This document shows, piece after piece, positions 1 to 64,000 of a stretch of 64,000 bases of DNA. The DNA is from a bacterium (GTDB taxonomy: Bacteria; Desulfobacterota; Binatia; HRBIN30; CADEER01). Position 1 is the first letter of the stretch. Every line of letters starts with the position of its first letter. Location: NCBI GenBank assembly GCA_019637795.1, contig JAHBUY010000001.1, forward strand, positions 455,001-519,000, read 5' to 3'. The notes under the pieces are model-generated. The model was not told the DNA's origin, did no database searches, and saw only the letters and a list, made by a program, of their open reading frames with translations. A program made the position numbers and the translations under genes.

Positions 1-867
1 CTGCGGATTTCCAACGAGCAGCTCAGCCAGGCCTACGACGATCTCAAGCGCGCCCAGGCGCAGATCGTCCAGTCGGCCAAGATGGCGTCGCTCGGCCAGC
101 TCGTCGCCGGCGTCGCCCACGAGCTCAACAACCCCGCCAGTTTCATTCACGGCGGCCTGCAGAACCTGAGCCGCGCCCTCGACCGCCTGGTCCGCCTGCT
201 GCAAGCGCACGAAGCCATCGCGCCGGCGGATCCGGCCGATGCCGAACGGTTGGCGGCGATCCGCCGCGAGATCCGCCTCGACACGCTGCTGCAGGACGTC
301 CCGGCGCTGCTCCGCATCTGCGCCGAGGGGTCGGAGCGGGTGAAGAAGATCGTCGACGATCTGCGCGTCTTCGTCCGCGCCGACCAGGGCGATCGCGCGC
401 CGGTGGACGTCGCGCAGTCGATCGACGCCACCCTGGCGCTGCTCGGCGACCGCATCGAGCGCGGCGGCGTCACCGTGCACCGCGACTACCCGCCCGTGCC
501 GCCCATCGACGGGCAGGCGGGCCAGCTCAACCAGGTGTGGATGAACCTCCTCGTCAACGCCCTCGACGCGCTCGAGGGCGTCGCCGATCCGACCCTGACC
601 ATCTCCGTGCGCGCCGCCGGCGAGGCCGACGCCCGCCGCATCGAGGTGACGGTGCGCGACAACGGCGCCGGCATGGACGAAGCCACCCGCGCCCGCGCCT
701 TCGAGCCCTTCTTCACCACCAAGCCCATCGGCCGCGGCACCGGCCTCGGCCTCAGCATCGCCTTCGGCGCCGTACAGAGCCACGGCGGGTCGATCGACAT
801 CGAGAGCGCGGGCGGCGAGGGCACCAGCGTGGTGGTGCGCCTGCCCCTGGCGGATCGCCCGCGGTAG
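1..867 (+). CDS. sensor histidine kinase, C-terminal part (cut by window start)
   Basis: The reading frame is open from base 1, so the gene begins upstream and only its transmitter region is seen. A short coiled-coil-like lead (about residues 1-25) runs into a HisKA domain with the H-box AHELNNPASF near nt 118-147, whose His is the predicted phosphorylation site. The HATPase_c domain follows, with N-box NQVWMNLLVNALDA, G1 DNGAGM, F-box FEPFFTTK and G2 GRGTGLGLSI. The kinase core is intact and should autophosphorylate and pass phosphate to a response regulator not present here. No receiver domain follows the kinase. The last 290 bases recur at 2313-2608 in a broken copy. The sensed signal cannot be known because the N-terminus is missing. 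Confidence 0.93.
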   Translation: MRISNEQLSQAYDDLKRAQAQIVQSAKMASLGQLVAGVAHELNNPASFIHGGLQNLSRALDRLVRLLQAHEAIAPADPADAERLAAIRREIRLDTLLQDVPALLRICAEGSERVKKIVDDLRVFVRADQGDRAPVDVAQSIDATLALLGDRIERGGVTVHRDYPPVPPIDGQAGQLNQVWMNLLVNALDALEGVADPTLTISVRAAGEADARRIEVTVRDNGAGMDEATRARAFEPFFTTKPIGRGTGLGLSIAFGAVQSHGGSIDIESAGGEGTSVVVRLPLADRPR

Positions 868-980
868 CCGACCTGTCCTGCAACGGACTGCTGGAGGACG
901 CCGCTCCATCGGCGCCTGTTGGAATCACATCGCGCCGCCATCCTGCAGGCGCCGATGGGCGGCGCCCTCCACCGGGTGCC

Positions 981-1394
981 TCACTCGTCGGCGGGGAAGC
1001 GAGCGATCAATCCGACCACGAACGTCGCGTCCGCCAGCGCCGCCTCGGCGTCCTCGCGCCGGTACTCCTCGGTCGGAATGAAATCGTCGTCGCCGTAGAA
1101 GGCGAGCTCTCGTTCCCTGCGCAACCGCTTCGAGATCGCCGCCAGGCGCTCGGTTTCCGCCGCGACGGCCGCCGGCAGGCGGCCTGCGTGCTCCAGCAGC
1201 AGCGCCCCGACGTCGTGCTGCTTCGGCGGCTCGATGCCGACGAACCGCAACATGCCCTCGAGCGCCAGCTCCACCAGCTCCTGCGCCTCGCGCACGACGT
1301 CGGAATAGGCCTCGTCCTCGAGCAGGGTGCGGAGGGCGCGCAGTCCCCGGCGCGCCTTGTCGAAATGGGCGCGCGCCAGGGCGAGGCTGGTCAT
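981..1394 (-). CDS. HEPN domain protein of a HEPN/MNT pair
   Basis: A 137-residue all-helical protein with the HEPN-type core 'VREAQELVELALEGMLRF' and 'EPPKQHDVGALL'. The start is the ATG that overlaps the stop of the upstream nucleotidyltransferase as ATGA, so the two are translationally coupled. HEPN proteins paired with minimal nucleotidyltransferases (MNT) often form toxin-antitoxin or abortive-infection modules, with the HEPN as ribonuclease and the MNT as modifier. The canonical RX4-6H ribonuclease motif is not evident here. The only R/H arrangement is R-x9-H around the HDVG segment, so this resembles the PF05168-type HEPN rather than HepT, and toxicity is uncertain. Confidence 0.8.
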   Translation of the reverse strand: MTSLALARAHFDKARRGLRALRTLLEDEAYSDVVREAQELVELALEGMLRFVGIEPPKQHDVGALLLEHAGRLPAAVAAETERLAAISKRLRRERELAFYGDDDFIPTEEYRREDAEAALADATFVVGLIARFPADE

Positions 1395-1897
1395 AGGCGA
1401 ATGATCTCGCCGCGCTTGTAGTCGGGCTTGAGATCCCAGTACCACTCGCTTCCGCGCCAGATCCGTCTGGCGCCGCTGCGCCGCAGGCGGGCGCGCAGGT
1501 CGTCGAGCGCCGCCGCCAGGATGCCGTCGCGGTCCTCGAGGATCACCGCGTCCTCGGTCAGATCGAGCATCAGCGGGCTGGCGGTGCGGATGTCCTCCGG
1601 CGTCCGCAGCACCGGCGAGAGCTCGGTGTGGATGCCGCCGCGCGCCAGCTCGGCGATCGCGTCGGCGAGCCGCGCCTCGACCGGATCGAAGCTCTGCAGA
1701 CGCGCCCGCCGGCCGCGCGGCAGGTCCGCAACGACGAGGAAGAGATCGACGTCCGAACCCGGTCGCGCGGTCCGCCGCGCCACCGACCCGAACAGCGCCA
1801 CGCTGCGCAGCCGCTCGCCATAGGTGGCCTTCATGGCCGCCAGGACGGCGCTGATGAACGGGTGCTCGGGCGTCAGTGAGGCAGCGCCGGCGGCCAT
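1391..1897 (-). CDS. minimal nucleotidyltransferase (MNT) of a HEPN/MNT pair
   Basis: A 168-residue protein with the polymerase-beta-type nucleotidyltransferase signature GSVARRTARPGSDVDLFLV (GSxxR...SDxDL) near residues 32-50; the two Asp residues are predicted Mg-NTP ligands. The ATG at 1897 is chosen because it sits just before the domain; in-frame starts further upstream would add low-complexity Arg-rich sequence. It overlaps the HEPN gene by 4 nt. In described HEPN/MNT systems the MNT adenylylates or otherwise neutralises its HEPN partner. The 5' end overlaps a decayed DUF1566 reading frame, so it lies at a rearranged boundary. Confidence 0.82.
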   Translation of the reverse strand: MAAGAASLTPEHPFISAVLAAMKATYGERLRSVALFGSVARRTARPGSDVDLFLVVADLPRGRRARLQSFDPVEARLADAIAELARGGIHTELSPVLRTPEDIRTASPLMLDLTEDAVILEDRDGILAAALDDLRARLRRSGARRIWRGSEWYWDLKPDYKRGEIIRL

Positions 1898-2316
1898 GTG
1901 CGCAGCGTAGCACGAGCCGGCCGCGCCTGTCCCCCGGGGACGAGCGCCCCGGGGGACGGCGACCGCGATCGGGAGCCGCCGCGGACGGCGCGGACCGGCC
2001 ACGGATTCGCGTTGGAGAGGCTCTCGGTCCGGCCGTTGCCGAAGTGCTCGATCCACTGCCGGCCGGTATCGAGACGCGTGGTCGCCGCATAGTGGAACGT
2101 CGCGGCCGTGCAGCTACACGCGGCATTCGCGAGGTCTGAGCACGCGGCCCCGCAACTGGCGCCCTGGAACGCGGGATCCACCATGGGCGGGCCGGCCGCG
2201 GGCGCGACGAGGCCCTGCAGCTCCTCGATGGTGGGGATGCGCCAATCGGTGTGGCCGGCGAACCCGGCGCCGGCGTTGAGGTGCACCAGCCAGTCCCAGA
2301 TCGTGGTGCCGCTCGC
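1873..2316 (-). pseudogene. C-terminal remnant of a DUF1566 (Lcl-type) secreted protein
   Basis: This reverse-strand frame begins abruptly at the edge of the duplicated kinase segment and reads TIWDWLVHLNAGAGFAGHTDWR followed by RIPTIEELQGLV, the hallmark DUF1566 core. It then has a Cys-rich stretch (CGAACSDLANAACSC) and the typical C-terminal 'NPWPVRAVRGG'. DUF1566 domains usually occur at the C-terminus of exported, lectin-like proteins. No signal peptide or N-terminal half is present; that part is replaced by kinase sequence on the opposite strand. The natural end is probably just after VRAVRGG near 1960; the rest of the open frame overlaps the MNT start. Confidence 0.7.
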
Positions 2317-2713
2317 CCTCGACGCGCTCGAGGGCGTCGCCGATCCGACCCTGACCATCTCCGTGCGCGCCGCCGGCGAGGCCGACGCCCGCCGCATCGA
2401 GGTGACCGTGCGCGACAACGGCGCCGGCATGGACGAAGCCACCCGCGCCCGCGCCTTCGAGCCCTTCTTCACCACCAAGCCCATCGGCCGCGGCACCGGC
2501 CTCGGCCTCAGCATCGCCTTCGGCGCCGTGGCGAGCCACGGCGGGTCGATCGACATCGCGAGCGCCGTCGGCGAGGGCACCACCGTCACGCTGCGCCTGC
2601 CGCTGCGAATGACGACGAACCTCAACGCGAAGGCGCGACGCCTCGCCGAGCTGGCGGCCTCCCGACGTTGCTCGCCGCCGCGCGGCGCGGCGCTTGCGCG
2701 TTGGCGATGTTGA
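2313..2713 (+). pseudogene. second, truncated copy of the histidine kinase ATPase domain
   Basis: Bases 2313-2608 align with 557-852 at a constant offset of 1756. They are nearly identical for the first 200 bases, then diverge in clustered codons (for example GTACAG to GTGGCG). The fragment keeps G1, F and G2 boxes (DNGAGM, FEPFFTTK, GRGTGLGLSI) but lacks the H-box and N-box, so it cannot act as a kinase. Its open frame extends into unrelated sequence to 2713. Upstream it is fused to the reverse strand of a DUF1566 gene. It looks like the 3' end of a paralogous kinase gene caught in a rearrangement or partial gene conversion. Confidence 0.75.
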
Positions 2714-2752
2714 GCGCCGCGCCGCAGCGTCGATATCGCGCTCGCGCGACCT

Positions 2753-5413
2753 TCAATAGCTTGCCTTGTAGCTCGCCTCGCTGTTCGCGGCCGCGGCCGT
2801 GAACGTGCTCTGCCAGCACGAGTCGTCGGAGTTGACCACTTGAACTGTGACCGTGCCGCTCATCGGCACATCGATGACGTCGGGCTGGTTCGTTCCTTGG
2901 GCTTTCACGAAGAGCTTCGTGCCACCGTGCGTTCGCTTCAGCATCGCCTTTCGCACGCCAGCGTTGACGCCGTTGGGGTCGACATATCTGTACAGGTTGC
3001 TGGTCGAAGTCCACGGCGGCCCGGGCGGAATCGTCGCCACGCCTTTCAACCCGGTATCGTCGTATAGGCAGAGCGCATAGGCGGTCGACTGCGTCGGCTG
3101 ACCGAACGCTGCCGGGAGTGTTGGCGCGACCCCCGCGTCGAGCTTCACGAGCAGCTTGTCCTTGCGATCGTCGGCGTCGTTATGGATCGCCAGCTTGCTC
3201 CTGGCAGCCGGCTGGCATCCGCCGATCGGGCTCGCAGCACACGTACGCTGCGGCGCCGGGGTGCGCGTCACGGTCAATTGCGGGGTGGGAGTGGGCGTGG
3301 GCGACGTCACGGATGGCGTGACCACTGCGGCCACGTTCCACTTGCTCGCATGCGTAGAGAGGACCGTGACCTGAACGTCACCGTCAGGCAGATCGACGCG
3401 TTCGGAGACGCACGGGTCGGGAACCGCCGCACCGGAGGAGTCGTTGCAGGGGGGTGCCGGGACGCCGTTACGAGGGATCTGGATGGTCGCCGCGTCCACT
3501 CCCGCGGGGAGGATCGATGCGTCGACGGTGTACACGAAGACAAGCGGTCTGGACTCGGGCGTGACGCCCGACGTGGCGCCATCGCCAGCGGCGATGTTCT
3601 CTGGCGCTTCGACGTCGATGCGGGTGCCGAAGAATCCGAGACTCGTATCACCCGGCAGCGGTTGTCCCCCGCTCAGATGGATGGACACGAAGCCGGCGTT
3701 GGGGGTGGTGATCGCGAGCTCGATCGGACTCGCCGGCGTCGCGCCGTCACTCTCGGTATCGGTGCTCAGCGTCCCGTAGGAATCGAGCGTGGCCGAGACC
3801 GTCTTCTCGAACAGCGAGCAGTCGGCGGCGCAGCCGTCGCCGTCGAGGAGATTGCCGTCGTCACACTGTTCGCAACCCGGCGTCAGCGTTCCGTCGCCGC
3901 ACGTGGGAGCGGTGCCGCGGCACTCGCCGCCGCGGCATTCATCGCCGGTCGTGCACGCGACGTGATCGTCGCACGCGATCCCGTCGGCGGCCGCTGGATG
4001 CGTACAGGTCCCGGTGCCATCACAGACGTCATCGCGGCAGGGATTGCCATCACTCGCGCAGGCGACGCCGGACATCTGCGGCGCGCACGTGTCCACGCCG
4101 GCGCCGCTGCAGTTCCAGCATTCCTCCACTTCACAATCTGACGAGCATCCGTCTCCCGCCAACGAGTTGCCGTCGTCACACGCCTCACCGGCATCGAGCA
4201 CACCGTTGCCGCACGTGATTTCGAACACCGCGATCGCGGGTGGTGTGGTCATCGTGACGTACAGGTTCCTCCCGTCGGGACTGACCGCCGGCGCGACAGT
4301 GCCAATCAGGTTCTCCAGGCCCGGATCTCCGCCGATGCCGCCCCGGTGTTGCTCATGGCGGGTCAGGCCACCGTGCACCGGGTCGACCAGGAACACGGAT
4401 ACGAAGCGATCCCAGGTGACGCCAAACAGGCGCGTCGCGCCGACGCCCATCATCAACTCCGCGGGTTGGGCATAACCGCCGACCAGCGGCTCGACCTCGG
4501 AGAAGGAGAGGTCGCCGGTCAGCACGTTGCGCTTGAGCGTCGTGATCACCCCATCACCCCAACTCGCGACGGTGAAGAAAAGACCGTTGGGGCTGAGTGC
4601 CATGCCGGCGGGACGATAGAACCCCACCACACCGTTCTCGCCCTGCTTGACGCGGCCGGCGTACGTCACGAGTCCGGAGAGCGGATCGCGGTTGAAGACG
4701 CTGACCGCGCTGTCTTCGTACGCGGTGACGTAAATGGTGTTGCCGTCGGGGCTCATGATGGCGCGCGCGTACCAACTGCCGCTCGTGGACGGGGGCGAGA
4801 ACTCCGCGCCGAGGAACGACAACGTGCCGAAGTCCGGGCTCATCGGGTCGTCGTCGCGGACGAACGCCGCCAGGGAGGAGGGCTGATGCGCGTCGTGTAG
4901 ATCGCCGGCCGCGGCGGAGTACACGAACTTGCCATCCGGGCTCACAGCGACGTCGGTGGTGCGTGCGAGTCCGGTGTTTGGCGGCACACCGTCGATCACG
5001 TCTTGCAGATGCGTCAGTTGCCCAGTGACCGGATCGATGGCGTAGACGATCACGCGCCCGTCACCGCTGCCGCCGCTGGCGCCCAAGTACAAGTGACGGC
5101 CATCCGGACTTGCACTCCCGCGCCACCAGTTCGCGCCCAGGCCCGTGTGCTGCTCGATGAACGTCAGACTGCCGGTCGTACCGTTGCGACTGAACGCCGC
5201 GATGGCGCTCGTCGGACCTGGACCCTGGTTCGTATACACGAACTGTCCGTCGGGCGTGACGATGATGCCGTCTCCGCCGTAGCCCGCCTCGATCTCTCGG
5301 AGCGCCAGCACCGGCGCCGCGGAGACCGTGTTCACGCGCACAGTCGTCGCTCCGACGCACGCGACGAGCACAAGCAGCAGCTCACGGACCCCTCTGAGCG
5401 TCACGACTCGCAT
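2753..5413 (-). CDS. secreted lactonase-like beta-propeller protein with DUF4215 Cys-rich repeats
   Basis: An 886-residue predicted exported protein. The ATG at 5413 follows an AAGGGGAAGGA-type ribosome site and starts a signal peptide (GVRELLLVLVACVGATTV). Residues about 35-395 carry repeated 'SPDGxxxY' blades typical of the 7-bladed lactonase/YncE-like propeller. Two DUF4215 modules follow, CGNGVLDAGEACDDGN near residue 400 and CGDGTLTPGCEQCDDGN near 503. Next come an immunoglobulin-like middle region, a Pro/Thr linker (TPTPTPQLTVTRTP) near residue 705, and a C-terminal module of about 160 residues containing 'NDADDRKDKL'. It is probably a cell-surface or extracellular protein. The ligand or substrate is unknown, and the propeller gives no proof of lactonase activity. 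Confidence 0.85.
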   Translation of the reverse strand: MRVVTLRGVRELLLVLVACVGATTVRVNTVSAAPVLALREIEAGYGGDGIIVTPDGQFVYTNQGPGPTSAIAAFSRNGTTGSLTFIEQHTGLGANWWRGSASPDGRHLYLGASGGSGDGRVIVYAIDPVTGQLTHLQDVIDGVPPNTGLARTTDVAVSPDGKFVYSAAAGDLHDAHQPSSLAAFVRDDDPMSPDFGTLSFLGAEFSPPSTSGSWYARAIMSPDGNTIYVTAYEDSAVSVFNRDPLSGLVTYAGRVKQGENGVVGFYRPAGMALSPNGLFFTVASWGDGVITTLKRNVLTGDLSFSEVEPLVGGYAQPAELMMGVGATRLFGVTWDRFVSVFLVDPVHGGLTRHEQHRGGIGGDPGLENLIGTVAPAVSPDGRNLYVTMTTPPAIAVFEITCGNGVLDAGEACDDGNSLAGDGCSSDCEVEECWNCSGAGVDTCAPQMSGVACASDGNPCRDDVCDGTGTCTHPAAADGIACDDHVACTTGDECRGGECRGTAPTCGDGTLTPGCEQCDDGNLLDGDGCAADCSLFEKTVSATLDSYGTLSTDTESDGATPASPIELAITTPNAGFVSIHLSGGQPLPGDTSLGFFGTRIDVEAPENIAAGDGATSGVTPESRPLVFVYTVDASILPAGVDAATIQIPRNGVPAPPCNDSSGAAVPDPCVSERVDLPDGDVQVTVLSTHASKWNVAAVVTPSVTSPTPTPTPQLTVTRTPAPQRTCAASPIGGCQPAARSKLAIHNDADDRKDKLLVKLDAGVAPTLPAAFGQPTQSTAYALCLYDDTGLKGVATIPPGPPWTSTSNLYRYVDPNGVNAGVRKAMLKRTHGGTKLFVKAQGTNQPDVIDVPMSGTVTVQVVNSDDSCWQSTFTAAAANSEASYKASY

Positions 5414-5646
5414 ACGACATCCTTCCCCTTCGTTCGGTGGGTGCGTGCCTCGCGCTCGTGGGCGTCGATCACTCGGCGACGTGTCCCTCGTATCGTGCGT
5501 TGCGTCATCGGTCCGAAACGGCCGCGCCGCGGCGGCGGGCCGCTGATGGGCTCCCCCCGGGCGCCGGCTGCTATGCCCCGGCCGGCCATCGCTGTCGTCA
5601 TGCAAATGGTGGAGGGCACGCCATTCCCCAGCGACCGCCGCTGCCG

Positions 5647-6306
5647 TCATGCCTGGTGGATCTCGCCCGGCGGCAGGCGCAGGGCGGCGGCGCCGCTCAA
5701 GAGCAGGCGGGCCAGTTCCGACTGGCGCGCGGCGCCGGTCTTGGCGAGCACGCGCTGCAGGTGGGTGCGGACGGTCGAGCGGCGGACCCGCAGCTCGGCG
5801 GCGATGTCGTCGAGGGTGCCGCCGGCGGCGAGCCGGGCGGCGATGCGCGCCTCGGCCGGCGTCAGGCCGTGGAGGCGGCGCAGCAGAGCGAGGTTGAGCA
5901 CGGCGGGTCCGTGGTCGGCGGCGAACACGGCCACCAGCGCCTCCGCCGGCGCCGCGACGCTCCAGAGCAGGAGGGTGAGCACCTCGGCGCCCGCCCCGCG
6001 CAGGGCGAGCAGGGTGCGGCGCTGGGCCTGCCCGTGCGCCGCGGCCACGGCGTGTCGCAGGCGCTGGGTGTCGGCGGCGCCGGCGGCGAGCAGGCGGTGC
6101 CCCGAGACGCGCAGCGCGCCGCCGCGCCGCAGCAGGTCGCCGGCGGCGGCGTTCGCGAAGCGCACGCCGGCGTCGGCGTCGACCAGCAGCAGGGCCCGCG
6201 GCAGCGCGTCGAGCAGCGCGGCCAGCGCCGCGCTCGGCGCCTCGGCGGTGGCTGCGCCGCCGGCCGTCGGCGGCGCGCACGGCACTGTCGTGGCGGGCTG
6301 GGTCAT
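5647..6306 (-). CDS. LuxR-family transcriptional regulator with N-terminal PAS-like domain
   Basis: About 219 residues. The N-terminal half (ALLDALPRALLLVDADAGVR...) has the shape of a PAS sensor. The C-terminal 65 residues form a LuxR/GerE helix-turn-helix: GLTPAEARIAARLAAGG followed by the recognition helix RVRRSTVRTHLQRVLAKTG. No receiver domain is visible, so input probably comes through the PAS-like part. The start is uncertain: the frame stays open to 6396 with other ATGs at 6354 and 6396, and none has a good ribosome site. The ATG at 6306 is nearest the domain boundary. Neighbours do not reveal a target. Confidence 0.78.
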   Translation of the reverse strand: MTQPATTVPCAPPTAGGAATAEAPSAALAALLDALPRALLLVDADAGVRFANAAAGDLLRRGGALRVSGHRLLAAGAADTQRLRHAVAAAHGQAQRRTLLALRGAGAEVLTLLLWSVAAPAEALVAVFAADHGPAVLNLALLRRLHGLTPAEARIAARLAAGGTLDDIAAELRVRRSTVRTHLQRVLAKTGAARQSELARLLLSGAAALRLPPGEIHQA

Positions 6307-6609
6307 CCGATCGGCGGACCATCGCAACCGGCGTACCAGCGAGGGCGCGGGCATCCGCGCACGGCGGGGACGCCCCCCGCTGCGCAGCCGCTGCACGGCG
6401 CCACGGGCGCGCTGCGCAGTTGCCGCACAGCGGCGGCCGCGCGGCCGCGTGGGCGCGCGGCGTGTCAGCGCCGCTGATCGGGTCGCCTCAGCGCGGCCTG
6501 GAGACGTCGCGGCGCTGATGCGGCGCGGGGAAGAGCGGCGCTGACGGGCCGCCCTCCGGGCGCGGCCCGTCGGGCGTCGACGTCAGCGTCCCGCGCGACC
6601 GCGAGCCGT
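6307..6609. other. intergenic stretch, nothing recognised
   Basis: About 300 bases between the LuxR regulator and the MazF remnant. The upstream part (to 6396) could be an N-terminal extension of the regulator. The rest is GC-rich with no tRNA, clear hairpin terminator or conserved coding frame that I can see. Confidence 0.4.
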
Positions 6610-6956
6610 TCAGAGCTCGCCGAGACGGCGGAGCTTCTCCTTCACCTCGCGCAGGATGCTGGGTGGCAACGTCCCCAACCGCCGGCGCAGGCGGCGATTG
6701 TCGATCGCCCGGCTCTGATCGATCATGATCTCGCACTCGGCGGCGTTTCCCGCCATGCGCTTGGGGAGCACGACGCGAAGCAGGTTCTGCCCGGAGAGCC
6801 GGGTCGTGCAAGGCAGGACCCAGGTCGAGGGATGCCCGACGCCGTTCAGCAGATCGGTCTGGATCACCAGCACGGGCCGCAGTTTCCAGCCTCCGTACCC
6901 CGTGTCGGCCGCAGATCGGCCAGATACAGGGCCCCATGCGCGATCGACGCGCTCAA
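6610..6956 (-). pseudogene. MazF/PemK-type endoribonuclease toxin with a frameshift
   Basis: The N-terminus is in one frame, starting at a TTG at 6956 that overlaps the antitoxin stop, and reads GALYLADLRPTRGTEAG. The continuation is in another frame, KLRPVLVIQTDLLNGVGHPS, ending at 6610. Joining the two needs one extra base near 6883-6885, where the coding strand has GGAAAC and an intact gene would have GGAAAAC. The joined product would be about 115 residues, the normal MazF length, and would contain the usual 'PVLVIQxDxxN' and 'HPSTWVLPCTT' segments. MazF toxins cleave mRNA at short motifs. Either the toxin is inactivated or the run of A was miscalled. Confidence 0.75.
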
Positions 6957-7201
6957 TCGAGCCCCTCGTCCGACAGGTGGTCCAGGTCGTCGGTCGCCTC
7001 CCGGCTCGACCACCGCGTGGCGCGGGACGCCTCGCGGTACGCCTCCCGGAGCGCGCGGCGCTCGGTCGTCTCCTGCAGGAGCCGCAACCCGCGACGGATC
7101 ACCTCCACGTTGCTCTTCAGCTTGAGGCGCGACTTGAGCGCCTGCACCAGCTCCAGCTCGGGTCGGGGAAGGGTCACGCTCGACTTGGTACTCGATTTCA
7201 T
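6953..7201 (-). CDS. ribbon-helix-helix antitoxin upstream of MazF remnant
   Basis: An 82-residue protein starting MKSSTKSSVTLPRPELELV, with 'ALKSRLKLKSNVEVIRRGLRLLQE', an RHH/CopG-like beta-strand and helix pair. The acidic C-terminal tail (DDLDHLSDEGLD) is typical of the segment that wraps the toxin. The stop codon overlaps the predicted TTG start of the toxin by four bases (TTGA), giving the usual antitoxin-first operon order. It should repress its own promoter and neutralise MazF. Since the toxin frame is broken, it may now be an orphan antitoxin. Confidence 0.8.
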   Translation of the reverse strand: MKSSTKSSVTLPRPELELVQALKSRLKLKSNVEVIRRGLRLLQETTERRALREAYREASRATRWSSREATDDLDHLSDEGLD

Positions 7202-7387
7202 ACCGGTCTCGATACCCGGATCGTCCCACGGCGGCAACGCCCGATTCGCGGCGCGGCAAGGACGGTCGCGGCTGATTGCGCGCGGCGCGCGGCGCCATCG
7301 CGAGCAGGGTGCGGGCGAGATCTTCACCGCGGATCGCGTCGTCCAACACGTTGCAAAACCATCGACGATCGACGATGCAAAGACGTC

Positions 7388-10300
7388 GTGAACCCCGCTC
7401 GCATTTCGCCGCTGGTTCTCGCGCGGCACGCGCTGACGGCGCTGGTGATGCTGGTCGGGGCGCGGGGGGCGGCGCGGGCGACCTGCAACGTCATCCCCGG
7501 CGTCAGCAACACCTTCCGCGGCGCCCGCGGGACCATCGACCGGCCGTTCGCCGGGCCGGGGGACGTGCTGACGCTGCGACTGAGCGCGTCGTGCGACGGT
7601 GACGCGAGCGCCTTCGGGACCGACCCCGGCGCCCTGGTGGCGACCTTCGTGTTCACGCCGCCGGCGGGGCCGCGCAACGTGGTGGCGCTGGCGGCCGACT
7701 GCGGGGCGCTGGCGGAGCGCCTGGCGCGCTGCCGCGGGCGCGGCGACGTCGCCGGCGCGGTCTGCGTGCCGGCGCGCACCAGCATGCCCGAGGGCGGCGT
7801 CGACCTGGCGCTGCGCGACGGGCGGCTCGACGTGCGCGTGCCGGACACCGACGCGCTGCTGCCGCCGGCCGGCGACGGCCGCGGCTTCACCGGAGCGGCG
7901 GCGGTCGCGATCACCGGCGCGGACGACGAGCTGCCGTGCGCGCTGGCGGCGCAGCCCTGCCGCGAGCAGGCCGGCGCGCTCGCCTGCATCGACGAGCTCT
8001 ACAGCGTCAACGACACCTGCGACCGGACGCCGCACGAGCTGTTCTCCCACTTCACCGCCCTGCCGGCGGCGAACGAGTACGGCGCCCTGTGCAGCGACGG
8101 GCGCGGCTGCAGCGGCGCCGCGGACGAGCTGCGCTTCACCATCGACGCCGATGGCAACGTGCTGGCGCCGATCCACTGGAGCGACGTGCTGCCGCCGGAG
8201 AAGGTCGACCTGGCGCGCCTGGTGCGCGCCACCGTGGCGGTCCGCGCCTTCCCCGATCGACCCGACCTCGTCCGGGTGCCGAACCGCGGCTTCCTGCACG
8301 CCTATTCGCCCGAGGGCAGCGTGTTGCCGCCGCTGTTCCTGCCGCAGCGCGACCCCACCGCGCCGGACGGCGTGACGCTCTTCGGCACCGCCGACGCCGA
8401 CCGCGGCGTGGTGCGCGTCGATCGCCGCAGCGTCACCTTCCACGCCTGCGCCGGCGGCGCCAACGACGGGCTCCCCTGCTACAACGGCGGCGACTGCCCC
8501 GCCGGCCGGTGCCGGCCCGCGACCTGCAACGGCGGCTCGCGCGCCGGCGAGCCCTGCGCCGGCGACGGCGAATGCCCGGAGGGCGAGTGCGGCGCCGCCC
8601 TCTTCGATTTCCGCACCCGCCTGACCGCCGGCGTCGGTCCGGTCACGGTGGCGCGCACCGGCGCCGGCGCCTGCGCGCGGTCCGGCACCGCGTGCGGCGG
8701 CGACGGCGACTGCGCCGCCGGCGATCACTGCGCCGGGTTCACGCTGCGGGCGCAGAATCCGGTCGGCCTCGACGGCCTGTTCGAATCGGACACCATGCTG
8801 GTGTCGGTCATCCCGGAGGCGTTCGCCAAGGAGGACCTCGACGGCGACGGCGACCAGACCGACGACGTGCTGCTGCTCACCGATCGGGTGTCGGGCGCGC
8901 GCCTGGCCATCGGCCGCGACGGCGCCCCCGGCCGCGCCGTCGCGCGCATCGACACGCCGCCGCTCAGCTTCCCCGCGGTGGTCGTCGCCGACGACCTCGT
9001 CGCCTTCCTCGAACCCGAGCCGCTCGCCGGCGAGGCGGATCTCAACGGCGATGGCGACGCGGTCGATACCATCCTGCGGGTCTTCCAGCGCACCCCCAAT
9101 GGCATCGTCGAGCTCACCGAGGGGCGGGTGCTGACCGCCGACGCGGCGCCGGTGATCGACGGCGACAGCCTGGCGATCATCGGCGGCCAGGTGATCTTCC
9201 GCACCGCGGAAGCGTCGGCGGCGCCGCGCCGCATCCGGCGGGTGAGCGTCGCCAGCGACGGCGCGGAAGCCGACGCCGCGTCGGCCGCCCCGGCGATCTC
9301 CGCCGACGGCCGCCAGGTCGCATTCGAGAGCGCCGCCACCAACCTGGCGCCCGGCCTCGACGCCCACGGCGTGTTCGTGCACGAGCTCGACAGCGGCGTG
9401 ACGACGGCGCTGCCGCTGCGCGACCCGCGCCACGACGGCGGCTGGCCAGGGGTGCGCGTGCCGCCCGGCGCCGCCGCCGAGTCGCCCGCCCTCTCCGGCG
9501 ACGGCCGCTACGTCGCCGTCGCCGCGCCGGACGAGCTGGGGCGGAAGCAGGTCTGGATCACCGACCGCGACGCCGACGGCAACGGCGTGTTCGACGAAAG
9601 CGACGGCGTCTCGACGGCGATCGTCAGCACCGACGTGCGCGGCCGCCAGCCCGGCGAGAAGGACAGCCTGTTTCCGTCCCTGACGCCCGATGCGCAACTG
9701 CTCACGTTCCTGACCGCGTCGCGCAACCTGCACGTCGATGGCGCCGGCAAGCTGCGCAACATGTGGCAGCACTGGGACCCCGACACCGATACCGTCCTCG
9801 CCAGCGATGCCGTGGAGAGCGGGGGCGTGCTGGCGAACACCGACTCGCTCCGCCAGCTCGCCCCGATCGCGCCCAATGGCGACGTCGTCTTCTCCTCGCC
9901 AGCCGACAATCTGGTCGACGACGACACCAACGACTTCTGCCTCAACGCCGGCGGCAATACCCGCTGCGCCGACATCTTCGTCTACTCGCCGCTGTACTGG
10001 CCGCTGCGCGTGCGCAACGGTGACCGGGAAGACTACCGGCGCACGGGTTTCGAGCGGGTCAGCCTCGACAGCGATGGGCGGCAGGCGAACCAGCAGTCGT
10101 CGGCCCCGGCGATCTCGTGGGACGGCCGGTTCGTGGGGTTCATCAGCGTGGCCTCGAACCTGGTGCCGGGCGACACCAACGGCACCGCCGATGTCTTCCT
10201 GCGCGACCGGCGCGCGCGGACGACGACGCGCGTGTCGGTCGCCTCCGACCGCGCGCAGGCCGACGGTCCGTCGTTCGACCGCGTCCTCGCGCTCTCGGCC

Positions 10301-12598
10301 GACGGCCGCTACCTCGCCTTCACCAGCACCGCGACCAATCTGGCCCCCGGCAGCACGCTGTGCGACGCCGACGGCGACGGTCGGGCGAGCGAGACGTGCG
10401 CGAACGTGTACCTGCACGATCGCTTCACCGGTTTCACCCAGCGCGTGAGCGCCGGCCTCGGCGGCGCCGCGCCGGATGGCCCCTCGAGCAGCCCGGCGAT
10501 GTCGGCCGACGGCCTGACCGTCGCGTTCCGCAGCGAGGCCGGCAACCTGGTCGCCGGCGACGACAACCGCACCTGCGCGCGCGGCGGACGCCCCATCAAC
10601 TGCGGCGACATCTTCGTATCCGAACCGGACCCGGCGGCGCTGGCCGCCGACCCGGCGCTCGATCTCGACGGCGACGGCGACCTCGACGACACGGTCCTGC
10701 GCGCCTTCGATCCGCAGTCGCGCACCGTGACCACCATCGGCCGCGCCAGCGCCGCGGCCGCCGCCGGCGACGGCGTCGCCTTCCTCAGCCCGGAATGCGA
10801 CGGCGGCGCGCGGGCATGCCGCCACGGGATCGACCTCAATGGCGACGGCGACCTCGACGACACGGTGGCGTTCTTCTGGCGGCCCGGCGCGGCCGCCGAG
10901 AACCTGCGTCAGGACGGCAGGGAGATCGCCGCCTCGGACAGCGTCGTGGCGGTGGTCACCGATCGACCGCGCCCCTCCGCGGTGCCGCAGGACGGGCCGT
11001 ACACCTCGCTCAACGTGTACCGCATCGGCGACGCGCCGGGGCAGTGGGCGCACGTCGACCGCGACGCCGCGGACGTGCAGGTCGCCGGTCACATCGTCGC
11101 CTTCACCGAGGGCGAGTACTGGCCGAACGGGCTCACCAGACGGCAGGATTTCGACGCCCATGACCGCGTCCTGCGCGTCTACGACGCCGAGCAGCGGGCG
11201 ATGCGCGCCGGCCTCGAGGGCGCGTTCGCGCAGGCGGCGGACGACTTCGTCCTCGGCACCTCGCTGCTGGCCTTCAGCCAGCGCGAGGGATCGCGGGGGC
11301 AGGGCTACAGCAGCGCGTGCGATCCGAACGACGATCACGACTGCCTCGACGGCGTGCTCGAGGTGTACGACCTCGCGGCGGACGAGGTGATGGAGACCGG
11401 CCAGGCGGTGACGCCCTGCGCGATGGCGGCCTGCAAGCCGCGGCACGCCTTCCAGGTGTCGAACGAGACGGTCACGTTCCTCACCGACGAGCGACAGCAG
11501 GGCGACCGGGATCTGAACCAGGACGGCAAGCTCGGTCTCGTGCTGCAGAGCTTCAACGTCCGCGCCGCGCGCGCGGCGCACGCGGCGGCGACCGCGGGCG
11601 CGGCAGCGGTCGGCAGCGGCGGCAGCAACGGCGCGGTCACGGTGCTGGGGGCGATCGCCACCGGCGTCTGCACCACCACCGGCGAGCCCTGCGTCGCCGC
11701 CGACGCGTGCGGCAGCGGCGGCGAGTGCTACCTGCCGCCCGGCGGCTGCCTCGTCGATCTCGGCACGACCTGCGACTTCCTCGATCCCGCCATCGCCAAC
11801 CACGGCTGCCCGAGCGGCGCGTTCTGCGAGCCGACGCGATTCGGCCGGGGCCGCTGTCGCGTCCAACAGGGACCGTGCGCCAGCGATGCCGACTGCTCTG
11901 CGCCGGCGCACTGCAGCGACGGCGGCACGTCGTTGCAGCGCCTGCTGGCCCCGTTCACCGACCGCTCCGCCGACGACGGCCAGTTGTTCGTCGGCTCGGG
12001 CCGCTGCGTCGAGGATCTCGGCACCGCGTGCAGCCGCGGCGGCAGCGCGTGCGCGGCGGGGCTGAGCTGCGACGTCGCCGACGCCGCCTCCGGCCGCCGC
12101 ACCTGCCAGCGCCGGTACGGCACCTGCCGGACCGACGCCGACTGCGCCGCCGGCGCGCTCTGCCGCAACGCCGCCATCGTCGCCGCCGCGGCCGACAGCG
12201 ACGGCGACGAGATCCCCGATCCGTACGACAACTGCCCGTTCCTCAGCAACGTCGACCAGCTCGACAGCACCGGCTCCGGGGTCGGCGACGCCTGCCGCGG
12301 CTCCGCGTCGCCGTCGCCGACGGCGTTTCCCACGGTGACGCGGACGCCGTCGCCACCTGCCGGCGCGACGGTACCGGCGACGCCGACGGCGATGGCGACG
12401 CGCACGGCGACGGGGACGCTGACCGCGACGCCGACCCGCCCGGCCACCGCGACGGCGCGGGACACGGTCACGCCGACGCGGCGAAACGACGGCGGCGGCT
12501 GCGCGATCGGCCGCGGGCGTCGCGGGGCGGCGGATGCGGTGCCCGTGCTGTTCGCCCTGGCGCTGGCCGCCCTGTGCGGCGCCCGGCGCCGGCGCTGA
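7388..12598 (+). CDS. giant secreted WD40-like repeat protein with C-terminal sorting-type tail
   Basis: About 1736 residues from a GTG at 7388 that begins a signal peptide (LVLARHALTALVMLVGARGAARA). The start is inferred from the signal peptide, as the ribosome site is weak. Cys-rich EGF-like segments occupy roughly residues 360-450 and 1420-1610. PD40/TolB-like blades ('SADGRxVAFxSxATNLxPGD') lie near residues 610-680 and 885-1080, and EF-hand-like 'DLNGDGDxxDT' loops recur throughout. Near residue 1605 is a thrombospondin type-3-like calcium loop (DSDGDEIPDPYDNCP), then a Thr/Pro linker. The C-terminus reads GGGCAIGRGRRG, a hydrophobic segment and ARRRR, as in MYXO-CTERM-like sorted surface proteins. 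Function is unknown; surface display and calcium binding are inferred. Confidence 0.83.
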   Translation: MNPARISPLVLARHALTALVMLVGARGAARATCNVIPGVSNTFRGARGTIDRPFAGPGDVLTLRLSASCDGDASAFGTDPGALVATFVFTPPAGPRNVVALAADCGALAERLARCRGRGDVAGAVCVPARTSMPEGGVDLALRDGRLDVRVPDTDALLPPAGDGRGFTGAAAVAITGADDELPCALAAQPCREQAGALACIDELYSVNDTCDRTPHELFSHFTALPAANEYGALCSDGRGCSGAADELRFTIDADGNVLAPIHWSDVLPPEKVDLARLVRATVAVRAFPDRPDLVRVPNRGFLHAYSPEGSVLPPLFLPQRDPTAPDGVTLFGTADADRGVVRVDRRSVTFHACAGGANDGLPCYNGGDCPAGRCRPATCNGGSRAGEPCAGDGECPEGECGAALFDFRTRLTAGVGPVTVARTGAGACARSGTACGGDGDCAAGDHCAGFTLRAQNPVGLDGLFESDTMLVSVIPEAFAKEDLDGDGDQTDDVLLLTDRVSGARLAIGRDGAPGRAVARIDTPPLSFPAVVVADDLVAFLEPEPLAGEADLNGDGDAVDTILRVFQRTPNGIVELTEGRVLTADAAPVIDGDSLAIIGGQVIFRTAEASAAPRRIRRVSVASDGAEADAASAAPAISADGRQVAFESAATNLAPGLDAHGVFVHELDSGVTTALPLRDPRHDGGWPGVRVPPGAAAESPALSGDGRYVAVAAPDELGRKQVWITDRDADGNGVFDESDGVSTAIVSTDVRGRQPGEKDSLFPSLTPDAQLLTFLTASRNLHVDGAGKLRNMWQHWDPDTDTVLASDAVESGGVLANTDSLRQLAPIAPNGDVVFSSPADNLVDDDTNDFCLNAGGNTRCADIFVYSPLYWPLRVRNGDREDYRRTGFERVSLDSDGRQANQQSSAPAISWDGRFVGFISVASNLVPGDTNGTADVFLRDRRARTTTRVSVASDRAQADGPSFDRVLALSADGRYLAFTSTATNLAPGSTLCDADGDGRASETCANVYLHDRFTGFTQRVSAGLGGAAPDGPSSSPAMSADGLTVAFRSEAGNLVAGDDNRTCARGGRPINCGDIFVSEPDPAALAADPALDLDGDGDLDDTVLRAFDPQSRTVTTIGRASAAAAAGDGVAFLSPECDGGARACRHGIDLNGDGDLDDTVAFFWRPGAAAENLRQDGREIAASDSVVAVVTDRPRPSAVPQDGPYTSLNVYRIGDAPGQWAHVDRDAADVQVAGHIVAFTEGEYWPNGLTRRQDFDAHDRVLRVYDAEQRAMRAGLEGAFAQAADDFVLGTSLLAFSQREGSRGQGYSSACDPNDDHDCLDGVLEVYDLAADEVMETGQAVTPCAMAACKPRHAFQVSNETVTFLTDERQQGDRDLNQDGKLGLVLQSFNVRAARAAHAAATAGAAAVGSGGSNGAVTVLGAIATGVCTTTGEPCVAADACGSGGECYLPPGGCLVDLGTTCDFLDPAIANHGCPSGAFCEPTRFGRGRCRVQQGPCASDADCSAPAHCSDGGTSLQRLLAPFTDRSADDGQLFVGSGRCVEDLGTACSRGGSACAAGLSCDVADAASGRRTCQRRYGTCRTDADCAAGALCRNAAIVAAAADSDGDEIPDPYDNCPFLSNVDQLDSTGSGVGDACRGSASPSPTAFPTVTRTPSPPAGATVPATPTAMATRTATGTLTATPTRPATATARDTVTPTRRNDGGGCAIGRGRRGAADAVPVLFALALAALCGARRRR

Positions 12599-12669
12599 GG
12601 GCGCTCGGCATCCCTGCGCGCCGGCGGCTGCCTGGCGCGCCTCCGGAACCCTCGCGGCGCCGCGCGCCG

Positions 12670-13860
12670 CTACTCGCAGACGTCCCGCGGCAGATCGAGG
12701 CAGGAGGCGTAGGTGGTGACGTCGCCAGCGCGGTCGAGCCGCACGCCGCCGTCGGGGCCGAACGTCGCCTGCACGCTGCCGGCGGGAAGGCCGATGTGCA
12801 GGATGCCGCCGGTGAAGCACGGCTGGCCGAGCGGATACGCGAGCGGCTGCTCGCTGTGCAGCGCGATGCGCTCGCCCAGGCAGTCGGCGTCCATCGCGCC
12901 GTCGATCTCGATCGTGCCGCTGTCGCGGTGTTGCGTCACCGTCATCTGGTGCAGCGTTGCGGCGAAACCGAACGGCCCGTCGCCATGGGTGTCGTCGATG
13001 CGGACGGGACCGTCGGCGATCGCGACCACGGTGATCGGATCACAGGTGCCCTGGAAGCCGTGGAATTCGACCGTCACCTGCGTCGCGTCGAACTGCGCTC
13101 GCACCGTGCGGCCCTGCGCGCCGGTGTAGGTGATCGGTCCGTTGATGGTGACGACCCCGCCCTTGATCTGGCACGGCGGGTCGCCGAGCGTGAGGTTCCG
13201 CAACGTCACCAGCGCGTCGACGCGGGAAGCCAGCAGCGGCACCCGGTCGGAGGATTGGAGCGAGGCGTCGAGGGCGAAGTCGATGGCGACGTTGAACGGC
13301 AGAAGCTGGTCGGGGCACTGGCCGGGCGCGGTGATCTCGGCGCTGCCGGTCGACTCGACCACGCCGTCGACGGTGGCGATGGCGCAGTGATCGGCGGTCG
13401 CGGAGGTGACGAAGGTGCCCGTCCCCGTGTCCTCGCAGGCGCTATCCAGGGTGCCGCCCAGCTCGCACTCCTGCGAGCGACCGATGCTGTCGAGCGCCCC
13501 GGCGACGAGGTCCGAGAGCCCCGGCAGCGGCGCCAACGCGCGCGCGGTCACGAGGGCGACCGCCGCGGGATCGCCCGACGCCGCGGGGCAGCCCACGAGC
13601 GCGTTGTTCACGGCCGCGATCAGCTCGTTGATCGTCACCGCGCCATCGCCGTTCGTATCGCCGACCGCGCACGTCGCCAGGTCCGCCGTGCCGAGGGCGA
13701 CGTTCACCAGGCTGATCAGCTCATTGATGGCGACGGTGCCGTCCGCACTGCAGTCGCCGGCGCAGGACGCGGCAATCACCCGCGAGGACACGAGCAGCGC
13801 GCAGCAGGCGAGCGCCGCGCAGGCATGGCGACGCAATGCACCGATGAGAGTCGTCCGCAT
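12670..13860 (-). CDS. secreted protein with dockerin-like EF-hand pair
   Basis: A 396-residue exported protein. The ATG at 13860 starts a signal peptide (RRHACAALACCALLVSSRVIA). It is followed by CAGDCSADGTVAINELISLV and GDTNGDGAVTINELIAAV, two Ca-binding dockerin-type loops (about residues 30-90). The rest is a beta-rich region with regular Thr/Val strands and several Cys, ending DLPRDVCE. I do not recognise a catalytic domain. The same EF-hand pair begins the propeller protein at 57908, so this is a repeated export or adhesion module in this genome. The gene converges on the giant secreted protein and borders the TA island. Confidence 0.8.
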   Translation of the reverse strand: MRTTLIGALRRHACAALACCALLVSSRVIAASCAGDCSADGTVAINELISLVNVALGTADLATCAVGDTNGDGAVTINELIAAVNNALVGCPAASGDPAAVALVTARALAPLPGLSDLVAGALDSIGRSQECELGGTLDSACEDTGTGTFVTSATADHCAIATVDGVVESTGSAEITAPGQCPDQLLPFNVAIDFALDASLQSSDRVPLLASRVDALVTLRNLTLGDPPCQIKGGVVTINGPITYTGAQGRTVRAQFDATQVTVEFHGFQGTCDPITVVAIADGPVRIDDTHGDGPFGFAATLHQMTVTQHRDSGTIEIDGAMDADCLGERIALHSEQPLAYPLGQPCFTGGILHIGLPAGSVQATFGPDGGVRLDRAGDVTTYASCLDLPRDVCE

Positions 13861-13994
13861 GAACGTCCACACTTTCACAGCGCGACGAACATGCCAACTC
13901 GGGACGCCGACGAGCCAGGCGATCGCGCCGCGGTCTTGGCGGAGGGGGCACGCATACCAGCCCCCGGGGCACTCCAGAGAGTGAAGCGGACCCA

Positions 13995-14071
13995 AGGGCG
14001 TGAGCGCGAAGCGAAGACGCGCGGGATCGGATATCGGACGATCATCAACCAGGCGCTGCCGAAGGCGTCGG
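13995..14071 (+). pseudogene. C-terminal relic of a BrnA-type antitoxin
   Basis: This stretch encodes REREAKTRGIGYRTIINQAL and then PKASA. It matches the end of the intact BrnA-like antitoxin at 16370-16633 (KREAKKRGLGYQTIINQALL, then KASA) almost residue for residue, but the stop codon TGA is replaced by TGT and nothing upstream resembles the rest of the gene. It marks the left end of the TA island and shows that one BrnTA-like module was lost here. Confidence 0.72.
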
Positions 14072-14169
14072 CCTGTTCCAGGAACTCGCGTAAGGCGCTC
14101 TCCCGACATGCCGCGCTCCTCCACTGCGGCCCGCCGGGTTGCCGTGCAGACGATTCGCAGATTCGGACC

Positions 14170-14305
14170 GAGACGCGCGCGCCCTCGGCAGGAGCGCGCA
14201 GCCCGACGGCACAAGCCTGGGCGCGGCGGCTTCCTGCCGCCAGCCGACGCCTTTCCTGCTGCGCCCATAGCGTCGAGATCCGGCAAACGGATCCCGGCAA
14301 CCAGG
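14170..14305 (-). pseudogene. relic of a Phd/YefM antitoxin C-terminus
   Basis: The reverse strand encodes GIRLPDLDAMGAAGKASAGG followed by an Arg/Pro-rich tail. It resembles the C-terminus of the intact Phd-type antitoxin at 14571-14906 (GVRLEDLDDVGAAGEEEASA). No N-terminal half or partner toxin remains. It is a second, decayed member of the same antitoxin family, consistent with turnover of modules in the island. Confidence 0.55.
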
Positions 14306-14363
14306 CTGGCGAAGGACCGCCTGCCCAGGGATGCACACGACCTCATCAGGGATATGGAGTCGA

Positions 14364-14545
14364 GAAGCGGAGCCCCGAGCCCTTGCGGGATGCCGGTTTT
14401 CAACTGCGCCGGGGTGGGTGTTGTGGCGTGCCGTGCGATAGCTCCGTGTCCGCAAAACCAGGGCCCCACGGCCCGGCGTGGTGCCCTGGCGTGCCGCGCG
14501 GCGCCGCTACGGCCCGCCGCGTTGATTTGCAGGGTATTTGCGGAA
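14364..14545 (-). repeat. tRNA-Ser 3'-half plus attachment-arm unit (copy 1, degenerate)
   Basis: The unit contains the tRNA-Ser(UGA) 3' half from the anticodon loop to the acceptor end, but with about 16 bases of the T-arm deleted and a mutated loop (GTTGAAA). It is followed at higher coordinates by the conserved GC-rich arm TGCGCCGGGGTGGGTG..., ending 119 bases later in TTGATTTGCAGGGTATTTGC. It is the most worn of four such units. See the copies at 15863, 16678 and 17745. Confidence 0.7.
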
Positions 14546-14570
14546 TCGGACAGCGGAAACGGCTCGCCCC

Positions 14571-14906
14571 TCACCGGGTGCGCGCGCGGCCTGACGGCGC
14601 ACGCCTGGCCGGGGCCTGCTTCCTTCTGCCAGCCGACGCCTCCTCTTCACCGGCCGCTCCCACATCGTCGAGATCCTCCAAGCGGACTCCCTTGCCGGCG
14701 CGCAGGCTGCCCCGCGCCGCAGCGATGCGATCGAAAAAGGGCGGATCGTTCTCCAGCCGGTAATCGAACCACTCATCCTCGGAGTCAAAACCGATCAGGA
14801 CGCCGGCCGCCTTGCCATGGCGCGTGATCACGATCTCTTCCTTCGCCGCCTGGCGCAGGTAGCGAGACAGGTCGTCTTTCACTTCCGACAACGGGACTTC
14901 CTTCAT
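14571..14906 (-). CDS. Phd/YefM-family antitoxin
   Basis: A 111-residue protein beginning MKEVPLSEVKDDLSRYLRQA with 'EEIVITRHGKAAGVLIGF', the diagnostic Phd/YefM N-terminal fold that dimerises and binds operator DNA. The long charged C-terminal extension (from about residue 80) is the toxin-binding, flexible part. It starts 15 bases after the stop of the RelE-type toxin gene, so the order is toxin first. The pair should be co-transcribed leftward and autoregulated. The C-terminus runs to the edge of the tRNA-Ser/arm copy 1, and a relic of a sister antitoxin lies just beyond. Confidence 0.87.
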   Translation of the reverse strand: MKEVPLSEVKDDLSRYLRQAAKEEIVITRHGKAAGVLIGFDSEDEWFDYRLENDPPFFDRIAAARGSLRAGKGVRLEDLDDVGAAGEEEASAGRRKQAPARRAPSGRARTR

Positions 14907-14921
14907 CGCGCATCCTTTCCT

Positions 14922-15554
14922 TCATTCTCCGGACGCCTGAGGACCCGGTTCGCCGTGGCGCTCGAGCCAGGCGGCCGCGTGCGACTTCGCCACGACCGCC
15001 AGCACTTCGACGCGTTGCTCGACCACGTCGCAGAAGATTCGGACATCCTCCACGCGGAGACGGTACTGCGGGCGACGCATGCCCCGCAGCCTCTTGATCC
15101 GGCTTCGGCTGGTCTTCGTTGGTTCATGGCGCAGCCATCGCTCCAGAGCGTCCCGAACCGCTGCTCGATCGGCGGCTCTCAGCGCCTCGAGATCCTCCAC
15201 TGCCTCGGGGGCCAGGACGATCAAATGGCGCATTCTGGCCAGACTCTCGCCAGATTTCCGGAATGCGGCAACCGACCTCTGGCAACCTGCCGGGACCAGC
15301 ATGCGAGCTTCGGATACGAACGCGGTGATACCAGCCACCAGGCTTCTGAACTGCTCGGCAGTGATCTTGCGCGCCGCGAGCAGCGCCTGAGGAACCGTGC
15401 GATACGCCGCCATCGGTTCGGGCGCGACGCACACCTCGGCCGATCGCGGCACCTCTTCCAGGGCCCGCTGCGGTACTCCGCCAAACGCGAAGGCGGAGAC
15501 GACGACGCCGGTATCAACGACGACGCGTGGCCTTCGTCCCACGCGTCGCGACAC
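14922..15554 (-). CDS. chimeric ORF: truncated PIN domain fused to RelE/ParE toxin
   Basis: A 210-residue continuous frame made of two toxin families. Residues 1 to about 100 are the start of a PIN RNase (VVVDTGVVVSAF with its first acidic residue), cut before the later acidic residues. From residue 108, MRHLIVLAPEAVEDLEALRA begins a complete RelE/ParE-type toxin with 'KSRIKRLRG'-like, RRPQYRLRVEDVRIF and VEVLAVV strands. The RelE could be made alone from the ATG at 15233 (103 residues, normal length). It is followed by its Phd-type antitoxin. RelE toxins cleave mRNA on the ribosome. The fusion most likely arose by deletion between two adjacent TA modules; whether the fused protein is made is unknown. 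Confidence 0.82.
   Translation of the reverse strand: MSRRVGRRPRVVVDTGVVVSAFAFGGVPQRALEEVPRSAEVCVAPEPMAAYRTVPQALLAARKITAEQFRSLVAGITAFVSEARMLVPAGCQRSVAAFRKSGESLARMRHLIVLAPEAVEDLEALRAADRAAVRDALERWLRHEPTKTSRSRIKRLRGMRRPQYRLRVEDVRIFCDVVEQRVEVLAVVAKSHAAAWLERHGEPGPQASGE
15234..15554 (-). pseudogene. N-terminal remnant of a PIN-domain toxin
   Basis: The first 100 or so codons of the chimeric frame encode strand 1 and helices of a PIN RNase (VVVDTGVVVSAFAFGGVPQR; helix with PEPMAAYRTVPQAL), ending after EARMLVPAG. The usual following segment with conserved Asp residues (DPDD.. and SGDxD) is absent, so nuclease activity is unlikely. It lies directly downstream of its probable antitoxin and overlaps its 3' end by 41 bases. 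Confidence 0.65.
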
Positions 15555-15816
15555 GCTTCCTCCGCACCGTGCGGACTGCCTCCTCGACGTCGTCGACCGT
15601 CAGAGTGGTGCCCCGAAACGCTTCGCGCGCCACGCGAAAGGCCGGCTCCAACCGCTGCTCGGGAGAGAGCGCGGCGAGGATGAGCTCCTCAGGGGTGAGT
15701 TTCTCGGCACCGGCCTTCACGGTTTCGACCTCTGAACTTCCAGTGGCCAGATCGCTCGCCCGCGTCACAATGAACAAGCCAGAGGGTGGTCCCGCCCAGC
15801 CAGTCCACACGAGCAT
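15514..15816 (-). CDS. probable antitoxin partner of the truncated PIN toxin
   Basis: About 100 residues with no strong family signature. The core LTPEELILAALSPEQRLEPA followed by 'FRVAREAFRGTTLTVDDVEEAVRTVRRKR' is helical and charged, ending in a basic tail (ATRGTKATRRR). Short charged proteins of this kind are commonly found immediately upstream of PIN toxins in TA operons, which is the basis of the call. The ATG at 15816 is used; a GTG at 15768 (VTRASDLATG) is equally possible. It abuts tRNA-Ser/arm copy 2 on its upstream side. Confidence 0.6.
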   Translation of the reverse strand: MLVWTGWAGPPSGLFIVTRASDLATGSSEVETVKAGAEKLTPEELILAALSPEQRLEPAFRVAREAFRGTTLTVDDVEEAVRTVRRKRVATRGTKATRRR

Positions 15817-15862
15817 GACCGCACCGCCAGCGGAGGGGGTATGCGTTCCTCTAAAGAAACGA

Positions 15863-16050
15863 CGGAGGGGGAGGGATTCGAACCCCCGAGCCCTTGCGGG
15901 CTGCCGGTTCTCAAGTGCGCCGGGGTGGGTGTTGCAGCGCCCCTCGGCGTGCCTTGGTGTCCGGAACATCGGGCCTGCGCGCCCGGTTTCATATCGGCCC
16001 GTCCCATGTTGTACCGATTGGTGCCGCGGCGTTGATTTGCAGAGTATTGG
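15863..16050 (-). repeat. tRNA-Ser 3'-half plus attachment-arm unit (copy 2)
   Basis: Bases 15863-15915 reproduce the 3' half of tRNA-Ser(UGA), from the anticodon loop (here CTTGAGA, one change) through variable arm, T-arm and acceptor strand. At the loop the homology stops and is replaced by the conserved arm TGCGCCGGGGTGGGTG, which runs about 118 bases to TTGATTTGCAGAGTATTGGC. It separates the RelE/PIN module from the BrnTA module. Confidence 0.82.
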
Positions 16051-16086
16051 CCGATCCCCTCGCAGACCGTGGACAGACCGGCTGAA

Positions 16087-16104
16087 TTTCGGTATTTACC
16101 GAAA
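16087..16104. promoter_or_regulatory. perfect 18-bp palindrome, candidate BrnTA operator
   Basis: TTTCGGTA-TT-TACCGAAA is a perfect inverted repeat with 8-bp arms directly before the GTG at 16105 proposed as the BrnT start. BrnA-type antitoxins autorepress their operons through such palindromes, so this is a likely operator. Its position leaves little room for a ribosome site if 16105 is the start. Confidence 0.6.
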
Positions 16105-16398
16105 GTGCGGTTCGAGTGGGATGGTCGGAAGGCCTGGGCGAACCGCGCGAAGCACGGCGTCAGCTTCGAGGAAGCGATTACAGCATTCGATGATCCATTT
16201 GCCCTGGTGGCGGTCGATACGCGCCACTCGACGCCGGATGAGGAGCGCACATGGCTGATCGGGGCCGCGGATGTTGCCGCCCTCGTCGTCGTCTACACAA
16301 CCCGGGACGCGGGCGAGGTGTTTCGTATCATCAGTGCGCGGCGTGCCAGCCGGCGGGAGCGGAAGCGCTATGAAGAAGCTCGAGGAATTTCCGTTTGA
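16105..16398 (+). CDS. brnT: BrnT-family toxin
   Basis: About 97 residues starting VRFEWDGRKAWANRAKHGVS, the characteristic BrnT opening (FEWDxxKAxxNxxKHGVSFEEA). It continues with DDPFALVAVDTRHS and the C-terminal 'IISARRASRRERKRYEE' strand and helix. BrnT is a RelE-like ribonuclease that cleaves RNA under stress. The GTG at 16105 fits the family N-terminus; an upstream GTG at 16069 would add 12 residues and place the palindrome inside the gene. The antitoxin gene overlaps its 3' end by 29 bases, the usual BrnT-then-BrnA order. It is transcribed rightward, opposite to most island genes. Confidence 0.88.
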   Translation: MRFEWDGRKAWANRAKHGVSFEEAITAFDDPFALVAVDTRHSTPDEERTWLIGAADVAALVVVYTTRDAGEVFRIISARRASRRERKRYEEARGISV

Positions 16399-16633
16399 GA
16401 AGGCCCGGCGACGAACCGCCCGCGAAGTCGAGGCCGCACGCAAGGCCATCGAAACCAAGCTGGGCACGACGCGGCCGCGGCGCGGGCGTCCCCCCAAGGG
16501 CGACGACAAGTACACCCCGGTATCAATCCGACTCGATCCACGCGTCCTCGCCTGGGCCAAGCGCGAAGCCAAGAAGCGCGGGCTCGGGTATCAGACGATC
16601 ATCAACCAGGCCCTACTGAAGGCGTCCGCCTGA
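16370..16633 (+). CDS. brnA: BrnA-family antitoxin
   Basis: An 87-residue antitoxin beginning MKKLEEFPFEKARRRTAREV, with a Lys/Arg-rich middle (RRGRPPKGDDKY) and a ribbon-helix-helix C-terminus (TPVSIRLDPRVLAWAKREAK, then GYQTIINQAL). BrnA binds BrnT and represses the operon as a dimer. The start overlaps the toxin gene. A relic of a close relative lies at 13995-14071, and a more distant BrnA/BrnT-like pair lies at 19022-19571, so this family recurs in the island. Confidence 0.88.
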   Translation: MKKLEEFPFEKARRRTAREVEAARKAIETKLGTTRPRRGRPPKGDDKYTPVSIRLDPRVLAWAKREAKKRGLGYQTIINQALLKASA

Positions 16634-16677
16634 TTCGGCGTCGCGCGTCGAGCGCTCTGCCGACACCAGCCGAGAGG

Positions 16678-16870
16678 AAGCGGAGGGGAAGGCATTCGAA
16701 CCCCAGAGCCCTTGCGGGCTGCCGGTTTTCAAGTGCGCCGGGATGGGTGCCCTGGCGTGCCTCGCCCTCCCTCGGTGTCCGGCAATTCGTGGCCAGTGAC
16801 CCGACGCCGCGCCTCAGTGTCCCTCGACATCACGCCGTGTGCCGCGGCGCTGATTTGCAGAGTATTTGCA
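16678..16870 (-). repeat. tRNA-Ser 3'-half plus attachment-arm unit (copy 3)
   Basis: Bases 16678-16733 match the tRNA-Ser(UGA) 3' half with a few substitutions in the T-arm, and the anticodon loop CTTGAAA is intact. Beyond the loop the arm reads TGCGCCGGGATGGGTG and ends 118 bases later in CTGATTTGCAGAGTATTTGC. It separates BrnTA from the HTH/RelE module. Confidence 0.82.
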
Positions 16871-16874
16871 ACGA

Positions 16875-16985
16875 TCGGGCTACGCCGCGCGCGTGTCGAT
16901 CCCCTCGAACCCCACCGACAATCGCCCGCCGAGGGCACGGGCGATACGGTCCAGCAGGTCGAGCGAAGGGGTGAAGGCCGATCCA
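16875..16985 (-). pseudogene. relic of an XRE antitoxin C-terminus
   Basis: The reverse strand encodes a segment matching the end of the XRE antitoxin at 17954-18286 (LDLLDRIARALGGRLSVGFE, then GIDTRAA versus GIGTRAA). The DNA match covers roughly 100 bases with scattered changes. The helix-turn-helix itself is missing. It sits immediately after arm copy 3, exactly where the intact antitoxin sits after arm copy 4, so it is the residue of another cassette of the same kind. Confidence 0.72.
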
Positions 16986-16996
16986 CTCGTTGCCCC

Positions 16997-17323
16997 TCAC
17001 GCCGCCTCGATCTCGACCCTGTATCTCAACCCGGCCGCGTCCAGTTCCCCCTGGATGGCGAGACGCACCAGCACGGATTCGGGGTAACCGAGCGTGCGCG
17101 CCCACTTCGCCGCACGCTCGGGACTCACGGTCTTGCGCCCCTTCTCAACGTCGCAGAGATGCGACTTCGAGACGCCGAGCTTCTTGGCGCACTCGTCCTG
17201 CGAGAGGTCCTCGCTCTTCCGGATGGACTCGATGGCCCTGCCGAGGGTCAGGGAGCCGCCCGAAATCTTCTCCAGCCGCTTCATTGTCTCCGACTTCATT
17301 TCCTTGCCCTTGCGCATGGACAC
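16997..17323 (-). CDS. XRE-family antitoxin of a RelE-type module
   Basis: A 108-residue protein with an N-terminal basic extension (MSMRKGKEMKSETMKRLEKI) and a Cro/C1 helix-turn-helix (LTLGRAIESIRKSEDLSQDE, then CAKKLGVSKSHLCDVEKGRK). It ends 'LVRLAIQGELDAAGLRYRVEI'. It lies 4 bases downstream of the toxin stop and is co-oriented, giving the toxin-first HigBA-like order. It should repress the operon and bind the toxin. Alternative in-frame starts at the second or third Met cannot be excluded. Confidence 0.85.
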   Translation of the reverse strand: MSMRKGKEMKSETMKRLEKISGGSLTLGRAIESIRKSEDLSQDECAKKLGVSKSHLCDVEKGRKTVSPERAAKWARTLGYPESVLVRLAIQGELDAAGLRYRVEIEAA

Positions 17324-17327
17324 CCCG

Positions 17328-17606
17328 TCAGTAGTCGTGCTTGCTCACCTCTTCGATCGAAACGAACCTGGCCGTGCCTTCCTTGACCTCGTAGATGGCT
17401 CGGTACGCACGGCTCAGCCGGATCGACCGCTGGCCCGCGCGGTCTCCCTTGAGCGCCTCATCGTGGTAGCCCCGCACCTTGCGTACCTGTTCGACACCAT
17501 CGCGTTCGACTGCCGCGACCCAGATCATCAGATTGTCCACAATGTGCCGTGGACACTTGCGGAGCTGTTTCTCCGCAACCCTGGTGATCTCGACCCGGCG
17601 GATCAT
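17328..17606 (-). CDS. RelE/HigB-like toxin
   Basis: A 92-residue RelE-fold protein: MIRRVEITRVAEKQLRKCPR, then VRGYHDEALKGDRAGQRSIR, LSRAYRAIYEV and the C-terminal VSIEEVSKHDY. The GYHDEAL/RSIRLSRAYR strands and the terminal HDY match the HigB/RelE ribosome-dependent mRNA interferase superfamily. Together with the XRE antitoxin it forms a complete module between arm copies 3 and 4. No ribosome site is striking; the ATG at 17606 fits the expected length. Confidence 0.85.
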   Translation of the reverse strand: MIRRVEITRVAEKQLRKCPRHIVDNLMIWVAAVERDGVEQVRKVRGYHDEALKGDRAGQRSIRLSRAYRAIYEVKEGTARFVSIEEVSKHDY

Positions 17607-17744
17607 CGGGCGCGACGGTACACCCGTAGGGTGAACCCATCAAGGGGAGCCAACGGGTGCAGGCTGCTCGACTGCTCGGCTCCGGGCGGTCAATCGCGCC
17701 GCTGGCTCGACGCCGCATGACGAGCCGCCCAGCGGTTCAGGAAC

Positions 17745-17938
17745 GGAGGGGGAGGGATTCGAACCCCCGAGCCCTTCCCTTGCGGGCTGCCGGTTTTCAA
17801 GTGCGCCGGGGTGGGTGCCCTGACGTTGCTCGCCGCCCCTGGTGTCTGGAAATCAGTGGTCGGGGACCCGGCGCGGTGCCTCGGCATCCCTCGTCATGAC
17901 CTCGTGTGCCGCGAAGTTGATTTGCAGAACATTGAACA
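17745..17938 (-). repeat. tRNA-Ser 3'-half plus attachment-arm unit (copy 4)
   Basis: Bases 17745-17801 carry the tRNA-Ser(UGA) 3' half with an intact T-arm and anticodon loop and a 4-base insertion in the variable arm (CCCTTCCCTTG). Beyond the loop comes the arm TGCGCCGGGGTGGGTG, ending 117 bases later in TTGATTTGCAGAACATT. It separates two XRE/RelE-type modules. Confidence 0.82.
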
Positions 17939-17953
17939 TTGGCAACTCGCGGG

Positions 17954-18286
17954 CTAGGCAGCGCGTGTACCGATCCCCTCGAACCCCACCGACAGGCGCC
18001 CGCCAAGGGCACGAGCGATACGATCCAGCAGGTCGAGCGACGGGGTGAACGCTGAGCCGCCCTCGATCCGGGCGACGACCGCCTGCGTCGTCTTCGCCCG
18101 CGTGGCGAGTTGCGCCTGCGTCAGGCCAGCCTGTGAGCGCGCTCGCTTCACCATCACCGCGATCGTCGCCCGCACGACACTCGCGTCGATCCGGGCGCGC
18201 AGACGGGGATTGCCTACCACCCTGCGGCGGACGTCCGCGAGCGCGTCACCGCCGATGTGCGGGTTGCGAGCTTTCGGCTTCTTCAT
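17954..18286 (-). CDS. XRE-family (HigA-like) antitoxin
   Basis: A 110-residue protein with a conserved N-terminal extension and a helix-turn-helix (AGLTQAQLATRAKTTQAVVA, then RIEGGSAFTPSLDLLDRIAR), ending ALGGRLSVGFEGIGTRAA. This combination is typical of HigA-like antitoxins partnered with Gp49-like toxins. It overlaps the toxin stop by four bases (ATGA), so translation is coupled. A relic of a near-identical C-terminus lies at 16875-16985. Confidence 0.87.
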   Translation of the reverse strand: MKKPKARNPHIGGDALADVRRRVVGNPRLRARIDASVVRATIAVMVKRARSQAGLTQAQLATRAKTTQAVVARIEGGSAFTPSLDLLDRIARALGGRLSVGFEGIGTRAA

Positions 18287-18606
18287 CGGAACCCTCCCAG
18301 AACTTCCCTCGCCCGTCGCGTGGCGAGGTCGAGATCGCTGCGCGCCGTTCGCTGTCCCTGCTTCTTGAAGGCATGCAGCAGCACCATCTCCGGTCCGCGA
18401 ACGATGACGTACGCCACTCGGTGCCGCCCTACCCGAACCTCCCAGAGTTTGCCGTCGAGTTGGTGCAGCGACACCGGCGCATCGAGACCGAACAGTCCGA
18501 GCAGCGTCAGAGTCTCATCCCAGTCATCTCGCTCGCGGGTCGGCAGCGTGGCGATATACGCGGACCGGCTCGTCTCCCCAGCGGAGCGGTAGTACCGGAT
18601 GCGCAC
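18283..18606 (-). CDS. Gp49/HigB-like toxin
   Basis: A 107-residue protein: MRIRYYRSAGETSRSAYIAT, 'LTLLGLFGLDAPVSLHQLDGKLWEVRVGRHRVAYVI', and the diagnostic VLLHAFKKQGQRTARSDLDL. That last segment, LLHAFxKKxxxTPxxEi-like, marks the phage-derived Gp49/HigB group of RelE-fold ribonucleases. The start codon lies 90 bases from the tRNA-Ser 3' end. It forms a complete toxin-first module with the following XRE antitoxin. Confidence 0.87.
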   Translation of the reverse strand: MRIRYYRSAGETSRSAYIATLPTRERDDWDETLTLLGLFGLDAPVSLHQLDGKLWEVRVGRHRVAYVIVRGPEMVLLHAFKKQGQRTARSDLDLATRRAREVLGGFR

Positions 18607-18695
18607 GACACGGTTTACTCCCTATCGGGCATACTCCTGCAACGTCGTCTCCGTTGACCATGTCGCCGCCGGCAGGATCGGCGCGATTGAGGAAG

Positions 18696-18781
18696 CGGAG
18701 GGGGAGGGATTCGAACCCCCGAGCCCTTGCGGGCTGCCGGTTTTCAAGACCGGTGCCATAGACCAACTCGGCCACCCCTCC
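18696..18781 (-). tRNA. tRNA-Ser(UGA)
   Basis: A complete 86-base tRNA read on the reverse strand. The acceptor stem GGAGGGG/CCCCTCC carries a G discriminator and CCA is not encoded. The anticodon stem CCGGT/ACCGG encloses the loop CTTGAAA with anticodon TGA. A long class II variable arm (AGCCC-GCAA-GGGCT) and T-loop TTCGAAT are present, which identifies serine. It is the only complete copy in the window. Five partial copies lie within 5.5 kb: four 3' halves on its downstream side and one 5' half on its upstream side, all broken at the anticodon loop. This is the pattern left by tyrosine-recombinase integration at the anticodon stem-loop. Confidence 0.97.
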
Positions 18782-19021
18782 TCATGACGAAATCGACTGC
18801 TTACGACGTCTCCTGTTCGACGCAAGGTCCGAATTGTGGCGCTGATGGCGATCCAGTAGGCCTCATCGGCGGAGCGCCCGCCACGCCCGCTCGTCCCTGG
18901 GTCCGCCGTGCAGCCGGGGATGAAGGTTCCTCGCCAGGTCCGGCACCCTCCGCCACGGGGAATCCGGAGATCCCCGGCGGCCTCTCGAATGTGCGCGACA
19001 AGAACGGATCACCGCCGCCGG

Positions 19022-19297
19022 CTATCCGGCCAGCTTCTCTTTGAGCCACAAGTTGACAAGGCTCTCGGGGGTGAGGCCTCGCGTCGCGGCGCACCGGCGC
19101 ACTTCACGCAAGATACCGGGGTCCACCGCCACGAGGAAGCGACGGCGCTTGATGGCCACGTCGAAGACGGCGGCACGCGTCGGCTCGCCAACGTTACCGA
19201 GGTCGTGCGTATCCCAGTAGGCTCCGATTTCCTCGTAGGTCTGCGCCTTCGATATGGCGGACCTCTTCGGTTGTTCCCCTCCCTTACTTCTTTTCAT
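19022..19297 (-). CDS. BrnA-like antitoxin
   Basis: About 91 residues from the ATG at 19297 (MKRSKGGEQPKRSAISKAQT). The segment YEEIGAYWDTHDLGNV followed by 'FDVAIKRRRFLVAVDPGILREVRRCAATRGLTPESLVNLWLKEKL' has the strand and helix pair of a CopG/BrnA-type antitoxin. It overlaps the toxin gene by 14 bases. It is the only TA module on the upstream side of the intact tRNA-Ser and is bounded by the isolated tRNA 5' half. Confidence 0.8.
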   Translation of the reverse strand: MKRSKGGEQPKRSAISKAQTYEEIGAYWDTHDLGNVGEPTRAAVFDVAIKRRRFLVAVDPGILREVRRCAATRGLTPESLVNLWLKEKLAG

Positions 19298-19571
19298 AGA
19301 GTCTCCGCTCCCGACGGCTTGGCTCGCGCGCACTGAGAATCAGCGCGTCGTGCATGCGCGGTTTGTAAATGAAGAACACGAGCAGGCGCCGGCCGGCGTG
19401 CGTTCGACCAAGCGCCACGTACACGTTCTCGCCAGGCTTGTGCCCCCGTTCCACGAAGCGAAATCGCGGCTGCGCTGCGAGCACGTCCTCTACCTCCGCA
19501 GTAGTCACGTGATGCTTGCTCTCCAGCTTGTCGACGATCGCTTCGAGCCATGTGATGCCCTCAATCCGCAC
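19284..19571 (-). CDS. BrnT-like toxin
   Basis: A 95-residue protein reading ITWLEAIVDKLESKHHVTTA, 'VEDVLAAQPRFRFVERGHKPGENVYVALGRTHAGRRLLVFFI', and LILSAREPSRRERRLYEKK. The C-terminal 'SAREPSRRERRLYEKK' and the H-x-V-x-x-x-E-V-E opening match the BrnT/DUF497-like toxin family, though the N-terminus differs from the BrnT at 16105. With the overlapping antitoxin it forms a complete leftward module. Confidence 0.82.
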   Translation of the reverse strand: MRIEGITWLEAIVDKLESKHHVTTAEVEDVLAAQPRFRFVERGHKPGENVYVALGRTHAGRRLLVFFIYKPRMHDALILSAREPSRRERRLYEKK

Positions 19572-19797
19572 GCGCTGCGCCTCCGCCAGCTCCCGCCGAC
19601 CGAGTTACCATAGCAGCATCTCGCCCCGCGACATTCGGGGACGCACAGTGTCCCAGAAGCGTCCACGCAGGGTTCGAAACGAGGAGAACTGATTCGAACG
19701 GAGATGCGCTGGGCAGCGCGAGAGAATCCATATGGCCCAGGCATTTCCGCGAAATCCTCCGCCGGCTCTGCGGTTGCGGGAGCCAGCCCAATCAGCT

Positions 19798-19835
19798 TTC
19801 AAGACCGGTGCCATAGACCAACTCGGCCACCCCTC
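19798..19835 (-). repeat. tRNA-Ser(UGA) 5' half
   Basis: On the reverse strand this repeats the 5' half of the tRNA at 18696-18781: acceptor 5' strand, D-arm, anticodon 5' stem and the loop CTTGAAA. Homology then stops. It cannot form a tRNA. It is the reciprocal of the four 3' halves and shares with them only the 7-base anticodon loop, as expected for the overlap region of a site-specific crossover. The rest of 19572-19909 shows no gene. Confidence 0.85.
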
Positions 19836-19909
19836 CGGTGGGCTGTTCGTGGCTACCACTCCGCTCGCGGGCAGGCCACTCCGGCGGCACGGGCGAGCGC
19901 CCCGCGGCG

Positions 19910-21330
19910 TCAGTCGCGGCGGCGCTCGCGGGCGCGGTCGGCGCGCAGGCGCGTGGCGCGGTAGAGCAGCGTGATGGCGATCCACACGGCGAGCACCGCG
20001 AGCGGGTAGGCGAGCAGCCGCGGGAAGGCGGCGGCGAGCAGGCCGGCGGCGAGCAGGAGCGCGCCGGCCGCCAGCAGGACGCGCGCTTCGATCGGCTCCA
20101 GCACGCGCTGGTTGGTGAAGGCGGCGCCGACGGTGCGGCCGATGCGCAGCGCGCCGGCGGCGGCGCGGCCGGCGCTGCTGCTGCGGTCGCCGGGCGCGGT
20201 CGCGGCCGGCGGGCGGCGCGGCGGCGATGCGCGCGCCGGGGGTGCAGCACGACCTCGGTCGCGTTCTCCAGGTCGCGCAGATAGACCTGCTCCATGGCGC
20301 GCGCGAACCCCTCGTCCTCGACGACGACGTCGAGCTCGCAGTTGCCGAGCCAGCTCGCGACGTTGAGGTTCGTCGAGCCGACGCGCGCCCAGATCGAATC
20401 GGCGACCGCGGTCTTGGCGTGCAGCATGGTGCCGTTCCACTCGTAGACGCGGACGCCGGCGGTGAGCAGCGGCCGGTACCCGGCGCGCGACAGCGGCCGC
20501 AGCACCGGAATGTCGGTGCCGCCCGGGACCAGCAGGCGCACGTCGACGCCGTCCAGCGCCGCCGCCCGCAGCGCCTGCACGTAGGCCGTGGTGCCCGCGA
20601 AGTAGGCGTCGGTGAGCCACAGGCGCCGCCGCGCCACCGCCGCGACGAGCTGGTCGACGCGAAAGAGCGCCGCGGTGCCGGGCAGCGTGGCGACGACGCG
20701 CAGCGCGGTGTCGCCGACGGCGGTCGCGGCGACCGCACCGGCATCGGCGGCCGGAATCGGCTCCCCGAGCATGGCCCACATCTGGGCGAAGGCCCGCTCC
20801 ATCTCCGCCACCGCCGGACCGCGCACCTCGATGCCGGTGTCGCGCCAGGGCTCGAGCCCCGCCTCGGGTCGCCCGATCCACATGTGGCCGACGCACAGGC
20901 CGGTGACGAAGCCGATCTCGCCGTCGACCGCGAGCATCTTGCGGTGATCGCGACTCAGCCATCCGAAGGCCGAGTCGACGCGCGGCGGGTTGTAGCACCG
21001 CACCTCGACGCCGCCGGCGCGCAGGGCGCGCCAGAAGCGGCGCGAGGTCCGCCCGACGCCACCCATCCAGTCGTAGATCAGCCGCACCCGCACGCCGTCG
21101 CGCGCCCGGGCGATCAACGCCGCGGCGAACTGCCGGCCGACGTCGTCCTCGTGGATGATGTAGCTCTCGAAGTGGATGGTGCGCCGCGCCGCGGCGATGG
21201 CGTCGAGCCAGGCGGGGTAGTTCTCGCGCGCATCGATCAGCAGCCGGAGGCGATTGCCCTCGACCAGCGGCGCGCCGGCGACCCGCGAGAACGCCTGGTC
21301 GGCGCGCGCGCGCGGCAACAGGCCGGCCAT
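19910..21330 (-). CDS. PLD-family cardiolipin synthase-like protein, apparent frameshift near the C-terminus
   Basis: The protein begins at the ATG at 21330 behind GGGGAGG. It carries two phospholipase D motifs: [16 protein letters not shown] and [20 protein letters not shown], each with HxKx4D, in the arrangement of bacterial cardiolipin synthases. After '[10 protein letters not shown]' the frame turns into a long Arg/Pro-rich run. A different frame continues naturally with [20 protein letters not shown], then transmembrane helices ([32 protein letters not shown]) and a basic end at 19910. One added base in the five-G run at 20238-20242 would join them. It may transfer phosphatidyl groups at the membrane. 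Confidence 0.82.
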
Positions 21331-21471
21331 CACCTCCCCGCCGCGGCGACGTCCGGCGATCGCGTGGATCGTCGACGCCGGGCCAGGGCGGCCCCCGATC
21401 GGGCCCCCCTCGTCAGGCCGATCGGGCGGCGTCCGATCGCTGGCGCGCGCGCCCCGCACCGCGGCATCGCG

Positions 21472-22482
21472 TCAACCGCGGCGCAGATACTCGACGACCG
21501 CCGCCGGGCGCAGCCCGAAGAGCGCCTTGCGCTCGTTGAGGTAGGCGCTGAAGCAATCGCCGCATTCGTGCCGCTGGGCGTGCCGCAGCGCCGCGTCGTA
21601 GCCGTCGCGCACGAGGTTCCGAGGGCGAAAGCTGGCGGCGGTCTGCACGCAGGGCTGGACGTCGCCGTTGGGCTCGATGTGCACGTACACGCGGCCCATG
21701 ACGCAGTCCGAGCGCCCGGCGCTGGGCCGCGTGAGCTGCCCATAATCGGGCCAGGCGACCGCACGCTCATAGGTCGCGGCGGCGAACATCAGCGGCCGCC
21801 CGGCGCGCTTCAAGCGCGCCAGCGTGCGGTACATCTCGCGCGTCTCCCCCTCGTTCAGCGCCAGCGACCGGGCGCCGGCGTCGTAGTAGGGCAGACCGAA
21901 CATCGCCGGCTGGACGTTGAGGCCGATGCCGCGCGCTTCGCAGTAGCGCAGCATGGGCTCGATCTCGCCGAGGTTGGCGCGCACCACGACCATGTTGATG
22001 AACAGCCGCGGCGGGCGCGGCCGCTGCCGCGCCACTTCGATCGCCTCGAGCACGGCGCCGTGCACGCCGGCGCCGCGCACCGCGTCGGTGTGCCCCGGAT
22101 CGACGGAGTCGAGGCTGAACACCACCTCGTCGACGTGGTCGAGCAGCGACGGGTTCGCCGCCACCTTGGTGCCGTTGGTGACCACGGCGCAGCGAATGCC
22201 CGCCGCCCGCACCGCCGCGCAGAGGGTGGCGAAGTCGTGCCGCAGCATCGGCTCGCCGCCCTGCCACTTGAGGCGCATCGTCCCGACCGATCCCAGGTAA
22301 CGGATGACGTCGAGCCACTGCTCGGTGGTGAGCAGCTCGCTCTTGATGTCCGGACAACTGCAGTAGGCGCAGCGCAGGTTGCACGCATTGAGCAGCACCG
22401 CCTGCACCTCGAAGGGATGCACCGGCGCGAAGCGATGGCGCAGGAAGCGGCCGGCGAGCCGGAGCTGTTGGCGACGCGACAT
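21472..22482 (-). CDS. radical SAM protein with SPASM-like C-terminus
   Basis: A 336-residue enzyme. The CX3CX2C cluster motif CNLRCAYC at residues 34-41 should bind the [4Fe-4S] that cleaves S-adenosylmethionine. It is followed by the GGEPML (SAM-binding GGE) motif and TNGTKVA. The C-terminal region has further Cys (DCVMGRVYVHIEPNGDVQPC; HECGDCFSAY), as in SPASM/twitch proteins that hold auxiliary clusters. The family makes peptide-derived or carbohydrate modifications. No precursor peptide is recognisable nearby, so the substrate is unknown. The ATG at 22482 begins MSRRQQLRLAGRFLRHRF. Confidence 0.88.
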   Translation of the reverse strand: MSRRQQLRLAGRFLRHRFAPVHPFEVQAVLLNACNLRCAYCSCPDIKSELLTTEQWLDVIRYLGSVGTMRLKWQGGEPMLRHDFATLCAAVRAAGIRCAVVTNGTKVAANPSLLDHVDEVVFSLDSVDPGHTDAVRGAGVHGAVLEAIEVARQRPRPPRLFINMVVVRANLGEIEPMLRYCEARGIGLNVQPAMFGLPYYDAGARSLALNEGETREMYRTLARLKRAGRPLMFAAATYERAVAWPDYGQLTRPSAGRSDCVMGRVYVHIEPNGDVQPCVQTAASFRPRNLVRDGYDAALRHAQRHECGDCFSAYLNERKALFGLRPAAVVEYLRRG

Positions 22483-22556
22483 CCCGGGTGTCCTACACCG
22501 GGCGCGCCCCGGACTGTAGAGGGGGTCGGGCTGGCGCCGGCGGGGTGGGCGGCGCC

Positions 22557-24539
22557 TCAGGGCGTGACGATCGGGAAGTCCGGGTCCGGGCGGTCGAAGA
22601 GGCGGAGGAAGTCGACCAGCGCGAGGCGGCTGCCCTCGACCTGGAGCTCGTCCGAGAAGACGAGATCGCGCAGCCCGGCCTGGCCGGTGGCGAGGCGGAC
22701 CAAGAGCGGCCGCGTCAGCCGGACCGTCACGTCGGCGTCGGGATCGGGAGCGGCGCGCCGGTGGTGCAGGACGCTGTTTTCGAGCGTCAGCACGTAGCTC
22801 TCGTCGAGGTCGGTGAAGATGTAGTTGACGACGGCTCTCTTGCCGTCCGCCTTCGGCCCGTCGAGGCGCGCCGCCATGGCGGTCAGGAACTGCTCCGCCG
22901 GCACGTTCTGCAGCAGCTCGGCGGCGGCGCGGCGGGTGAGCGCGTTCTCGGCGACGCCGTGGCGCAGCTCCTGGGCGCCGGTGAGATACGAATCGCGCCA
23001 CGGGCCCGATTCCTGCTGATAGCCGAGCTGATCGTAGGTGCGGGCGAGCAGCGCGCGCGCCGCCGCGTCGTCCGGGTCGGCGAAGACGAGGTGGTCGAGC
23101 AGCATCGCCGCCCAGCGATACTCGCCGCGATCGAACGCCGCCTGCGCCTTGTCGCGCACCGCCGCGGCGCCGCCCATCGCCTCGACGTAGCGCGTCCCCG
23201 CCTCCACCGGCGGCAGCGGGTCGAGGTGCGCCGGATTGCCGTCGTACCAGCCGAAGTAGTTCTGGTAGACCGCCTTGGCGTTGTGGCGCACGGTGCCGTA
23301 GTAGCCGCGCACCGCGAAGACGTGGCGCAGCGACGGCGGCAGCTCGAGCTGCTCGGCGATCTCCTGCGGCGTGGCGCCGCCGTTGGCGAGGCGCAGCGTC
23401 TGGTCGTGCAGGTAGAGGTACGCGTCGCGCTGCTGCGCCAGGTAGGTGCGGACGCGCGCCCGCTCCCACACCGGCCAGTGGTGGCTGGCGAACGCCACCT
23501 CGGCATCGGGAAACGTCGCCAGCGCCTCGTCGATGTAGCCGCTCCACTTCAGGGCGTCGCGCACCTTGGCGCCGCGCAGCGTGTAGAGGTTGTGCAGCGT
23601 GTGGGAGACGATCTCGGCGCCGCAGTAGGCCTTCTGCGCCGGCAGGTAGAAGGCCATCTCCGCCGGCGCCTCGGAGTCGGGCACGTACTGGAAGACGAAC
23701 GCCACGCCGTCGATGGTCATCGCCTGCGGCGTGTGGTCGACGAGCTCGGTCGGCACGGCGAAGCTCAGCGAGCCGCTCGCCGGCTGCTTGCCGAGCCCGG
23801 TGTCGATGTGACCGCGCTCGCCGCGCGCCAGATTGAGGCCGTACATGTATTGGGCCCGCCGTCCCATGGCGATGCCGGCGAGGATGTTCTCGCTCGTCGC
23901 CTCCTCGACGAAGCCCCTGGGGGCGATGATCCGCACCTGGGCGCGGGCCGCCGGATCCTCGGGCAGGACGGCGCGCACGCCGGCGAAGTGGTCGATGTGG
24001 CTGTGGGTGAAGAGCACCGCCACCACCGGGGCGCGGTCGAGATGGTCGCGCGCCAGCGCCAGCGCCGCGGCCGCGGTCTCGACGCTGGTCAGCGGGTCGA
24101 CGACGATCCAGCCGGTCGCGCCGCGGATCAGCGTCATGTTGGACAGGTCGTAGCCGCGCACCTGATAGACGCCGTCGGCGACCTGGAACAGGCCGTGGAT
24201 GTCGTTGAGCCGCGCCTGGCGCCACAGGCTGGGGTTGGCGCTCGCCGGCGCGGCGCCGTCCTCGAAGCGGTAGGCGGTGGTGTCCCAGACGACCGAGCCA
24301 TCGGCGCGGGTGATGGTCACATCGCCGTCGCCGGCGATCAGGCCGCGGCGCGCGTCGGCGAAGTCCTGTGCATCCGCCAGCGGCAGGGCATCGGCGACCG
24401 CGGCGTTGCGGGCGGTGGTGACGCCGCTGGGGGCCGTGTGGCCGCGTTCGTCGGCATCGGCAGCGTGCTCCACCGCCGGCGGTCGGTGACACGCGGCGAG
24501 GACGAGCACGGTCGCGAGCAGGGGCCGAACGGAGCGCAT
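22557..24539 (-). CDS. alkylsulfatase-like metallo-beta-lactamase-fold hydrolase (SdsA1/BDS1 family)
   Basis: A 660-residue lipoprotein candidate: the leader ends LVLAAC with the lipobox Cys near residue 17. The zinc motif THSHIDH is at residues 178-184. It continues with the family features 'TSENILAGIAMGRRAQYMYG', EMAFYLPAQKAYCGAEIVSHTL and ASHHWPVW. An alkylsulfatase dimerisation region (GYYGTVRHNAKAVYQNYFGW) and a C-terminal SCP2-like sterol-carrier domain end the protein. The length matches SdsA1 and BDS1, which hydrolyse alkyl sulfate esters such as SDS. The reaction on a natural substrate is inferred from family only. The gene stands alone between a radical SAM gene and a kinase. Confidence 0.9.
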   Translation of the reverse strand: MRSVRPLLATVLVLAACHRPPAVEHAADADERGHTAPSGVTTARNAAVADALPLADAQDFADARRGLIAGDGDVTITRADGSVVWDTTAYRFEDGAAPASANPSLWRQARLNDIHGLFQVADGVYQVRGYDLSNMTLIRGATGWIVVDPLTSVETAAAALALARDHLDRAPVVAVLFTHSHIDHFAGVRAVLPEDPAARAQVRIIAPRGFVEEATSENILAGIAMGRRAQYMYGLNLARGERGHIDTGLGKQPASGSLSFAVPTELVDHTPQAMTIDGVAFVFQYVPDSEAPAEMAFYLPAQKAYCGAEIVSHTLHNLYTLRGAKVRDALKWSGYIDEALATFPDAEVAFASHHWPVWERARVRTYLAQQRDAYLYLHDQTLRLANGGATPQEIAEQLELPPSLRHVFAVRGYYGTVRHNAKAVYQNYFGWYDGNPAHLDPLPPVEAGTRYVEAMGGAAAVRDKAQAAFDRGEYRWAAMLLDHLVFADPDDAAARALLARTYDQLGYQQESGPWRDSYLTGAQELRHGVAENALTRRAAAELLQNVPAEQFLTAMAARLDGPKADGKRAVVNYIFTDLDESYVLTLENSVLHHRRAAPDPDADVTVRLTRPLLVRLATGQAGLRDLVFSDELQVEGSRLALVDFLRLFDRPDPDFPIVTP

Positions 24540-24595
24540 TCGGCGCTTCTACCACGCGGCCGGTGGAGCCGCCCAGCAACCGCCGGCGCGGCAGC

Positions 24596-26611
24596 TCAGT
24601 CGACCGGCAGCGTGAAGGCGAACGTCGCACCGTCGCCCGCCAGCGGCTCGACCCACAGCCGGCCGCCGTGCGCCTCGACGATCGAGCGGCTGATCGACAG
24701 GCCCATCCCGAGCCCGTTCGACTTGGTGGTGAAGAAGGGCTCGAACAGGCGCTCGCGCGCCGCCGCGGGCACCCCGCCGCCCTGATCGTGCACCGTCACC
24801 TCGACGGCGCGGCCGGCGGCGCGCGTCGCGACGCGGAGGGCGCCGCGCGCGCCGGCGTTGGTCATGACCTCGAGCCCGTTGCGCAGCAGGTTGACGATGA
24901 CCTGCTCGACCTGGACCGGGTCGACGCGCGCCGCCGGCAGGTCCGGCGCCAGGTCCAGAGCGAGCGAGATCGCGGCACGCCGCGCCTCGGCCTCCACCAA
25001 CCCCACCGCCGACCCGACCAACTCGTTGACGTCGACGGACCGCCGCGGCGACGCGTCCTTGCGCATGAAGACGCGCAGCCGCTGCAGGACGACGCCGGCG
25101 CGCAGCGCCTGGGTGGCGATGTGGGCCGCGGCCTCGACCAGGGCGGCGCGGTCGCTGACGCCGTTGCGCAGCCGCTCGGCGAGGCCGCTGGCGTAGTTGG
25201 CGATCGCGCCCAACGGCTGGTTGATCTCGTGCGCCAGCTCGGCGGCGAGACAGTTGACGGTCTCCAGGCGCAGGATGTGCGCCAGCTCGGCCTGGTGGCG
25301 GGCCGCTTGTTCCTGGATCCGGCGGCGCTCGGTGACGTCGAGGTAGGTGCCGGTCACGCGCAGGGCCCGGCCGTCCGGCGCCCGTTCGACGACCTTGCCG
25401 CGCGTCCGCAACCAGCGATACTCGCCCGACTTCGCGCGCAACCGGTGCTCGACCTCGTAGTGCGGGCTCGTCCCTTCGATGACGTGCGCCGTCCAGGCCT
25501 GCTGCACCATGGCCTGGTCGTCGGGGTGGGTGATCGTCACCCAGAAGTCCGATGGCCGTTCGATCTCGCGCGCGACGTAGCCGAGGATCTCGGCCCAGTG
25601 CGTGTCGCCGACCACCCGCCCGGTGCGGCCGTCCCAATCCCACATCCCGAGCTCGGTGGCCCGCAACGCCAGGTCCAGGCGCTCCTCGGCCTGCCGACGC
25701 TGGGCGACCTCGTTGCGCAGGAGCACGTTCGCCGCGGCCAGGCCGGCGGTGCGCTGCTGCACGCGCTGCTCGAGGGAGTCGCGGGCCTGCTCCAGTGCCC
25801 GCTCGGCGCGCTTCTGATCGTCGATGTCGACGGCGAACACGATGACACCGACGATCTCGCCGCGCTCGTTGCGGTCGGGAATCTTGTCGGTGCGGATCCA
25901 GCGCTTGTCGCCGCGCGCGGTCTGGATCTGCTCGACGATGCCGAGCTTGGGGACCCCGGACTCGATCACCTCGAGGTCGTCGCGGTGGTAGCTCTCGGCC
26001 TCGTCGGGAAAGAGCTCCCACGAGGAACGGCCTTCCATGTCCGCCGGCGTCAGGCCGGCCGCCGCGGCCGCCGCGGCGTTGGCGCGCAGGATGTTGTTGT
26101 GGCGGTCCTTGTACCAGACCATCGCCGGCATGCCGTCGAGGATGACGCGCAGCTCCTCGCGCTGCCGCGCCTCCTCGGCGCGGGCGCGATGGCGGTCGGT
26201 GACGTCGTTGGTGCAGCCGATGGTGCCGATCACCTGCCCGCCGGCGTCGCGGCGCAGCGAGATGCGCAGGTCGACGAAGATCTCGCTGCCGTCCTTGCGC
26301 CGGCTGCGCCACTCGCGCTCCGCGACGCCGTGGTCGCGGAGCTCCGCGACCACCCACTGCATGGCCGCGTCGCGGTCCTCCGGAAAGTAGAGGCGCCCGA
26401 CGGGCTGCCCGATCATCTCCGACGCGCGGTAGCCGTAGATGCGTTCGGCGGACGCGTTCCAGGCGTTCACGACGCCTTCCCGATCGGTCGCCACCACCCC
26501 GTCATGGATCTGATCGAGGAGATCGGCCGAGACGGCGGGCGGCGGCAGCGGCGCGTCGTCCGGGTCCGAGGGCCGTGAGACGCCGGCCACCCTGCGCGCA
26601 CCTGATGCCAT
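24596..26611 (-). CDS. multi-PAS sensor histidine kinase
   Basis: A 671-residue soluble kinase without transmembrane segments. Three PAS/PAC units occupy about residues 27-150 (DGVVATDREGVVNAWNASAE), 150-275 and 295-420. A HisKA domain with the H-box ELAHEINQPLGAI follows near residue 450, then HATPase_c with N-box VEQVIVNLLRNGLEVM, G1 DQGGGV, F-box FEPFFTTK and G2 SNGLGMGLSI. The H-box type resembles cytosolic FixL-like kinases. No haem-binding signature is evident and no response regulator gene is adjacent, so it is an orphan. The C-terminal 'LWVEPLAGDGATFAFTLP' completes the domain. Confidence 0.92.
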   Translation of the reverse strand: MASGARRVAGVSRPSDPDDAPLPPPAVSADLLDQIHDGVVATDREGVVNAWNASAERIYGYRASEMIGQPVGRLYFPEDRDAAMQWVVAELRDHGVAEREWRSRRKDGSEIFVDLRISLRRDAGGQVIGTIGCTNDVTDRHRARAEEARQREELRVILDGMPAMVWYKDRHNNILRANAAAAAAAGLTPADMEGRSSWELFPDEAESYHRDDLEVIESGVPKLGIVEQIQTARGDKRWIRTDKIPDRNERGEIVGVIVFAVDIDDQKRAERALEQARDSLEQRVQQRTAGLAAANVLLRNEVAQRRQAEERLDLALRATELGMWDWDGRTGRVVGDTHWAEILGYVAREIERPSDFWVTITHPDDQAMVQQAWTAHVIEGTSPHYEVEHRLRAKSGEYRWLRTRGKVVERAPDGRALRVTGTYLDVTERRRIQEQAARHQAELAHILRLETVNCLAAELAHEINQPLGAIANYASGLAERLRNGVSDRAALVEAAAHIATQALRAGVVLQRLRVFMRKDASPRRSVDVNELVGSAVGLVEAEARRAAISLALDLAPDLPAARVDPVQVEQVIVNLLRNGLEVMTNAGARGALRVATRAAGRAVEVTVHDQGGGVPAAARERLFEPFFTTKSNGLGMGLSISRSIVEAHGGRLWVEPLAGDGATFAFTLPVD

Positions 26612-26778
26612 CTGATGATTGGCGCTCTAGCACTCCGGGTGCGGGGTGCCCAGCGCCGAGGGGGACCCCGCCGCCGGGCCCCCCGATCGCCCCACCCCCG
26701 TTGCCGGCGCGGCGGCTTGACGCTACCCCCGCCCGCACCGATTATGCGGCCTTTGCCGTGCCGGGGGGACGCACTGGG

Positions 26779-27993
26779 ATGAAGCGCTGGGGAGTCTGGG
26801 TCGCTGGAATCGCGGTGGCGCTGTGCGCCGCCGCCGCCTCGGCCGAGCCGTATTTCGCCGTCCGCGAGGGCCAGAAGTGCAGCGCCTGCCACGTCAACAT
26901 GACCGGCGGCGGCATGCGCACCAGCTTCGTCTCGGCGCACGCCAAGGAGATCCTGCGCTATCCCAACTGGTTCGCGCCGCTGACCAAGCCGACGGACCCG
27001 TTCACCGGCGACATCAACCAGTACGTCGGCATCGGCGCCGACCTGCGCGTCGACATGACCGCCACCATGCAGGACAAGCCGAACGCCAACGGGACGGTGC
27101 CGAACAATGTCGCCTTCCGCGGCCGCCTCGAGGAATTCGACGTCAACGTCAACCAGGCGACCGGCTACCTCAACGTCAACCTGATCCCCGACCTGCTGAA
27201 TTTCTATCTCGACCAGCGCTTCGCGCCGAGCCTCGACACGCGCGAGGTGTGGGCGATGGCGCTGCTGCCGTACGACGCCTACATCAAGGCCGGCAAGATG
27301 TTCCTGCCCTACGGCCTGCAGTTGCAGGACGACACCGCGTTCATCCGCGGCGGCCGCAACGGCTCGGCGACCACCGGCTTCAGCTTCAACGTCAGCCAGC
27401 CGGCCTTCGAGATCGGCTGGGAGCCGGGCCCGATCTCGTTCGCCGCCAGCGCCTCGCAGGGCATCGTCGACGACCGCGACGTCCAGGGGACCGGCACCAC
27501 CTACGCGCTGTTCGACGGCGTGCCGGTGATCAGCAACTTCCTGATCGGCCAGTCCTGGACGTACGCCGGCACCTCCAGCGGATCCAATGCGTGGGTCGGC
27601 GGCTTCACCGGCTTCAACCTCGGTCCCTTCTTCTACGAGGACATCAATCTCGGCACCTTCACCTATCTGGGCGAGGTGGACTGGGGCTTCTTCAACTTCG
27701 TCGACCCGAACACCAATCAGCGCGTCAAGCCGGGCGCCTTCATCACCTACAGCGAGGCCAACTACCTGTTCTTCAACTGGCTGAACTTCAAGGTGGCGTT
27801 CGACTACGCCGACTACGACGGCAGCCTGCCGCGCCAGGGCAGCGACGCCGAGAACCGCGTCAGCGTCGGCTTCGAGCCCTTCCTTGCCCGCTTCCTGCAG
27901 ACCCGCTTCTTCTACCGCTGCAGCAACGGCATCGAGACCAACGCCACCCACAACCAGGATCTGTGGATCTTCGAGCTGCACGCCTTCTTCTGA
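26779..27993 (+). CDS. outer-membrane beta-barrel protein with an N-terminal CXXCH haem motif
   Basis: A 404-residue exported protein. A signal peptide ends near ASAEP. A single c-type haem motif CSACH is at residues 34-38 with nearby Met and His ligands (NMTGGGMRTSF; SAHAKEIL). The rest is a series of amphipathic strands rich in aromatic residues ending in the terminal aromatic signature 'FELHAFF', typical of Gram-negative outer-membrane barrels. A covalent haem joined to a porin-like barrel suggests electron or redox-linked transport across the outer membrane, but this is inferred. It is the first gene of a redox-rich block. Confidence 0.82.
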   Translation: MKRWGVWVAGIAVALCAAAASAEPYFAVREGQKCSACHVNMTGGGMRTSFVSAHAKEILRYPNWFAPLTKPTDPFTGDINQYVGIGADLRVDMTATMQDKPNANGTVPNNVAFRGRLEEFDVNVNQATGYLNVNLIPDLLNFYLDQRFAPSLDTREVWAMALLPYDAYIKAGKMFLPYGLQLQDDTAFIRGGRNGSATTGFSFNVSQPAFEIGWEPGPISFAASASQGIVDDRDVQGTGTTYALFDGVPVISNFLIGQSWTYAGTSSGSNAWVGGFTGFNLGPFFYEDINLGTFTYLGEVDWGFFNFVDPNTNQRVKPGAFITYSEANYLFFNWLNFKVAFDYADYDGSLPRQGSDAENRVSVGFEPFLARFLQTRFFYRCSNGIETNATHNQDLWIFELHAFF

Positions 27994-28023
27994 CCGGCGG
28001 CGCCGCGTCCGCGGCGCCGCCCG

Positions 28024-28971
28024 TCACTCGCTGTTCGGCGCGCCGGCGTCGATCCAGCCGACGAGGAGCGCGATCTGCTCGGCGGTGAGCGGGGCGCCGG
28101 TGAGCGGCATCCTGCTGCCCTCGCCCGGGGCCGGCTCGGTCACCTTGATGATGAGGAAGCTGTCGGCGGGCGCGTTGGGCTGGACGCGCAGCAGGCCCTT
28201 GCCGCGGGCGACCGCGTTGTCGGGCTGGACGCCGACCAGGTTGACGTAGGACTGCCCGTCGGAGAGGTCGAGGTTGGCCGAGGCGGTGGCGGCGTCGTGG
28301 CAGAAGGCGGTGGCGCAGCGGGGATTGAAGATCGTCGTCTGGATGCGCACCAGCCAGGGCAGCGGCGTCTCGGTCGGCGAGGCCGTCGGCGTCTCGGTGA
28401 CGGTCGCGGTCGGCGGCGCGGTGCCGGTGATGGTCTGGGTCGGCGTCGCGGTGTCGACCGGCGTCGGCGTCACCGTCGGCGTCTCGGTCACCGTCGGCGG
28501 CACGGTGGCGCTGGGCGACGCCGTCGGCGTGGCGCTGGGCCCGGCGGTCCCCGGCGGCGGCGCGCCGTCGGCGATCCAGGCGCGGATCATGTTGATGTCC
28601 GAGGCGGGGAGCGGGCTCATCCCCTGCGGCATGCGGGTCCCCTCGCCCAGCCCTGGCCCGGTGAGCTTGCTGAGCAGGAAGCTGGCGTTGGGATCGAACG
28701 GCGTCACCCGCAGCAGCCCGCGGGCGGCGGCCACGGGATTGGTCGGGGTCACCCCGACCAGATTGCCGTACGACACGCCGGCGCTGAGGTTCAGGTTGCC
28801 CGCCTGGTTGATGCCGTTGTGACAGCCGGCGGACAGGCAGTGCGGGTTGAAGATCTGCTGCTGGATGACGTCGTAGGCGCTGTTCGCCCCACTCGGCGGC
28901 GGGCCGTCGCCGGCGCACCCGTAGAGAAGCAGCGCCGCCGGCAGCGCCGCGAGAACCGCCCAGCGGCGCAC
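28024..28971 (-). CDS. lipoprotein with two CX4CH Cys/His modules
   Basis: A 315-residue protein with a lipobox (ALLLYGCAG). It contains two copies of one module: 'VIQQQIFNPHCLSAGCH' near residue 35 and IQTTIFNPRCATAFCHD near residue 220. Each is followed by 'LDLSxGxSYxNLVGVxP', 'GLLRVxP..PxxSFLxxKxxxPxxGEGxRMP' and a 'W-IADGAP' end. They are joined by a Thr/Pro linker. The CX4CH spacing resembles haem motifs but is not canonical CXXCH, so haem attachment is uncertain. Similar modules occur in planctomycete- and myxobacterial-type cytochrome-like surface proteins. It is convergent with the barrel gene. Confidence 0.78.
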   Translation of the reverse strand: MRRWAVLAALPAALLLYGCAGDGPPPSGANSAYDVIQQQIFNPHCLSAGCHNGINQAGNLNLSAGVSYGNLVGVTPTNPVAAARGLLRVTPFDPNASFLLSKLTGPGLGEGTRMPQGMSPLPASDINMIRAWIADGAPPPGTAGPSATPTASPSATVPPTVTETPTVTPTPVDTATPTQTITGTAPPTATVTETPTASPTETPLPWLVRIQTTIFNPRCATAFCHDAATASANLDLSDGQSYVNLVGVQPDNAVARGKGLLRVQPNAPADSFLIIKVTEPAPGEGSRMPLTGAPLTAEQIALLVGWIDAGAPNSE

Positions 28972-28975
28972 GCGA

Positions 28976-29374
28976 TCACTCGGCCTTGGTCTCGGCGACC
29001 AGGACGGATTGCACGCCGCCCTTGACGAACTTCTTGCCGCTGACGGTGGCGCGCTCGCCCGCCAGTTCCTTGACCTTGTCGTACGGGCCGGGATCGTCGT
29101 GATCCTCGAGCAGCAGGTAGACGTCGCCGGCGTCGGTGAGCACGCCCAGCGGCATGCCCTTCTTGGCGCACAGCTCGGCGCACTGCTTGTGCCGCTTCCC
29201 CTTGCTGCCCTTCGACAGATAGCAGGCGAGGTCGACCACCTCGCCGCTGACCGTGATCGCGTCCTGCGCCCCCGCCCGCGGCGCCGCCACCGCCGGCGCC
29301 AGGCCGACCAGACTGGCCAGCGCCAGCCACCGCGTCACCTCGAAGCACACGTGCCGGAGCTCTCGAAGCTTCAT
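28976..29374 (-). CDS. small exported protein of unknown function
   Basis: A 132-residue protein. The ATG at 29374 begins a signal peptide (RWLALASLVGLAPAVAAPRA). The mature part has the motif 'VDLACYLSKGSKGKRHKQCAELCAKKGMPLGVL', with three Cys, and an OB-fold-like beta pattern ending GVQSVLVAETKAE. I do not recognise an enzymatic family; the conserved Cys could bind metal. The next gene downstream, the CX4CH lipoprotein, starts five bases after its stop, so they are probably one operon. The IS element lies 50 bases upstream. Confidence 0.7.
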   Translation of the reverse strand: MKLRELRHVCFEVTRWLALASLVGLAPAVAAPRAGAQDAITVSGEVVDLACYLSKGSKGKRHKQCAELCAKKGMPLGVLTDAGDVYLLLEDHDDPGPYDKVKELAGERATVSGKKFVKGGVQSVLVAETKAE

Positions 29375-29409
29375 CGCGCCACTATCGGACAGCCGCAGGG
29401 GTTGAGTCA

Positions 29410-29426
29410 ATTTGGGGGAGAAGAGG
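29410..29426 (+). repeat. 17-bp direct repeat, left flank of IS
   Basis: ATTTGGGGGAGAAGAGG occurs here and again at 30847-30863 on the other side of the element. It is a likely target-site duplication. Confidence 0.7.
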
Positions 29427-30846
29427 TGTCGCTGCTCAGTGATTCTGTCCGCCCTCAACTGCTCAGTGATTCCGTCCCCCCGGGGTTCATCGTGGTGGTG
29501 ACGGGATCATGTCGGTGGGGGAAACGGAAGGAGCCCGCAGGGCGACTGGAGTTTTCCCCACCGAGGCGGCGCTCGGCGGCCGCCGCCGCCGGCGCTTGAG
29601 CGTGCGGAGGGCGCCGGGCGAGGTGGCGGCGGCCGTGGCGATCACCGTGTCGCCGCCGTAGACGCGCCAGCTGCCGTCGAGGAGCTGGCGCACCTCGACG
29701 CGCGTCCCCGCATAGCTGCGCTTGCGCGGGCCGGGCGGGATGTCGAGGACCAGGCCGCCGATCCGCACGGTGTTGTCGTTCAGCACGGTCGCCTCGTACT
29801 GGAAGCTGCAGATCCGGCTCAGATCGGTCCCCCGTCGCACCGGCCGCCACGCCGGGGTGGCCTCGGCCGGGGGAATGGCAAACCGCTGGTTGTGCTCCGC
29901 CCGAAAGGCCTCCAGCACGGCATTGGCCTCCTCCACGGTCGTGGCCCCCACCAACCGGAGCTCGGAGACCAACCGATCCTGCAGCGTGCCCCACAGCCGC
30001 TCCACTCGGCCCTTCGCCTGCGGCGACAGCGCGTAGATCACCTCAATCTCCAAGGCCGCGAGCGCCCGGCCCACCTGCGTCGGGTCTTGGACCCCGCGTA
30101 ACTCCTCTTCCAGCGTCCAGTGCGCGTCGTTGCGCTTCAGGCTCCCGTGCCGATCCATGTAGGCGCTGTACGGAAGTCCTTTCGCCTCCGCGATCGCTCG
30201 CAGCACCCGCAGGTACCCTGCCGCGCACTCCTGCTCCACGAACGACGCCCCAGGCAGCAGCTCGCCGGTCGCGTCATCGATCGCTCCCATCAGGCACAGC
30301 ATCGGCCCGCGCCCCTCGAGCCACTCGTGTCGGCTGCCGTCCCAGAGGATCATCAACCCCGCCTGCGGTTTGCGGTCTCTGCGCCGGCGGTGTTTCGGGG
30401 CGCGCCGCCGGCGCGGCGGCCCGATGCCCGCCGCGCGCAGCAGCCGCTGCACGCTGGCCCGAGAGACCTTGACCCCTTCCACGTCCCCCAGCTTCTCGGT
30501 GAAGTGCTGGTCGTTGAACCCGTCGTACTTCTTGCGCCGCAGCTCCAGGATCTGCTCCCGCACCGCTTCCCCCAAGCGGTGCTTCGGCGCCCGCCCCGTG
30601 TTCCCGTGCTGCACTCCTTTCGCCCCACGCCGCCCCACCGCCCGCCGCAGCCGTCGCACCTGCCGCTTCGACAGTCCCAGCACCTCCGCCGCTTCTCCCA
30701 CCGTCAGCGCCCCTCGCTCGATCCGCTCCACGGCGTCCAGCCGCTTCCATTGCCGCTTGCTCATCCTCTCCATCCCTCCTTCTTTGCCGCGGAGGGGCGG
30801 ACATTTTCACTGAGCAGTTAGGCGGACAAAATCACTGAGCTTCAAC
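29427..30846 (-). mobile_element. insertion sequence, ISNCY/IS1202-type, about 1420 bp
   Basis: The element has imperfect terminal inverted repeats built on GCTCAGTGATTNTGTCCGCC followed by AACTGCTCAGTGA. Each end contains this CTCAGTGA unit twice (left 29431-29477, right 30797-30841), with one transposase gene between them. The flanks carry a 17-bp direct repeat. Long target duplications of this size are reported for some members of the IS1202 family, formerly grouped in ISNCY; that link is from memory of the family. The element sits between envelope redox genes and may separate a former operon. Confidence 0.82.
29487..30773 (-). CDS. ISNCY/IS1202-type DDE transposase
   Basis: A 428-residue transposase. 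The N-terminal helix-turn-helix region (ALTVGEAAEVLGLSKRQVRR) binds the ends. The rve-type DDE catalytic core has first Asp in LMILWDGSRHEWL, second in YSAYMDRHGS and Glu in KGRVERLWGTLQDRL. A C-terminal DNA-binding tail has PSPP-like low complexity. The ATG at 30773 (MERMSKRQWKRL) is preceded by GGAGGGATGG. The frame is full length with all three acidic residues, so the element may be active. Confidence 0.9.
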   Translation of the reverse strand: MERMSKRQWKRLDAVERIERGALTVGEAAEVLGLSKRQVRRLRRAVGRRGAKGVQHGNTGRAPKHRLGEAVREQILELRRKKYDGFNDQHFTEKLGDVEGVKVSRASVQRLLRAAGIGPPRRRRAPKHRRRRDRKPQAGLMILWDGSRHEWLEGRGPMLCLMGAIDDATGELLPGASFVEQECAAGYLRVLRAIAEAKGLPYSAYMDRHGSLKRNDAHWTLEEELRGVQDPTQVGRALAALEIEVIYALSPQAKGRVERLWGTLQDRLVSELRLVGATTVEEANAVLEAFRAEHNQRFAIPPAEATPAWRPVRRGTDLSRICSFQYEATVLNDNTVRIGGLVLDIPPGPRKRSYAGTRVEVRQLLDGSWRVYGGDTVIATAAATSPGALRTLKRRRRRPPSAASVGKTPVALRAPSVSPTDMIPSPPR

Positions 30847-30863
30847 ATTTGGGGGAGAAGAGG
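30847..30863 (+). repeat. 17-bp direct repeat, right flank of IS
   Basis: This is the second copy of ATTTGGGGGAGAAGAGG (first at 29410-29426), directly outside the right inverted repeat. Confidence 0.7.
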
Positions 30864-30941
30864 CGGCGAGGAGGCGCGCGAGAGCCCGTGGAAGAACGCC
30901 TCCCTCGCCTGCCCCTGGCCCCGACGCCGCGCGGCCGCGCG

Positions 30942-31742
30942 TCACTCCTGCAGCGGCATCTCCCGCCACTTCCCCGACGCCAGCCACTTCACGTAGGCCA
31001 TGATCGCCTCGAGCTCCTCCGGCTTCAGGTGGCTGCCGAAGGCGGGCATCTGGACGCGCTGGCGGTCGATGAAGAAGCGCGCGGCGCGGTCGTCGCGCAG
31101 GCGCGGGATGCCGCCGTCGGCGATCCAGCCGCGCAGCTCCTCGTCGTCGAGCACCAGCTCCTCGTAATCGGAGCCGCCGAAGCCGGGGATGTATCCCTTG
31201 AGCGAGCCGGGGTTCGGCAGCCCGCCGCCGCCCATCTCGCCGTGGCAGGCGAAGCAGCCGTTGGCGGCGGCGAGCTCGGCGCCGTGCGCCGCCGGCTCCT
31301 CGCTCGGCGCCAGCAGATCGGAGGCGGCGCGCAGGTAGGCGACCAGCAGGTCGACCTCGCGCTCGCTGACGAAACCGCGATACGCCGGCATGCGGATCGC
31401 CTGCGCCGCCATCTCGGCCTGGTACGCCGGCCGCGCGCGCTTCTTCGCCGGCGCGCCATCGAGGATGTACTCGCGCAGGTCCGCGTCGTCGTGCGCGTAC
31501 ATCATCACCGTGCCCTCGCGGAACGCCGGCACCTCGCCGCCCTTGCTGCCCGGATTGTGCACGCCGCCGCGCCCGCCCGGGCCGTGGCAGTTGAAACAGC
31601 CCAGGCGCGTCGCCAGCGCCCGACCCTGGTCGATGTCGCTGGCGTACGGCGGCATGACGATGTCGCGCGCCACCGGCCAGGCGAGATACGCGGTCTCGAG
31701 GCCGACGACGACGAGCAGCACGAGGGTGACCACACGCAGCAT
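30942..31742 (-). CDS. membrane-anchored diheme c-type cytochrome
   Basis: A 266-residue protein with one N-terminal transmembrane helix (VVTLVLLVVVGLETAYLAW) and two cytochrome c domains. The haem motifs are CFNCH at residues 49-53 and CFACH at 163-167. Each domain has a distal Met candidate (RMPAYRGF; QMPAFGSHL). The tandem architecture is that of periplasmic electron shuttles facing the inner membrane. It is divergent from the octaheme gene, 68 bases away, suggesting shared control. The 3' end faces the IS element. Confidence 0.9.
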   Translation of the reverse strand: MLRVVTLVLLVVVGLETAYLAWPVARDIVMPPYASDIDQGRALATRLGCFNCHGPGGRGGVHNPGSKGGEVPAFREGTVMMYAHDDADLREYILDGAPAKKRARPAYQAEMAAQAIRMPAYRGFVSEREVDLLVAYLRAASDLLAPSEEPAAHGAELAAANGCFACHGEMGGGGLPNPGSLKGYIPGFGGSDYEELVLDDEELRGWIADGGIPRLRDDRAARFFIDRQRVQMPAFGSHLKPEELEAIMAYVKWLASGKWREMPLQE

Positions 31743-31810
31743 GAACCCGCAGGGTTAGCCGGAAACCTCGGCTTTCACCACCGCCGCGGCGCGGGTAGAC
31801 AGGCGGTGGC

Positions 31811-34018
31811 ATGCCCCCCCTCGCGCCCGTCCTCCTCGCCGCGATGCTGGTCGGCGCGCCGCCGGATTACGTCGGCCGCGCCCGCTGCGCCGAGTGCCAT
31901 GCCGACGAGGCGCGGCGGTACGCCGGATCGCACCACGACCTGGCGATGCAGCCGGCGACGCCGGCCACGGTGCTCGGCAGGTTCGACGGCCGCCAGCTCA
32001 CCTACAACGGCGTGACCTCGACGTTCCGCCGCGAGGGCGGCGCCTTCATCGTCCGCACCGATGGGCCGGACGGCACGCTGCGGGACTATCCCGTTGCCTA
32101 CACCTTCGGCGTCGAGCCGCTGCAGCAGTACCTGGTCGCCCTGCCCGACGGCCGCCTGCAGGCGCTCAGCCTGTGCTGGGACAGCCGCCCGGCCGCCGCC
32201 GGCGGCCAGCGCTGGTTCCACCTCTATCCGGACGAGAAGATCGACTTCCGCGACGAGCTGCACTGGACGGCGCCGGCGCAGAACTGGAACTACATGTGCG
32301 CCGCCTGCCACTCGACCGGCCTGCGCCGGCGCTACGACGCCGCGACCGGCCGCTTCGACACGCAGTGGAGCGAGATCGACGTGTCGTGCGAGGCCTGCCA
32401 CGGTCCCGGCGCCGCGCACGTCGCCTGGGCGGCGCGCCCCGACCGCGCCGCCGACCCGAGCCGCGGCCTGACCGTCGACCTGACGCCGCGCGGCGGCGCC
32501 TGGGTCTTCGGCGACGGCGATGCGATCGCCCACCTCTCGGCGCCGCGCGCCAGCCGCGCCCAGCTCGACACCTGTGGCCGCTGCCACGCCCGCGCCGCGC
32601 AGATCGCCGAGGAGGACGCGCGCGGGCAGCCGCTGGAGCAGACCCACCTCCTCGCGGCCCTCGACCCGTCCCTCTACCACGCCGACGGTCAGGTGCATGG
32701 CGAGGTCTACGAGTACGGGTCCTTCGTCCAGAGCCGCATGCACGCCGCCGGCGTCGTCTGCGGCGACTGCCACGACCCGCACAGCGGCGCCCTGCGCGCC
32801 GCGGGCAACGCGGTCTGCGCCACCTGTCACCGCGCCGCCGTGTACGACACGCCGGCCCACCATCACCACGCCGCCGGCAGCGAGGCGGCGCGCTGCGTCA
32901 CCTGTCACATGCCGGCGCACGACTTCATGGTCATCGACCGCCGCCACGACCACAGCTTCCGCGTGCCGCGGCCGGATCTCGCCGCGGCGTTGGGCACGCC
33001 CGACGTCTGCAGCGGCTGCCACGCCGATCGCACGGCGACCTGGGCCGCCGATGCCGTCCGCCAGTGGTACGGACCCGACCGCCGCCGCGGCCCCCGCTTC
33101 GCCGACGCGCTCGCCGCTGGCCGCGCCCACGCCGCCGGCGCGGGCGCGCCGCTCGCCGCGGTCGTCGACGACGCCACCCAGCCGGCGATCGCGCGCGCCA
33201 GCGCCCTCGACCTGCTGGCGCCGTACCTCACCTCCGGTGACCAGCCGCGCCTCGAACGCGCGCTGCGCGACCCCGATCCGCAGGTGCGGCGCGCCGCGCT
33301 GGCGCTGCTCGTCGCCTGGGAGCCGGCGCAACGCTGGCCGCTGGGGGCGCCGCTGCTCGCCGACCCGGTGCGCGGGGTGCGCCTGGCGGCGGTGGATGCC
33401 CTCGCCGATGCCGCCGCCGCGGCGCCGCCGGCGCAGCGCGCCGCCTTCGACGCCGCCGTCGCCGAGTACCGCACCGCCCAGATGTTGAACGCCGATCGCG
33501 CCGAGTCGTGGCTCAACCTCGGCGCGCTCGACGCCCGCCTCGGCGACGCCGCCGCCGCGGAAACCGCCTATCGGCGCGCCATCGCCACCGACCCGCGCTT
33601 CGCGCCGGCCTCCGTGAACCTCGCCGATCTCTACCGCCAGCTCGGCCGCGACGCGGACGGCGAGCGGGTGCTGCGCCAGGGCCTGGCGCACTCGCAGGAC
33701 CCGACCCTGCACTATGCGCTCGGCCTGCTGCTGATCCGCCAGCAGCGGCGCGCCGAGGCGCTGGCGCCGCTCGCCACCGCCGCCGGCACGGCCCCCGACG
33801 CGCCGCGCTACGCCTACGTCTACGCCCTGGCGCTCGACGGCGCCGGTCGCCGCGGCGACGCCATCGCCGCCCTGGAAGCGGCCCATCGCCGCGCCACCGG
33901 CGACCGCGACATCCTCACGGCCCTGGTCTCGCTCAACGCCCAGAGCGGCAACACCGCCGCGGCGCAGCGCTGGGGCGCCGCGCTGCAGCAGCTCGGCGCC
34001 GAGGCGAAGACGCCCTAG
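31811..34018 (+). CDS. octaheme c-type cytochrome with HEAT-like and TPR repeats
   Basis: A 735-residue exported protein. Eight CXXCH motifs are visible: CAECH (residues 26-30), CAACH, CEACH, CGRCH, CGDCH, CATCH, CVTCH and CSGCH. All lie in the first 410 residues, and His-rich segments (AHHHHAAGSEAARC) could supply axial ligands. From about residue 440 it becomes HEAT-like ('DPDPQVRRAALALLVAWE'), then TPR repeats from residue 560 (AESWLNLGALDARLGDAAAA). Multiheme proteins with TPR tails are inferred to be periplasmic electron-transfer or nitrogen/sulfur-oxyanion enzymes docked in complexes. No catalytic haem ligand variation is obvious. The start MPPLAPVLLAAMLVGAPP is a short signal peptide. 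Confidence 0.9.
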   Translation: MPPLAPVLLAAMLVGAPPDYVGRARCAECHADEARRYAGSHHDLAMQPATPATVLGRFDGRQLTYNGVTSTFRREGGAFIVRTDGPDGTLRDYPVAYTFGVEPLQQYLVALPDGRLQALSLCWDSRPAAAGGQRWFHLYPDEKIDFRDELHWTAPAQNWNYMCAACHSTGLRRRYDAATGRFDTQWSEIDVSCEACHGPGAAHVAWAARPDRAADPSRGLTVDLTPRGGAWVFGDGDAIAHLSAPRASRAQLDTCGRCHARAAQIAEEDARGQPLEQTHLLAALDPSLYHADGQVHGEVYEYGSFVQSRMHAAGVVCGDCHDPHSGALRAAGNAVCATCHRAAVYDTPAHHHHAAGSEAARCVTCHMPAHDFMVIDRRHDHSFRVPRPDLAAALGTPDVCSGCHADRTATWAADAVRQWYGPDRRRGPRFADALAAGRAHAAGAGAPLAAVVDDATQPAIARASALDLLAPYLTSGDQPRLERALRDPDPQVRRAALALLVAWEPAQRWPLGAPLLADPVRGVRLAAVDALADAAAAAPPAQRAAFDAAVAEYRTAQMLNADRAESWLNLGALDARLGDAAAAETAYRRAIATDPRFAPASVNLADLYRQLGRDADGERVLRQGLAHSQDPTLHYALGLLLIRQQRRAEALAPLATAAGTAPDAPRYAYVYALALDGAGRRGDAIAALEAAHRRATGDRDILTALVSLNAQSGNTAAAQRWGAALQQLGAEAKTP

Positions 34019-34032
34019 CCATGGCTGGCCCC

Positions 34033-34213
34033 GATACGACAAGACACCTTCACCACGGAGGCACGGAGACACGGAGGGCTCGGTGCCATAGCGAAGGCGC
34101 GGGGCCTCTTCTCACTCCATTTCCAATGAACGTTGGGATGAACGCCGGGCGGGCTTCGAGATCAGTACTCTCCGTGTCTCCGTGCCTCCGTGGTGAAAGT
34201 CCTTTGTCGCATC
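34033..34213. repeat. MITE-like inverted-repeat element, copy 1
   Basis: About 43-base arms read TTCACCACGGAGGCACGGAG at the left and CTCCGTGCCTCCGTGGTGAA at the right, so the whole element could fold into one long hairpin. The core of about 90 bases is nearly the reverse complement of the element at 54786-54967. No coding capacity is seen. It lies between convergent genes and could also act as a transcription terminator. Confidence 0.85.
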
Positions 34214-34252
34214 AACGCCAGCCCGGATCATTCATGATCCGCGCTGGGCGGC

Positions 34253-34993
34253 TCAGAAGCCGATGCGGCGCATGACGGCGCGCGGCAGCAGGCGAATCGC
34301 CAGCATGATCCAGCGCCAGATGGCCGGCGCGTAGACGACCGGGGTGCCGCGGTCGAGCGCCCGCACGACCCGCCGCGCCACCGCCTCGGGCTCGCCGGCG
34401 AAGGGCGGGGTCGGCAGGCCGGCCGTCATGCCGGTCTTCACGAACCCGGGCTTCACCAGCACCACCTTCAGCCCATCGCCGGCGAACTTGTGATCGAGGC
34501 CGGTGAGATAGTGCGACAGGCCCGCCTTGGCGGCGCCGTACAGGATCACCGGCTTGCGGGCGCGGTCGCCGGCCACCGAGCTGAACACGCACAGGCGCCT
34601 GCCGCCGCCGGCGGCCATCAGGCGCTCGCGCGCCAGCTCGCAGAACTGCACCGTGTTGGCGAAGTCGGCGGCGAGGAGCCGGGCGCGCAGCCCGGCGTCG
34701 CGCTCCAGTTGCTCCTGGGTGGCGAAGAGACCGGCGGTGACGACCACGGCGTCGAGGCCGCCGAGGTGGCGCACGGCGGCGTCGAGCGCCGGGGCGAAGC
34801 CGCTCGGCTCGAGCAGGTCGCAGGCGACGATGCCGACCTCGCCGGCGGCGCCGCGCACCGCGAGATCGGCGGCACAGCGCTCGAGCTCGCCGCGGTCGCG
34901 GCCGAGCAGGCACAGGGTGTCGCCGCGCTCGGCCAGCACGCGCGCCACCGCGCGCCCCATTCCCTTGCTCGCGCCGAGCAGGGCGACCTTCAC
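34253..34993 (-). CDS. SDR-family reductase, DprE2-like
   Basis: A 246-residue short-chain dehydrogenase. The Rossmann motif VALLGASKGMGRAVARVLAE binds NAD(P). The catalytic residues are Ser in CVFSSVAGDRARKP and Tyr-x3-Lys in YGAAKAGLSHYL. The C-terminus 'IWRWIMLAIRLLPRAVMRRIGF' is amphipathic or membrane-associating, a feature of DprE2. The GTG start at 34993 overlaps the stop of the FAD oxidoreductase (GTGA). In mycobacteria DprE1 and DprE2 together epimerise polyprenyl-phosphoryl ribose to arabinose. The same two-step oxidation and reduction is inferred here for an unknown polyprenyl sugar. Confidence 0.87.
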   Translation of the reverse strand: MKVALLGASKGMGRAVARVLAERGDTLCLLGRDRGELERCAADLAVRGAAGEVGIVACDLLEPSGFAPALDAAVRHLGGLDAVVVTAGLFATQEQLERDAGLRARLLAADFANTVQFCELARERLMAAGGGRRLCVFSSVAGDRARKPVILYGAAKAGLSHYLTGLDHKFAGDGLKVVLVKPGFVKTGMTAGLPTPPFAGEPEAVARRVVRALDRGTPVVYAPAIWRWIMLAIRLLPRAVMRRIGF

Positions 34994-36381
34994 GGAGCGT
35001 CCCCGAACAGGCGCACCGACAACGCGCTCTTCAGGCGCCGTTCGGGATCCCACGTATCGCGCACCGCCTGAAAGGCGGGCAGCCGGTCGCGCTCCATGGC
35101 GCGGAAGTGCTCGGCGCGGGTGAGCGCGTCCTTGGCGAGGTAGATGCGTCCGCCCTCGGCGATCACCAACTCGTTCAGCGCGTCGACCAGCGACTGCGTG
35201 CCGCGGCCGACCGGCAGGTCGAGCGCGTACGAGACGCCGGGGCGCGGAAAGCTCAGCAGGCCGCGGCCCTCGGCGCCGCAGTCCTTGATGACACAGAGGT
35301 AGACGTCGCCGCGGCGCCTGCGCAGGGTGGCGATGAGCTGGCGGTGGCGCGGGTGGTCGTGCGGACCCGGCAGCACCGCCTGGTACTGGATGAAGCCGCG
35401 GCGGCCGTAGAGGCGGTTCCACTCGCGGACGACGTCGAGCGGATAGAAGAAGGTCTCGGGGTGCGCGATGGCGTGGCGGACGCGGGCGCCGTGCGCGAGG
35501 TAGCGCGCGAGGTTGTGCACCCGCACCATCCACGGCTGCAGCGCCCAGCTCGGCAGCAGCAGTGGCAGCGTCGGCGCGCTGCGCCACGGCGGGCGCCGCG
35601 CCGGCGCCTCGCCCGGCTCCGCCCAGCGGCCGCGGACGATCAGGCCGCGTCCGAGGCCCGGGCCGTCGTTGAGCAGGTCGTTCCAACACACCGTGTACGG
35701 CCAGTCGCGGCCGGCGTCGGCGAGACGCTCGAGGATCGCCTCGAAGCTCGCGACCTGCTCGCTCTCCTGCCAGATCCAGGGCGAGGGCACGCGCGCCATC
35801 TGGAAGGTCACCTCGAGGATGTGGCCGGTGAGCCCCATGCCCCCGAGGGTGGCGCGAAAGAGCGCGCGCTCGTGCTCGTCGCTGACCTCGATCCGGCGCC
35901 CGTCGGCCAGGCGCAGACGCAGCGAGCGCACGTGCTCGCCGAAGGTGCCGGCGACGTGGTGGTTCTTGCCGTGCACGTCGGCGGCGACCATGCCGCCCAG
36001 GGTGACCCAGTGCGTGCCCGGCGTCACCGGCACGAACCACCCGCGCGGCAGCGACAGGCGGTTGAGCCGCATCAGGGTCACGCCGGCCTCGGCGCGCACC
36101 AGGCCGGTCTCGCGGTCGAAGGCGAGCAGGCGGTCGGCGAGCACCGACCCGGCGACGGTGGCGCCGGGCGCGCCGGGCAGCGAGGCGTCGCCGTAGGAGC
36201 GGCCGAGGCCGCGGGTCAGCGTCGCGCCCTCGGTGATCCGCTCCAGGTTCTCGGACAGGCGCTGCCGCCCCTGCACCCGCGGGTACATGCCCCAGCCGCT
36301 GAGCTCGCTCGGCGGCGGCTCGGCGGGGAGCTCGCGCGCCGGCTCCTTGCCGCCGTGAATGACGCGCAGGGTCGGTTCCAC
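34990..36381 (-). CDS. FAD-linked oxidase, DprE1-like
   Basis: A 463-residue flavoenzyme of the VAO/PCMH type. The FAD-binding half has GLGRSYGDASLPGAPGATVA, 'RAEAGVTLMRLNRLSLPRGWFVPVTPGTHWVTLGGMVAADVHGKNHHVAGTFG', and LGGMGLTGHILEVTFQ. The 'DVHGKNHH' stretch is characteristic of DprE1 (decaprenylphosphoryl-ribose 2'-oxidase). The C-terminal half contains YPLDVVREWNRLYGRRGFIQ and a terminal 'WDPERRLKSALSVRLFG'. Coupled to the SDR gene by a 4-base overlap, it is the probable first enzyme of a polyprenyl-sugar epimerase pair. It diverges from a large membrane protein gene 100 bases away. Confidence 0.88.
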   Translation of the reverse strand: MEPTLRVIHGGKEPARELPAEPPPSELSGWGMYPRVQGRQRLSENLERITEGATLTRGLGRSYGDASLPGAPGATVAGSVLADRLLAFDRETGLVRAEAGVTLMRLNRLSLPRGWFVPVTPGTHWVTLGGMVAADVHGKNHHVAGTFGEHVRSLRLRLADGRRIEVSDEHERALFRATLGGMGLTGHILEVTFQMARVPSPWIWQESEQVASFEAILERLADAGRDWPYTVCWNDLLNDGPGLGRGLIVRGRWAEPGEAPARRPPWRSAPTLPLLLPSWALQPWMVRVHNLARYLAHGARVRHAIAHPETFFYPLDVVREWNRLYGRRGFIQYQAVLPGPHDHPRHRQLIATLRRRRGDVYLCVIKDCGAEGRGLLSFPRPGVSYALDLPVGRGTQSLVDALNELVIAEGGRIYLAKDALTRAEHFRAMERDRLPAFQAVRDTWDPERRLKSALSVRLFGDAP

Positions 36382-36483
36382 ACGGCCCTTGTAGCGCGCC
36401 GGCCGTTCTCAACAAAGGCCGGTTTCGCCGCCGCGCGGCGCGCGGGGTCGCAGCCGACGGCGGGGATGCTACAACCGGCGGCG

Positions 36484-38730
36484 ATGCGGCGGGGGTGGCG
36501 GACGCTCGGGGCGCTGGCGGCGGCGCTGGTCGTCTACACGCTGTTCTTCTATCGCGACCTGCTGTTCGAACGGCGGGTCACCGTGTTCCGCGACCAGTAC
36601 GCGATCCTGCTCCCCCTCGACTGGGTGGTGCGGTTCCTGTCGCAGTGGAGCTGGCCGCCGTTGTGGACGCCGTTCCAGGTGCTCGGCAAGCCGCTCGCCG
36701 CCGACCCCCTTGCGGCGGTCTACTATCCGCCGAACTGGGGGCTGCGGCTGCTGCCGTTCCCGCTCGGCTACAACGCCTCGCTCGCCGTTCACCACGCGCT
36801 CGCGGTGCTCGGCCTCTACGTCCTGCTGCGGCGGCGCGGCAGCGGCCGCGAAGCCGCGGCGTTCGGCGGCCTGCTGTTCGGCTTCGGCGGCCTCTTCGTC
36901 GCCTTCGACAACATGAGCAACGCCGTGCAGTCGTCGACCTGGCTGCCGTGGACGCTGGTCGCGTTCGACGCCTGGTGCGAGCGACCGCGCGGCAGCCGGC
37001 TGGTCGCCACCGCCGGCGGACTGGCGCTCACCCTGCTCGGCGGCATGCCGGAGGTGTTCTTCTTCGCCCAGGCGCTGTGCGCCGCGATCGCGCTCGAGCA
37101 TCGCCGGCGCGGCGGCCCGACGCTGCCGCGCGCCGCGCTGGCCCTGGCGGCCGCCAACGCGCTCGGCATCGGGTTCGGCGCCGTGCAACTGCTGCCGACC
37201 GCCGAGTACCTGCTGCGCTCGTCGCGGGTCGCCGGCCTCGAGCTGGAAAGCGTGATGCGGCTGGCGCTGCGGCCGCTCGGCCTCTTCGCCTTCCTCGTGC
37301 CCCGCCACTACGTGGACGCGGCCGGCGCCTTCCACGAGACCGCGGCGCTGTGGGAGGGCGATTTCAGCGACGCGCCGTGGGCGCTGACGCTCTATCTCGG
37401 ACCGCTCCTGGTGGTCGCGGCCGCGGCGCGCATCGAACGGCGCAGCCTGCTGCTGTGGTCGGCGATCGGCGTCGCCTTCCTCGCCCTCGCCTGCGGCGAC
37501 GCCCTGCCCGGCTACCGCTGGACGATCGCCCACCTGCCGCTGCTGCGCGCCGCCCGCCACCCGGAGAAGTTCCTGCTCGTCGCGCACCTGTTGCTGGCGG
37601 CGGTCGCGGCGGTCGGGCTCGACGCCGCGTGCCGCGATCCCAGCCGCTTCCGCCGCATCGCGCTCGCCGCGCTCGCGCTGGCGCTGACCGGCGGCGCCGC
37701 CGCCGCGGTCCTCGGACTGCGCCCCAGCCTGGGGCGTGATCTGCTGCGCGGCGACCTGTTGATCGCCGGCGCCCTGGCGCTGCTGATCGCCGGCGTGGCG
37801 CTGGTCGGCCGGCGCCGTCCCGCGCTGGCCGCCGGCGCGCTGCTGGCGCTCGCCGCCGCCGATCTCTACCGGGTGAACGGGCGGCTGCTGCCGACCGTCG
37901 ACTGGAGCGAGTTGCGCCGCGTGCCGCCGACCCTGCAGGCGATGCAGCGGGGCGACGATCCCCTGCGCATCTACAGCGACGGCGTCGGTCGCCCGCCGGT
38001 GGCGCCGTTCCCCGACGCCTTCCACCAGGAGCGGCACCTGCTGCTGATGGAGGTCGCCAATCTCTTCGCCGTCGCCAACCTCAACGCCCCGGCGTCGATC
38101 AACCTGCGCGACCACGAGCGTCTCGCCGAGCTGATCGAGTCGCTGCCGGCGGAGCGCGTGGCGCCGCTGTTCGCGGCCCTCAACACCGCCTACGTCACCA
38201 GCGGCAAGGACCTGCGCCGCTATCCCGGCCTGGAGCTGGCGCGCGCGCCGCGGTCGGCGATCGACGCCTACGTCTACCGCGTCGCCGGCGTCGCGCCGCG
38301 CGCCTACGTGCCGGCGGAGATCGAGCCGGTCGGCCGCGCCGAGGATGCGATCGACTATCTGCGCCGGGCCACCGCGCCGGCGGCGCGGGTCGCCGTCGCC
38401 GCCGCCGACGTGCCGCTCGGCGGCATTCCCGAGCGCATGCGCGGCACCGTGACCCTCGCCGCCTACCGCGCCGAGGCGGTGGAGCTCGACGCCGCCATGG
38501 AGACCGCCGGCCTGGTGGTGCTGAGCGACACCTTCTACCCGGGCTGGGAAGCGGACGTGGACGGCGCCCCGGCGCCGATCGTGCGCGCCAACTACTTCAG
38601 CCGCGGCGTCTTCGTCGACCGCGGCGCGCACCACATCGTCTTCCGCTATCGCCCGGGGAGTCACCGCGCCGGGCTGCTGGTGTCGTCGCTCGCACTGCTG
38701 ATCGCCCTGGCGCTGATCCTGCGCCGCTAG
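36484..38730 (+). CDS. YfhO-like polytopic membrane protein
   Basis: A 748-residue membrane protein. The start MRRGWRTLGALAAALVVYTL leads into many helices (about 12 visible, to residue 470). A large extracytoplasmic C-terminal region ends in the family signature 'SDTFYPGWEADVDGAPAPIVRANYFSRGVFVDRGAHHIVFRY' and a last helix. YfhO-family proteins are GT-C-fold, lipid-linked glycosyltransferase-like proteins, in Gram-positives connected to glycosylation of teichoic acids. Standing next to the DprE1/DprE2-like pair, it is a plausible user of the modified polyprenyl sugar, but this is inference. The acceptor is unknown. Confidence 0.83.
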   Translation: MRRGWRTLGALAAALVVYTLFFYRDLLFERRVTVFRDQYAILLPLDWVVRFLSQWSWPPLWTPFQVLGKPLAADPLAAVYYPPNWGLRLLPFPLGYNASLAVHHALAVLGLYVLLRRRGSGREAAAFGGLLFGFGGLFVAFDNMSNAVQSSTWLPWTLVAFDAWCERPRGSRLVATAGGLALTLLGGMPEVFFFAQALCAAIALEHRRRGGPTLPRAALALAAANALGIGFGAVQLLPTAEYLLRSSRVAGLELESVMRLALRPLGLFAFLVPRHYVDAAGAFHETAALWEGDFSDAPWALTLYLGPLLVVAAAARIERRSLLLWSAIGVAFLALACGDALPGYRWTIAHLPLLRAARHPEKFLLVAHLLLAAVAAVGLDAACRDPSRFRRIALAALALALTGGAAAAVLGLRPSLGRDLLRGDLLIAGALALLIAGVALVGRRRPALAAGALLALAAADLYRVNGRLLPTVDWSELRRVPPTLQAMQRGDDPLRIYSDGVGRPPVAPFPDAFHQERHLLLMEVANLFAVANLNAPASINLRDHERLAELIESLPAERVAPLFAALNTAYVTSGKDLRRYPGLELARAPRSAIDAYVYRVAGVAPRAYVPAEIEPVGRAEDAIDYLRRATAPAARVAVAAADVPLGGIPERMRGTVTLAAYRAEAVELDAAMETAGLVVLSDTFYPGWEADVDGAPAPIVRANYFSRGVFVDRGAHHIVFRYRPGSHRAGLLVSSLALLIALALILRR

Positions 38731-38734
38731 CCTC

Positions 38735-38924
38735 GATACGACACAACATCTTCACCACGGAGGCACGGAGACACGGAGGGCGCAGCGTCGGAATGGCGGG
38801 TGGGTGCGATCCCCATGGCCATTGCTGATGGCGTTGGGAATCTCGCTCCCGAACCTCCTCTCGTCCAGATTACTCCGTGTCTCCGTGTCTCCGTGTCTCC
38901 GTGGTGAAATGTTTCGGTCACACC
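38735..38924. repeat. MITE-like inverted-repeat element, copy 2
   Basis: It has the same arms as copy 1 (TTCACCACGGAGGCACGGAG and a right arm with three CTCCGTGT units ending in GTGGTGAAA). The core differs from copies 1 and 3. It lies after the YfhO-like gene and before the CoA transferase promoter region. Mirror arms suggest a hairpin terminator or a mobile miniature element. Confidence 0.8.
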
Positions 38925-38997
38925 AAGGCTAGCCCGGGGCGAGCCGGGGCTGGCCGCGACGGCTTTACATTCCCTCGTCTTCCCTCAAGGTAGGCGC

Positions 38998-40167
38998 ATG
39001 ACCGAAGCGCAACCGCGACCGCTCGAGGGGATCCGGGTCGTCGATCTGACGCAGTACGAAGCGGGACCGGCGGCGACGCAGATGCTGGCCTGGCTGGGGG
39101 CCGACGTCATCAAGGTCGAGCCGCCGGGCGGCGAGCCGAGCCGCCACCTGATCGGCGGCGACGACGAGCGCGACAGCATCGTCTTCGTGCTCTTCAACCA
39201 GAGCAAGCGCAGCGTCGTCCTCGACCTCGCCGACGAGCGCGACCGCGCCCGCCTGCGCGACCTGGTGCGCGGCGCCGACGTGCTGGCCGAGAACTTCGCC
39301 CCCAACACGCTCGAGCGCCTCGGCCTGCCGATCGACGAGCTGCTGCGCGAGCAGCCGGCGCTGATCGTCGCCTCGGTGCGCGGCTATGGACCGAACGGCC
39401 CGTGGTCGGGATACAAGTCGCTCGACTTCGTCGCCCAGGCGGTGGGCGGCGCGATGAGCGTCAATGGCGATCCCGACGGCCCGCCGACGCGGGTCGGCGT
39501 CACCATCGCCGACAGCGGCACCGGCCTGCACCTGGCGGTCGGCATCCTCTCCGCCCTCCTGCGGCGCCAGCGCACCGGCCGCGGCGGCCGCGTCGAGGTG
39601 GCGCTGCAGGACGCGATCGTCAACCTGATGCGCAACGCGATGTCGCCGACCTACGTCGCCGGCACGGCGGCGGCGCGCACCGGCAGCGCCTACGTCACCT
39701 CGGTGCCGAGCGATCTCTACCCCTGCCGCCCGGGCGGTCCGAACGACTACCTCTACATCCTGCTGGCGGCGAAGCAGCACTGGGAGAGCCTGCTGCAGGC
39801 GATCGGTCGCGAGGACCTGCGCGACGACCCGCGCTTCGCTCGCCAGTCGGCGCGCAACGCGCGCCCCGAGGAGACCCGCGCCATCGTCCGCGCCTGGACC
39901 GCGACCCGCGACAAGTTCGAGGCGATGGAGCACCTGTCGAAGTTCGGCGTGCCCTGCGGCGCGGTGCTCGACACCGCCGAGCTGCTCGCCAACGAGCAAC
40001 TCCGCGCCTGCGGCATGATCGTCGACCACCACCACCCGCAGTGGGGCGACCTGCGCGTCCCCGCCTGCCCGATCCGCCTCGACGGCTTCAGCGCCCGCCT
40101 CGATCCGGCGCCGGCGCTCGGCGCGCACACGGACGAGGTGCTGGCGGAGGTGGAAAAGATGCGCTGA
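38998..40167 (+). CDS. family III CoA transferase (CaiB/Frc-like)
   Basis: A 389-residue enzyme. Family hallmarks are the N-terminal LEGIRVVDLTQYEAGPAATQ, 'LGADVIKVEPPGGEPSR', and 'NFAPNTLERLGL..', plus RGYGPNGPWSGYKSLDFVAQ. 'TIADSGTGLHLAVGILSALLRR' contains the Asp that forms the acyl-aspartyl intermediate, and LATGGVP-like motif KFGVPCGAVLD ends the active-site lid. These proteins move CoA between carboxylic acids without releasing free CoA. The acid pair is unknown. It is preceded by AAGGTAGGCGC and stands alone. Confidence 0.9.
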   Translation: MTEAQPRPLEGIRVVDLTQYEAGPAATQMLAWLGADVIKVEPPGGEPSRHLIGGDDERDSIVFVLFNQSKRSVVLDLADERDRARLRDLVRGADVLAENFAPNTLERLGLPIDELLREQPALIVASVRGYGPNGPWSGYKSLDFVAQAVGGAMSVNGDPDGPPTRVGVTIADSGTGLHLAVGILSALLRRQRTGRGGRVEVALQDAIVNLMRNAMSPTYVAGTAAARTGSAYVTSVPSDLYPCRPGGPNDYLYILLAAKQHWESLLQAIGREDLRDDPRFARQSARNARPEETRAIVRAWTATRDKFEAMEHLSKFGVPCGAVLDTAELLANEQLRACGMIVDHHHPQWGDLRVPACPIRLDGFSARLDPAPALGAHTDEVLAEVEKMR

Positions 40168-40192
40168 GGCGCCCGCGGATCGCCGTCGTGGA

Positions 40193-40477
40193 TCAGGTCT
40201 TCTTCTTCGCTCGCGCCGCCGTCGGCCGGCGCGCCGGCTTCTCGGCCGCCGGCTTGGCGGCCTTCGGCGCGGCCGCCGCCTTTGCCGTCGCGGCGCGCCG
40301 CGGCCTGGCGGCCTTCGCTCTGGCCGGCGCGCCGTTGCCCTTCGCCTGCTCGGCCTCGAGCTCCACCTGCGCCTGCACCCAGTGCTCGAAGTCGCGCCCG
40401 TGCGGACGCCCTTCGCGCACCCAGATGTGGTACGCGCGTTCCTTGATCGCCTCGTCGGAGATGCCACCCATCGCCAT
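40193..40477 (-). CDS. DUF2934 protein with basic Ala/Lys-rich tail
   Basis: A 94-residue protein. The first 50 residues (SDEAIKERAYHIWVREGRPH, then GRDFEHWVQAQVELEAEQA) are a DUF2934 domain, a short helical module of unknown function. The rest is a histone H1-like tail of repeated AAKA/PKAAKPA units ending ARAKKKT, suggesting nucleic-acid binding. The gene is convergent with the CoA transferase, 25 bases away. Function is unknown. Confidence 0.83.
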   Translation of the reverse strand: MAMGGISDEAIKERAYHIWVREGRPHGRDFEHWVQAQVELEAEQAKGNGAPARAKAARPRRAATAKAAAAPKAAKPAAEKPARRPTAARAKKKT

Positions 40478-40711
40478 GTCCTGTTGCCCTCCCGGCTCGT
40501 GGTCCGCGTCCCCCCCAACGACTGCGCCTTCGTCCTTAGCGAGAAATCGCCGCCGCGGCTACGGGGTTTTCGCCGATTCTCCGATGCGCGAGCGCCGCCG
40601 TGGTTGCAGCGCGCCCGCGACGGCGGCGGGCGATCACGCGACCTGGGCGCCGCCATCGCCGCCGCTGATGGCGCGCGGCGAGCGCCGGTGGTCCGAGGCG
40701 GCGCGCCCCCG

Positions 40712-41470
40712 ATGACCGTCCCGACGCTGCACCAGTTCCGCTTCTCGCACTACAACGAGAAGGTGCGCTGGGCGCTCGACCACAAGCGCGTCGCGCACCG
40801 CCGCCGCTCGTATCTGCCGGGCATGCACATCCTGCCGGTGCTGCGCCGCTCCGGGCAGAAGCAGGTGCCGGTGTGGTGCGACGGGGACACGACCATCGCC
40901 GGATCGGCGGCGATCATCGCCCATCTCGAGCAGCGCCATCCGGAGCCGCCGCTGCTGCCCGCCGATCCCGCCGAGCGGGCGCAGGCGCTGGCGGTGCAGC
41001 GCTGGTTCGACGAGGAGGTCGGCGGCCCGCTGCGCGCCGCCGGGTTCGGCGTCTGGCTGGACGATGGCCGCTACATGGCGGCGCTCTTCGCCGGCCACGC
41101 CGGGCCGCTGACGCGCGCCGCCTACCGGGCGGCCTTTCCGCTGATCCGGGTCGCCATGCGCGCCGACATGGGCCTCACCGCCGAGCGCGCGGCCGCGGGC
41201 CTGGCGCGCGCCGCCGAGGCGTTCGCCTTCGTCGCCGAGCGCCCGGGACCGAACGGCTACCTGGTCGGCGACCGCTTCACCATCGCCGACCTCGCGGCCG
41301 CCGCGATCCTCAGCCCGGCGGTGCTGCCGCCGGAGTTCCCGTACGCCGCGCCGCAGCCGTATTCGCCCACCTTCCGCCGCTTCCTCGATCGCTGGGCCGA
41401 CCACCCCGGCGCCGACTGGGTGCGCGAGATGTATCGCCGCCACCGCGACCCGAGCGCCGAGATACGCTGA
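40712..41470 (+). CDS. glutathione S-transferase-like protein
   Basis: A 252-residue protein. The N-terminal thioredoxin-like domain reads LHQFRFSHYNEKVRWALDHK with 'GQKQVPVWCDGDTTIAGSAAIIAHLEQRHPEPPLLP' (cis-Pro and the SxAI glutathione-binding motif). The C-terminal helical domain contains 'LVGDRFTIADLAAAAILSP', the N-capping box of GSTs. The catalytic position in the first helix is Ser or Tyr (FSHYNEK). The ATG at 40712 is chosen for the N-terminal strand. Substrate is unknown, and regulation is not apparent. Confidence 0.87.
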   Translation: MTVPTLHQFRFSHYNEKVRWALDHKRVAHRRRSYLPGMHILPVLRRSGQKQVPVWCDGDTTIAGSAAIIAHLEQRHPEPPLLPADPAERAQALAVQRWFDEEVGGPLRAAGFGVWLDDGRYMAALFAGHAGPLTRAAYRAAFPLIRVAMRADMGLTAERAAAGLARAAEAFAFVAERPGPNGYLVGDRFTIADLAAAAILSPAVLPPEFPYAAPQPYSPTFRRFLDRWADHPGADWVREMYRRHRDPSAEIR

Positions 41471-41486
41471 GGCGCCGAGGGGCGGC

Positions 41487-42023
41487 TCAGCGGGCGAGCC
41501 ACCAGATGAGCAGCAGCAGCGGTCCGAAGGTCCAGACCAGGGCGGCGGCGCTCCAGGCGAGGAACGCGACCCGGTCGCCGGCAGTGGCGGGCGGCGCGGC
41601 GCGGTCCAGCCCGAGTTGGCGGCGGACGTCGCCCACGGAACGGCTGAGCATCGCCTCCTCGAGCTCGCCCTGGTGATAGAGCGTGCCGGCGTGGCGGCCG
41701 CGGACGAAGGCGCGGAACAGCGCCCGCGGCGCCAGCAGCAGACCCAGCGCCATCGCCTGCAGGTTGAGCACCCACGCCCAAACGAACCGCCCGCAGCCGC
41801 CGCCGATCTCGAAGCCGCCGATCTCCGCCTCCCCGGTCCAATCCGTCGCGTAACCGGCGGCGATGTGGTGCAGGTCGTGGAGCTTCACCGCCCGCCGCCG
41901 CCCTTCGGCGTTCGGGAAGTAGAGCGGAATCGGCCCGGCCTTCAGCTTCACCCAGCGCTCCGCATAGGCGCCGTCGAAGCCGTTGGCGTCGAGATAGCGC
42001 TGCCGGGCCGCGCCCATGGTCAT
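41487..42023 (-). CDS. COQ4-like membrane protein with HDxxH(x)11E motif
   Basis: A 178-residue protein containing HDLHH-(11 residues)-E, which fits exactly the HDxxH(x)11E zinc motif of COQ4-like ubiquinone-biosynthesis scaffold proteins. Two hydrophobic segments follow: FVWAWVLNLQAMALGLLLAP and 'VAFLAWSAAALVWTFGPLLLLIWWLA'. The ATG at 42023 overlaps the TetR stop by four bases (ATGA); an upstream in-frame ATG at 42047 is possible. Co-transcription with a TetR repressor suggests that its level is ligand-controlled. COQ4-like activity is inferred from the motif, and the fold could serve another quinone or lipid. Confidence 0.72.
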   Translation of the reverse strand: MTMGAARQRYLDANGFDGAYAERWVKLKAGPIPLYFPNAEGRRRAVKLHDLHHIAAGYATDWTGEAEIGGFEIGGGCGRFVWAWVLNLQAMALGLLLAPRALFRAFVRGRHAGTLYHQGELEEAMLSRSVGDVRRQLGLDRAAPPATAGDRVAFLAWSAAALVWTFGPLLLLIWWLAR

Positions 42024-42679
42024 GCCGTCGTCGTAGGTGGTGTGCATCGCGTCGTCTCCCCGGTGGCGAGGCCGGCGAACAGCAGGTCGAGGCTGGCGCG
42101 CAGTTGCGCGCGCGCCACCTCGGGATCGTCGAGGCTGCCGCCGAGCCAGTTGATGAGGGTGAAGCAGTAGAGGCCGAACGCCGCGTAGGCGAGCTGCCGC
42201 GGCTCGAGCGCGGCGGCGATCTCGCCCCGCGCCTGCGCGGCGGTGATCAGGGCGGCGATGCGCTCGAGGAAATCGAGCGTGAACGCCGTCACCCGCTCGC
42301 GGCGCGGCGCGTCGAGGAACAGCAGCTCCTTGATGAAGACGCGCGACAGCGCCGGGTCGCGGGCGTAGTAGGCGTAGAGCGCGTCGAACATGTGCAGGAG
42401 CTGCGCCCGCAGCGGCCGCGCCGGCAGGCCGGCGAACATCGCCTCCACCACCGCGCCGATGTCGCGATGGAAGAGATGCACCAGCAGATCCTCCTTCTTG
42501 GCGAAGTAGAGGAACAGCGTGCCGATGCCGATGTCGGCCCGGGCGGCGATCGCCCGCGTCGTCGTCGCGTCGAAACCGCGGCGGGCGAACAACGCCCGCC
42601 CCGCCTTCTCGATGCGCGCCAGCTTGTCGAGCTTGCCCCGCCCCCGCCGCGTGTCGTGAGCAGGCTCATTCCTGAGCAT
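42020..42679 (-). CDS. TetR-family transcriptional regulator
   Basis: A 219-residue repressor. The N-terminal helix-turn-helix is ARIEKAGRALFARRGFDATT, then TRAIAARADIGIGTLFLYFAKKE, a textbook TetR DNA-binding domain. The C-terminal helical ligand domain extends to residue 205. The start codon lies inside a perfect palindrome (42672-42685), so autorepression is probable. It overlaps the COQ4-like gene downstream, and a permease gene transcribed in the same direction lies 62 bases upstream of it, so it may control either. The inducer is unknown. Confidence 0.9.
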   Translation of the reverse strand: MLRNEPAHDTRRGRGKLDKLARIEKAGRALFARRGFDATTTRAIAARADIGIGTLFLYFAKKEDLLVHLFHRDIGAVVEAMFAGLPARPLRAQLLHMFDALYAYYARDPALSRVFIKELLFLDAPRRERVTAFTLDFLERIAALITAAQARGEIAAALEPRQLAYAAFGLYCFTLINWLGGSLDDPEVARAQLRASLDLLFAGLATGETTRCTPPTTTA

Positions 42680-42685
42680 GCTCAG
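42672..42685. promoter_or_regulatory. palindromic operator candidate for TetR gene
   Basis: CTGAGCATGCTCAG is a perfect 14-bp palindrome spanning the start codon of the TetR gene (ATG at 42679 to 42677 on the reverse strand). TetR repressors normally bind such sites at their own promoters. Overlap with the start codon is compact and suggests a leaderless or very short leader transcript. Confidence 0.6.
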
Positions 42686-42741
42686 TTCTGGCACGGCGCG
42701 GGGGAGGAATGCAACCCACCCGCCCGCTGGCGGGACGGCGG

Positions 42742-44346
42742 CTACGATCGCAGGCGCTGCCAGCGTTCCATGGTGAGGAAGAACGCCGCGCAGAGCAGGT
42801 AGCCGATCGCCCAGCGCCAGCCGGTGGCGAGGCCGATGTCGTAGAGGCCGCCGGCGGGGGTGACGGTGCCGGCGTGCACGAAGCCGAAGAAGGCGGCGAC
42901 GGCGCCAATGCCGGCCCAGGCGGCGGCGCGGCGGAACTGGCGGTCGATGAGGTGGGCGCTCATCGCCGACCACACCATCGACGTCACCATGAAGCCCTGC
43001 GCCAGCGCCACCAGGCCGTCGAGATGCAGGCCGCTCTGCGCGAAGGCGTCCGGGCTGGCGAGCACGCGCGCCGCCAGTCCGCGCTCGCCGCTCACGGCGG
43101 CGGCGGCGCCGACGCTCTGGGTGAGCACCAGCAGGCCCCAGCCGGCGATGGCGGGGAAGAGGCCGAACGCCACCGCCGGGGCGTGCGCCGGCGGCGTCGC
43201 CTGGAAGGCCTGCGCGGTGATGACGATGCCGATCCACAGCACGATCGCCATGCCGGCCTCCATCGGCACGGCGGCGTTGATCAGGTAGGTGAGGCCGCCG
43301 AGCGCGATGACGGCGAAGAAGAGGCCGTTCAGCACCGAGTAGCCGGAGCGCGCGCCGAGCTGCTTCCAGCCGGGATGACCGATGTAGATCGTGGTCGGGA
43401 AGCAGGAGCCGAACGCCGCCGCGACCACCGAGCCGGCGCCGTTCACCGCCAGCGACGGCATGGTCGCGTAGCGATCGCCGGCCGCCTCCGCCGACTCGAT
43501 GTTCTGCAGCGAGCCGAGGATGTTGAAGAGGCCCATCGGCAGCACCACCGGCACCAGGTACTGGCGCAGCAGCGGATGGGCGAGGCCGGCCATCAGGTCG
43601 CCGAGCACCGGCACCGGCCAGTAGAAGCCGACCGTCGATGCCGCCGACACGAGCCGCGCGCCGCTCACCGGCGACGGCGCCCCGAGCCCGGCGAGCAGCC
43701 AGGCGGCGAGGCTGCCGAGGCCCACCGCCCAGGCGCCGCCCGGGATGCGCCACGGCATCGGCAGGTGCGAGAAATACGTCGTCAGGATCACGCCGAGGGG
43801 CAGCATCGCCACCAGCGGCGCGGCGAAGGTCTTGATGGCGAAGTCGATGGCGATGAAGCTGACGGCGATGCCGGCCAGCGTCGACAACAGCGCGGCGCGC
43901 GGCGTCACCCGGCGCACCGCGTCCGCCACCAGCGCGCCGACCAGCTCGAGGACGCCGCACAGCAGGCAGGCGGCGAGCCCGAGCTGCCACGCCAGGCGAG
44001 CGGCGTCGGCCGCGCTCATCCCGTCGCCCTGCGCCGCCAGCTTCACCGGCAGCATGACCAGGAAGACGTAGGCGAACAGCGACACGGTATTGATGCCGTA
44101 CGGCAGGGCCGTCACGTCGCGCCGCCCGGTCTCGGCCGACAGCCGCTGCGCCTGCCAGGCGTAGAACAGGTTGCCGACGACGATCGACAGCGCCGCCCCC
44201 GGCAGCACGGTGCGCAGGACGAGGTCGAGGGGAAAGCCGAGCACGCCGGTGCACAGCCCGAGGATGAGGAGGAACTGGATCAGGTTGTCGACGGCGAGCC
44301 CGAAGAAGCCGTCGACGTCACCGGCGGTGAACAGCGGCTGCGGCAT
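42742..44346 (-). CDS. NCS2/AzgA-like nucleobase permease
   Basis: A 534-residue polytopic transporter starting MPQPLFTAGDVDGFFGLAVD with about 12-14 helices. NCS2-family features include 'ALPYGINTVSLFAYVFLVMLP' and 'TTIYIGHPGWKQLGARSGYSVLNGLFFAVIALGG', a half-helix region lining the substrate site. Members of the family carry xanthine, uracil or adenine with protons. Which substrate applies here is unclear because no purine genes are adjacent. The terminal helix ends YLLCAAFFLTMERWQRLRS. It lies upstream of and in line with the TetR gene. Confidence 0.82.
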   Translation of the reverse strand: MPQPLFTAGDVDGFFGLAVDNLIQFLLILGLCTGVLGFPLDLVLRTVLPGAALSIVVGNLFYAWQAQRLSAETGRRDVTALPYGINTVSLFAYVFLVMLPVKLAAQGDGMSAADAARLAWQLGLAACLLCGVLELVGALVADAVRRVTPRAALLSTLAGIAVSFIAIDFAIKTFAAPLVAMLPLGVILTTYFSHLPMPWRIPGGAWAVGLGSLAAWLLAGLGAPSPVSGARLVSAASTVGFYWPVPVLGDLMAGLAHPLLRQYLVPVVLPMGLFNILGSLQNIESAEAAGDRYATMPSLAVNGAGSVVAAAFGSCFPTTIYIGHPGWKQLGARSGYSVLNGLFFAVIALGGLTYLINAAVPMEAGMAIVLWIGIVITAQAFQATPPAHAPAVAFGLFPAIAGWGLLVLTQSVGAAAAVSGERGLAARVLASPDAFAQSGLHLDGLVALAQGFMVTSMVWSAMSAHLIDRQFRRAAAWAGIGAVAAFFGFVHAGTVTPAGGLYDIGLATGWRWAIGYLLCAAFFLTMERWQRLRS

Positions 44347-44468
44347 GGCGCGCAGCTAAACAGGCACGAGCGGAAAGATTCAACGCGGAGAACGCCGCGG
44401 GCGCAGCGGCGCCCCGGAGCGCGCGGCCGACATCCGCGGCGCCCGCGGCGTCGTCGGCGTTGCATCGC

Positions 44469-46835
44469 CTATCCGGATGCGCGCTGGGCGCCGGCGATCG
44501 CCAGCAGCTTGAACGCCGGCTGCGGCTGGTGGAAGCCCTTGAGCGTCAGCTCGCCCACCGGCTCGGCGAGGAAACCGCGCAGCTCGCCGTAGCTGCGGGC
44601 GGAGATGAGGATCTCGCCCGGGCCGGCGGCGTCGGAGAGGCGAGCGGCCAGGTTGGTGACGTTGCCGATCACCGCGTAGTCGCGCCGCCCCTCGTAGCCG
44701 ATGAAGCCGCAGGTCGCGTAGCCGCTGTGGATGCCCATGCCGACGTGGATGTTGTAGCCCTTGCGCTGCCATCCGGCGCGCAGGCGCTCGACGTCGTCGC
44801 GCATCGCCAGCGCCATGCGGGCGGCGCGCTCGACGTGGTCGGGCTGGTCGACCGGATCGTTGAAGAAGACCATGAAGCCGTCGCCGGCGAAGTGCTCGAG
44901 GGTGCCCTCGTGCTCGGCGATCCGCGCCCCCATCGCGGTGTGGTACTCGTCGAGCGTCGCGATCACCTCCTCCGGCTCGACGCTGTCGGAGAACGACGTG
45001 AAGCCGCGCAGGTCGGCGAAGACCACGGTCACCAGCTTGCGCTGGCTGCCGAGCTCGGCGGCGCCGCCGCGCGCCATCACCTGGTCGATGATCTGCGGCG
45101 GGAAGTAGCGCTTGAGGTCGGCGAACTCGCGCTCGCGCGCCCGCAGCCGCTCGGTGGCGACGACGCGCATCACCGCCTGCACGGTCTGCTGGCAGGCGGC
45201 GTCGAGGGCATGGATGTCCTCCGCTTCGTACGGATCGCCGCTGGCGCGCGGCCCGAGGGCCAGGCCGCCGAGGACGCGCGCATCCTGCACCAGCGGCAGC
45301 AGCAGCGTCGCGCCGAGGCGCTCGAAGCCGGCCTCGCACTCGTCGCGGATGTTGGCGTACTGCGGCTCGACCGCGATCTGGTCGCGATCGATCGCCCGCC
45401 GCGTCGCCCGCATCAGTTGCACGATCAGCTCCTCGCCCAGCGGCGTCGCCAGCCGCGGCCGGGCGCCGGCCCAGCGCAGGGTCTCCGCCGGCCCGACGGC
45501 GCCGGCGAGCAGAAAGGCGACGCCGCTGCGCGCATCGCACAACGTCGCCGGCGCCGCCGCCAGGACGTCGAGCACGGTCGCCGGGCTCGCCGCGGCGGCG
45601 AGCGCATCGCCCATCTCGTGCAGCAGCGCCGGAAAGCGCGCCCGCTCGGGATAGAGGCGGCGGTTCAGCCGCGCCTCGAAGCGCGGCCAGAAGTAGAGCA
45701 GCGGGAAGAGCAGCGCCGCGACGGCATACGGGCGTACCGTCGCCAGCAGCATCGCCGCGGCGGTGAGGATCGCCACCGCGGCGGTGTAGAGCACCGCCTT
45801 GCGCACGGCGATGCGCGCGTTCATCAGCGCCGGTCGCACCGTGACCCGCGCCAGCGCCAGGACGAAGATGCCGAGCGGCCAGAGGAGGAAGCGATTGTCG
45901 ATCTCCAGCGCCCCGAGCGCCTCGCGCAGGAACTGCACGACGGCCACCGGCACGCTGCCGAGCAGGCTGCCGGCGAGCAGGATGCGCGCCCGCTGCGCCA
46001 CCAGCGGATCGCGCGCCCGCAGCGCCAGGTGGAGGCAGCGGCCGACGATCAGCAGGATGCCGAGCAGCAGCACCGTCGAGCCGACGGTGCGCGCATAGGC
46101 GAACACCCCCTCGTACTGCCGGGACCAGGCGGCGAGATTGAACGCCGCCTGCGCCGCGCCGGCGCCATAGAGCAGCCAGAGGATGCGCGGCCGGCGCACC
46201 AGGATCGGATGCACGATCGGGAACGCCAGCCCGGTGTGCAGCGGCACGTAGGCGACGAAGCCGACCAGCGTCAGGAAGTAGCGCGCCGCCCACGGGTGCG
46301 CCGCGTCGACCGGAATCAGCGTCGTCAGCAGCGTGCCGCCGCAGAGGGCGCAGAGGCTGAGCAGGGCCCAGCTCGGCGGCTCGTACGGGCGCAGCGCGAA
46401 GGTGATGACGCCGACCGCCAGGAAGAGCAGCCCGATGATGTCGGACGCCCCCTGGGTGAAGACGAAGTCCTCCCAGCGCCACGGCTGCACGGTCAGGGTG
46501 ATCTCGCGCTCGCCGCCGCCGGGCGCGCGCAGGCGCAGGGTGTTGGTGGCGCCCGGCTCGGTGCGCAGGCCGGGACCGGTGGTGTGCCCGTGGACGGCGT
46601 CGGGCGGCAGCGCGATGCCGTTGATGCTCAGGGCGCGCCCGCCGCCGCGCAGACCCGCCTCCGACGCGTCCTGCCGCGTCGGCGACACGGAGATGCCGTC
46701 CATCAGCCAGCCGACGTTCGGCGTGCCGATGCGGGTCAGCTTGTCGCCGACCGCGAACGCCAGCCCGATCAACGCCACGGCGACCAGGGCCGCGAAGCGC
46801 AGTTGCTGTCCCAAGGTGCCGTCGCGCAGGGACAT
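44469..46835 (-). CDS. membrane adenylate cyclase with N-terminal PDZ-like and GAF-like regions
   Basis: A 788-residue protein. A PDZ-like extracytoplasmic region 'AGLRGGGRALSINGIALPPDA' near residue 60 follows one helix. Seven to eight helices run through about residue 390. A GAF-like region ends 'GPRASGDPYEAEDIHALDAACQQTVQ'. The class III cyclase domain begins VTVVFADLRGFTSFSDSVEP, with both metal Asp residues (FADLRGF; FAGDGFMVFF) and the transition-state N-x3-R (NVTNLAARL). The usual adenine-specifying Lys before GDG appears as His (TLEHFAGDG). The same design recurs at 50931-53294, so these are paralogs. Confidence 0.85.
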   Translation of the reverse strand: MSLRDGTLGQQLRFAALVAVALIGLAFAVGDKLTRIGTPNVGWLMDGISVSPTRQDASEAGLRGGGRALSINGIALPPDAVHGHTTGPGLRTEPGATNTLRLRAPGGGEREITLTVQPWRWEDFVFTQGASDIIGLLFLAVGVITFALRPYEPPSWALLSLCALCGGTLLTTLIPVDAAHPWAARYFLTLVGFVAYVPLHTGLAFPIVHPILVRRPRILWLLYGAGAAQAAFNLAAWSRQYEGVFAYARTVGSTVLLLGILLIVGRCLHLALRARDPLVAQRARILLAGSLLGSVPVAVVQFLREALGALEIDNRFLLWPLGIFVLALARVTVRPALMNARIAVRKAVLYTAAVAILTAAAMLLATVRPYAVAALLFPLLYFWPRFEARLNRRLYPERARFPALLHEMGDALAAAASPATVLDVLAAAPATLCDARSGVAFLLAGAVGPAETLRWAGARPRLATPLGEELIVQLMRATRRAIDRDQIAVEPQYANIRDECEAGFERLGATLLLPLVQDARVLGGLALGPRASGDPYEAEDIHALDAACQQTVQAVMRVVATERLRAREREFADLKRYFPPQIIDQVMARGGAAELGSQRKLVTVVFADLRGFTSFSDSVEPEEVIATLDEYHTAMGARIAEHEGTLEHFAGDGFMVFFNDPVDQPDHVERAARMALAMRDDVERLRAGWQRKGYNIHVGMGIHSGYATCGFIGYEGRRDYAVIGNVTNLAARLSDAAGPGEILISARSYGELRGFLAEPVGELTLKGFHQPQPAFKLLAIAGAQRASG

Positions 46836-46970
46836 GGCGGCGTCAGATGTAGCACGGGCGGCGCCGATTGCAGACCAGGGCCGCCGTCTCGCTCCGCGCC
46901 GCGCCGCGGCCGCGGCGCGTTCGGCCCGGACCGGCTGTTCGCCCGGCCGCCCGCGCGCTAGCCTGCGCCC

Positions 46971-47936
46971 ATGGCCCCTGTCTTCAGCGCTCGCGCCCCG
47001 TGGTTCGGCGGCGATCTGCAGACGATCCGCAACATGCTGCGGCCACCGCGGCCGCTGCCCGACGCCGGCGAGCGGCTGGAGCTGCCGCTGCGCGACGGGT
47101 CCGGAGACCGATTGGCGGCGCGCCTGCAGATGCCGCGCGATCGACGGCGGCCGTTGACGGTCCTCATCCATGGCCTCTCGGGCGGCGAGGACAGTCCCTA
47201 TCTGCTGGTCAGCGCCGCCGCCCTGCTGGCGCGCGGACATCCGGTGCTGCGCCTCAACCTGCGCGGCGCCGGCGCCTCGCGGCCGCTCTGCCGCTTCCAG
47301 TACCATGCCGGCCGCACCGCCGACCTCGCCGACGCGCTGGCCGGGCTCGATCCGTCGCTGACCGACGGCGGCGTGTTCGTCGTCGGCTACTCGCTCGGCG
47401 GCAACCTGCTGCTCAAGTTCCTCGGCGAGCGCGGCGCCGCGGCGCCGGTGCGCGCCGCCGCCGCGGTGTCGGCGCCGATCGATCTCGCCGCCGCCGCGCG
47501 CCGCATCCTGATGCCGCGCAACCGCGTGTACCACTGGAACCTGCTGCGGGCGATGAAGGCGGAGGCGCTGGCGCCCGCCGCCGCCCTGGCGCCGTCGGAG
47601 CGCCTCGCCATCGCCGCGGCGCGCCACATCGTCGAGTTCGACGATCGCTTCGTCGCGCCGCGCAACGGCTTCGCCGGCGCCGCCGATTACTACGCGCGGT
47701 GCTCGGCGGAGCCGTTCCTGCCGGCGATCCGCGTCCCGACGCTGGTGGTGCACGCGCTCGACGACCCGTGGATTCCGCCCGCCGCCTACCGCCGCGTCCG
47801 CTGGGCCGACACCCCCCACCTGTACCCCGCCCTCAGCCCGGGCGGCGGCCACGTCGGCTTCCACGCCCGCGGCAGCCGCCTGCCGTGGCACGATCAGGTG
47901 GTGACGGAGTTCTTCGCCGAACGCGCCGCGCCCTGA
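46971..47936 (+). CDS. alpha/beta hydrolase, YheT-like
   Basis: A 321-residue hydrolase. The lid-less YheT/ABHD1-3 pattern begins 'FGGDLQTIRNMLRPP' and 'VLIHGLSGGEDSPYLL'. The nucleophile elbow is GYSLGGNLLLKFLGE with Ser. The acid is Asp in VVHALDDPWIPP and the catalytic His sits in PGGGHVGFHARG. The family includes esterases of unclear substrate. It is divergent from the membrane cyclase and precedes the prenyl-synthase-like gene by about 65 bases. Confidence 0.88.
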   Translation: MAPVFSARAPWFGGDLQTIRNMLRPPRPLPDAGERLELPLRDGSGDRLAARLQMPRDRRRPLTVLIHGLSGGEDSPYLLVSAAALLARGHPVLRLNLRGAGASRPLCRFQYHAGRTADLADALAGLDPSLTDGGVFVVGYSLGGNLLLKFLGERGAAAPVRAAAAVSAPIDLAAAARRILMPRNRVYHWNLLRAMKAEALAPAAALAPSERLAIAAARHIVEFDDRFVAPRNGFAGAADYYARCSAEPFLPAIRVPTLVVHALDDPWIPPAAYRRVRWADTPHLYPALSPGGGHVGFHARGSRLPWHDQVVTEFFAERAAP

Positions 47937-48001
47937 TCCGCGCGTCCGACGGCGATTTCTCGCCGCGACCAGCGCCGACCATGCTATGAGCGCTGCCAGC
48001 G

Positions 48002-48868
48002 ATGGCAGTCGATCTCGCACTGGTGCGCGAAGCATTCGATCTGTCCGGCGAGAAGCACTTCGGTCTCGCGCGCCGCCTGTATCCGCTCGTCTTCGGCGGG
48101 CGCTGGACCGACGCGGTCCTCGCCTTCGCGTATCTCAAGTGCCTCGACGATCTCGTCGACGAGGACCCCGACGGCGAGCGGGCGCTGCGCACCCTGGCGC
48201 GCCAGCGCGTCGCCATCGCCGCGGCGTACGACGGCGACGGCGCGGAGAGCGCCGGCGCCCTGCCCGGGCGCTTCGGCCTGCCGGTCTTCATCCGCGATCG
48301 CGCCCGCGGAGCGCGCCTGCGCGGCGCGCTCGAGACCATCCTCGACAGCATGGAGCTCGACACCCGCCGCCGCGGCATCCAGTTGAGCGCCGCCGAGCTC
48401 GATGCCTACGTCGTCGAGCTCGGCGGCGCGGTGCTGGCGCTGTTCGCCGAGCTGGCCGCCCCGGGGGCGACCCTGCCGCCGGCGGCGGTGCGCGAGGGCA
48501 GCCGCGCCTATCTCTATGCCGACGCGCTCATCGACCTGTCGCACGATCTCGCGCTCGGCGTGGTCAACGTGCCGCGCGAGGACGGCGACTGGCGCACGTG
48601 GGCCGGCGCCGGCGCGGAGGGGGTGCGCCATGCCTGGATCGCGCGCCGGGTGCCGCAGGTGCTGGCCCACTTCACCCGCTCGCGCGCCGAGCTGCGCCGC
48701 ATCCGGCCGTGGACCCTGCGCGTCTTCCTCGGCCTCTACCTCGCCGCCAAGCGGCGCAAGCTGCTGCGCCACCTGGCGCGGCGCCGTCAGGCCGCGGGTA
48801 GTGCCGACACAGACCCATCACAGTCATCGACGGCAACTCGAACGGGGAGACCGGAATCGCCGAGCTGA
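48002..48868 (+). CDS. squalene/phytoene synthase-like protein with remodelled C-terminus
   Basis: A 288-residue all-alpha protein. The Asp-rich motif 'YLKCLDDLVDEDPDGE' (first DDxxD-like) is near residue 48. The second, 'YLYADALIDLSHDLALGVVNVPRE', is near residue 170 and resembles the DxxxD pattern of trans-isoprenyl head-to-head synthases (HpnC/HpnD, CrtB group). After RRRQAA the reading frame enters foreign sequence (GSADTDPSQSSTATRTGRPE), because a 2-kb islet has inserted. The original end, RRRQAAAAAAGSGR, can be reconstructed from the direct repeat at 50836-50941. The core is complete, so activity may be retained. Confidence 0.8.
   Translation: MAVDLALVREAFDLSGEKHFGLARRLYPLVFGGRWTDAVLAFAYLKCLDDLVDEDPDGERALRTLARQRVAIAAAYDGDGAESAGALPGRFGLPVFIRDRARGARLRGALETILDSMELDTRRRGIQLSAAELDAYVVELGGAVLALFAELAAPGATLPPAAVREGSRAYLYADALIDLSHDLALGVVNVPREDGDWRTWAGAGAEGVRHAWIARRVPQVLAHFTRSRAELRRIRPWTLRVFLGLYLAAKRRKLLRHLARRRQAAGSADTDPSQSSTATRTGRPESPS
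48692..48797 (+). repeat. 106-bp direct repeat, left copy
   Basis: Identical to 50836-50941 except for one base (G48780 versus A50924), at an offset of 2144. It is the last 35 codons of the squalene-synthase-like gene. Together with the right copy it brackets the TcmP/DUF5131 islet. Confidence 0.92.
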
Positions 48869-48939
48869 TCGCGGCCGTCGACACCGCGATCGGCGCTGTC
48901 GACATCTGTTTCGACGGGCGGTTGCGTCCGACGCAATGA
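48812..48939 (+). pseudogene. relic of a dockerin-like EF-hand protein
   Basis: The plus strand encodes ITVIDGNSNGETGIAELIAA, then VDTAIGAVDICFDGRLRPTQ and a stop at 48939. The motif is the same dockerin-like loop seen in the proteins at 12670 and 57908 (DTNGDGAVTINELIAAV). No start or upstream half is present. It lies inside the islet, just past the left repeat, and overlaps the altered end of the synthase gene in another frame. Confidence 0.65.
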
Positions 48940-49064
48940 GCGAACCGCGTCCAGCCAGAAGGAGCGACTACCCCCTAACCAGGAGACGCCAGCATGACAC
49001 CGAGCCGCGCCGGCGACCGGTCGTGCTGTCTGGAGATGATCGCAGCGGATTGAGAAGGCCGAGC

Positions 49065-49823
49065 TCAAGCTTCGACGGGGATTCCGGGAGCGCGCAGAGT
49101 ACGCGCTGACCGAAGGGGTTCGGGCATCTCGTCCCACGTTCGACCGTCGAGCAGACGCCCGGCCTTCTTCTTGTTTTTGCCGCCCCATTGCTTGAAGAAG
49201 AACGCGACGCCTGCACGCGCGCACTGGTCGCGGATATCGATCACCCAAGCTGGATCCATTGAGCGCGCGCGATGACCGGACTCGCCACCAACGATGACCC
49301 AGTCAATGTTCGCCAGGTTCAGTTGTCGTAGCGGTCCCAACAGAGGCTCGAGCGAGAGGAACTTCACATGCGCGCCCGTCGTCCGCAGGGCGTCGACACG
49401 GTTCACGTAGTCCGCGTTCTCGACGCTCACGCCCACCCACACGTTCCTCGGCCAGTCGATCTCGGGGCTGAGCGCAGCGAGGCGCTCGGCGCGTTTCGTG
49501 AGCACCTGGAATCGATGCCAGTTCGCCCGGCGCATGATGTCGACGACGCGCTGGATGTAGTCGAGCGGCACATCCTGGTGGAACAGGTCGCTCATCGAGT
49601 TCACGAAAATTGTCTGCGGCCTCTTCCATTGGAGAGGCAGCGCCAGCATCTGTGGCTGCGGCGTGAGCTTGAACCCATTCCTGTAGTTGGCCTGCCCCAT
49701 GGCCTGCAGGCGCTCCGCCATGCGCTCCGCGTAGCAGTACGTGCAGCCGGGACTGATCTTGTTACACCCCGTAACGGGATTCCACGTAGACTCGGTCCAC
49801 TCGATTCCGGAACCGAAGGCCAT
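49065..49823 (-). CDS. DUF5131 (phage Gp37/Gp68-type) three-Cys protein
   Basis: A 252-residue protein beginning [20 protein letters not shown]. The signature [20 protein letters not shown] has three Cys in a C-x6-C-x2-C pattern and probably binds an iron-sulfur cluster in a radical-SAM-like fold. It continues with '[14 protein letters not shown]', [26 protein letters not shown] and '[20 protein letters not shown]'. These are the standard blocks of the Gp37/Gp68 family found in phages, plasmids and mobile islets. The function is not established. The TGATG overlap with the TcmP gene shows translational coupling. Confidence 0.9.
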
Positions 49824-50755
49824 CAGCCCACCTCCCTGAGCAGATGGTTGGCGATGCGGAGCGCGATCGCCTTGCCGCGCTCATTACCGACCGCGAAACA
49901 GAAGAGGTACAGGGGGTTGTTCGCCGAGTTGCAGAGCGCAACTGGATGCTCGGCAACACCCGCAAACACCTGCTTCAGGCGGTTGTTGAAGTAACGGGCC
50001 ATGATGTCCATCGACGCCTTAACCTGGACTCGATCGTCGCCAAACAACGTGGGCTTCGTCTCGATCCTGTAGAACTCCTCGTACCAGTCACTCGTGCCGA
50101 GGAATGCGTCCATGCGTTGGCGCCAGGAGTCGGGGAGCTTGCCCGACTTCGGTGCAAGTCGGTTCATCCCCATCCCAAGCGGCACGAGCAGCCAGAGATC
50201 AATCGCCCTTGTCGCTGCGACGGCCTCGATTGTGTCCCACTCGACTTGCATGCCGTAGGGATCGAGGAACAGCACCGCGCGGCGCGACCTCCACGCATCG
50301 ACTGGGGCGCAGAGCTGCTTGATCACATCGTTCGCATCCCCTTGCCGTACGTCGATGTCGTCGGCCAGGGCGGGGAACTCCTGCTTCAGCGCCTCGAGCT
50401 GCCGACAGCGGCCCGGGCTCCGCTCGATGAAGATATACTTGTCGAAGCGAGGCTCGACCTGTAGGGCCAGTTTCGCCGAGCCGTCGAGCATCTGCCGGGA
50501 CGCTGGCTCGTTGAGGTCAGGAAAGAGCCGCCTTCCGGGTGAGCTGCTCGTTTCGCGCTCGCGGGCCGCACGTGAGCCCGTTCCAGCGAAAGCGTCGATA
50601 TACGCCTTTCGGAACGGCTGAGCGGCCGAGGGCTTGCCCTCCAGCGCCCGAGTGTATGCGGTCAGGTAGTCCTGGAGCAGTCGGAGCTTCGTCTGGGTCC
50701 AGTCCCCTCCGAAGCGGTGCGCCTTGCCCTTCGAGATCGGTCGCGGCTTCGCCAT
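49823..50755 (-). CDS. tcmP: three-Cys-motif partner protein TcmP
   Basis: A 310-residue protein from the ATG at 50755 ([20 protein letters not shown]). TcmP features are [20 protein letters not shown], '[11 protein letters not shown]' (a methyltransferase-like SAM-binding glycine loop), [15 protein letters not shown], '[13 protein letters not shown]' and [20 protein letters not shown]. TcmP proteins are named for their strict partnership with three-Cys-motif proteins such as the downstream DUF5131 gene, with which it overlaps by one base. The biochemical role is unknown, and the phage/plasmid context hints at defence or RNA modification. Local base composition is visibly less GC-rich than the neighbours. 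Confidence 0.9.
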
Positions 50756-50835
50756 CTGAGATGCGAATATACCTCGTAGGTGCGCTCCTGCCGCAAGGTA
50801 CGAAAGAGATCGTCGCTCACGATGCACCCCGATGA

Positions 50836-50941
50836 CTGCGCCGCATCCGGCCGTGGACCCTGCGCGTCTTCCTCGGCCTCTACCTCGCCGCCAAGCGGCG
50901 CAAGCTGCTGCGCCACCTGGCGCGACGCCGTCAGGCCGCGG
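50836..50941 (+). repeat. 106-bp direct repeat, right copy
   Basis: This is the second copy of 48692-48797. In its frame the sequence continues past the repeat as QAAAAAAGSGR and two TAG stops near 50967, which must be the original C-terminus of the squalene-synthase-like gene. The last bases also encode the C-terminal Ala run of the convergent cyclase. Confidence 0.92.
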
Positions 50942-53294
50942 CGGCGGCGGCGGGCAGCGGCAGGTAGTAGACGACCTCGGCCTCGCTGCGGCCGCGGACG
51001 CGGACGTCGTCGCGGCGGCGGAACGCGGCGGCGCGCTCGCCGGCGCGGTGGCGGGTGGTGGCGTCGATGGCCATCAGCGCGTCGAGGTCGCGGGTCAGGC
51101 TCTGCAGGCGGGCGGCGAAGTTGACGATGTTGCCGACCGCCGTCCAGATCACCTGGTCGGCGGAGCGGATGTTGCCGACGTGCGCCGACCCGGAGGCGAT
51201 GCCGATGCCGACCGTGAGCGGCGAGCCGTCGGGGCGGCGCGGTCCCTCGGCGGTGAGCGCGGCGACCAGCTCGTCGGCGGCGACGAGCGCGGCGCGCTCC
51301 TTGTCGGGCAGCGCATCGGGCGCGCCGAACACCACCATCAGGCCGTCGCCGCTGAACTCGACCAGATTGCCGCCGTGCCGGCGCAACACCGCCGAGACCA
51401 CGGCGGTGAAGCGGTCCGTGAGCGCGAAGACCTCCGCCGCCGGCAGCGGCTCGCAGAGCGCGGTGTAGCCGCGCAGGTCGACGAACATGACGGTGATGTC
51501 GCGCTCCACCGGCCGCAGGTCGGCGCCCTGCCCGATCGCCGCGGCGACGGTCGCCGGCACGTAGCGGCGCAGCGCGTCGCGCATCCGCCGGGTCTGCGCG
51601 ATCACCTCGCTCTGCGCGAAGTGCTCGAGGCGTTGCGACGCCGTCTCGCCGACCGTGCCGAGGAGGCGCACGTCGGTCGGCGTGTAGATGTCGCCCGAGC
51701 GCTTGCCGCCGAGGCAGAGGAGCAGCGCCAGCTCGTGCCCGCGGCGGATCGGCACGACGACCTCGGCGTCGAGGGTCTCCAGGACGGCGCGCTCGAAGGG
51801 ATCGAGACGCGCCTCGAAGGCGCCGGCGGCGCCGCGGGCCAACGGCCGGCGCCGGCCCTCGAGCGTGGCCATGAGCGGCCCGTCGAGCGCCAGGTGCGGC
51901 GGCACGCTGCCGCCGTGCGCGAGCAGCGGCGTGTAGCCGCCGTCGCCGCGGGCGTAGACGACGCAGGCGCGGGGCCGCACCAGCCGGTGCAGGCGGTCGG
52001 CCATGTCGCGCACCAGGCTCGCGACGTCCGCCGCGTCGCGCAACTGCAGGACGAGATCGTGCACGCCGGCGTCGAGCGCGTGGCGCTCGGCGAAGAACAG
52101 GCGCTCGATGCGCGGCCGCAGTTGCCGCTGGGCGTAGAAGATGCCGAGGCCGAGCACGCCCGAGAGGCCGAGCTGGCCGACGTTGGCGTCGATGCCGAGC
52201 AACTCCGCGCCGGCCTGCGCGGCGCGCGGGATGACGGTGACGCCGACGATGACGCCGCCGGCGATCAGCAGATTGTACGTGCCGGCGGTGCTGAGCAGGC
52301 GGTCGATGTCGAACAGATTGACGCGGCGGATGGCGATCAGCAGCGCCAGCGGCAGGCAGGCGACGGCGGCCAGGGTGAGGAAGTAGACGTTGATGTAGGC
52401 CGGATCGGCGGCGGAGAGCAGGGCGCCGATCACCGGCGGCAGCGCGGCGCAGTAGACGCCGAAGAGCACCCATTTCAGACGCCGGCGGCCGACCGGATCG
52501 GCGCGCCGGTAGGCGCGGGTCGCGATGGCGATGCACACCACCTGCAGCGCCGCGACCACCAGCGCCGCCAGGGCGTTGCCGAGACGCGGCGGCGCCGGCG
52601 TGCCGACGTACGCCGTGTGCAGGAGGCCGAGGACGGCGAACAGCCAGGGCCACTGCCGCTCGGGGACGGTCAGGCGGGGGCGGTCGGGGAAGAGCAGGAA
52701 AGCGCGCACGGTGAGCGGTCCGACGAGGGTCATGGTGGCGACGTGCAGCAGCATCGCCGTCCACGTCACCCACGGCGCGCCGCCGAAGTTGGCGACCAGG
52801 TAGAAGGCGATGTCGACCAACGCCAGCGTGAACGCCCAGGCGGCGGCGTTGTGGCGCGCCCGCAGCCAGAGCACGAGCGCCACGATCACGAACACCGGCG
52901 ACACCAGCAGCAGCGGCAGCACGATGTCCATCGAGCCGGGCACCACCGTGGTGACGCCGGGCGCGCCGTCGCGCAGGTAGGCGATCGCGATGGGCGCGCC
53001 GGTCGGCACCAGCTCGACGAAGCGGACGAAGAAGCCGGCCGGGCCGAGCCCGCGCACGTCGTGGCCGGCGACCGCGAGGAGGCGATCGCCGCGGCGCAGG
53101 TCGCCGGGCGCGCCGCCGAGCAGGGTCGGCCGGAAGGCGCTGACGATCGGCGCGCCGCCGTCGGGGTCGGCGCTGACGAAGAACGGCGGGTAGCCGGTGC
53201 CGCGGTAGAGCGTCACCGCGCTCGCCGTCGCGCACACCCCCCAGGCGAGCAGGAGGACGACGGCGATCAGGCGCTCGCGGCCGCCGCGGGTCAT
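50931..53294 (-). CDS. membrane class III nucleotide cyclase (paralog of the one at 44469)
   Basis: A 787-residue protein. One helix and a PDZ-like extracytoplasmic domain (RRGDRLLAVAGHDVRGLGPA) near residue 70 are followed by about eight helices. A GAF-like domain spans residues 440-580 (VHDLVLQLRDAADVASLVRD). The cyclase domain begins VTVMFVDLRGYTALCEPLPA near residue 600, with metal-binding Asp in FVDLRGY and FSGDGLMVVFG and N-x3-R in NIVNFAARL. The Lys that reads adenine is Glu here (NLVEFSGDG). The gene ends in an Ala run inside the 106-bp repeat. It is coupled by ATGA to the ceramidase gene downstream of its start. Confidence 0.85.
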   Translation of the reverse strand: MTRGGRERLIAVVLLLAWGVCATASAVTLYRGTGYPPFFVSADPDGGAPIVSAFRPTLLGGAPGDLRRGDRLLAVAGHDVRGLGPAGFFVRFVELVPTGAPIAIAYLRDGAPGVTTVVPGSMDIVLPLLLVSPVFVIVALVLWLRARHNAAAWAFTLALVDIAFYLVANFGGAPWVTWTAMLLHVATMTLVGPLTVRAFLLFPDRPRLTVPERQWPWLFAVLGLLHTAYVGTPAPPRLGNALAALVVAALQVVCIAIATRAYRRADPVGRRRLKWVLFGVYCAALPPVIGALLSAADPAYINVYFLTLAAVACLPLALLIAIRRVNLFDIDRLLSTAGTYNLLIAGGVIVGVTVIPRAAQAGAELLGIDANVGQLGLSGVLGLGIFYAQRQLRPRIERLFFAERHALDAGVHDLVLQLRDAADVASLVRDMADRLHRLVRPRACVVYARGDGGYTPLLAHGGSVPPHLALDGPLMATLEGRRRPLARGAAGAFEARLDPFERAVLETLDAEVVVPIRRGHELALLLCLGGKRSGDIYTPTDVRLLGTVGETASQRLEHFAQSEVIAQTRRMRDALRRYVPATVAAAIGQGADLRPVERDITVMFVDLRGYTALCEPLPAAEVFALTDRFTAVVSAVLRRHGGNLVEFSGDGLMVVFGAPDALPDKERAALVAADELVAALTAEGPRRPDGSPLTVGIGIASGSAHVGNIRSADQVIWTAVGNIVNFAARLQSLTRDLDALMAIDATTRHRAGERAAAFRRRDDVRVRGRSEAEVVYYLPLPAAAAAA

Positions 53295-54730
53295 TTCACC
53301 TTGTCCACCACCACCTGCGATTGCTCGAGCACGGTGGCGCCGGTGGCGCGGCCGTAGATCGTCGCCGTGCCCTCGTAGGTGCCGGCGTCGAACTGCTCCG
53401 GGGTGGTGAAGTAGGCGCCGTGGTCGTTGGCGAGCGACAGCACGAACCCCGCGAGGCCGGCATCCTTCGCCTGCTGCTTCATGATCAGGCCGAGGGTGGT
53501 CACCGGCTCGCCGGGCATGGCGATGAAAACGGCCTGGTTGATGCGCAGGGCCTGGAAGGGCAGCGTCTTGGAGACCCAGTTGCCCGGCAGCGGCACGGTG
53601 ATCGGGGTGTGCGTCGGCGTCAGGTCACAGACCGTGGTGCTGGAGTTGGCGAGCGGCATGCAGCCGGGATTGTAGCGCACCGCGGGCATGGTCTTGTCGG
53701 TGAACACGCCGTGCAGCGTGACGGTCGGATCGGTCGCGGTGGCGGTCCACAGATTGACGACGGCATCCGCCACCGGCTTGGCCGCCGCGGCGAGCGTCTG
53801 GCCCGGCGGCTTCTCGGGCGTCACATCCCCCTCGGCCCCGTTGGTGAAGATCGGCACCACCCCGGCGGGCAGCGCCGCGGCCACCTGCGACTCGATGGCG
53901 CCCATGTAGTCGGCCGAGGTCTGCAGATTGGCATCAGTGTACCAGGTGCCGTGGACGGCGAAGTTGAACAGCGCCGCGATCGGCTGCGGCGTGGCGCCGG
54001 CGGTGGTCACCTTGACCAGCCCGAGCTCGATGTCGGGCAGGCTCGGCTTCGACGGGTAGTCCTTGCCGCGCAGGCGGGTGGCGCCGTTCACCACGGTCGA
54101 GCCGATGCCGAGCCGCGCCGGTTGCAGGCCGGCGACGGCGGCCTGCAGGGCCTGCACGGCGGCATCGCGCACCGCGTCGTACACCGCCTGCGAGAAGCAG
54201 TCGGAGGCGATGATCTCCCAGGCCGCCTGATCGGAGACGCCGCCCGGTCCGGAATGGGTGTGGGTGGCGACCATCGCGAACAACCCGTCGGTGACGCCGA
54301 GCCCCTGGCCGACGCCGGCAACCTCGTTGCGCAGCTTGCGCGACATGCCGATGGCGTCGACCTTGACGATCGCCATCCGATCGGCGCCGTTGTCGAGCAC
54401 CAGGGCGCGCGCGTACAGCGGATCGAGGGCGCCGGTCGATGGCTTGAAGAACACCGCCGCGGTGCTCGGATCGGGATCGACGCAGACGCCGAACAGCGGC
54501 CCGCCGGTGAGCAGGATGCTGCCGTCCATCTGCCGCCGCCCGGCGCTGCCATAGCCGGCGAGCGCCACGCCATTCGGCAGCGCGATCGGTACCGCCGCCG
54601 CGCCCGCCGCGAGCGGACCGCTGCTGGCCGCCGCCGGCCCGGTGAAGGTCTGCGGTGTGGGCGGCTTGGCGGCGCAGCAGCCGGCGACCAGCAGGAGGAC
54701 AGCGGCGATGCGGGGGACGACGGAGCGCAT
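53291..54730 (-). CDS. neutral/alkaline ceramidase-like hydrolase
   Basis: A 479-residue lipoprotein candidate (leader VLLLVAGCCA). The family N-terminal catalytic domain is recognisable: GAAAVPIALPNGVALAGYGS, 'VDAIGMSRKLRNEVA', VATHTHSGPGGVSD with the conserved THTHSGPG metal and catalytic segment, 'NFAVHGTWY', and TNGAEGDVTPEKPPG. Neutral ceramidases split ceramide into sphingosine and fatty acid. The C-terminal Ig-like domain of longer homologs is reduced. The stop overlaps the cyclase start by four bases. A sphingosine-1-phosphate-lyase-like enzyme lies 8 kb away. Confidence 0.83.
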   Translation of the reverse strand: MRSVVPRIAAVLLLVAGCCAAKPPTPQTFTGPAAASSGPLAAGAAAVPIALPNGVALAGYGSAGRRQMDGSILLTGGPLFGVCVDPDPSTAAVFFKPSTGALDPLYARALVLDNGADRMAIVKVDAIGMSRKLRNEVAGVGQGLGVTDGLFAMVATHTHSGPGGVSDQAAWEIIASDCFSQAVYDAVRDAAVQALQAAVAGLQPARLGIGSTVVNGATRLRGKDYPSKPSLPDIELGLVKVTTAGATPQPIAALFNFAVHGTWYTDANLQTSADYMGAIESQVAAALPAGVVPIFTNGAEGDVTPEKPPGQTLAAAAKPVADAVVNLWTATATDPTVTLHGVFTDKTMPAVRYNPGCMPLANSSTTVCDLTPTHTPITVPLPGNWVSKTLPFQALRINQAVFIAMPGEPVTTLGLIMKQQAKDAGLAGFVLSLANDHGAYFTTPEQFDAGTYEGTATIYGRATGATVLEQSQVVVDKVK

Positions 54731-54785
54731 GGCGCGGTCATGATCCTGTTCGCGCCCGCCCGCAATCAGGGAAAACCCTAGCCTT

Positions 54786-54967
54786 GATGCGACAAAAGAC
54801 TTTCACCACGGAGGCACGGAGACACGGAGAATACTGATCTCGAAGCCCGCCCAGTGGTCCTCCCAAAGTTCATTAGAAATGGAGTGAGAAGAGCCCCCGC
54901 GCCTTCGCTATGGCACCGAGCCCTCCGTGTCTCCGTGCCTCCGTGGTGAGGAGTTTTCTGTCTCATC
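54786..54967. repeat. MITE-like inverted-repeat element, copy 3
   Basis: It has arms TTCACCACGGAGGCACGGAG and CTCCGTGCCTCCGTGGTGAG. Its central 90 bases match the reverse complement of the copy at 34033-34213 almost base for base, for example AGATCAGTACTC-type and GGAAATGGAGTGAGAAGAG stretches. So copies 1 and 3 are the same element in opposite orientation. There is no coding capacity. Confidence 0.87.
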
Positions 54968-54973
54968 AAGGCT

Positions 54974-55139
54974 AGCAGCCCGTTGAAAAGCAGGTCGGCT
55001 ACTGCGGGCGGGTCTCGTGCGCCAGCTCTTCGTTGCCGAATCCTCGACAAAACCGACCGCTTTGCCTCCGCTTCGGCGCCTCGATCTGGCGCACAATCCC
55101 TCGCCCTCGCGACGCCGCCTGCTTTTCAACGGACTGCTG
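54974..55139. repeat. second type of inverted-repeat element
   Basis: Outer arms AGCAGCCCGTTGAAAAGCAG and CTGCTTTTCAACGGACTGCT enclose an inner inverted pair (GTGCGCCAG / CTGGCGCAC). It abuts MITE copy 3 and fills the gap before the hydroxylase gene. A half-similar motif (TGCAACGGACTGCTGG) occurs near 877-893. It may be a miniature mobile element or a terminator. Confidence 0.75.
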
Positions 55140-55188
55140 AGCGAGACCACCTGGCGCGTTGCATCCGCATGTGCGCAAAGAACAGCGC

Positions 55189-56109
55189 ATGGACGTCCTG
55201 CTGTCGCCGCAGGCTCTGGCGCTGGCGGTGCTCGTCGCCGCGACCGTGGCGGTGCACCTGCGCGGACGGGAGCGCATGAGCCTCAAGCGCCAGGTGAGCG
55301 ACTACTCGACGTTCACCGCGCCGTACAACGTCTTCCTCTATCTCGCCTCGGCGGTGCCGAACCGGCCGTACCTGGACCTCGCCGCCTTCCCCGAGCTCGA
55401 GCTGCTGCGGCGCAATTGGGAAGCGATCCGCGACGAGGCGCGGGCGCTGCACGAGGCCGGCCACATCCGCGCCACCGAGGGACACGACGACGTCTACGGC
55501 AACTCGCTGTTCAAGAAGGGCTGGCGGCGCTTCTACCTGAAGTGGTACGGCGACCCCCTCGCCTCGGCGCGGCGGCTGTGCCCCACCTCGGTGGCCCTGC
55601 TCGAGCAGTTGCCGCGGGTGCATGCGGCGATGTTCAGCCTGGTCGGGCCGCGCAGCCGGCTCGGCAAGCACCGCGACCCGCTGGCGGCGTCGCTGCGCTA
55701 TCACCTCGGGCTGATCACGCCCAACTCCGACGCCTGCCGCATCCTGGTCGACGGCGTGCCCTACGCCTGGCGCGACGGCGAAGGCGTGCTGTTCGACGAG
55801 ACCTACTTGCACTGGGTGGAGAACGACACCGACGAGTCGCGCATCGTCCTCTTCTGCGACGTCGAGCGGCCGCTGCGCTGGCGCCTCGCCACCGCCGTCA
55901 ACCGCTGGGTGATCCGCCGCGTCGCCCCCAGCACCGCGGCGCGCAACGAGGCCGGCGAGCCGCTCGGCGCCGTCAACCGCCTCGCCGCCGCCTACTATCC
56001 GCTACAGCAGGCGGGGCGCCGGTTGAAGGCGCGCAACCGGCGATTGTATTACGGCCTCAAGTTCTCGCTGATGATCGCCGTCGTGGCGGCGATCCTGGTG
56101 TTGCTCTGA
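55189..56109 (+). CDS. LpxO-like aspartyl/asparaginyl beta-hydroxylase family protein
   Basis: A 306-residue protein with an N-terminal helix (QALALAVLVAATVAVHL). The Fe(II)/2-oxoglutarate dioxygenase core has GPRSRLGKHRDPLAASLRYH (first His and Asp-like ligand set) and 'FDETYLHWVENDTDESRIVLFCDVERP' with the second His and an Arg for 2-oxoglutarate. A second membrane segment ends the protein (LMIAVVAAILVLL). LpxO adds a 2-hydroxyl to lipid A acyl chains at the membrane; that role is inferred here. The ATG at 55189 is chosen for the MDVLL leader; an upstream start at 55159 is possible. The small downstream gene starts ten bases later. Confidence 0.85.
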   Translation: MDVLLSPQALALAVLVAATVAVHLRGRERMSLKRQVSDYSTFTAPYNVFLYLASAVPNRPYLDLAAFPELELLRRNWEAIRDEARALHEAGHIRATEGHDDVYGNSLFKKGWRRFYLKWYGDPLASARRLCPTSVALLEQLPRVHAAMFSLVGPRSRLGKHRDPLAASLRYHLGLITPNSDACRILVDGVPYAWRDGEGVLFDETYLHWVENDTDESRIVLFCDVERPLRWRLATAVNRWVIRRVAPSTAARNEAGEPLGAVNRLAAAYYPLQQAGRRLKARNRRLYYGLKFSLMIAVVAAILVLL

Positions 56110-56118
56110 GGGGACGCG

Positions 56119-56283
56119 ATGACCAAGATGCTACTGCTCGGCCTGGCGGCGCTGGCGGTGATCAGCGCCGTGGCGCTCGCGTCGCGGCCCGCGCCGGCGC
56201 CGCGAGACGGCGCGCCCGGCGCCGCGCAGGTCGCCGACGCGCCGTCGGCGCGCGACATCTTCCCCAAGGTCCTGAACCGCTGA
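56119..56283 (+). CDS. small membrane or exported peptide, 54 residues
   Basis: ATG at 56119 with GAGGGGACGCG just upstream, stop TGA at 56281-56283. The peptide is MTKMLLLGLAALAVISAVAL (hydrophobic helix or signal) followed by ASRPAPAPRDGAPGAAQVAD and ...ARDIFPKVLNR. It follows the hydroxylase gene with a nine-base gap and probably belongs to its transcript. No homolog is recognised. The clean start, ribosome site and signal-like head support a real gene. Confidence 0.6.
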   Translation: MTKMLLLGLAALAVISAVALASRPAPAPRDGAPGAAQVADAPSARDIFPKVLNR

Positions 56284-56311
56284 CTCGGGCGGCGGGACGG
56301 CGCCGCCGGCA

Positions 56312-56791
56312 TCAGCGCAGCGTCAGGCTCGGGATGTCGTCGCGCTTCCACTCCTCGTGGAAGAGCGCGCGATAGCCGATGTGCTCGAAGCGCCAGGCGC
56401 CGCCGACCTTGACGTAGCGGTCCTCGTAGTAGGCGCCGATGCGGATGCCGCGGTTCTCGCGCGCGTTGAACATGTAGTTGTAGAGCGCCCAGGTGCCGGT
56501 GGCGGTGGCGCGGCTGGTGAGCGCGATCTCGGGATGGTGCCCGTGATGGATCGTCACCGAGCCGCGGGCGTCGCCGAGCGACTCGCGCAGGAAGCGCATG
56601 ATCGCGTCGACGCCGGCGAATTCGTACGTTCCCGAGCTGTAGCAGACCGTCGCCTCGGGGATGAACAACGCCGCCAGGTCGTCCCACTGCTTCAGATCGA
56701 GGTGCCGCCAGTAGCGGTACTTGAGCTGCTTGATCGCCTCGATGTCCTCCAGGTGCTGGACGCGGAGAGCGAGCGCGTCGAGATCGGGCAT
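56312..56791 (-). CDS. SnoaL-like (NTF2-fold) protein
   Basis: A 159-residue protein: a helix VQHLEDIEAIKQLKYRYWRH, then 'DLKQWDDLAALFIPEATVCYSSGTYEF', a Gly/His-rich beta sheet (VTIHHGHHPEIALTSRATAT) and IGAYYEDRYVKVGGAWRFEH. This is the polyketide-cyclase/SnoaL-like NTF2 fold used by small lyases, isomerases and hydroxysteroid-type enzymes. Catalytic residues cannot be fixed. It is co-directional with the LLM oxidoreductase 32 bases upstream, so they probably share a transcript and substrate. Confidence 0.85.
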   Translation of the reverse strand: MPDLDALALRVQHLEDIEAIKQLKYRYWRHLDLKQWDDLAALFIPEATVCYSSGTYEFAGVDAIMRFLRESLGDARGSVTIHHGHHPEIALTSRATATGTWALYNYMFNARENRGIRIGAYYEDRYVKVGGAWRFEHIGYRALFHEEWKRDDIPSLTLR

Positions 56792-56823
56792 GATTCCTCC
56801 AGTGCGCGAGTCCCGGCGCGCGC

Positions 56824-57792
56824 TCAGCGGATCCGCGGCAGCACCTTGGCCTCGAACAGCCGCAGGCTCTCCCAGCCGATGGCGGGATCGAGGCCGCCCA
56901 TCAGCGGGTGGAGGATGACGCGACCGGTCTCCTCGGCGAGCCTGACGCAATCGTCGGGCGTGAGGACGGTATAGGCGCCGCTCCGCTTGACGTCGTCCAG
57001 GGTGTTCCCCGCGACGTGCATCTGCGAGCGCTGGTCGGGCGTCTGCCAGGCGGCATAGGTCTGGGCGTCGTAGAGGACGTGCGGAGCGATGCGCTGCCAG
57101 TCCCGCTCCGGGTCCTCCGACACGTGCACGAAGCCGGGGCCGTTGGGCATGCTGACGAAGCCGCCGTGGAAGCCGAGGCGCGCGCACTCGGCGGTGTAGA
57201 TGTCGGCCAGGCGCTGATCGCCGATCGCCGGGAAGAAGCCGGCGCGCAGCTTGGCGGCGCGCTTGGCGGCCTTCTCGGTCGAGCCGCCGACCAGGATCAT
57301 CGGCGGCGACGGCGGCGCCGGGGTCACCCGCACCGTGCGGCCGCGCCATTCGAACGGCTCGCCGGTCCACGCCTGGCGCATCGCCTCGACCGCTTCCTCG
57401 AGCAGCGTGCCACGCCGCTTGCGGTCGACGCCCGCCATCTCGAACTCTTCCTGGCGATAGCCGAGCCCGGCCACGAAGCCGACCCGGCCGCCGCTGACCA
57501 GCGCCGCGGTCGCCAGTTGCTCCGCCAGCCGGATCGGGTCGTGGAGCGGCACGAGCACGGCGGCGATGTTGATCTGGATGGTCTTCGTCCGCCCGGCGAT
57601 CGCCGCCGCCAGGGTCACCGGCGACGACATGAACCCGTCGTCGACGCCGTGGTGCTCGGAGAGCACGACGATGTCCAATCCGAGGCGGTCGGCCCACTCG
57701 CACTGGTCGAGGCAGGCCCGGTACATCTCGGCGTGCGTCGTCGTGGCGAACGACGGCACCCGCAGGTCGAAGCGAATTCCCACCATGGCCAT
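56824..57792 (-). CDS. LLM-class F420/FMN-dependent oxidoreductase
   Basis: About 322 residues with the luciferase-like TIM-barrel pattern: FDLRVPSFATTTHAEMYRAC, 'ADRLGLDIVVLSEHHGVDDGFMSSPVTLAAAIAGRT' (EHHG motif), and 'VSGGRVGFVAGLGYRQEEFEMAGVDRKRRGTLLEEA'. GGSTEKAAKRAAKLRAGFFP completes the core. These enzymes oxidise or reduce alcohols, imines or enones using F420 or FMN; which cofactor is used here is not decidable. The ATG at 57792 is used; a TTG 36 bases upstream would extend it. It forms a probable operon with the SnoaL-like gene. Confidence 0.88.
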   Translation of the reverse strand: MAMVGIRFDLRVPSFATTTHAEMYRACLDQCEWADRLGLDIVVLSEHHGVDDGFMSSPVTLAAAIAGRTKTIQINIAAVLVPLHDPIRLAEQLATAALVSGGRVGFVAGLGYRQEEFEMAGVDRKRRGTLLEEAVEAMRQAWTGEPFEWRGRTVRVTPAPPSPPMILVGGSTEKAAKRAAKLRAGFFPAIGDQRLADIYTAECARLGFHGGFVSMPNGPGFVHVSEDPERDWQRIAPHVLYDAQTYAAWQTPDQRSQMHVAGNTLDDVKRSGAYTVLTPDDCVRLAEETGRVILHPLMGGLDPAIGWESLRLFEAKVLPRIR

Positions 57793-57893
57793 GGGCGCGG
57801 GTCTACAGGTGGGGGCCGACGCGGTCAACGCGCCGGTCGCTCGGCGCGGCGAACGACGTTCATCGCCAGCGAACGCCGGAGGGGCAACTACTC

Positions 57894-57900
57894 AGGAGGT
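57894..57900 (+). promoter_or_regulatory. strong ribosome-binding site
   Basis: AGGAGGT lies seven bases before the ATG at 57908, a near-perfect Shine-Dalgarno sequence. It fixes the start of the dockerin/propeller gene. Confidence 0.8.
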
Positions 57901-57907
57901 TCGCTCC

Positions 57908-58978
57908 ATGATCGCCCGTCTCATCTTCTCCGCCGTGCTCGCCGCCACCCTCGACCCGCGCCTCGCCGCCGCCGCCTGCGCCGGCGACTGCGACGGCGAC
58001 GGCAACGTGGCCATCAACGAGCTGGTGCTCGGCGTCGGCATCGCCCTCGGCGCCGGGTCACTGAGCGGCTGCGGCGGCTTCGACGGCGACGGCGATGGTC
58101 AGGTCGCCATCAACGAGCTGGTCGCCGGCGTCAACGCCGCCCTCACCGGCTGCGGCGCGAGCACGCCCGCGCCCACCGCCACCGCGACGCCCGGCAGCGG
58201 CGCTTCCGGCAAGCTGGTGTTCACGGTCAACGACTTCCAGACGTTCTCCGCCGACCTCGCGGTGATCAACGCCGACGGCAGCGGCCGCCGCAAGCTGACC
58301 GACACTCCCGAGGATTCCGAGAGCCAGCCGGTGTGGAGCCCGGACGGCACCCGCATCGCCTTCATCGACAACGCCGGCATCAGCGTCATGAACGCCGACG
58401 GCAGCGGCCGCCGCCAGGTGGCGGCCGGCAGCCCACGCGCCGTGTATCCCGCCTGGAGCCCGGACGGCCGCGAGATCGTCTTCTCCGGCGGCGAGTTCAA
58501 CCAGATCGAGATCGTCGGCGCCGACGGCGGCAACCGCCGCACCGTGCTCGGACCCGACGCCTTCGAGTACACTGCTCCCTGCTTCAGCCCCGACGGCCGC
58601 CGCATCGCCTTCGTCAGCAACCGTCCGAACGGCGGCTTCGGCGAGGTGCTCGAGATCTTCGTCATGGACGCCGACGGCGCCAACGTGAGCCGGATCACGA
58701 CCGACGACACGGAGAACGCCCACCTCGACTGGAGTGCCGCCAATCGGCTCCTCTTCGATTCCTTCCGCGGCAGCGGCGGCGGCGCCTACGCGATCGCGCC
58801 CGACGGCAGCGGCGAGACGCCGCTGATCGCCGACGCCATGTTCCCGAAGTGGAACCGCGACGGCTCGCGCATCGCCTATGCGACCTTCGCCGGACTGGCG
58901 ACCGCCGCCGCCGACGGCTCCAGTCCCCGGGCGGTCCCCAACACCACCTTCGACGACACGGCGCCGGACCTCTACTGA
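57908..58978 (+). CDS. secreted TolB-like propeller protein with dockerin-like EF-hand pair
   Basis: A 356-residue exported protein. A signal peptide (IARLIFSAVLAATLDPRLAA) is followed by CAGDCDGDGNVAINELVLGV and FDGDGDGQVAINELVAGVNA, two Ca-binding dockerin-like loops (residues 25-80). After a Pro/Thr linker comes a six- or seven-bladed PD40 propeller from residue 105, with repeated WSPDGxxIAF and 'xMNADGSGRR' blades. The order, EF-hands first, mirrors the secreted protein at 12670-13860. Surface binding is likely. The TolB part does not imply the Tol system. Confidence 0.87.
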   Translation: MIARLIFSAVLAATLDPRLAAAACAGDCDGDGNVAINELVLGVGIALGAGSLSGCGGFDGDGDGQVAINELVAGVNAALTGCGASTPAPTATATPGSGASGKLVFTVNDFQTFSADLAVINADGSGRRKLTDTPEDSESQPVWSPDGTRIAFIDNAGISVMNADGSGRRQVAAGSPRAVYPAWSPDGREIVFSGGEFNQIEIVGADGGNRRTVLGPDAFEYTAPCFSPDGRRIAFVSNRPNGGFGEVLEIFVMDADGANVSRITTDDTENAHLDWSAANRLLFDSFRGSGGGAYAIAPDGSGETPLIADAMFPKWNRDGSRIAYATFAGLATAAADGSSPRAVPNTTFDDTAPDLY

Positions 58979-59027
58979 GCAGCCGGCGGCGGTGGTGCGG
59001 CCGCGCGGCGCGGTGTATGGGGCGGGC

Positions 59028-59513
59028 ATGGCCACCGCGCACGATTTCACCGCCACCAGCATCGACGGCACCGCCACGCCGCTGAAGGATTACGCCGGCA
59101 CGGCGCTGCTCATCGTCAACGTCGCCTCGCAGTGCGGCCTGACGCCGCAGTACGCCGGCCTGCAGCACCTGCACGAGCGCTACCAGGGCCGCGGCTTCGC
59201 CGTGCTCGGCTTCCCCTGCAATCAGTTCGGCAGCCAGGAGCCCGGCAGCGAGGGCGAGATCAAGACCTTCTGCGAGACGCGCTTCGGCGTCACCTTCCCG
59301 ATGTTCGCCAAGGTCGACGTCAACGGCGCCGGCGCGCACCCGCTCTACGCCTTCCTCACCAGCCAGCCGACGCAGCCCGACGGCTCCGGCGACATCCAGT
59401 GGAACTTCGCCAAGTTCCTGGTCGGCAAGGACGGCGCCGTGCTGGCCCGCTTCGCACCGACCGAGAAGCCCGATTCGCCCGCGATCGCGGCGGCGATCGA
59501 GCAGGCGCTGTGA
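59028..59513 (+). CDS. glutathione peroxidase-like thiol peroxidase
   Basis: A 161-residue protein of normal family length. The peroxidatic Cys is in VNVASQCGLTPQY, with CNQFGSQEPGSEGEI (Gln of the tetrad) and 'IQWNFAKFLVGKDGAVLARF' (Trp and Asn). It contains Cys, not selenocysteine. It reduces hydrogen or lipid peroxides using thioredoxin or glutathione; bacterial enzymes mainly use thioredoxin. The ATG at 59028 begins MATAHDFTATSIDG. It follows the propeller gene by 50 bases on the same strand. Confidence 0.93.
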   Translation: MATAHDFTATSIDGTATPLKDYAGTALLIVNVASQCGLTPQYAGLQHLHERYQGRGFAVLGFPCNQFGSQEPGSEGEIKTFCETRFGVTFPMFAKVDVNGAGAHPLYAFLTSQPTQPDGSGDIQWNFAKFLVGKDGAVLARFAPTEKPDSPAIAAAIEQAL

Positions 59514-59590
59514 GCCGGTGAGCCCGCGCGCCGCGGCGGCGCGACGCCCGCGTTGGCTCGCCGGCTGACGGGCGCCCGCCGGTCCCTCCC

Positions 59591-60688
59591 ATGTCAGCCC
59601 TCGACGCGGTCGAGTGGGAAGCCTGTCTGCTCGAGCCGGTGGACAATCCGCCGGCCGAGCGGGCGGTCCGCAAGGCGCTCGGCATGGTGCCGCCGGCCAT
59701 GCGCTATTTCCTCGACTCCGCCTGGTGGGCGGACGCGGCGGTGGCGCTGGGCATCACCCACGCGCCCATCTTCCACGTCCCGCCCGGCCTGGCGGATCTC
59801 GTCACCCTGGTGGTCAGCCAGGAGAGCGCCTGCCGCTACTGCTTCAGCCTCACCCGCGGCATGCTCGGCGTCCTCGGCTTCTCCGAGGCGCGCATCCGGC
59901 GCATCGAGGAAGACCTCGCCGGCGGCGAGCTCGGCGACGGCGAACGGGAGGCGCTGCGCTTCGCGCGGCAGGTGGCGCGATCGACCCCGATGGTGACGGC
60001 CGCCGACGCGGCGCCGCTGCGCCAGGCCGGCTGGAACGACGCGGCGGTCAGGGAGCTCGCCGCCCTCGCCGCCGTCAACGTCTTCTACAACCGCGCCGCA
60101 ACGCTCCCGGCGCTGCCCTACGAGGACGCCGAGCGGATGTTCGGTCGGCCGCTGTTCCGGGTGCTGGGACCGCTGCTGCGGCCGTTCATCAGGACGCGGC
60201 GCGCCCGAAACGCGCCGCCGCTGTCCGCGGCCGAGCGTCGGGGACCGTTCGCCGCCTTCGTCAACGCGCTCGACGGCCTGCCGCTGGCGCCCCGCCTGCG
60301 CACCGCGATCGACGCCTGCCTGCGCGGCTCCGCGCTCGGCCCGCGCACCACCGCGCTGGTGTTCGCGGTCGTCGCGCGCGGCATCGGGTGTCCGCTCTCG
60401 GAAGCCGAGGCGATCGCCATGCTGCGCGCCGACGGCGTCCCCGCCGAGGAGATCGATGCCGCATTGGCGCACCTCGCCGCGCCGTGGATCGGCGATCGCG
60501 AGCGCGCGGCCGCGGCGCTGGCGCGCGACTCGATCTGGCCGCAGCCGGCGGCGCTGCAGCGGCACGCCCGCACCGTGCGGCCGCTCTTCACCCGGCAGGA
60601 ATTCGTCGATCTGATCGGCGCCGCGGCGCTCGCCAATACGGTGTGCCGGCTGGCGGTCGCGGTCGACCTGGCGCGGAGCGGACACTGA
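59591..60688 (+). CDS. AhpD/carboxymuconolactone decarboxylase-like protein
   Basis: A 365-residue protein. The first half holds the AhpD-fold signature 'LVVSQESACRYCFSLTRGMLGVLG', with CRYC as the redox-active or catalytic CXXC, and 'AALAAVNVFYNRAATLP'. The second half (residues 210-365) repeats the fold without the Cys pair (ACLRGSALGPRTTALVFAVV). Duplicated AhpD folds act as alkylhydroperoxidases or decarboxylases; the role here is open. It follows glutathione peroxidase, which suits a peroxide context. Its 3' end overlaps the next cyclase frame. Confidence 0.85.
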   Translation: MSALDAVEWEACLLEPVDNPPAERAVRKALGMVPPAMRYFLDSAWWADAAVALGITHAPIFHVPPGLADLVTLVVSQESACRYCFSLTRGMLGVLGFSEARIRRIEEDLAGGELGDGEREALRFARQVARSTPMVTAADAAPLRQAGWNDAAVRELAALAAVNVFYNRAATLPALPYEDAERMFGRPLFRVLGPLLRPFIRTRRARNAPPLSAAERRGPFAAFVNALDGLPLAPRLRTAIDACLRGSALGPRTTALVFAVVARGIGCPLSEAEAIAMLRADGVPAEEIDAALAHLAAPWIGDRERAAAALARDSIWPQPAALQRHARTVRPLFTRQEFVDLIGAAALANTVCRLAVAVDLARSGH

Positions 60689-61470
60689 CGGCGCTCGCCG
60701 CGTCCGCGCTCGCGCTGCTGGCCGCCGCCGCGGCGATCGCGTGGCTGGCGCGCGAGCGCCGCCGCCTGCGCCGCCGGCTGGATGCCGCCACCAGCGAGTT
60801 GCAGCGCATGCAATCGGCGTTCGGCCGCTTCGCGCCCGAGGCGGTGGTCGACCGCATCGTCGCCCGCGGCGAGGCCGGCGCCGCGGAGCGGCGCGAGGTC
60901 ACGGTCCTCTTCGCCGACCTGTTCGGCTTCACCGCGCTCGGCGAGACACTGCCGCCGGAGGCGCTGGTGGCGCTGCTCAACGACTACTTCGGGCGCATGA
61001 GCCGGGTGATCGAGCAGCACCGCGGCGAGGTCTCGAAATTCATCGGCGACGGCCTCATGGCGGTGTTCGGAGCGCACGCGCCCAACCCCTGGCAGGTCAA
61101 CGACGCCGTGCACGCGGCGCTGGCGATGCAGGCGGCGCTGGCCGAGCACAACGCCGCCCGCGCCGCCGCCGGCGGACCGGCGCTGCGGGTCGGCATCGGC
61201 ATCCACAGCGGCCCCGCCGTCGCCGGCGTGCTCGGCGGCCGCGCCCTGATGGAGTTCACGGTCATCGGCGGCACGGTCAACCTCGCGGCGCGCGTCGAGA
61301 GCCTCACCCGCGTCCACGATGCCGGCATCCTCGTCACCGACGCCGTGCGCGCCCGCCTCGACCCGCGCTTCCGCCTGCAGGCCATGGCGCCGACCGCGGT
61401 GCGCGGCGTCGCCGAGCCAGTGGCGACCTGGGCGGTGCTGGGGTGGGAGGAGGATGCCGCGAGCGCGTGA
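60643..61470 (+). CDS. class III adenylate cyclase, short membrane-anchored form
   Basis: About 275 residues. One N-terminal helix (LAASALALLAAAAAIAWLAR) and a coiled-coil lead into the cyclase domain: REVTVLFADLFGFTALGETL, 'VSKFIGDGLMAVFGAHAP' and VGIGIHSGPAVAGVLGG, then 'FTVIGGTVNLAARVESL'. Both metal Asp residues, the adenine-reading Lys (SKFIGDG) and N-x3-R are intact, unlike the two larger cyclases in this window. The start is unclear: GTG at 60643 gives a 45-base overlap with the previous gene, and CTG at 60685 a 4-base overlap. Frame and domain are certain. Confidence 0.82.
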   Translation: MPAGGRGRPGAERTLTALAASALALLAAAAAIAWLARERRRLRRRLDAATSELQRMQSAFGRFAPEAVVDRIVARGEAGAAERREVTVLFADLFGFTALGETLPPEALVALLNDYFGRMSRVIEQHRGEVSKFIGDGLMAVFGAHAPNPWQVNDAVHAALAMQAALAEHNAARAAAGGPALRVGIGIHSGPAVAGVLGGRALMEFTVIGGTVNLAARVESLTRVHDAGILVTDAVRARLDPRFRLQAMAPTAVRGVAEPVATWAVLGWEEDAASA

Positions 61471-61563
61471 CCGGCGGCCGGCCCCTGCGGCAGCAGAGGG
61501 TGTCTCGGTCCGCATGATCCCGCCACGACCGCTGCCGACGGCGGAGCCGCTCGGCGCCCCTGG

Positions 61564-62661
61564 TCAGCGCGCACGCCCTCCGCCGCCCGTCATCTCGCAA
61601 TCCAGGAAGCCGTCGCTGAAGATCTGTCCGATCAGCAGGCGGTTGGCGAAGCGGGCGCCGACGCTGGACGCGGCGATGGGAGTGCCGTCGTTGAGGTAGA
61701 TCTCATCGACGGTCCTGCCGTCGGCGGAGACGCGCAGCACCTGGGCGGGCGCCGGCACGCTCGGGTCGGTGGCGTGCCTGGACATCGCCAGCAGCTTGGG
61801 ATGGGCGCCGATCCAGAGCTGGCCTTCGTCGTCGATCTCGATGTTGTCGCCGCCGCTGTGGATCGGGATCTCGCCGCGCGGCGTCAGCGCATCGGTGGCG
61901 GGATCGCGGTCGTACACCAGCACGCTGCGATCGGTGACCGCGGCGACATAGATGGTGCGCCCGTCGCGGCTGACGTTGATGCCGTTGGGGAAGACCAGCT
62001 TGGCGATCGCGGTGGTGAAGCCGCCGGGCCCGTACCGCAGCACCTGCGCGCCGCGCAACCGCAGGTAGGTCTCGATCACCTGCATGCGCCCGCGGCCGTA
62101 GGCGTGGGTGTTGGTGACGTAGAAGCGATCGACGCCGACGGCGACCAGGTCGTTGGGCATCACCAGCCGCGGGTCGGTGAGCGTCGCGCGGTGCGTCAGG
62201 GTGTCGCCGGCGAGGTCGTAGATCTCGATCGTGTGCTCCGGCCAGCCGTGTCCAGGCGCCGGGTGATTGACGGCGAACAGCACCTCGCGTCCGTCGGGTT
62301 CGCGCCACAGGCTGATCCCGTGCGGCTGCAGGTAGAGCCCGGCGTCGGGCGTCAGGTTCACCGGCACCGCGTCCACCGCGTCGAGCGAGTACGACCAGAT
62401 GCCGCCCGGCACCGGCCGGCCCGACCGCGCGGCGCGCCGGTCGTAGGCCGAGATGATGGCCCGCCGCGCCGGCGCGTCGATGGTGAGATCCTCCGGCCCG
62501 ACCGGGCCGGTAACCAGCCGGCAGTGGCCGTCGAAGTGCGGCGTGATGCGGATGAACATCCCCCCGACCCAGGCGAGGCGGGCGAGTGCCGCGACCACCA
62601 ACGTGGCGATGGCGAGCAGGGCGACGAGGACGATGCGCCGGCGCCTGGGCATGCTCCTCAT
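61564..62661 (-). CDS. paraoxonase/SMP-30-like esterase (membrane-anchored)
   Basis: A 365-residue protein with an N-terminal anchor (RRIVLVALLAIATLVVAALA) and a six-bladed propeller: 'GPVGPEDLTIDAPARRAIISAYDRR', YLQPHGISLWREPDGREVLF, 'VMPNDLVAVGVDRFYVTNTHAY', VFPNGINVSRDGRTIYVAAV and IEIDDEGQLWIGAHPKLLAM. The pattern of Asn-Asp and Glu-Asp calcium ligands (EDL, PND, NGI, NIEIDD) matches paraoxonases/arylesterases. Substrate lactone or ester is unknown. It faces the cyclase convergently. Confidence 0.86.
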   Translation of the reverse strand: MRSMPRRRRIVLVALLAIATLVVAALARLAWVGGMFIRITPHFDGHCRLVTGPVGPEDLTIDAPARRAIISAYDRRAARSGRPVPGGIWSYSLDAVDAVPVNLTPDAGLYLQPHGISLWREPDGREVLFAVNHPAPGHGWPEHTIEIYDLAGDTLTHRATLTDPRLVMPNDLVAVGVDRFYVTNTHAYGRGRMQVIETYLRLRGAQVLRYGPGGFTTAIAKLVFPNGINVSRDGRTIYVAAVTDRSVLVYDRDPATDALTPRGEIPIHSGGDNIEIDDEGQLWIGAHPKLLAMSRHATDPSVPAPAQVLRVSADGRTVDEIYLNDGTPIAASSVGARFANRLLIGQIFSDGFLDCEMTGGGGRAR

Positions 62662-62736
62662 GTGGCGGCCATGGCATGGAAGTCAATGCGCCGCCGCGAC
62701 TTGCCGCTGGCGTTGGCCACGTGGCAATGCACGGCG

Positions 62737-64000
62737 ATGCGCATTCCCGCCAGAGGTCTACCGAAGGACGAGATCTTCCGCCGCCTGGAAGCGTTCCGCG
62801 CCGACGACGTGAGCTGGCGCAGCGGCCGCACCTGGGCCTACGTCTACGATCCGGGCGCGGAGGCGGAGGCGGTCATCAAGCAGGCATACACGATGTACCT
62901 GTCGGAGAACGGGCTCGACCCGACCGCGTTTCCGAGCATGCTGCGACTGGAGAACGCGCTGGTCGGCATGGGCGCCGCCCATCTCAACGCCACCCCGGGG
63001 GTGGTCGGCAATTTCACCAGCGGCGGCACCGAGAGCATCATCCTGGCGGTGAAGACGGCGCGCGACCACGCGCGCGCCCATCGGCCGCAGATCACGGCGC
63101 CGGAGATCGTCCTGCCGGTCACCGCGCACGCGGCCTTCCACAAGGCCTGCCACTACCTCGACGTGCGCCCGGTGCTGGTCGAGGTCGATGCGACGACGTT
63201 CAAGGCCGACGCCGAGGCCATGCGGAGGGCGATCACGCCCAACACCATCCTGCTCGTCGGCTCCGCGGTGTCCTACGCGCACGGCGTCGTCGATCCCATC
63301 CCCGCGCTCGCCGCGCTGGCGCAGGAGCACGGGCTGCTGCTGCACGTCGACGCCTGCATGGGCGGCTTCCTGCTGCCCTACTTCCGCCGCCTCGGCGTCG
63401 ACGTGCCGCCGTTCGACTTCAGCGTCCCGGGCGTCACCTCGATCTCGATGGATCTGCACAAGTACGCCTTCGCCGCCAAGGGCGCGTCGCTGATCCTGTA
63501 CCGCGACAAGGAGCTGCGGCGGCACCAGATCTACGCCTGCGGGCAGTGGACCGGCTATTCGATCGTCAACCCGACGGTGCAGAGCACGAAGTCGGGCGGC
63601 CCGCTCGCCGCCGCCTGGGCGGTGCTGCACTTCTTCGGCGACGAGGGGTACCTGGCGCTCGCCCGTCAGGCGCTGGAGGCGACGCAGGCGATCGTCGCCG
63701 CCATCGACGCGATGCCCGATCTGCGCCTGCTCGGCCGGCCGCAGATGAATCTCATCGCCTTCACCTCCGACACGGTGAACGTCTTCCACATCATCGACGA
63801 GATGAAGACCCGCGGCTGGTACATCCAGCCGCAGCTCGGCTTCCACGGCTCGAAGGAGAACATCCACCTGTCGGTCAACCCGGCGAGCGCCCGCTGGGTG
63901 GAGCCCTTCCTCGCCGATCTGCGCGCGTGCACGGCGATCGCCAGGACGCTGCCGAGCGGCGCCATCGCCGCCGGCATCCGCGACGCCTTCGCCACCGTGC
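62737..64000 (+). CDS. sphingosine-1-phosphate lyase-like PLP enzyme (cut by window end)
   Basis: The frame is open to the last base; 421 codons are visible from the ATG at 62737 (MRIPARGLPKDEIFRRLEAF). Group II PLP decarboxylase features are 'VGNFTSGGTESIILAVKTARDHARAH' (phosphate-binding GGTES), 'LLLHVDACMGGFLLPYF' (cofactor Asp-Ala) and SMDLHKYAFAAKGASLILYR with the Schiff-base Lys. SGRTWAYVYDPGAEA at the N-terminus is typical of S1P lyase. S1P lyase splits sphingosine-1-phosphate to phosphoethanolamine and hexadecenal. A ceramidase-like gene 8 kb upstream fits sphingolipid turnover. Confidence 0.88.
   Translation, partial: MRIPARGLPKDEIFRRLEAFRADDVSWRSGRTWAYVYDPGAEAEAVIKQAYTMYLSENGLDPTAFPSMLRLENALVGMGAAHLNATPGVVGNFTSGGTESIILAVKTARDHARAHRPQITAPEIVLPVTAHAAFHKACHYLDVRPVLVEVDATTFKADAEAMRRAITPNTILLVGSAVSYAHGVVDPIPALAALAQEHGLLLHVDACMGGFLLPYFRRLGVDVPPFDFSVPGVTSISMDLHKYAFAAKGASLILYRDKELRRHQIYACGQWTGYSIVNPTVQSTKSGGPLAAAWAVLHFFGDEGYLALARQALEATQAIVAAIDAMPDLRLLGRPQMNLIAFTSDTVNVFHIIDEMKTRGWYIQPQLGFHGSKENIHLSVNPASARWVEPFLADLRACTAIARTLPSGAIAAGIRDAFATV

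What the first reader, a model, noticed from the sequence alone, without database searches (positions are those of the whole stretch)
18696..19835. All tRNA-Ser fragments share only the 7-nt anticodon loop CTTGAAA
The four 3' halves begin at CTTGAAA and the single 5' half (19798-19835) ends at CTTGAAA, so this heptamer would be the crossover overlap with the anticodon stem CCGGT/ACCGG as the inverted core sites. Integrases using the anticodon stem-loop are known; here both kinds of displaced half are kept beside an intact gene, implying insertions on both sides.
Basis: partly seen in the sequence, partly recalled or inferred. Interest (0 to 1): 0.6.

Follow-up and report, generated by a model that had tools for sequence, protein, structure and literature searches.

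The report
Toxin-antitoxin cassettes stacked at tRNA-Ser
A bacterial serine-tRNA gene has been used again and again as a landing site by one family of integrases that cuts exactly in the seven-base anticodon loop, leaving a row of small DNA pieces next to the gene, each reduced to little more than a toxin-antitoxin pair.

Summary
One intact tRNA-Ser(UGA) gene (18781-18695, minus strand) is followed by four displaced 3' halves and preceded by one 40-nt 5' half. The 3' pieces start, and the 5' piece ends, at CTTGAAA. "Share only" is inaccurate: the 3' halves share the whole tRNA 3' half and about 140 nt of attP-like arm, and two carry a changed heptamer.

Mechanism supported: serial integration by one clade of arm-binding tyrosine integrases that cross over in the anticodon loop CTT[C/G]AAA of tRNA-Ser(UGA) or tRNA-SeC. 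Relatives show both handednesses, with integrase and displaced 3' or 5' half. In G000 itself a 45-kb tRNA-SeC island has the same kind of core and tandem arm sites at -136. The window segments are five integrase-less pieces (0.8-1.5 kb), each holding toxin-antitoxin genes. A relative (G020) has 17 such half-sites, carrying TA, TOTE-type and metabolic genes, with an intact cognate integrase beside the tRNA. G000's only cognate integrase lacks its N-terminus.

Novelty: known principle (tDNA islands, accretion, CIMEs), new variant (TA-only mini-cassettes in long arrays; a two-handed integrase clade). Whether segments arrived small or shrank in place is open; missing P' arms favour shrinkage.

The parts
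18695..18781 (-). intact tRNA-Ser(UGA), attB/attL; anticodon loop CTTGAAA at 18742-18748
   Evidence: ARAGORN
19797..19836 (-). displaced 5' half of tRNA-Ser, ends exactly at CTTGAAA (19797-19803)
   Evidence: 100% over 40 nt; same kind of boundary in G028/G055
17744..17801 (-). displaced 3' half no. 1 (5-nt insertion AAGGG)
16681..16733 (-). displaced 3' half no. 2 (3 mismatches)
15863..15915 (-). displaced 3' half no. 3 (CTTGAGA)
14373..14403 (-). displaced 3' half no. 4, truncated (GTTGAAA)
17802..17945 (-). P-arm region of half no. 1 (tandem arm site partly decayed)
   Evidence: alignment
16734..16875 (-). P-arm region of half no. 2; tandem arm sites GCAAAT-N5-GCAAAT at 16853-16869, 136 nt from the core
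15916..16055 (-). P-arm region of half no. 3
   Evidence: alignment
14404..14545 (-). P-arm region of half no. 4; tandem arm sites at 14525-14541, 138 nt from the core
18782..19796 (-). segment A (5'-half type): BrnT-like toxin 19284-19571 and CopG-like antitoxin 19022-19297
   Evidence: Pfam (both below the curated cut-off); GC 64%
17802..18694 (-). segment B: Gp49-like (HigB-type) toxin 18283-18606 and HTH antitoxin 17954-18286
   Evidence: Pfam
16734..17743 (-). segment C: RelE-like toxin 17328-17606 and HTH_3 antitoxin 16997-17317; beyond them a remnant homologous to the antitoxin end of segment B (16864-16984)
   Evidence: Pfam, PHROG, repeat D5
15916..16680 (+). segment D: BrnT 16105-16398 and BrnA 16370-16633
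   Evidence: Pfam
14404..15862 (-). segment E: ParE/RelE-like protein 14922-15542 (longer N-terminal part unassigned), Phd/YefM antitoxin 14571-14906, small ORF 15514-15816
   Evidence: Pfam, PHROG

Best explanation
The locus is a tandem accretion array at tRNA-Ser(UGA). Tyrosine integrases of one clade (arm-binding domain, SAM-like core-binding domain, catalytic domain) recombine an element's attP with the tRNA gene inside the 7-nt anticodon loop. Most elements carry a replacement 3' half and push the old one downstream; a mirror-image type carries a replacement 5' half and pushes the old one upstream. Each new 3'-type element therefore lands next to the tRNA, and older ones lie further out with more worn half-sites. 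After insertion, deletions starting just beyond the half needed to keep the tRNA intact removed the integrase, the P' arm and most cargo, while the toxin-antitoxin pair next to the P arm stayed because losing it is costly. The result is a row of 'TA + P arm + core + tRNA half' units. Shown: fragments, common crossover point, arm geometry, TA content, integrase clade and its targets, both handednesses in relatives. Inferred: order of events, shrinkage in place, retention by TA addiction, present inactivity in G000.
For: Boundaries identical across at least five genomes. P arm with tandem 6-8mers 11-12 nt apart at -136/-138 in two of four window half-sites, about -137 in most canonical G020 half-sites, and -136/-138 in four integrase-bearing tRNA-SeC islands; none expected in the window by chance. 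In G000 the intact SeC gene (C1:644093-644187) and its displaced half (C1:598669-598738) bound a 45-kb island whose integrase is 60% identical to the one beside tRNA-Ser in G020. The integrases found next to tRNA-SeC or tRNA-Ser(UGA) on the 3' side and the 5'-side ones of G028 and G055 form one clade of nine at 100/99 support (one of the nine, G054, lies at a contig edge with no tRNA visible). 5'-type elements with integrase and displaced 5' half in G028 and G055. Five of five window segments hold TA genes at 64-67% GC against 72% around. Half-sites decay roughly with distance from the tRNA. P' arm missing at window sites and at most G020 half-sites, and an integrase C-terminal remnant beside a 3' half in G026.
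Against: No strain pair with and without a segment was found, and circles cannot be tested here. Three G020 segments share the same integrase-less layout (3' half, then TOTE-like gene), which suits elements that were already small when they inserted or were copied. The G000 integrase homologue is truncated, so who inserted the latest segments is unknown. Segment A has no recognisable arm repeats. One integrase beside tRNA-Ser(UGA) in G055 (L095) falls outside the clade, so other integrases use this tRNA too.
Confidence: 0.78

Rival explanations
1. The ~1-kb segments moved as integrase-less cassettes: circles with core and arm were inserted in trans by an integrase of a resident or visiting island, so the locus works like an integron with a tRNA gene as landing site.
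For: Compact layout (coding gap to either end 47-263 nt in segments B, C, D, E); same compact form in three lineages; in G020 an intact cognate integrase beside the tRNA with the same arm repeat as the segments; related units repeated in one genome at 83-91% identity, e.g. HicAB with its P arm and core.
Against: P' arm absent from nearly all segments, so they are not complete attP substrates; repeats within one genome can also come from unequal crossing-over; no segment was seen in an occupied/empty strain pair.
Confidence: 0.3
2. The units can still be mobilised in cis: an autonomous island next to the tRNA supplies integrase and P' arm, and recombines with any downstream P arm plus core, excising itself together with some units (CIME-style accretion). 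This is compatible with the best explanation and adds present-day mobility.
For: Units keep P arm and core but not P' arm, which is what such attR-like sites need; G020 has the integrase-bearing island in the tRNA-proximal position.
Against: No excision evidence; the G020 assembly breaks between that island and the array contigs.
Confidence: 0.35
3. The fragments arose by repeat-mediated duplication of the tRNA region, without a site-specific recombinase.
For: Half-sites are direct repeats and could recombine; some segments are duplicated.
Against: All boundaries fall on the same nucleotide on both sides in unrelated lineages, with arm sites at fixed distance and integrases next to the same tRNA.
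Confidence: 0.04
4. The 5' half at 19797-19836 is a leftover of another rearrangement, not a 5'-type integration.
For: No arm repeats in segment A and no relative of its flank in 29 genomes.
Against: It ends exactly at CTTGAAA like true 5'-type insertions in G028 and G055 with integrases, and segment A is a low-GC TA unit like the others.
Confidence: 0.12

Closest known systems
Integrase islands in tRNA genes with anticodon-loop crossover (Islander class A; PMC4383910)
   Same: tDNA plus displaced fragments in the right order and orientation, tyrosine integrases, crossover in the anticodon loop (2,083 of 3,919 islands); 5' fragments known (159 of 3,919); tandems known
   Different: Window segments have no integrase and are 0.8-1.5 kb; Islander's filters reject both; only 4 tandems of 3 or more were reported, against 17 full-length displaced half-sites in G020
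ssrA genomic islands of Dehalococcoides (PMC3146451)
   Same: Long tandem series of half-sites downstream of one essential RNA gene; 15 islands without an integration module; motif conserved just outside the repeat
   Different: Serine recombinases, T-loop of tmRNA, reductive dehalogenase cargo, not TA-only units
CIMEs / accretion (ICESt1-related elements; cited in PMC3146451)
   Same: Elements reduced to cargo between att sites that could move with an autonomous neighbour
   Different: Here serial, about 1 kb and TA-only; mobilisation untested
Sedentary chromosomal integrons
   Same: Array of small units, many TA (own knowledge), next to a fixed landing site
   Different: No IntI (TIGR02249 51 bits against cut-off 265); sites are tRNA halves with arm repeats, not attC

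Membership tests
tRNA-gene integrative islands (anticodon-loop type) | intact tDNA plus displaced fragment in correct order and orientation | tested here: met
tRNA-gene integrative islands (anticodon-loop type) | crossover in the anticodon loop | tested here: met
   7-nt overlap CTTGAAA; homologous CTTCAAA in SeC islands
tRNA-gene integrative islands (anticodon-loop type) | tyrosine integrase inside the element | tested here: not met
   no integrase in the window segments; PF00589 search of G000 puts none near the array. Met in relatives and, truncated, in the SeC island
tRNA-gene integrative islands (anticodon-loop type) | attP with arm sites on both sides | tested here: not met
   P arm present, P' arm not found in window segments
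CIME (cis-mobilizable element) | att sites at the ends, no integrase or transfer genes | tested here: met
   P arm plus core kept
CIME (cis-mobilizable element) | mobilised with a related autonomous element | not testable with these tools
   needs excision assays or reads
Integron | IntI integrase | tested here: not met
   G020 integrase 51 bits to TIGR02249, cut-off 265
Integron | attC recombination sites between cassettes | tested here: not met
   junctions are tRNA 3' halves starting CTTGAAA; no dedicated attC model was run

The most novel reading that the evidence does not exclude
A tRNA-anchored stockpiling platform analogous to an integron: an anticodon-loop integrase stays next to tRNA-Ser while small units carrying only a P arm and core (TA, TOTE-type, metabolic genes) accumulate behind it and can still be excised or exchanged, with separate arm-site dialects (TTGCAAAC, TTCCCCA, TTGTCCG) defining compatible sets.
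Probability: 0.22. Interest if true: 0.8.

Novelty: new variant of a known kind. Interest (0 to 1): 0.52.

Why it matters
Island finders such as Islander discard tRNA-bounded pieces that are under 2 kb or lack an integrase, so arrays like this would be missed. The locus shows how serial integration at an essential tRNA can leave a row of toxin-antitoxin units, and it gives a clean case of one integrase clade using the same 7-nt overlap in mirror-image orientations, which makes handedness of tRNA integration directly testable.

Tried and rejected
Exact scan of viral contigs for CGCACTTGAAAACCGGCAG: none. A stricter half-site pattern in 395 genomes of the phylum hit only G000 and G020. Genome-contig hits in Ramlibacter, Syntrophobacterales and Oscillibacter MAGs were bare 15-20 nt matches without tRNA halves, so rejected as chance. 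DNA synteny of the flanks with relatives: none beyond the tRNA in the part of the output read; by protein only the PAS histidine kinase at 24596-26611 recurs near tRNA-Ser in some relatives, so no clean empty site was obtained. Arm repeats in segment A: none. Literature searches returned no description of TA-only tRNA cassette arrays; the library lacks most subscription papers, so this is weak evidence of novelty. Split or trans-spliced tRNA considered and rejected: an intact gene is present and the halves carry attP-like arms.

Full report
What is there. The window holds one intact tRNA-Ser(UGA) gene on the minus strand, 18781-18695. Reading in the direction of the gene, four displaced 3' halves follow it (17801-17744, 16733-16681, 15915-15863, 14403-14373), and one displaced 5' half precedes it (19836-19797, 40 nt, 100%). 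The overlap between the two kinds is exactly CTTGAAA, the 7-nt anticodon loop. Two of the 3' halves have a changed heptamer. A further worn site lies outside the window at G000 C1:449560-449589.

What lies between. Every segment between neighbouring half-sites in the window holds toxin-antitoxin genes: A BrnT-like/CopG-like (both under Pfam's curated cut-off), B Gp49-like/HTH, C RelE-like/HTH_3, D BrnT/BrnA, E ParE-like/Phd. The segments have 64-67% GC in 72% surroundings. None holds an integrase, and none of the 16 integrase matches of the genome lies near the array.

Relatives. A specific 19-mer covering the arm-core junction occurs in 4 of 148 genomes of the class. Named records for three of these are MAGs deposited as Deltaproteobacteria. 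G020 has 17 full-length displaced 3' halves on three contigs, besides its intact tRNA. Its segments carry ParE with a putative antitoxin, HicAB, BrnTA, DUF5615/DUF433 and DUF4160/HTH pairs, a TOTE-type primase-helicase, an N-formylglutamate amidohydrolase, a GST and an ERG4/ERG24-family protein. G026 has PemK/MazF-type toxin segments.

The integrase. In G020 the island directly beside tRNA-Ser encodes a 389-aa tyrosine integrase with Phage_integrase, SAM-like and (weakly) arm-binding domains; its nearest solved relatives include the Int protein of 6en0/6emy. Its relatives with over 50% identity sit next to tRNA-SeC (G000, G003, G022, G078) or tRNA-Ser(UGA) (G097); one (G054) is at a contig edge. 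The SeC loop is CTTCAAA in a near-identical stem. In G000 the SeC gene and its displaced 3' half bound a 45-kb island, and displaced SeC halves begin at CTTCAAA in G000, G003, G022 and G078. These integrases, together with the 5'-side integrases of G028 and G055, form one clade of nine at 100/99 support; a further integrase on the 3' side of tRNA-Ser in G055 (L095) falls outside it.

The attachment site. Four SeC islands have a tandem arm repeat 136-138 nt before the core. The window segments have GCAAAT-N5-GCAAAT at 136 and 138 nt before the core in two of four half-sites, with decayed versions in the others; no such pair is expected by chance in 64 kb and none lies elsewhere in the window. 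In G020, nine of twelve canonical half-sites have the TTGCAAAC pair at about -137 (one of them at -147); in one more the pair is separated from the core by a transposase-bearing insertion that looks like IS3 (not tested by profile), and in another it is at -65. Other half-sites show other repeats at about the same place: TTCCCCA in G026/G145 and in a second type of site in G020 and G026, TTGTCCG-like in a third type (partly read by eye). The integrase-proximal P' arm lies at +117/118 in Ser islands and +137 to +160 in SeC islands, but a single P' site near the expected position is found in only two of twelve G020 sites and in none of the window's.

Both sides. G028 and G055 have integrases on the 5' side of tRNA-Ser and displaced 5' halves ending at CTTGAAA, with mirrored arm repeats; the G028 element also has an AlpA-like gene and other genes that by eye look like a phage satellite. 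This makes the window's 5' half a plausible 5'-type insertion, although segment A shows no arm repeat.

How it works. Shown: a common crossover point, a conserved arm geometry and an integrase clade that sits beside these two tRNAs. Inferred: each 3'-type insertion lands at the tRNA and pushes older half-sites outwards, which fits the rough decay with distance; segments later lost integrase and P' arm, keeping TA and P arm. G000's only clade integrase lacks the part matching residues 1-135 of the family, so the array is probably quiet there unless a helper arrives. Whether units can still move in cis with an autonomous neighbour, as the intact integrase in G020 would allow, or even arrived as small cassettes, is open.

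Known or new. Islander records thousands of anticodon-loop islands, 159 with 5' fragments, but drops elements under 2 kb or without integrase, and lists only four tandems of three or more (PMC4383910). Dehalococcoides ssrA islands are the nearest precedent for long tandem series, including ones without an integration module (PMC3146451). It is not an integron. I rate it a new variant of a known kind.

Noticed in passing
G000 C1:598669-644187 (outside the window): 45-kb island between tRNA-SeC and its displaced 3' half; its integrase lacks the N-terminal third.
   Followed up: partly
window 16864-16984 and 17938-18058: Segment C carries, next to its P arm, a remnant homologous (85%) to the antitoxin end of segment B, suggesting TA replacement within a unit.
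   Followed up: no
L039 and L037 (G020 C250, C87): Three related TOTE-type primase-helicase genes next to 3' halves: one intact, one split, one with internal deletions, so non-TA cargo decays while TA pairs look intact.
   Followed up: partly
L037 4510-5916 (G020 C87): An IS3-like insertion (identified by eye) separates the P-arm repeat from its core.
   Followed up: no
G055 C29 (L134; 5' halves at contig positions 7928 and 22548): tRNA-Ser flanked by integrases on both sides, of two different clades, with two displaced 5' halves upstream.
   Followed up: partly
G000 C1:449560-449589: Sixth, worn half-site 24 kb from the tRNA; the part of the 19.8 kb between it and site 14403 that lies in the window has chromosomal GC and its few profiled genes show no island hallmarks.
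   Followed up: no
window 24596-26611: PAS histidine kinase whose relatives lie near tRNA-Ser in G002, G005 and G026; probably part of the ancestral neighbourhood.
   Followed up: partly
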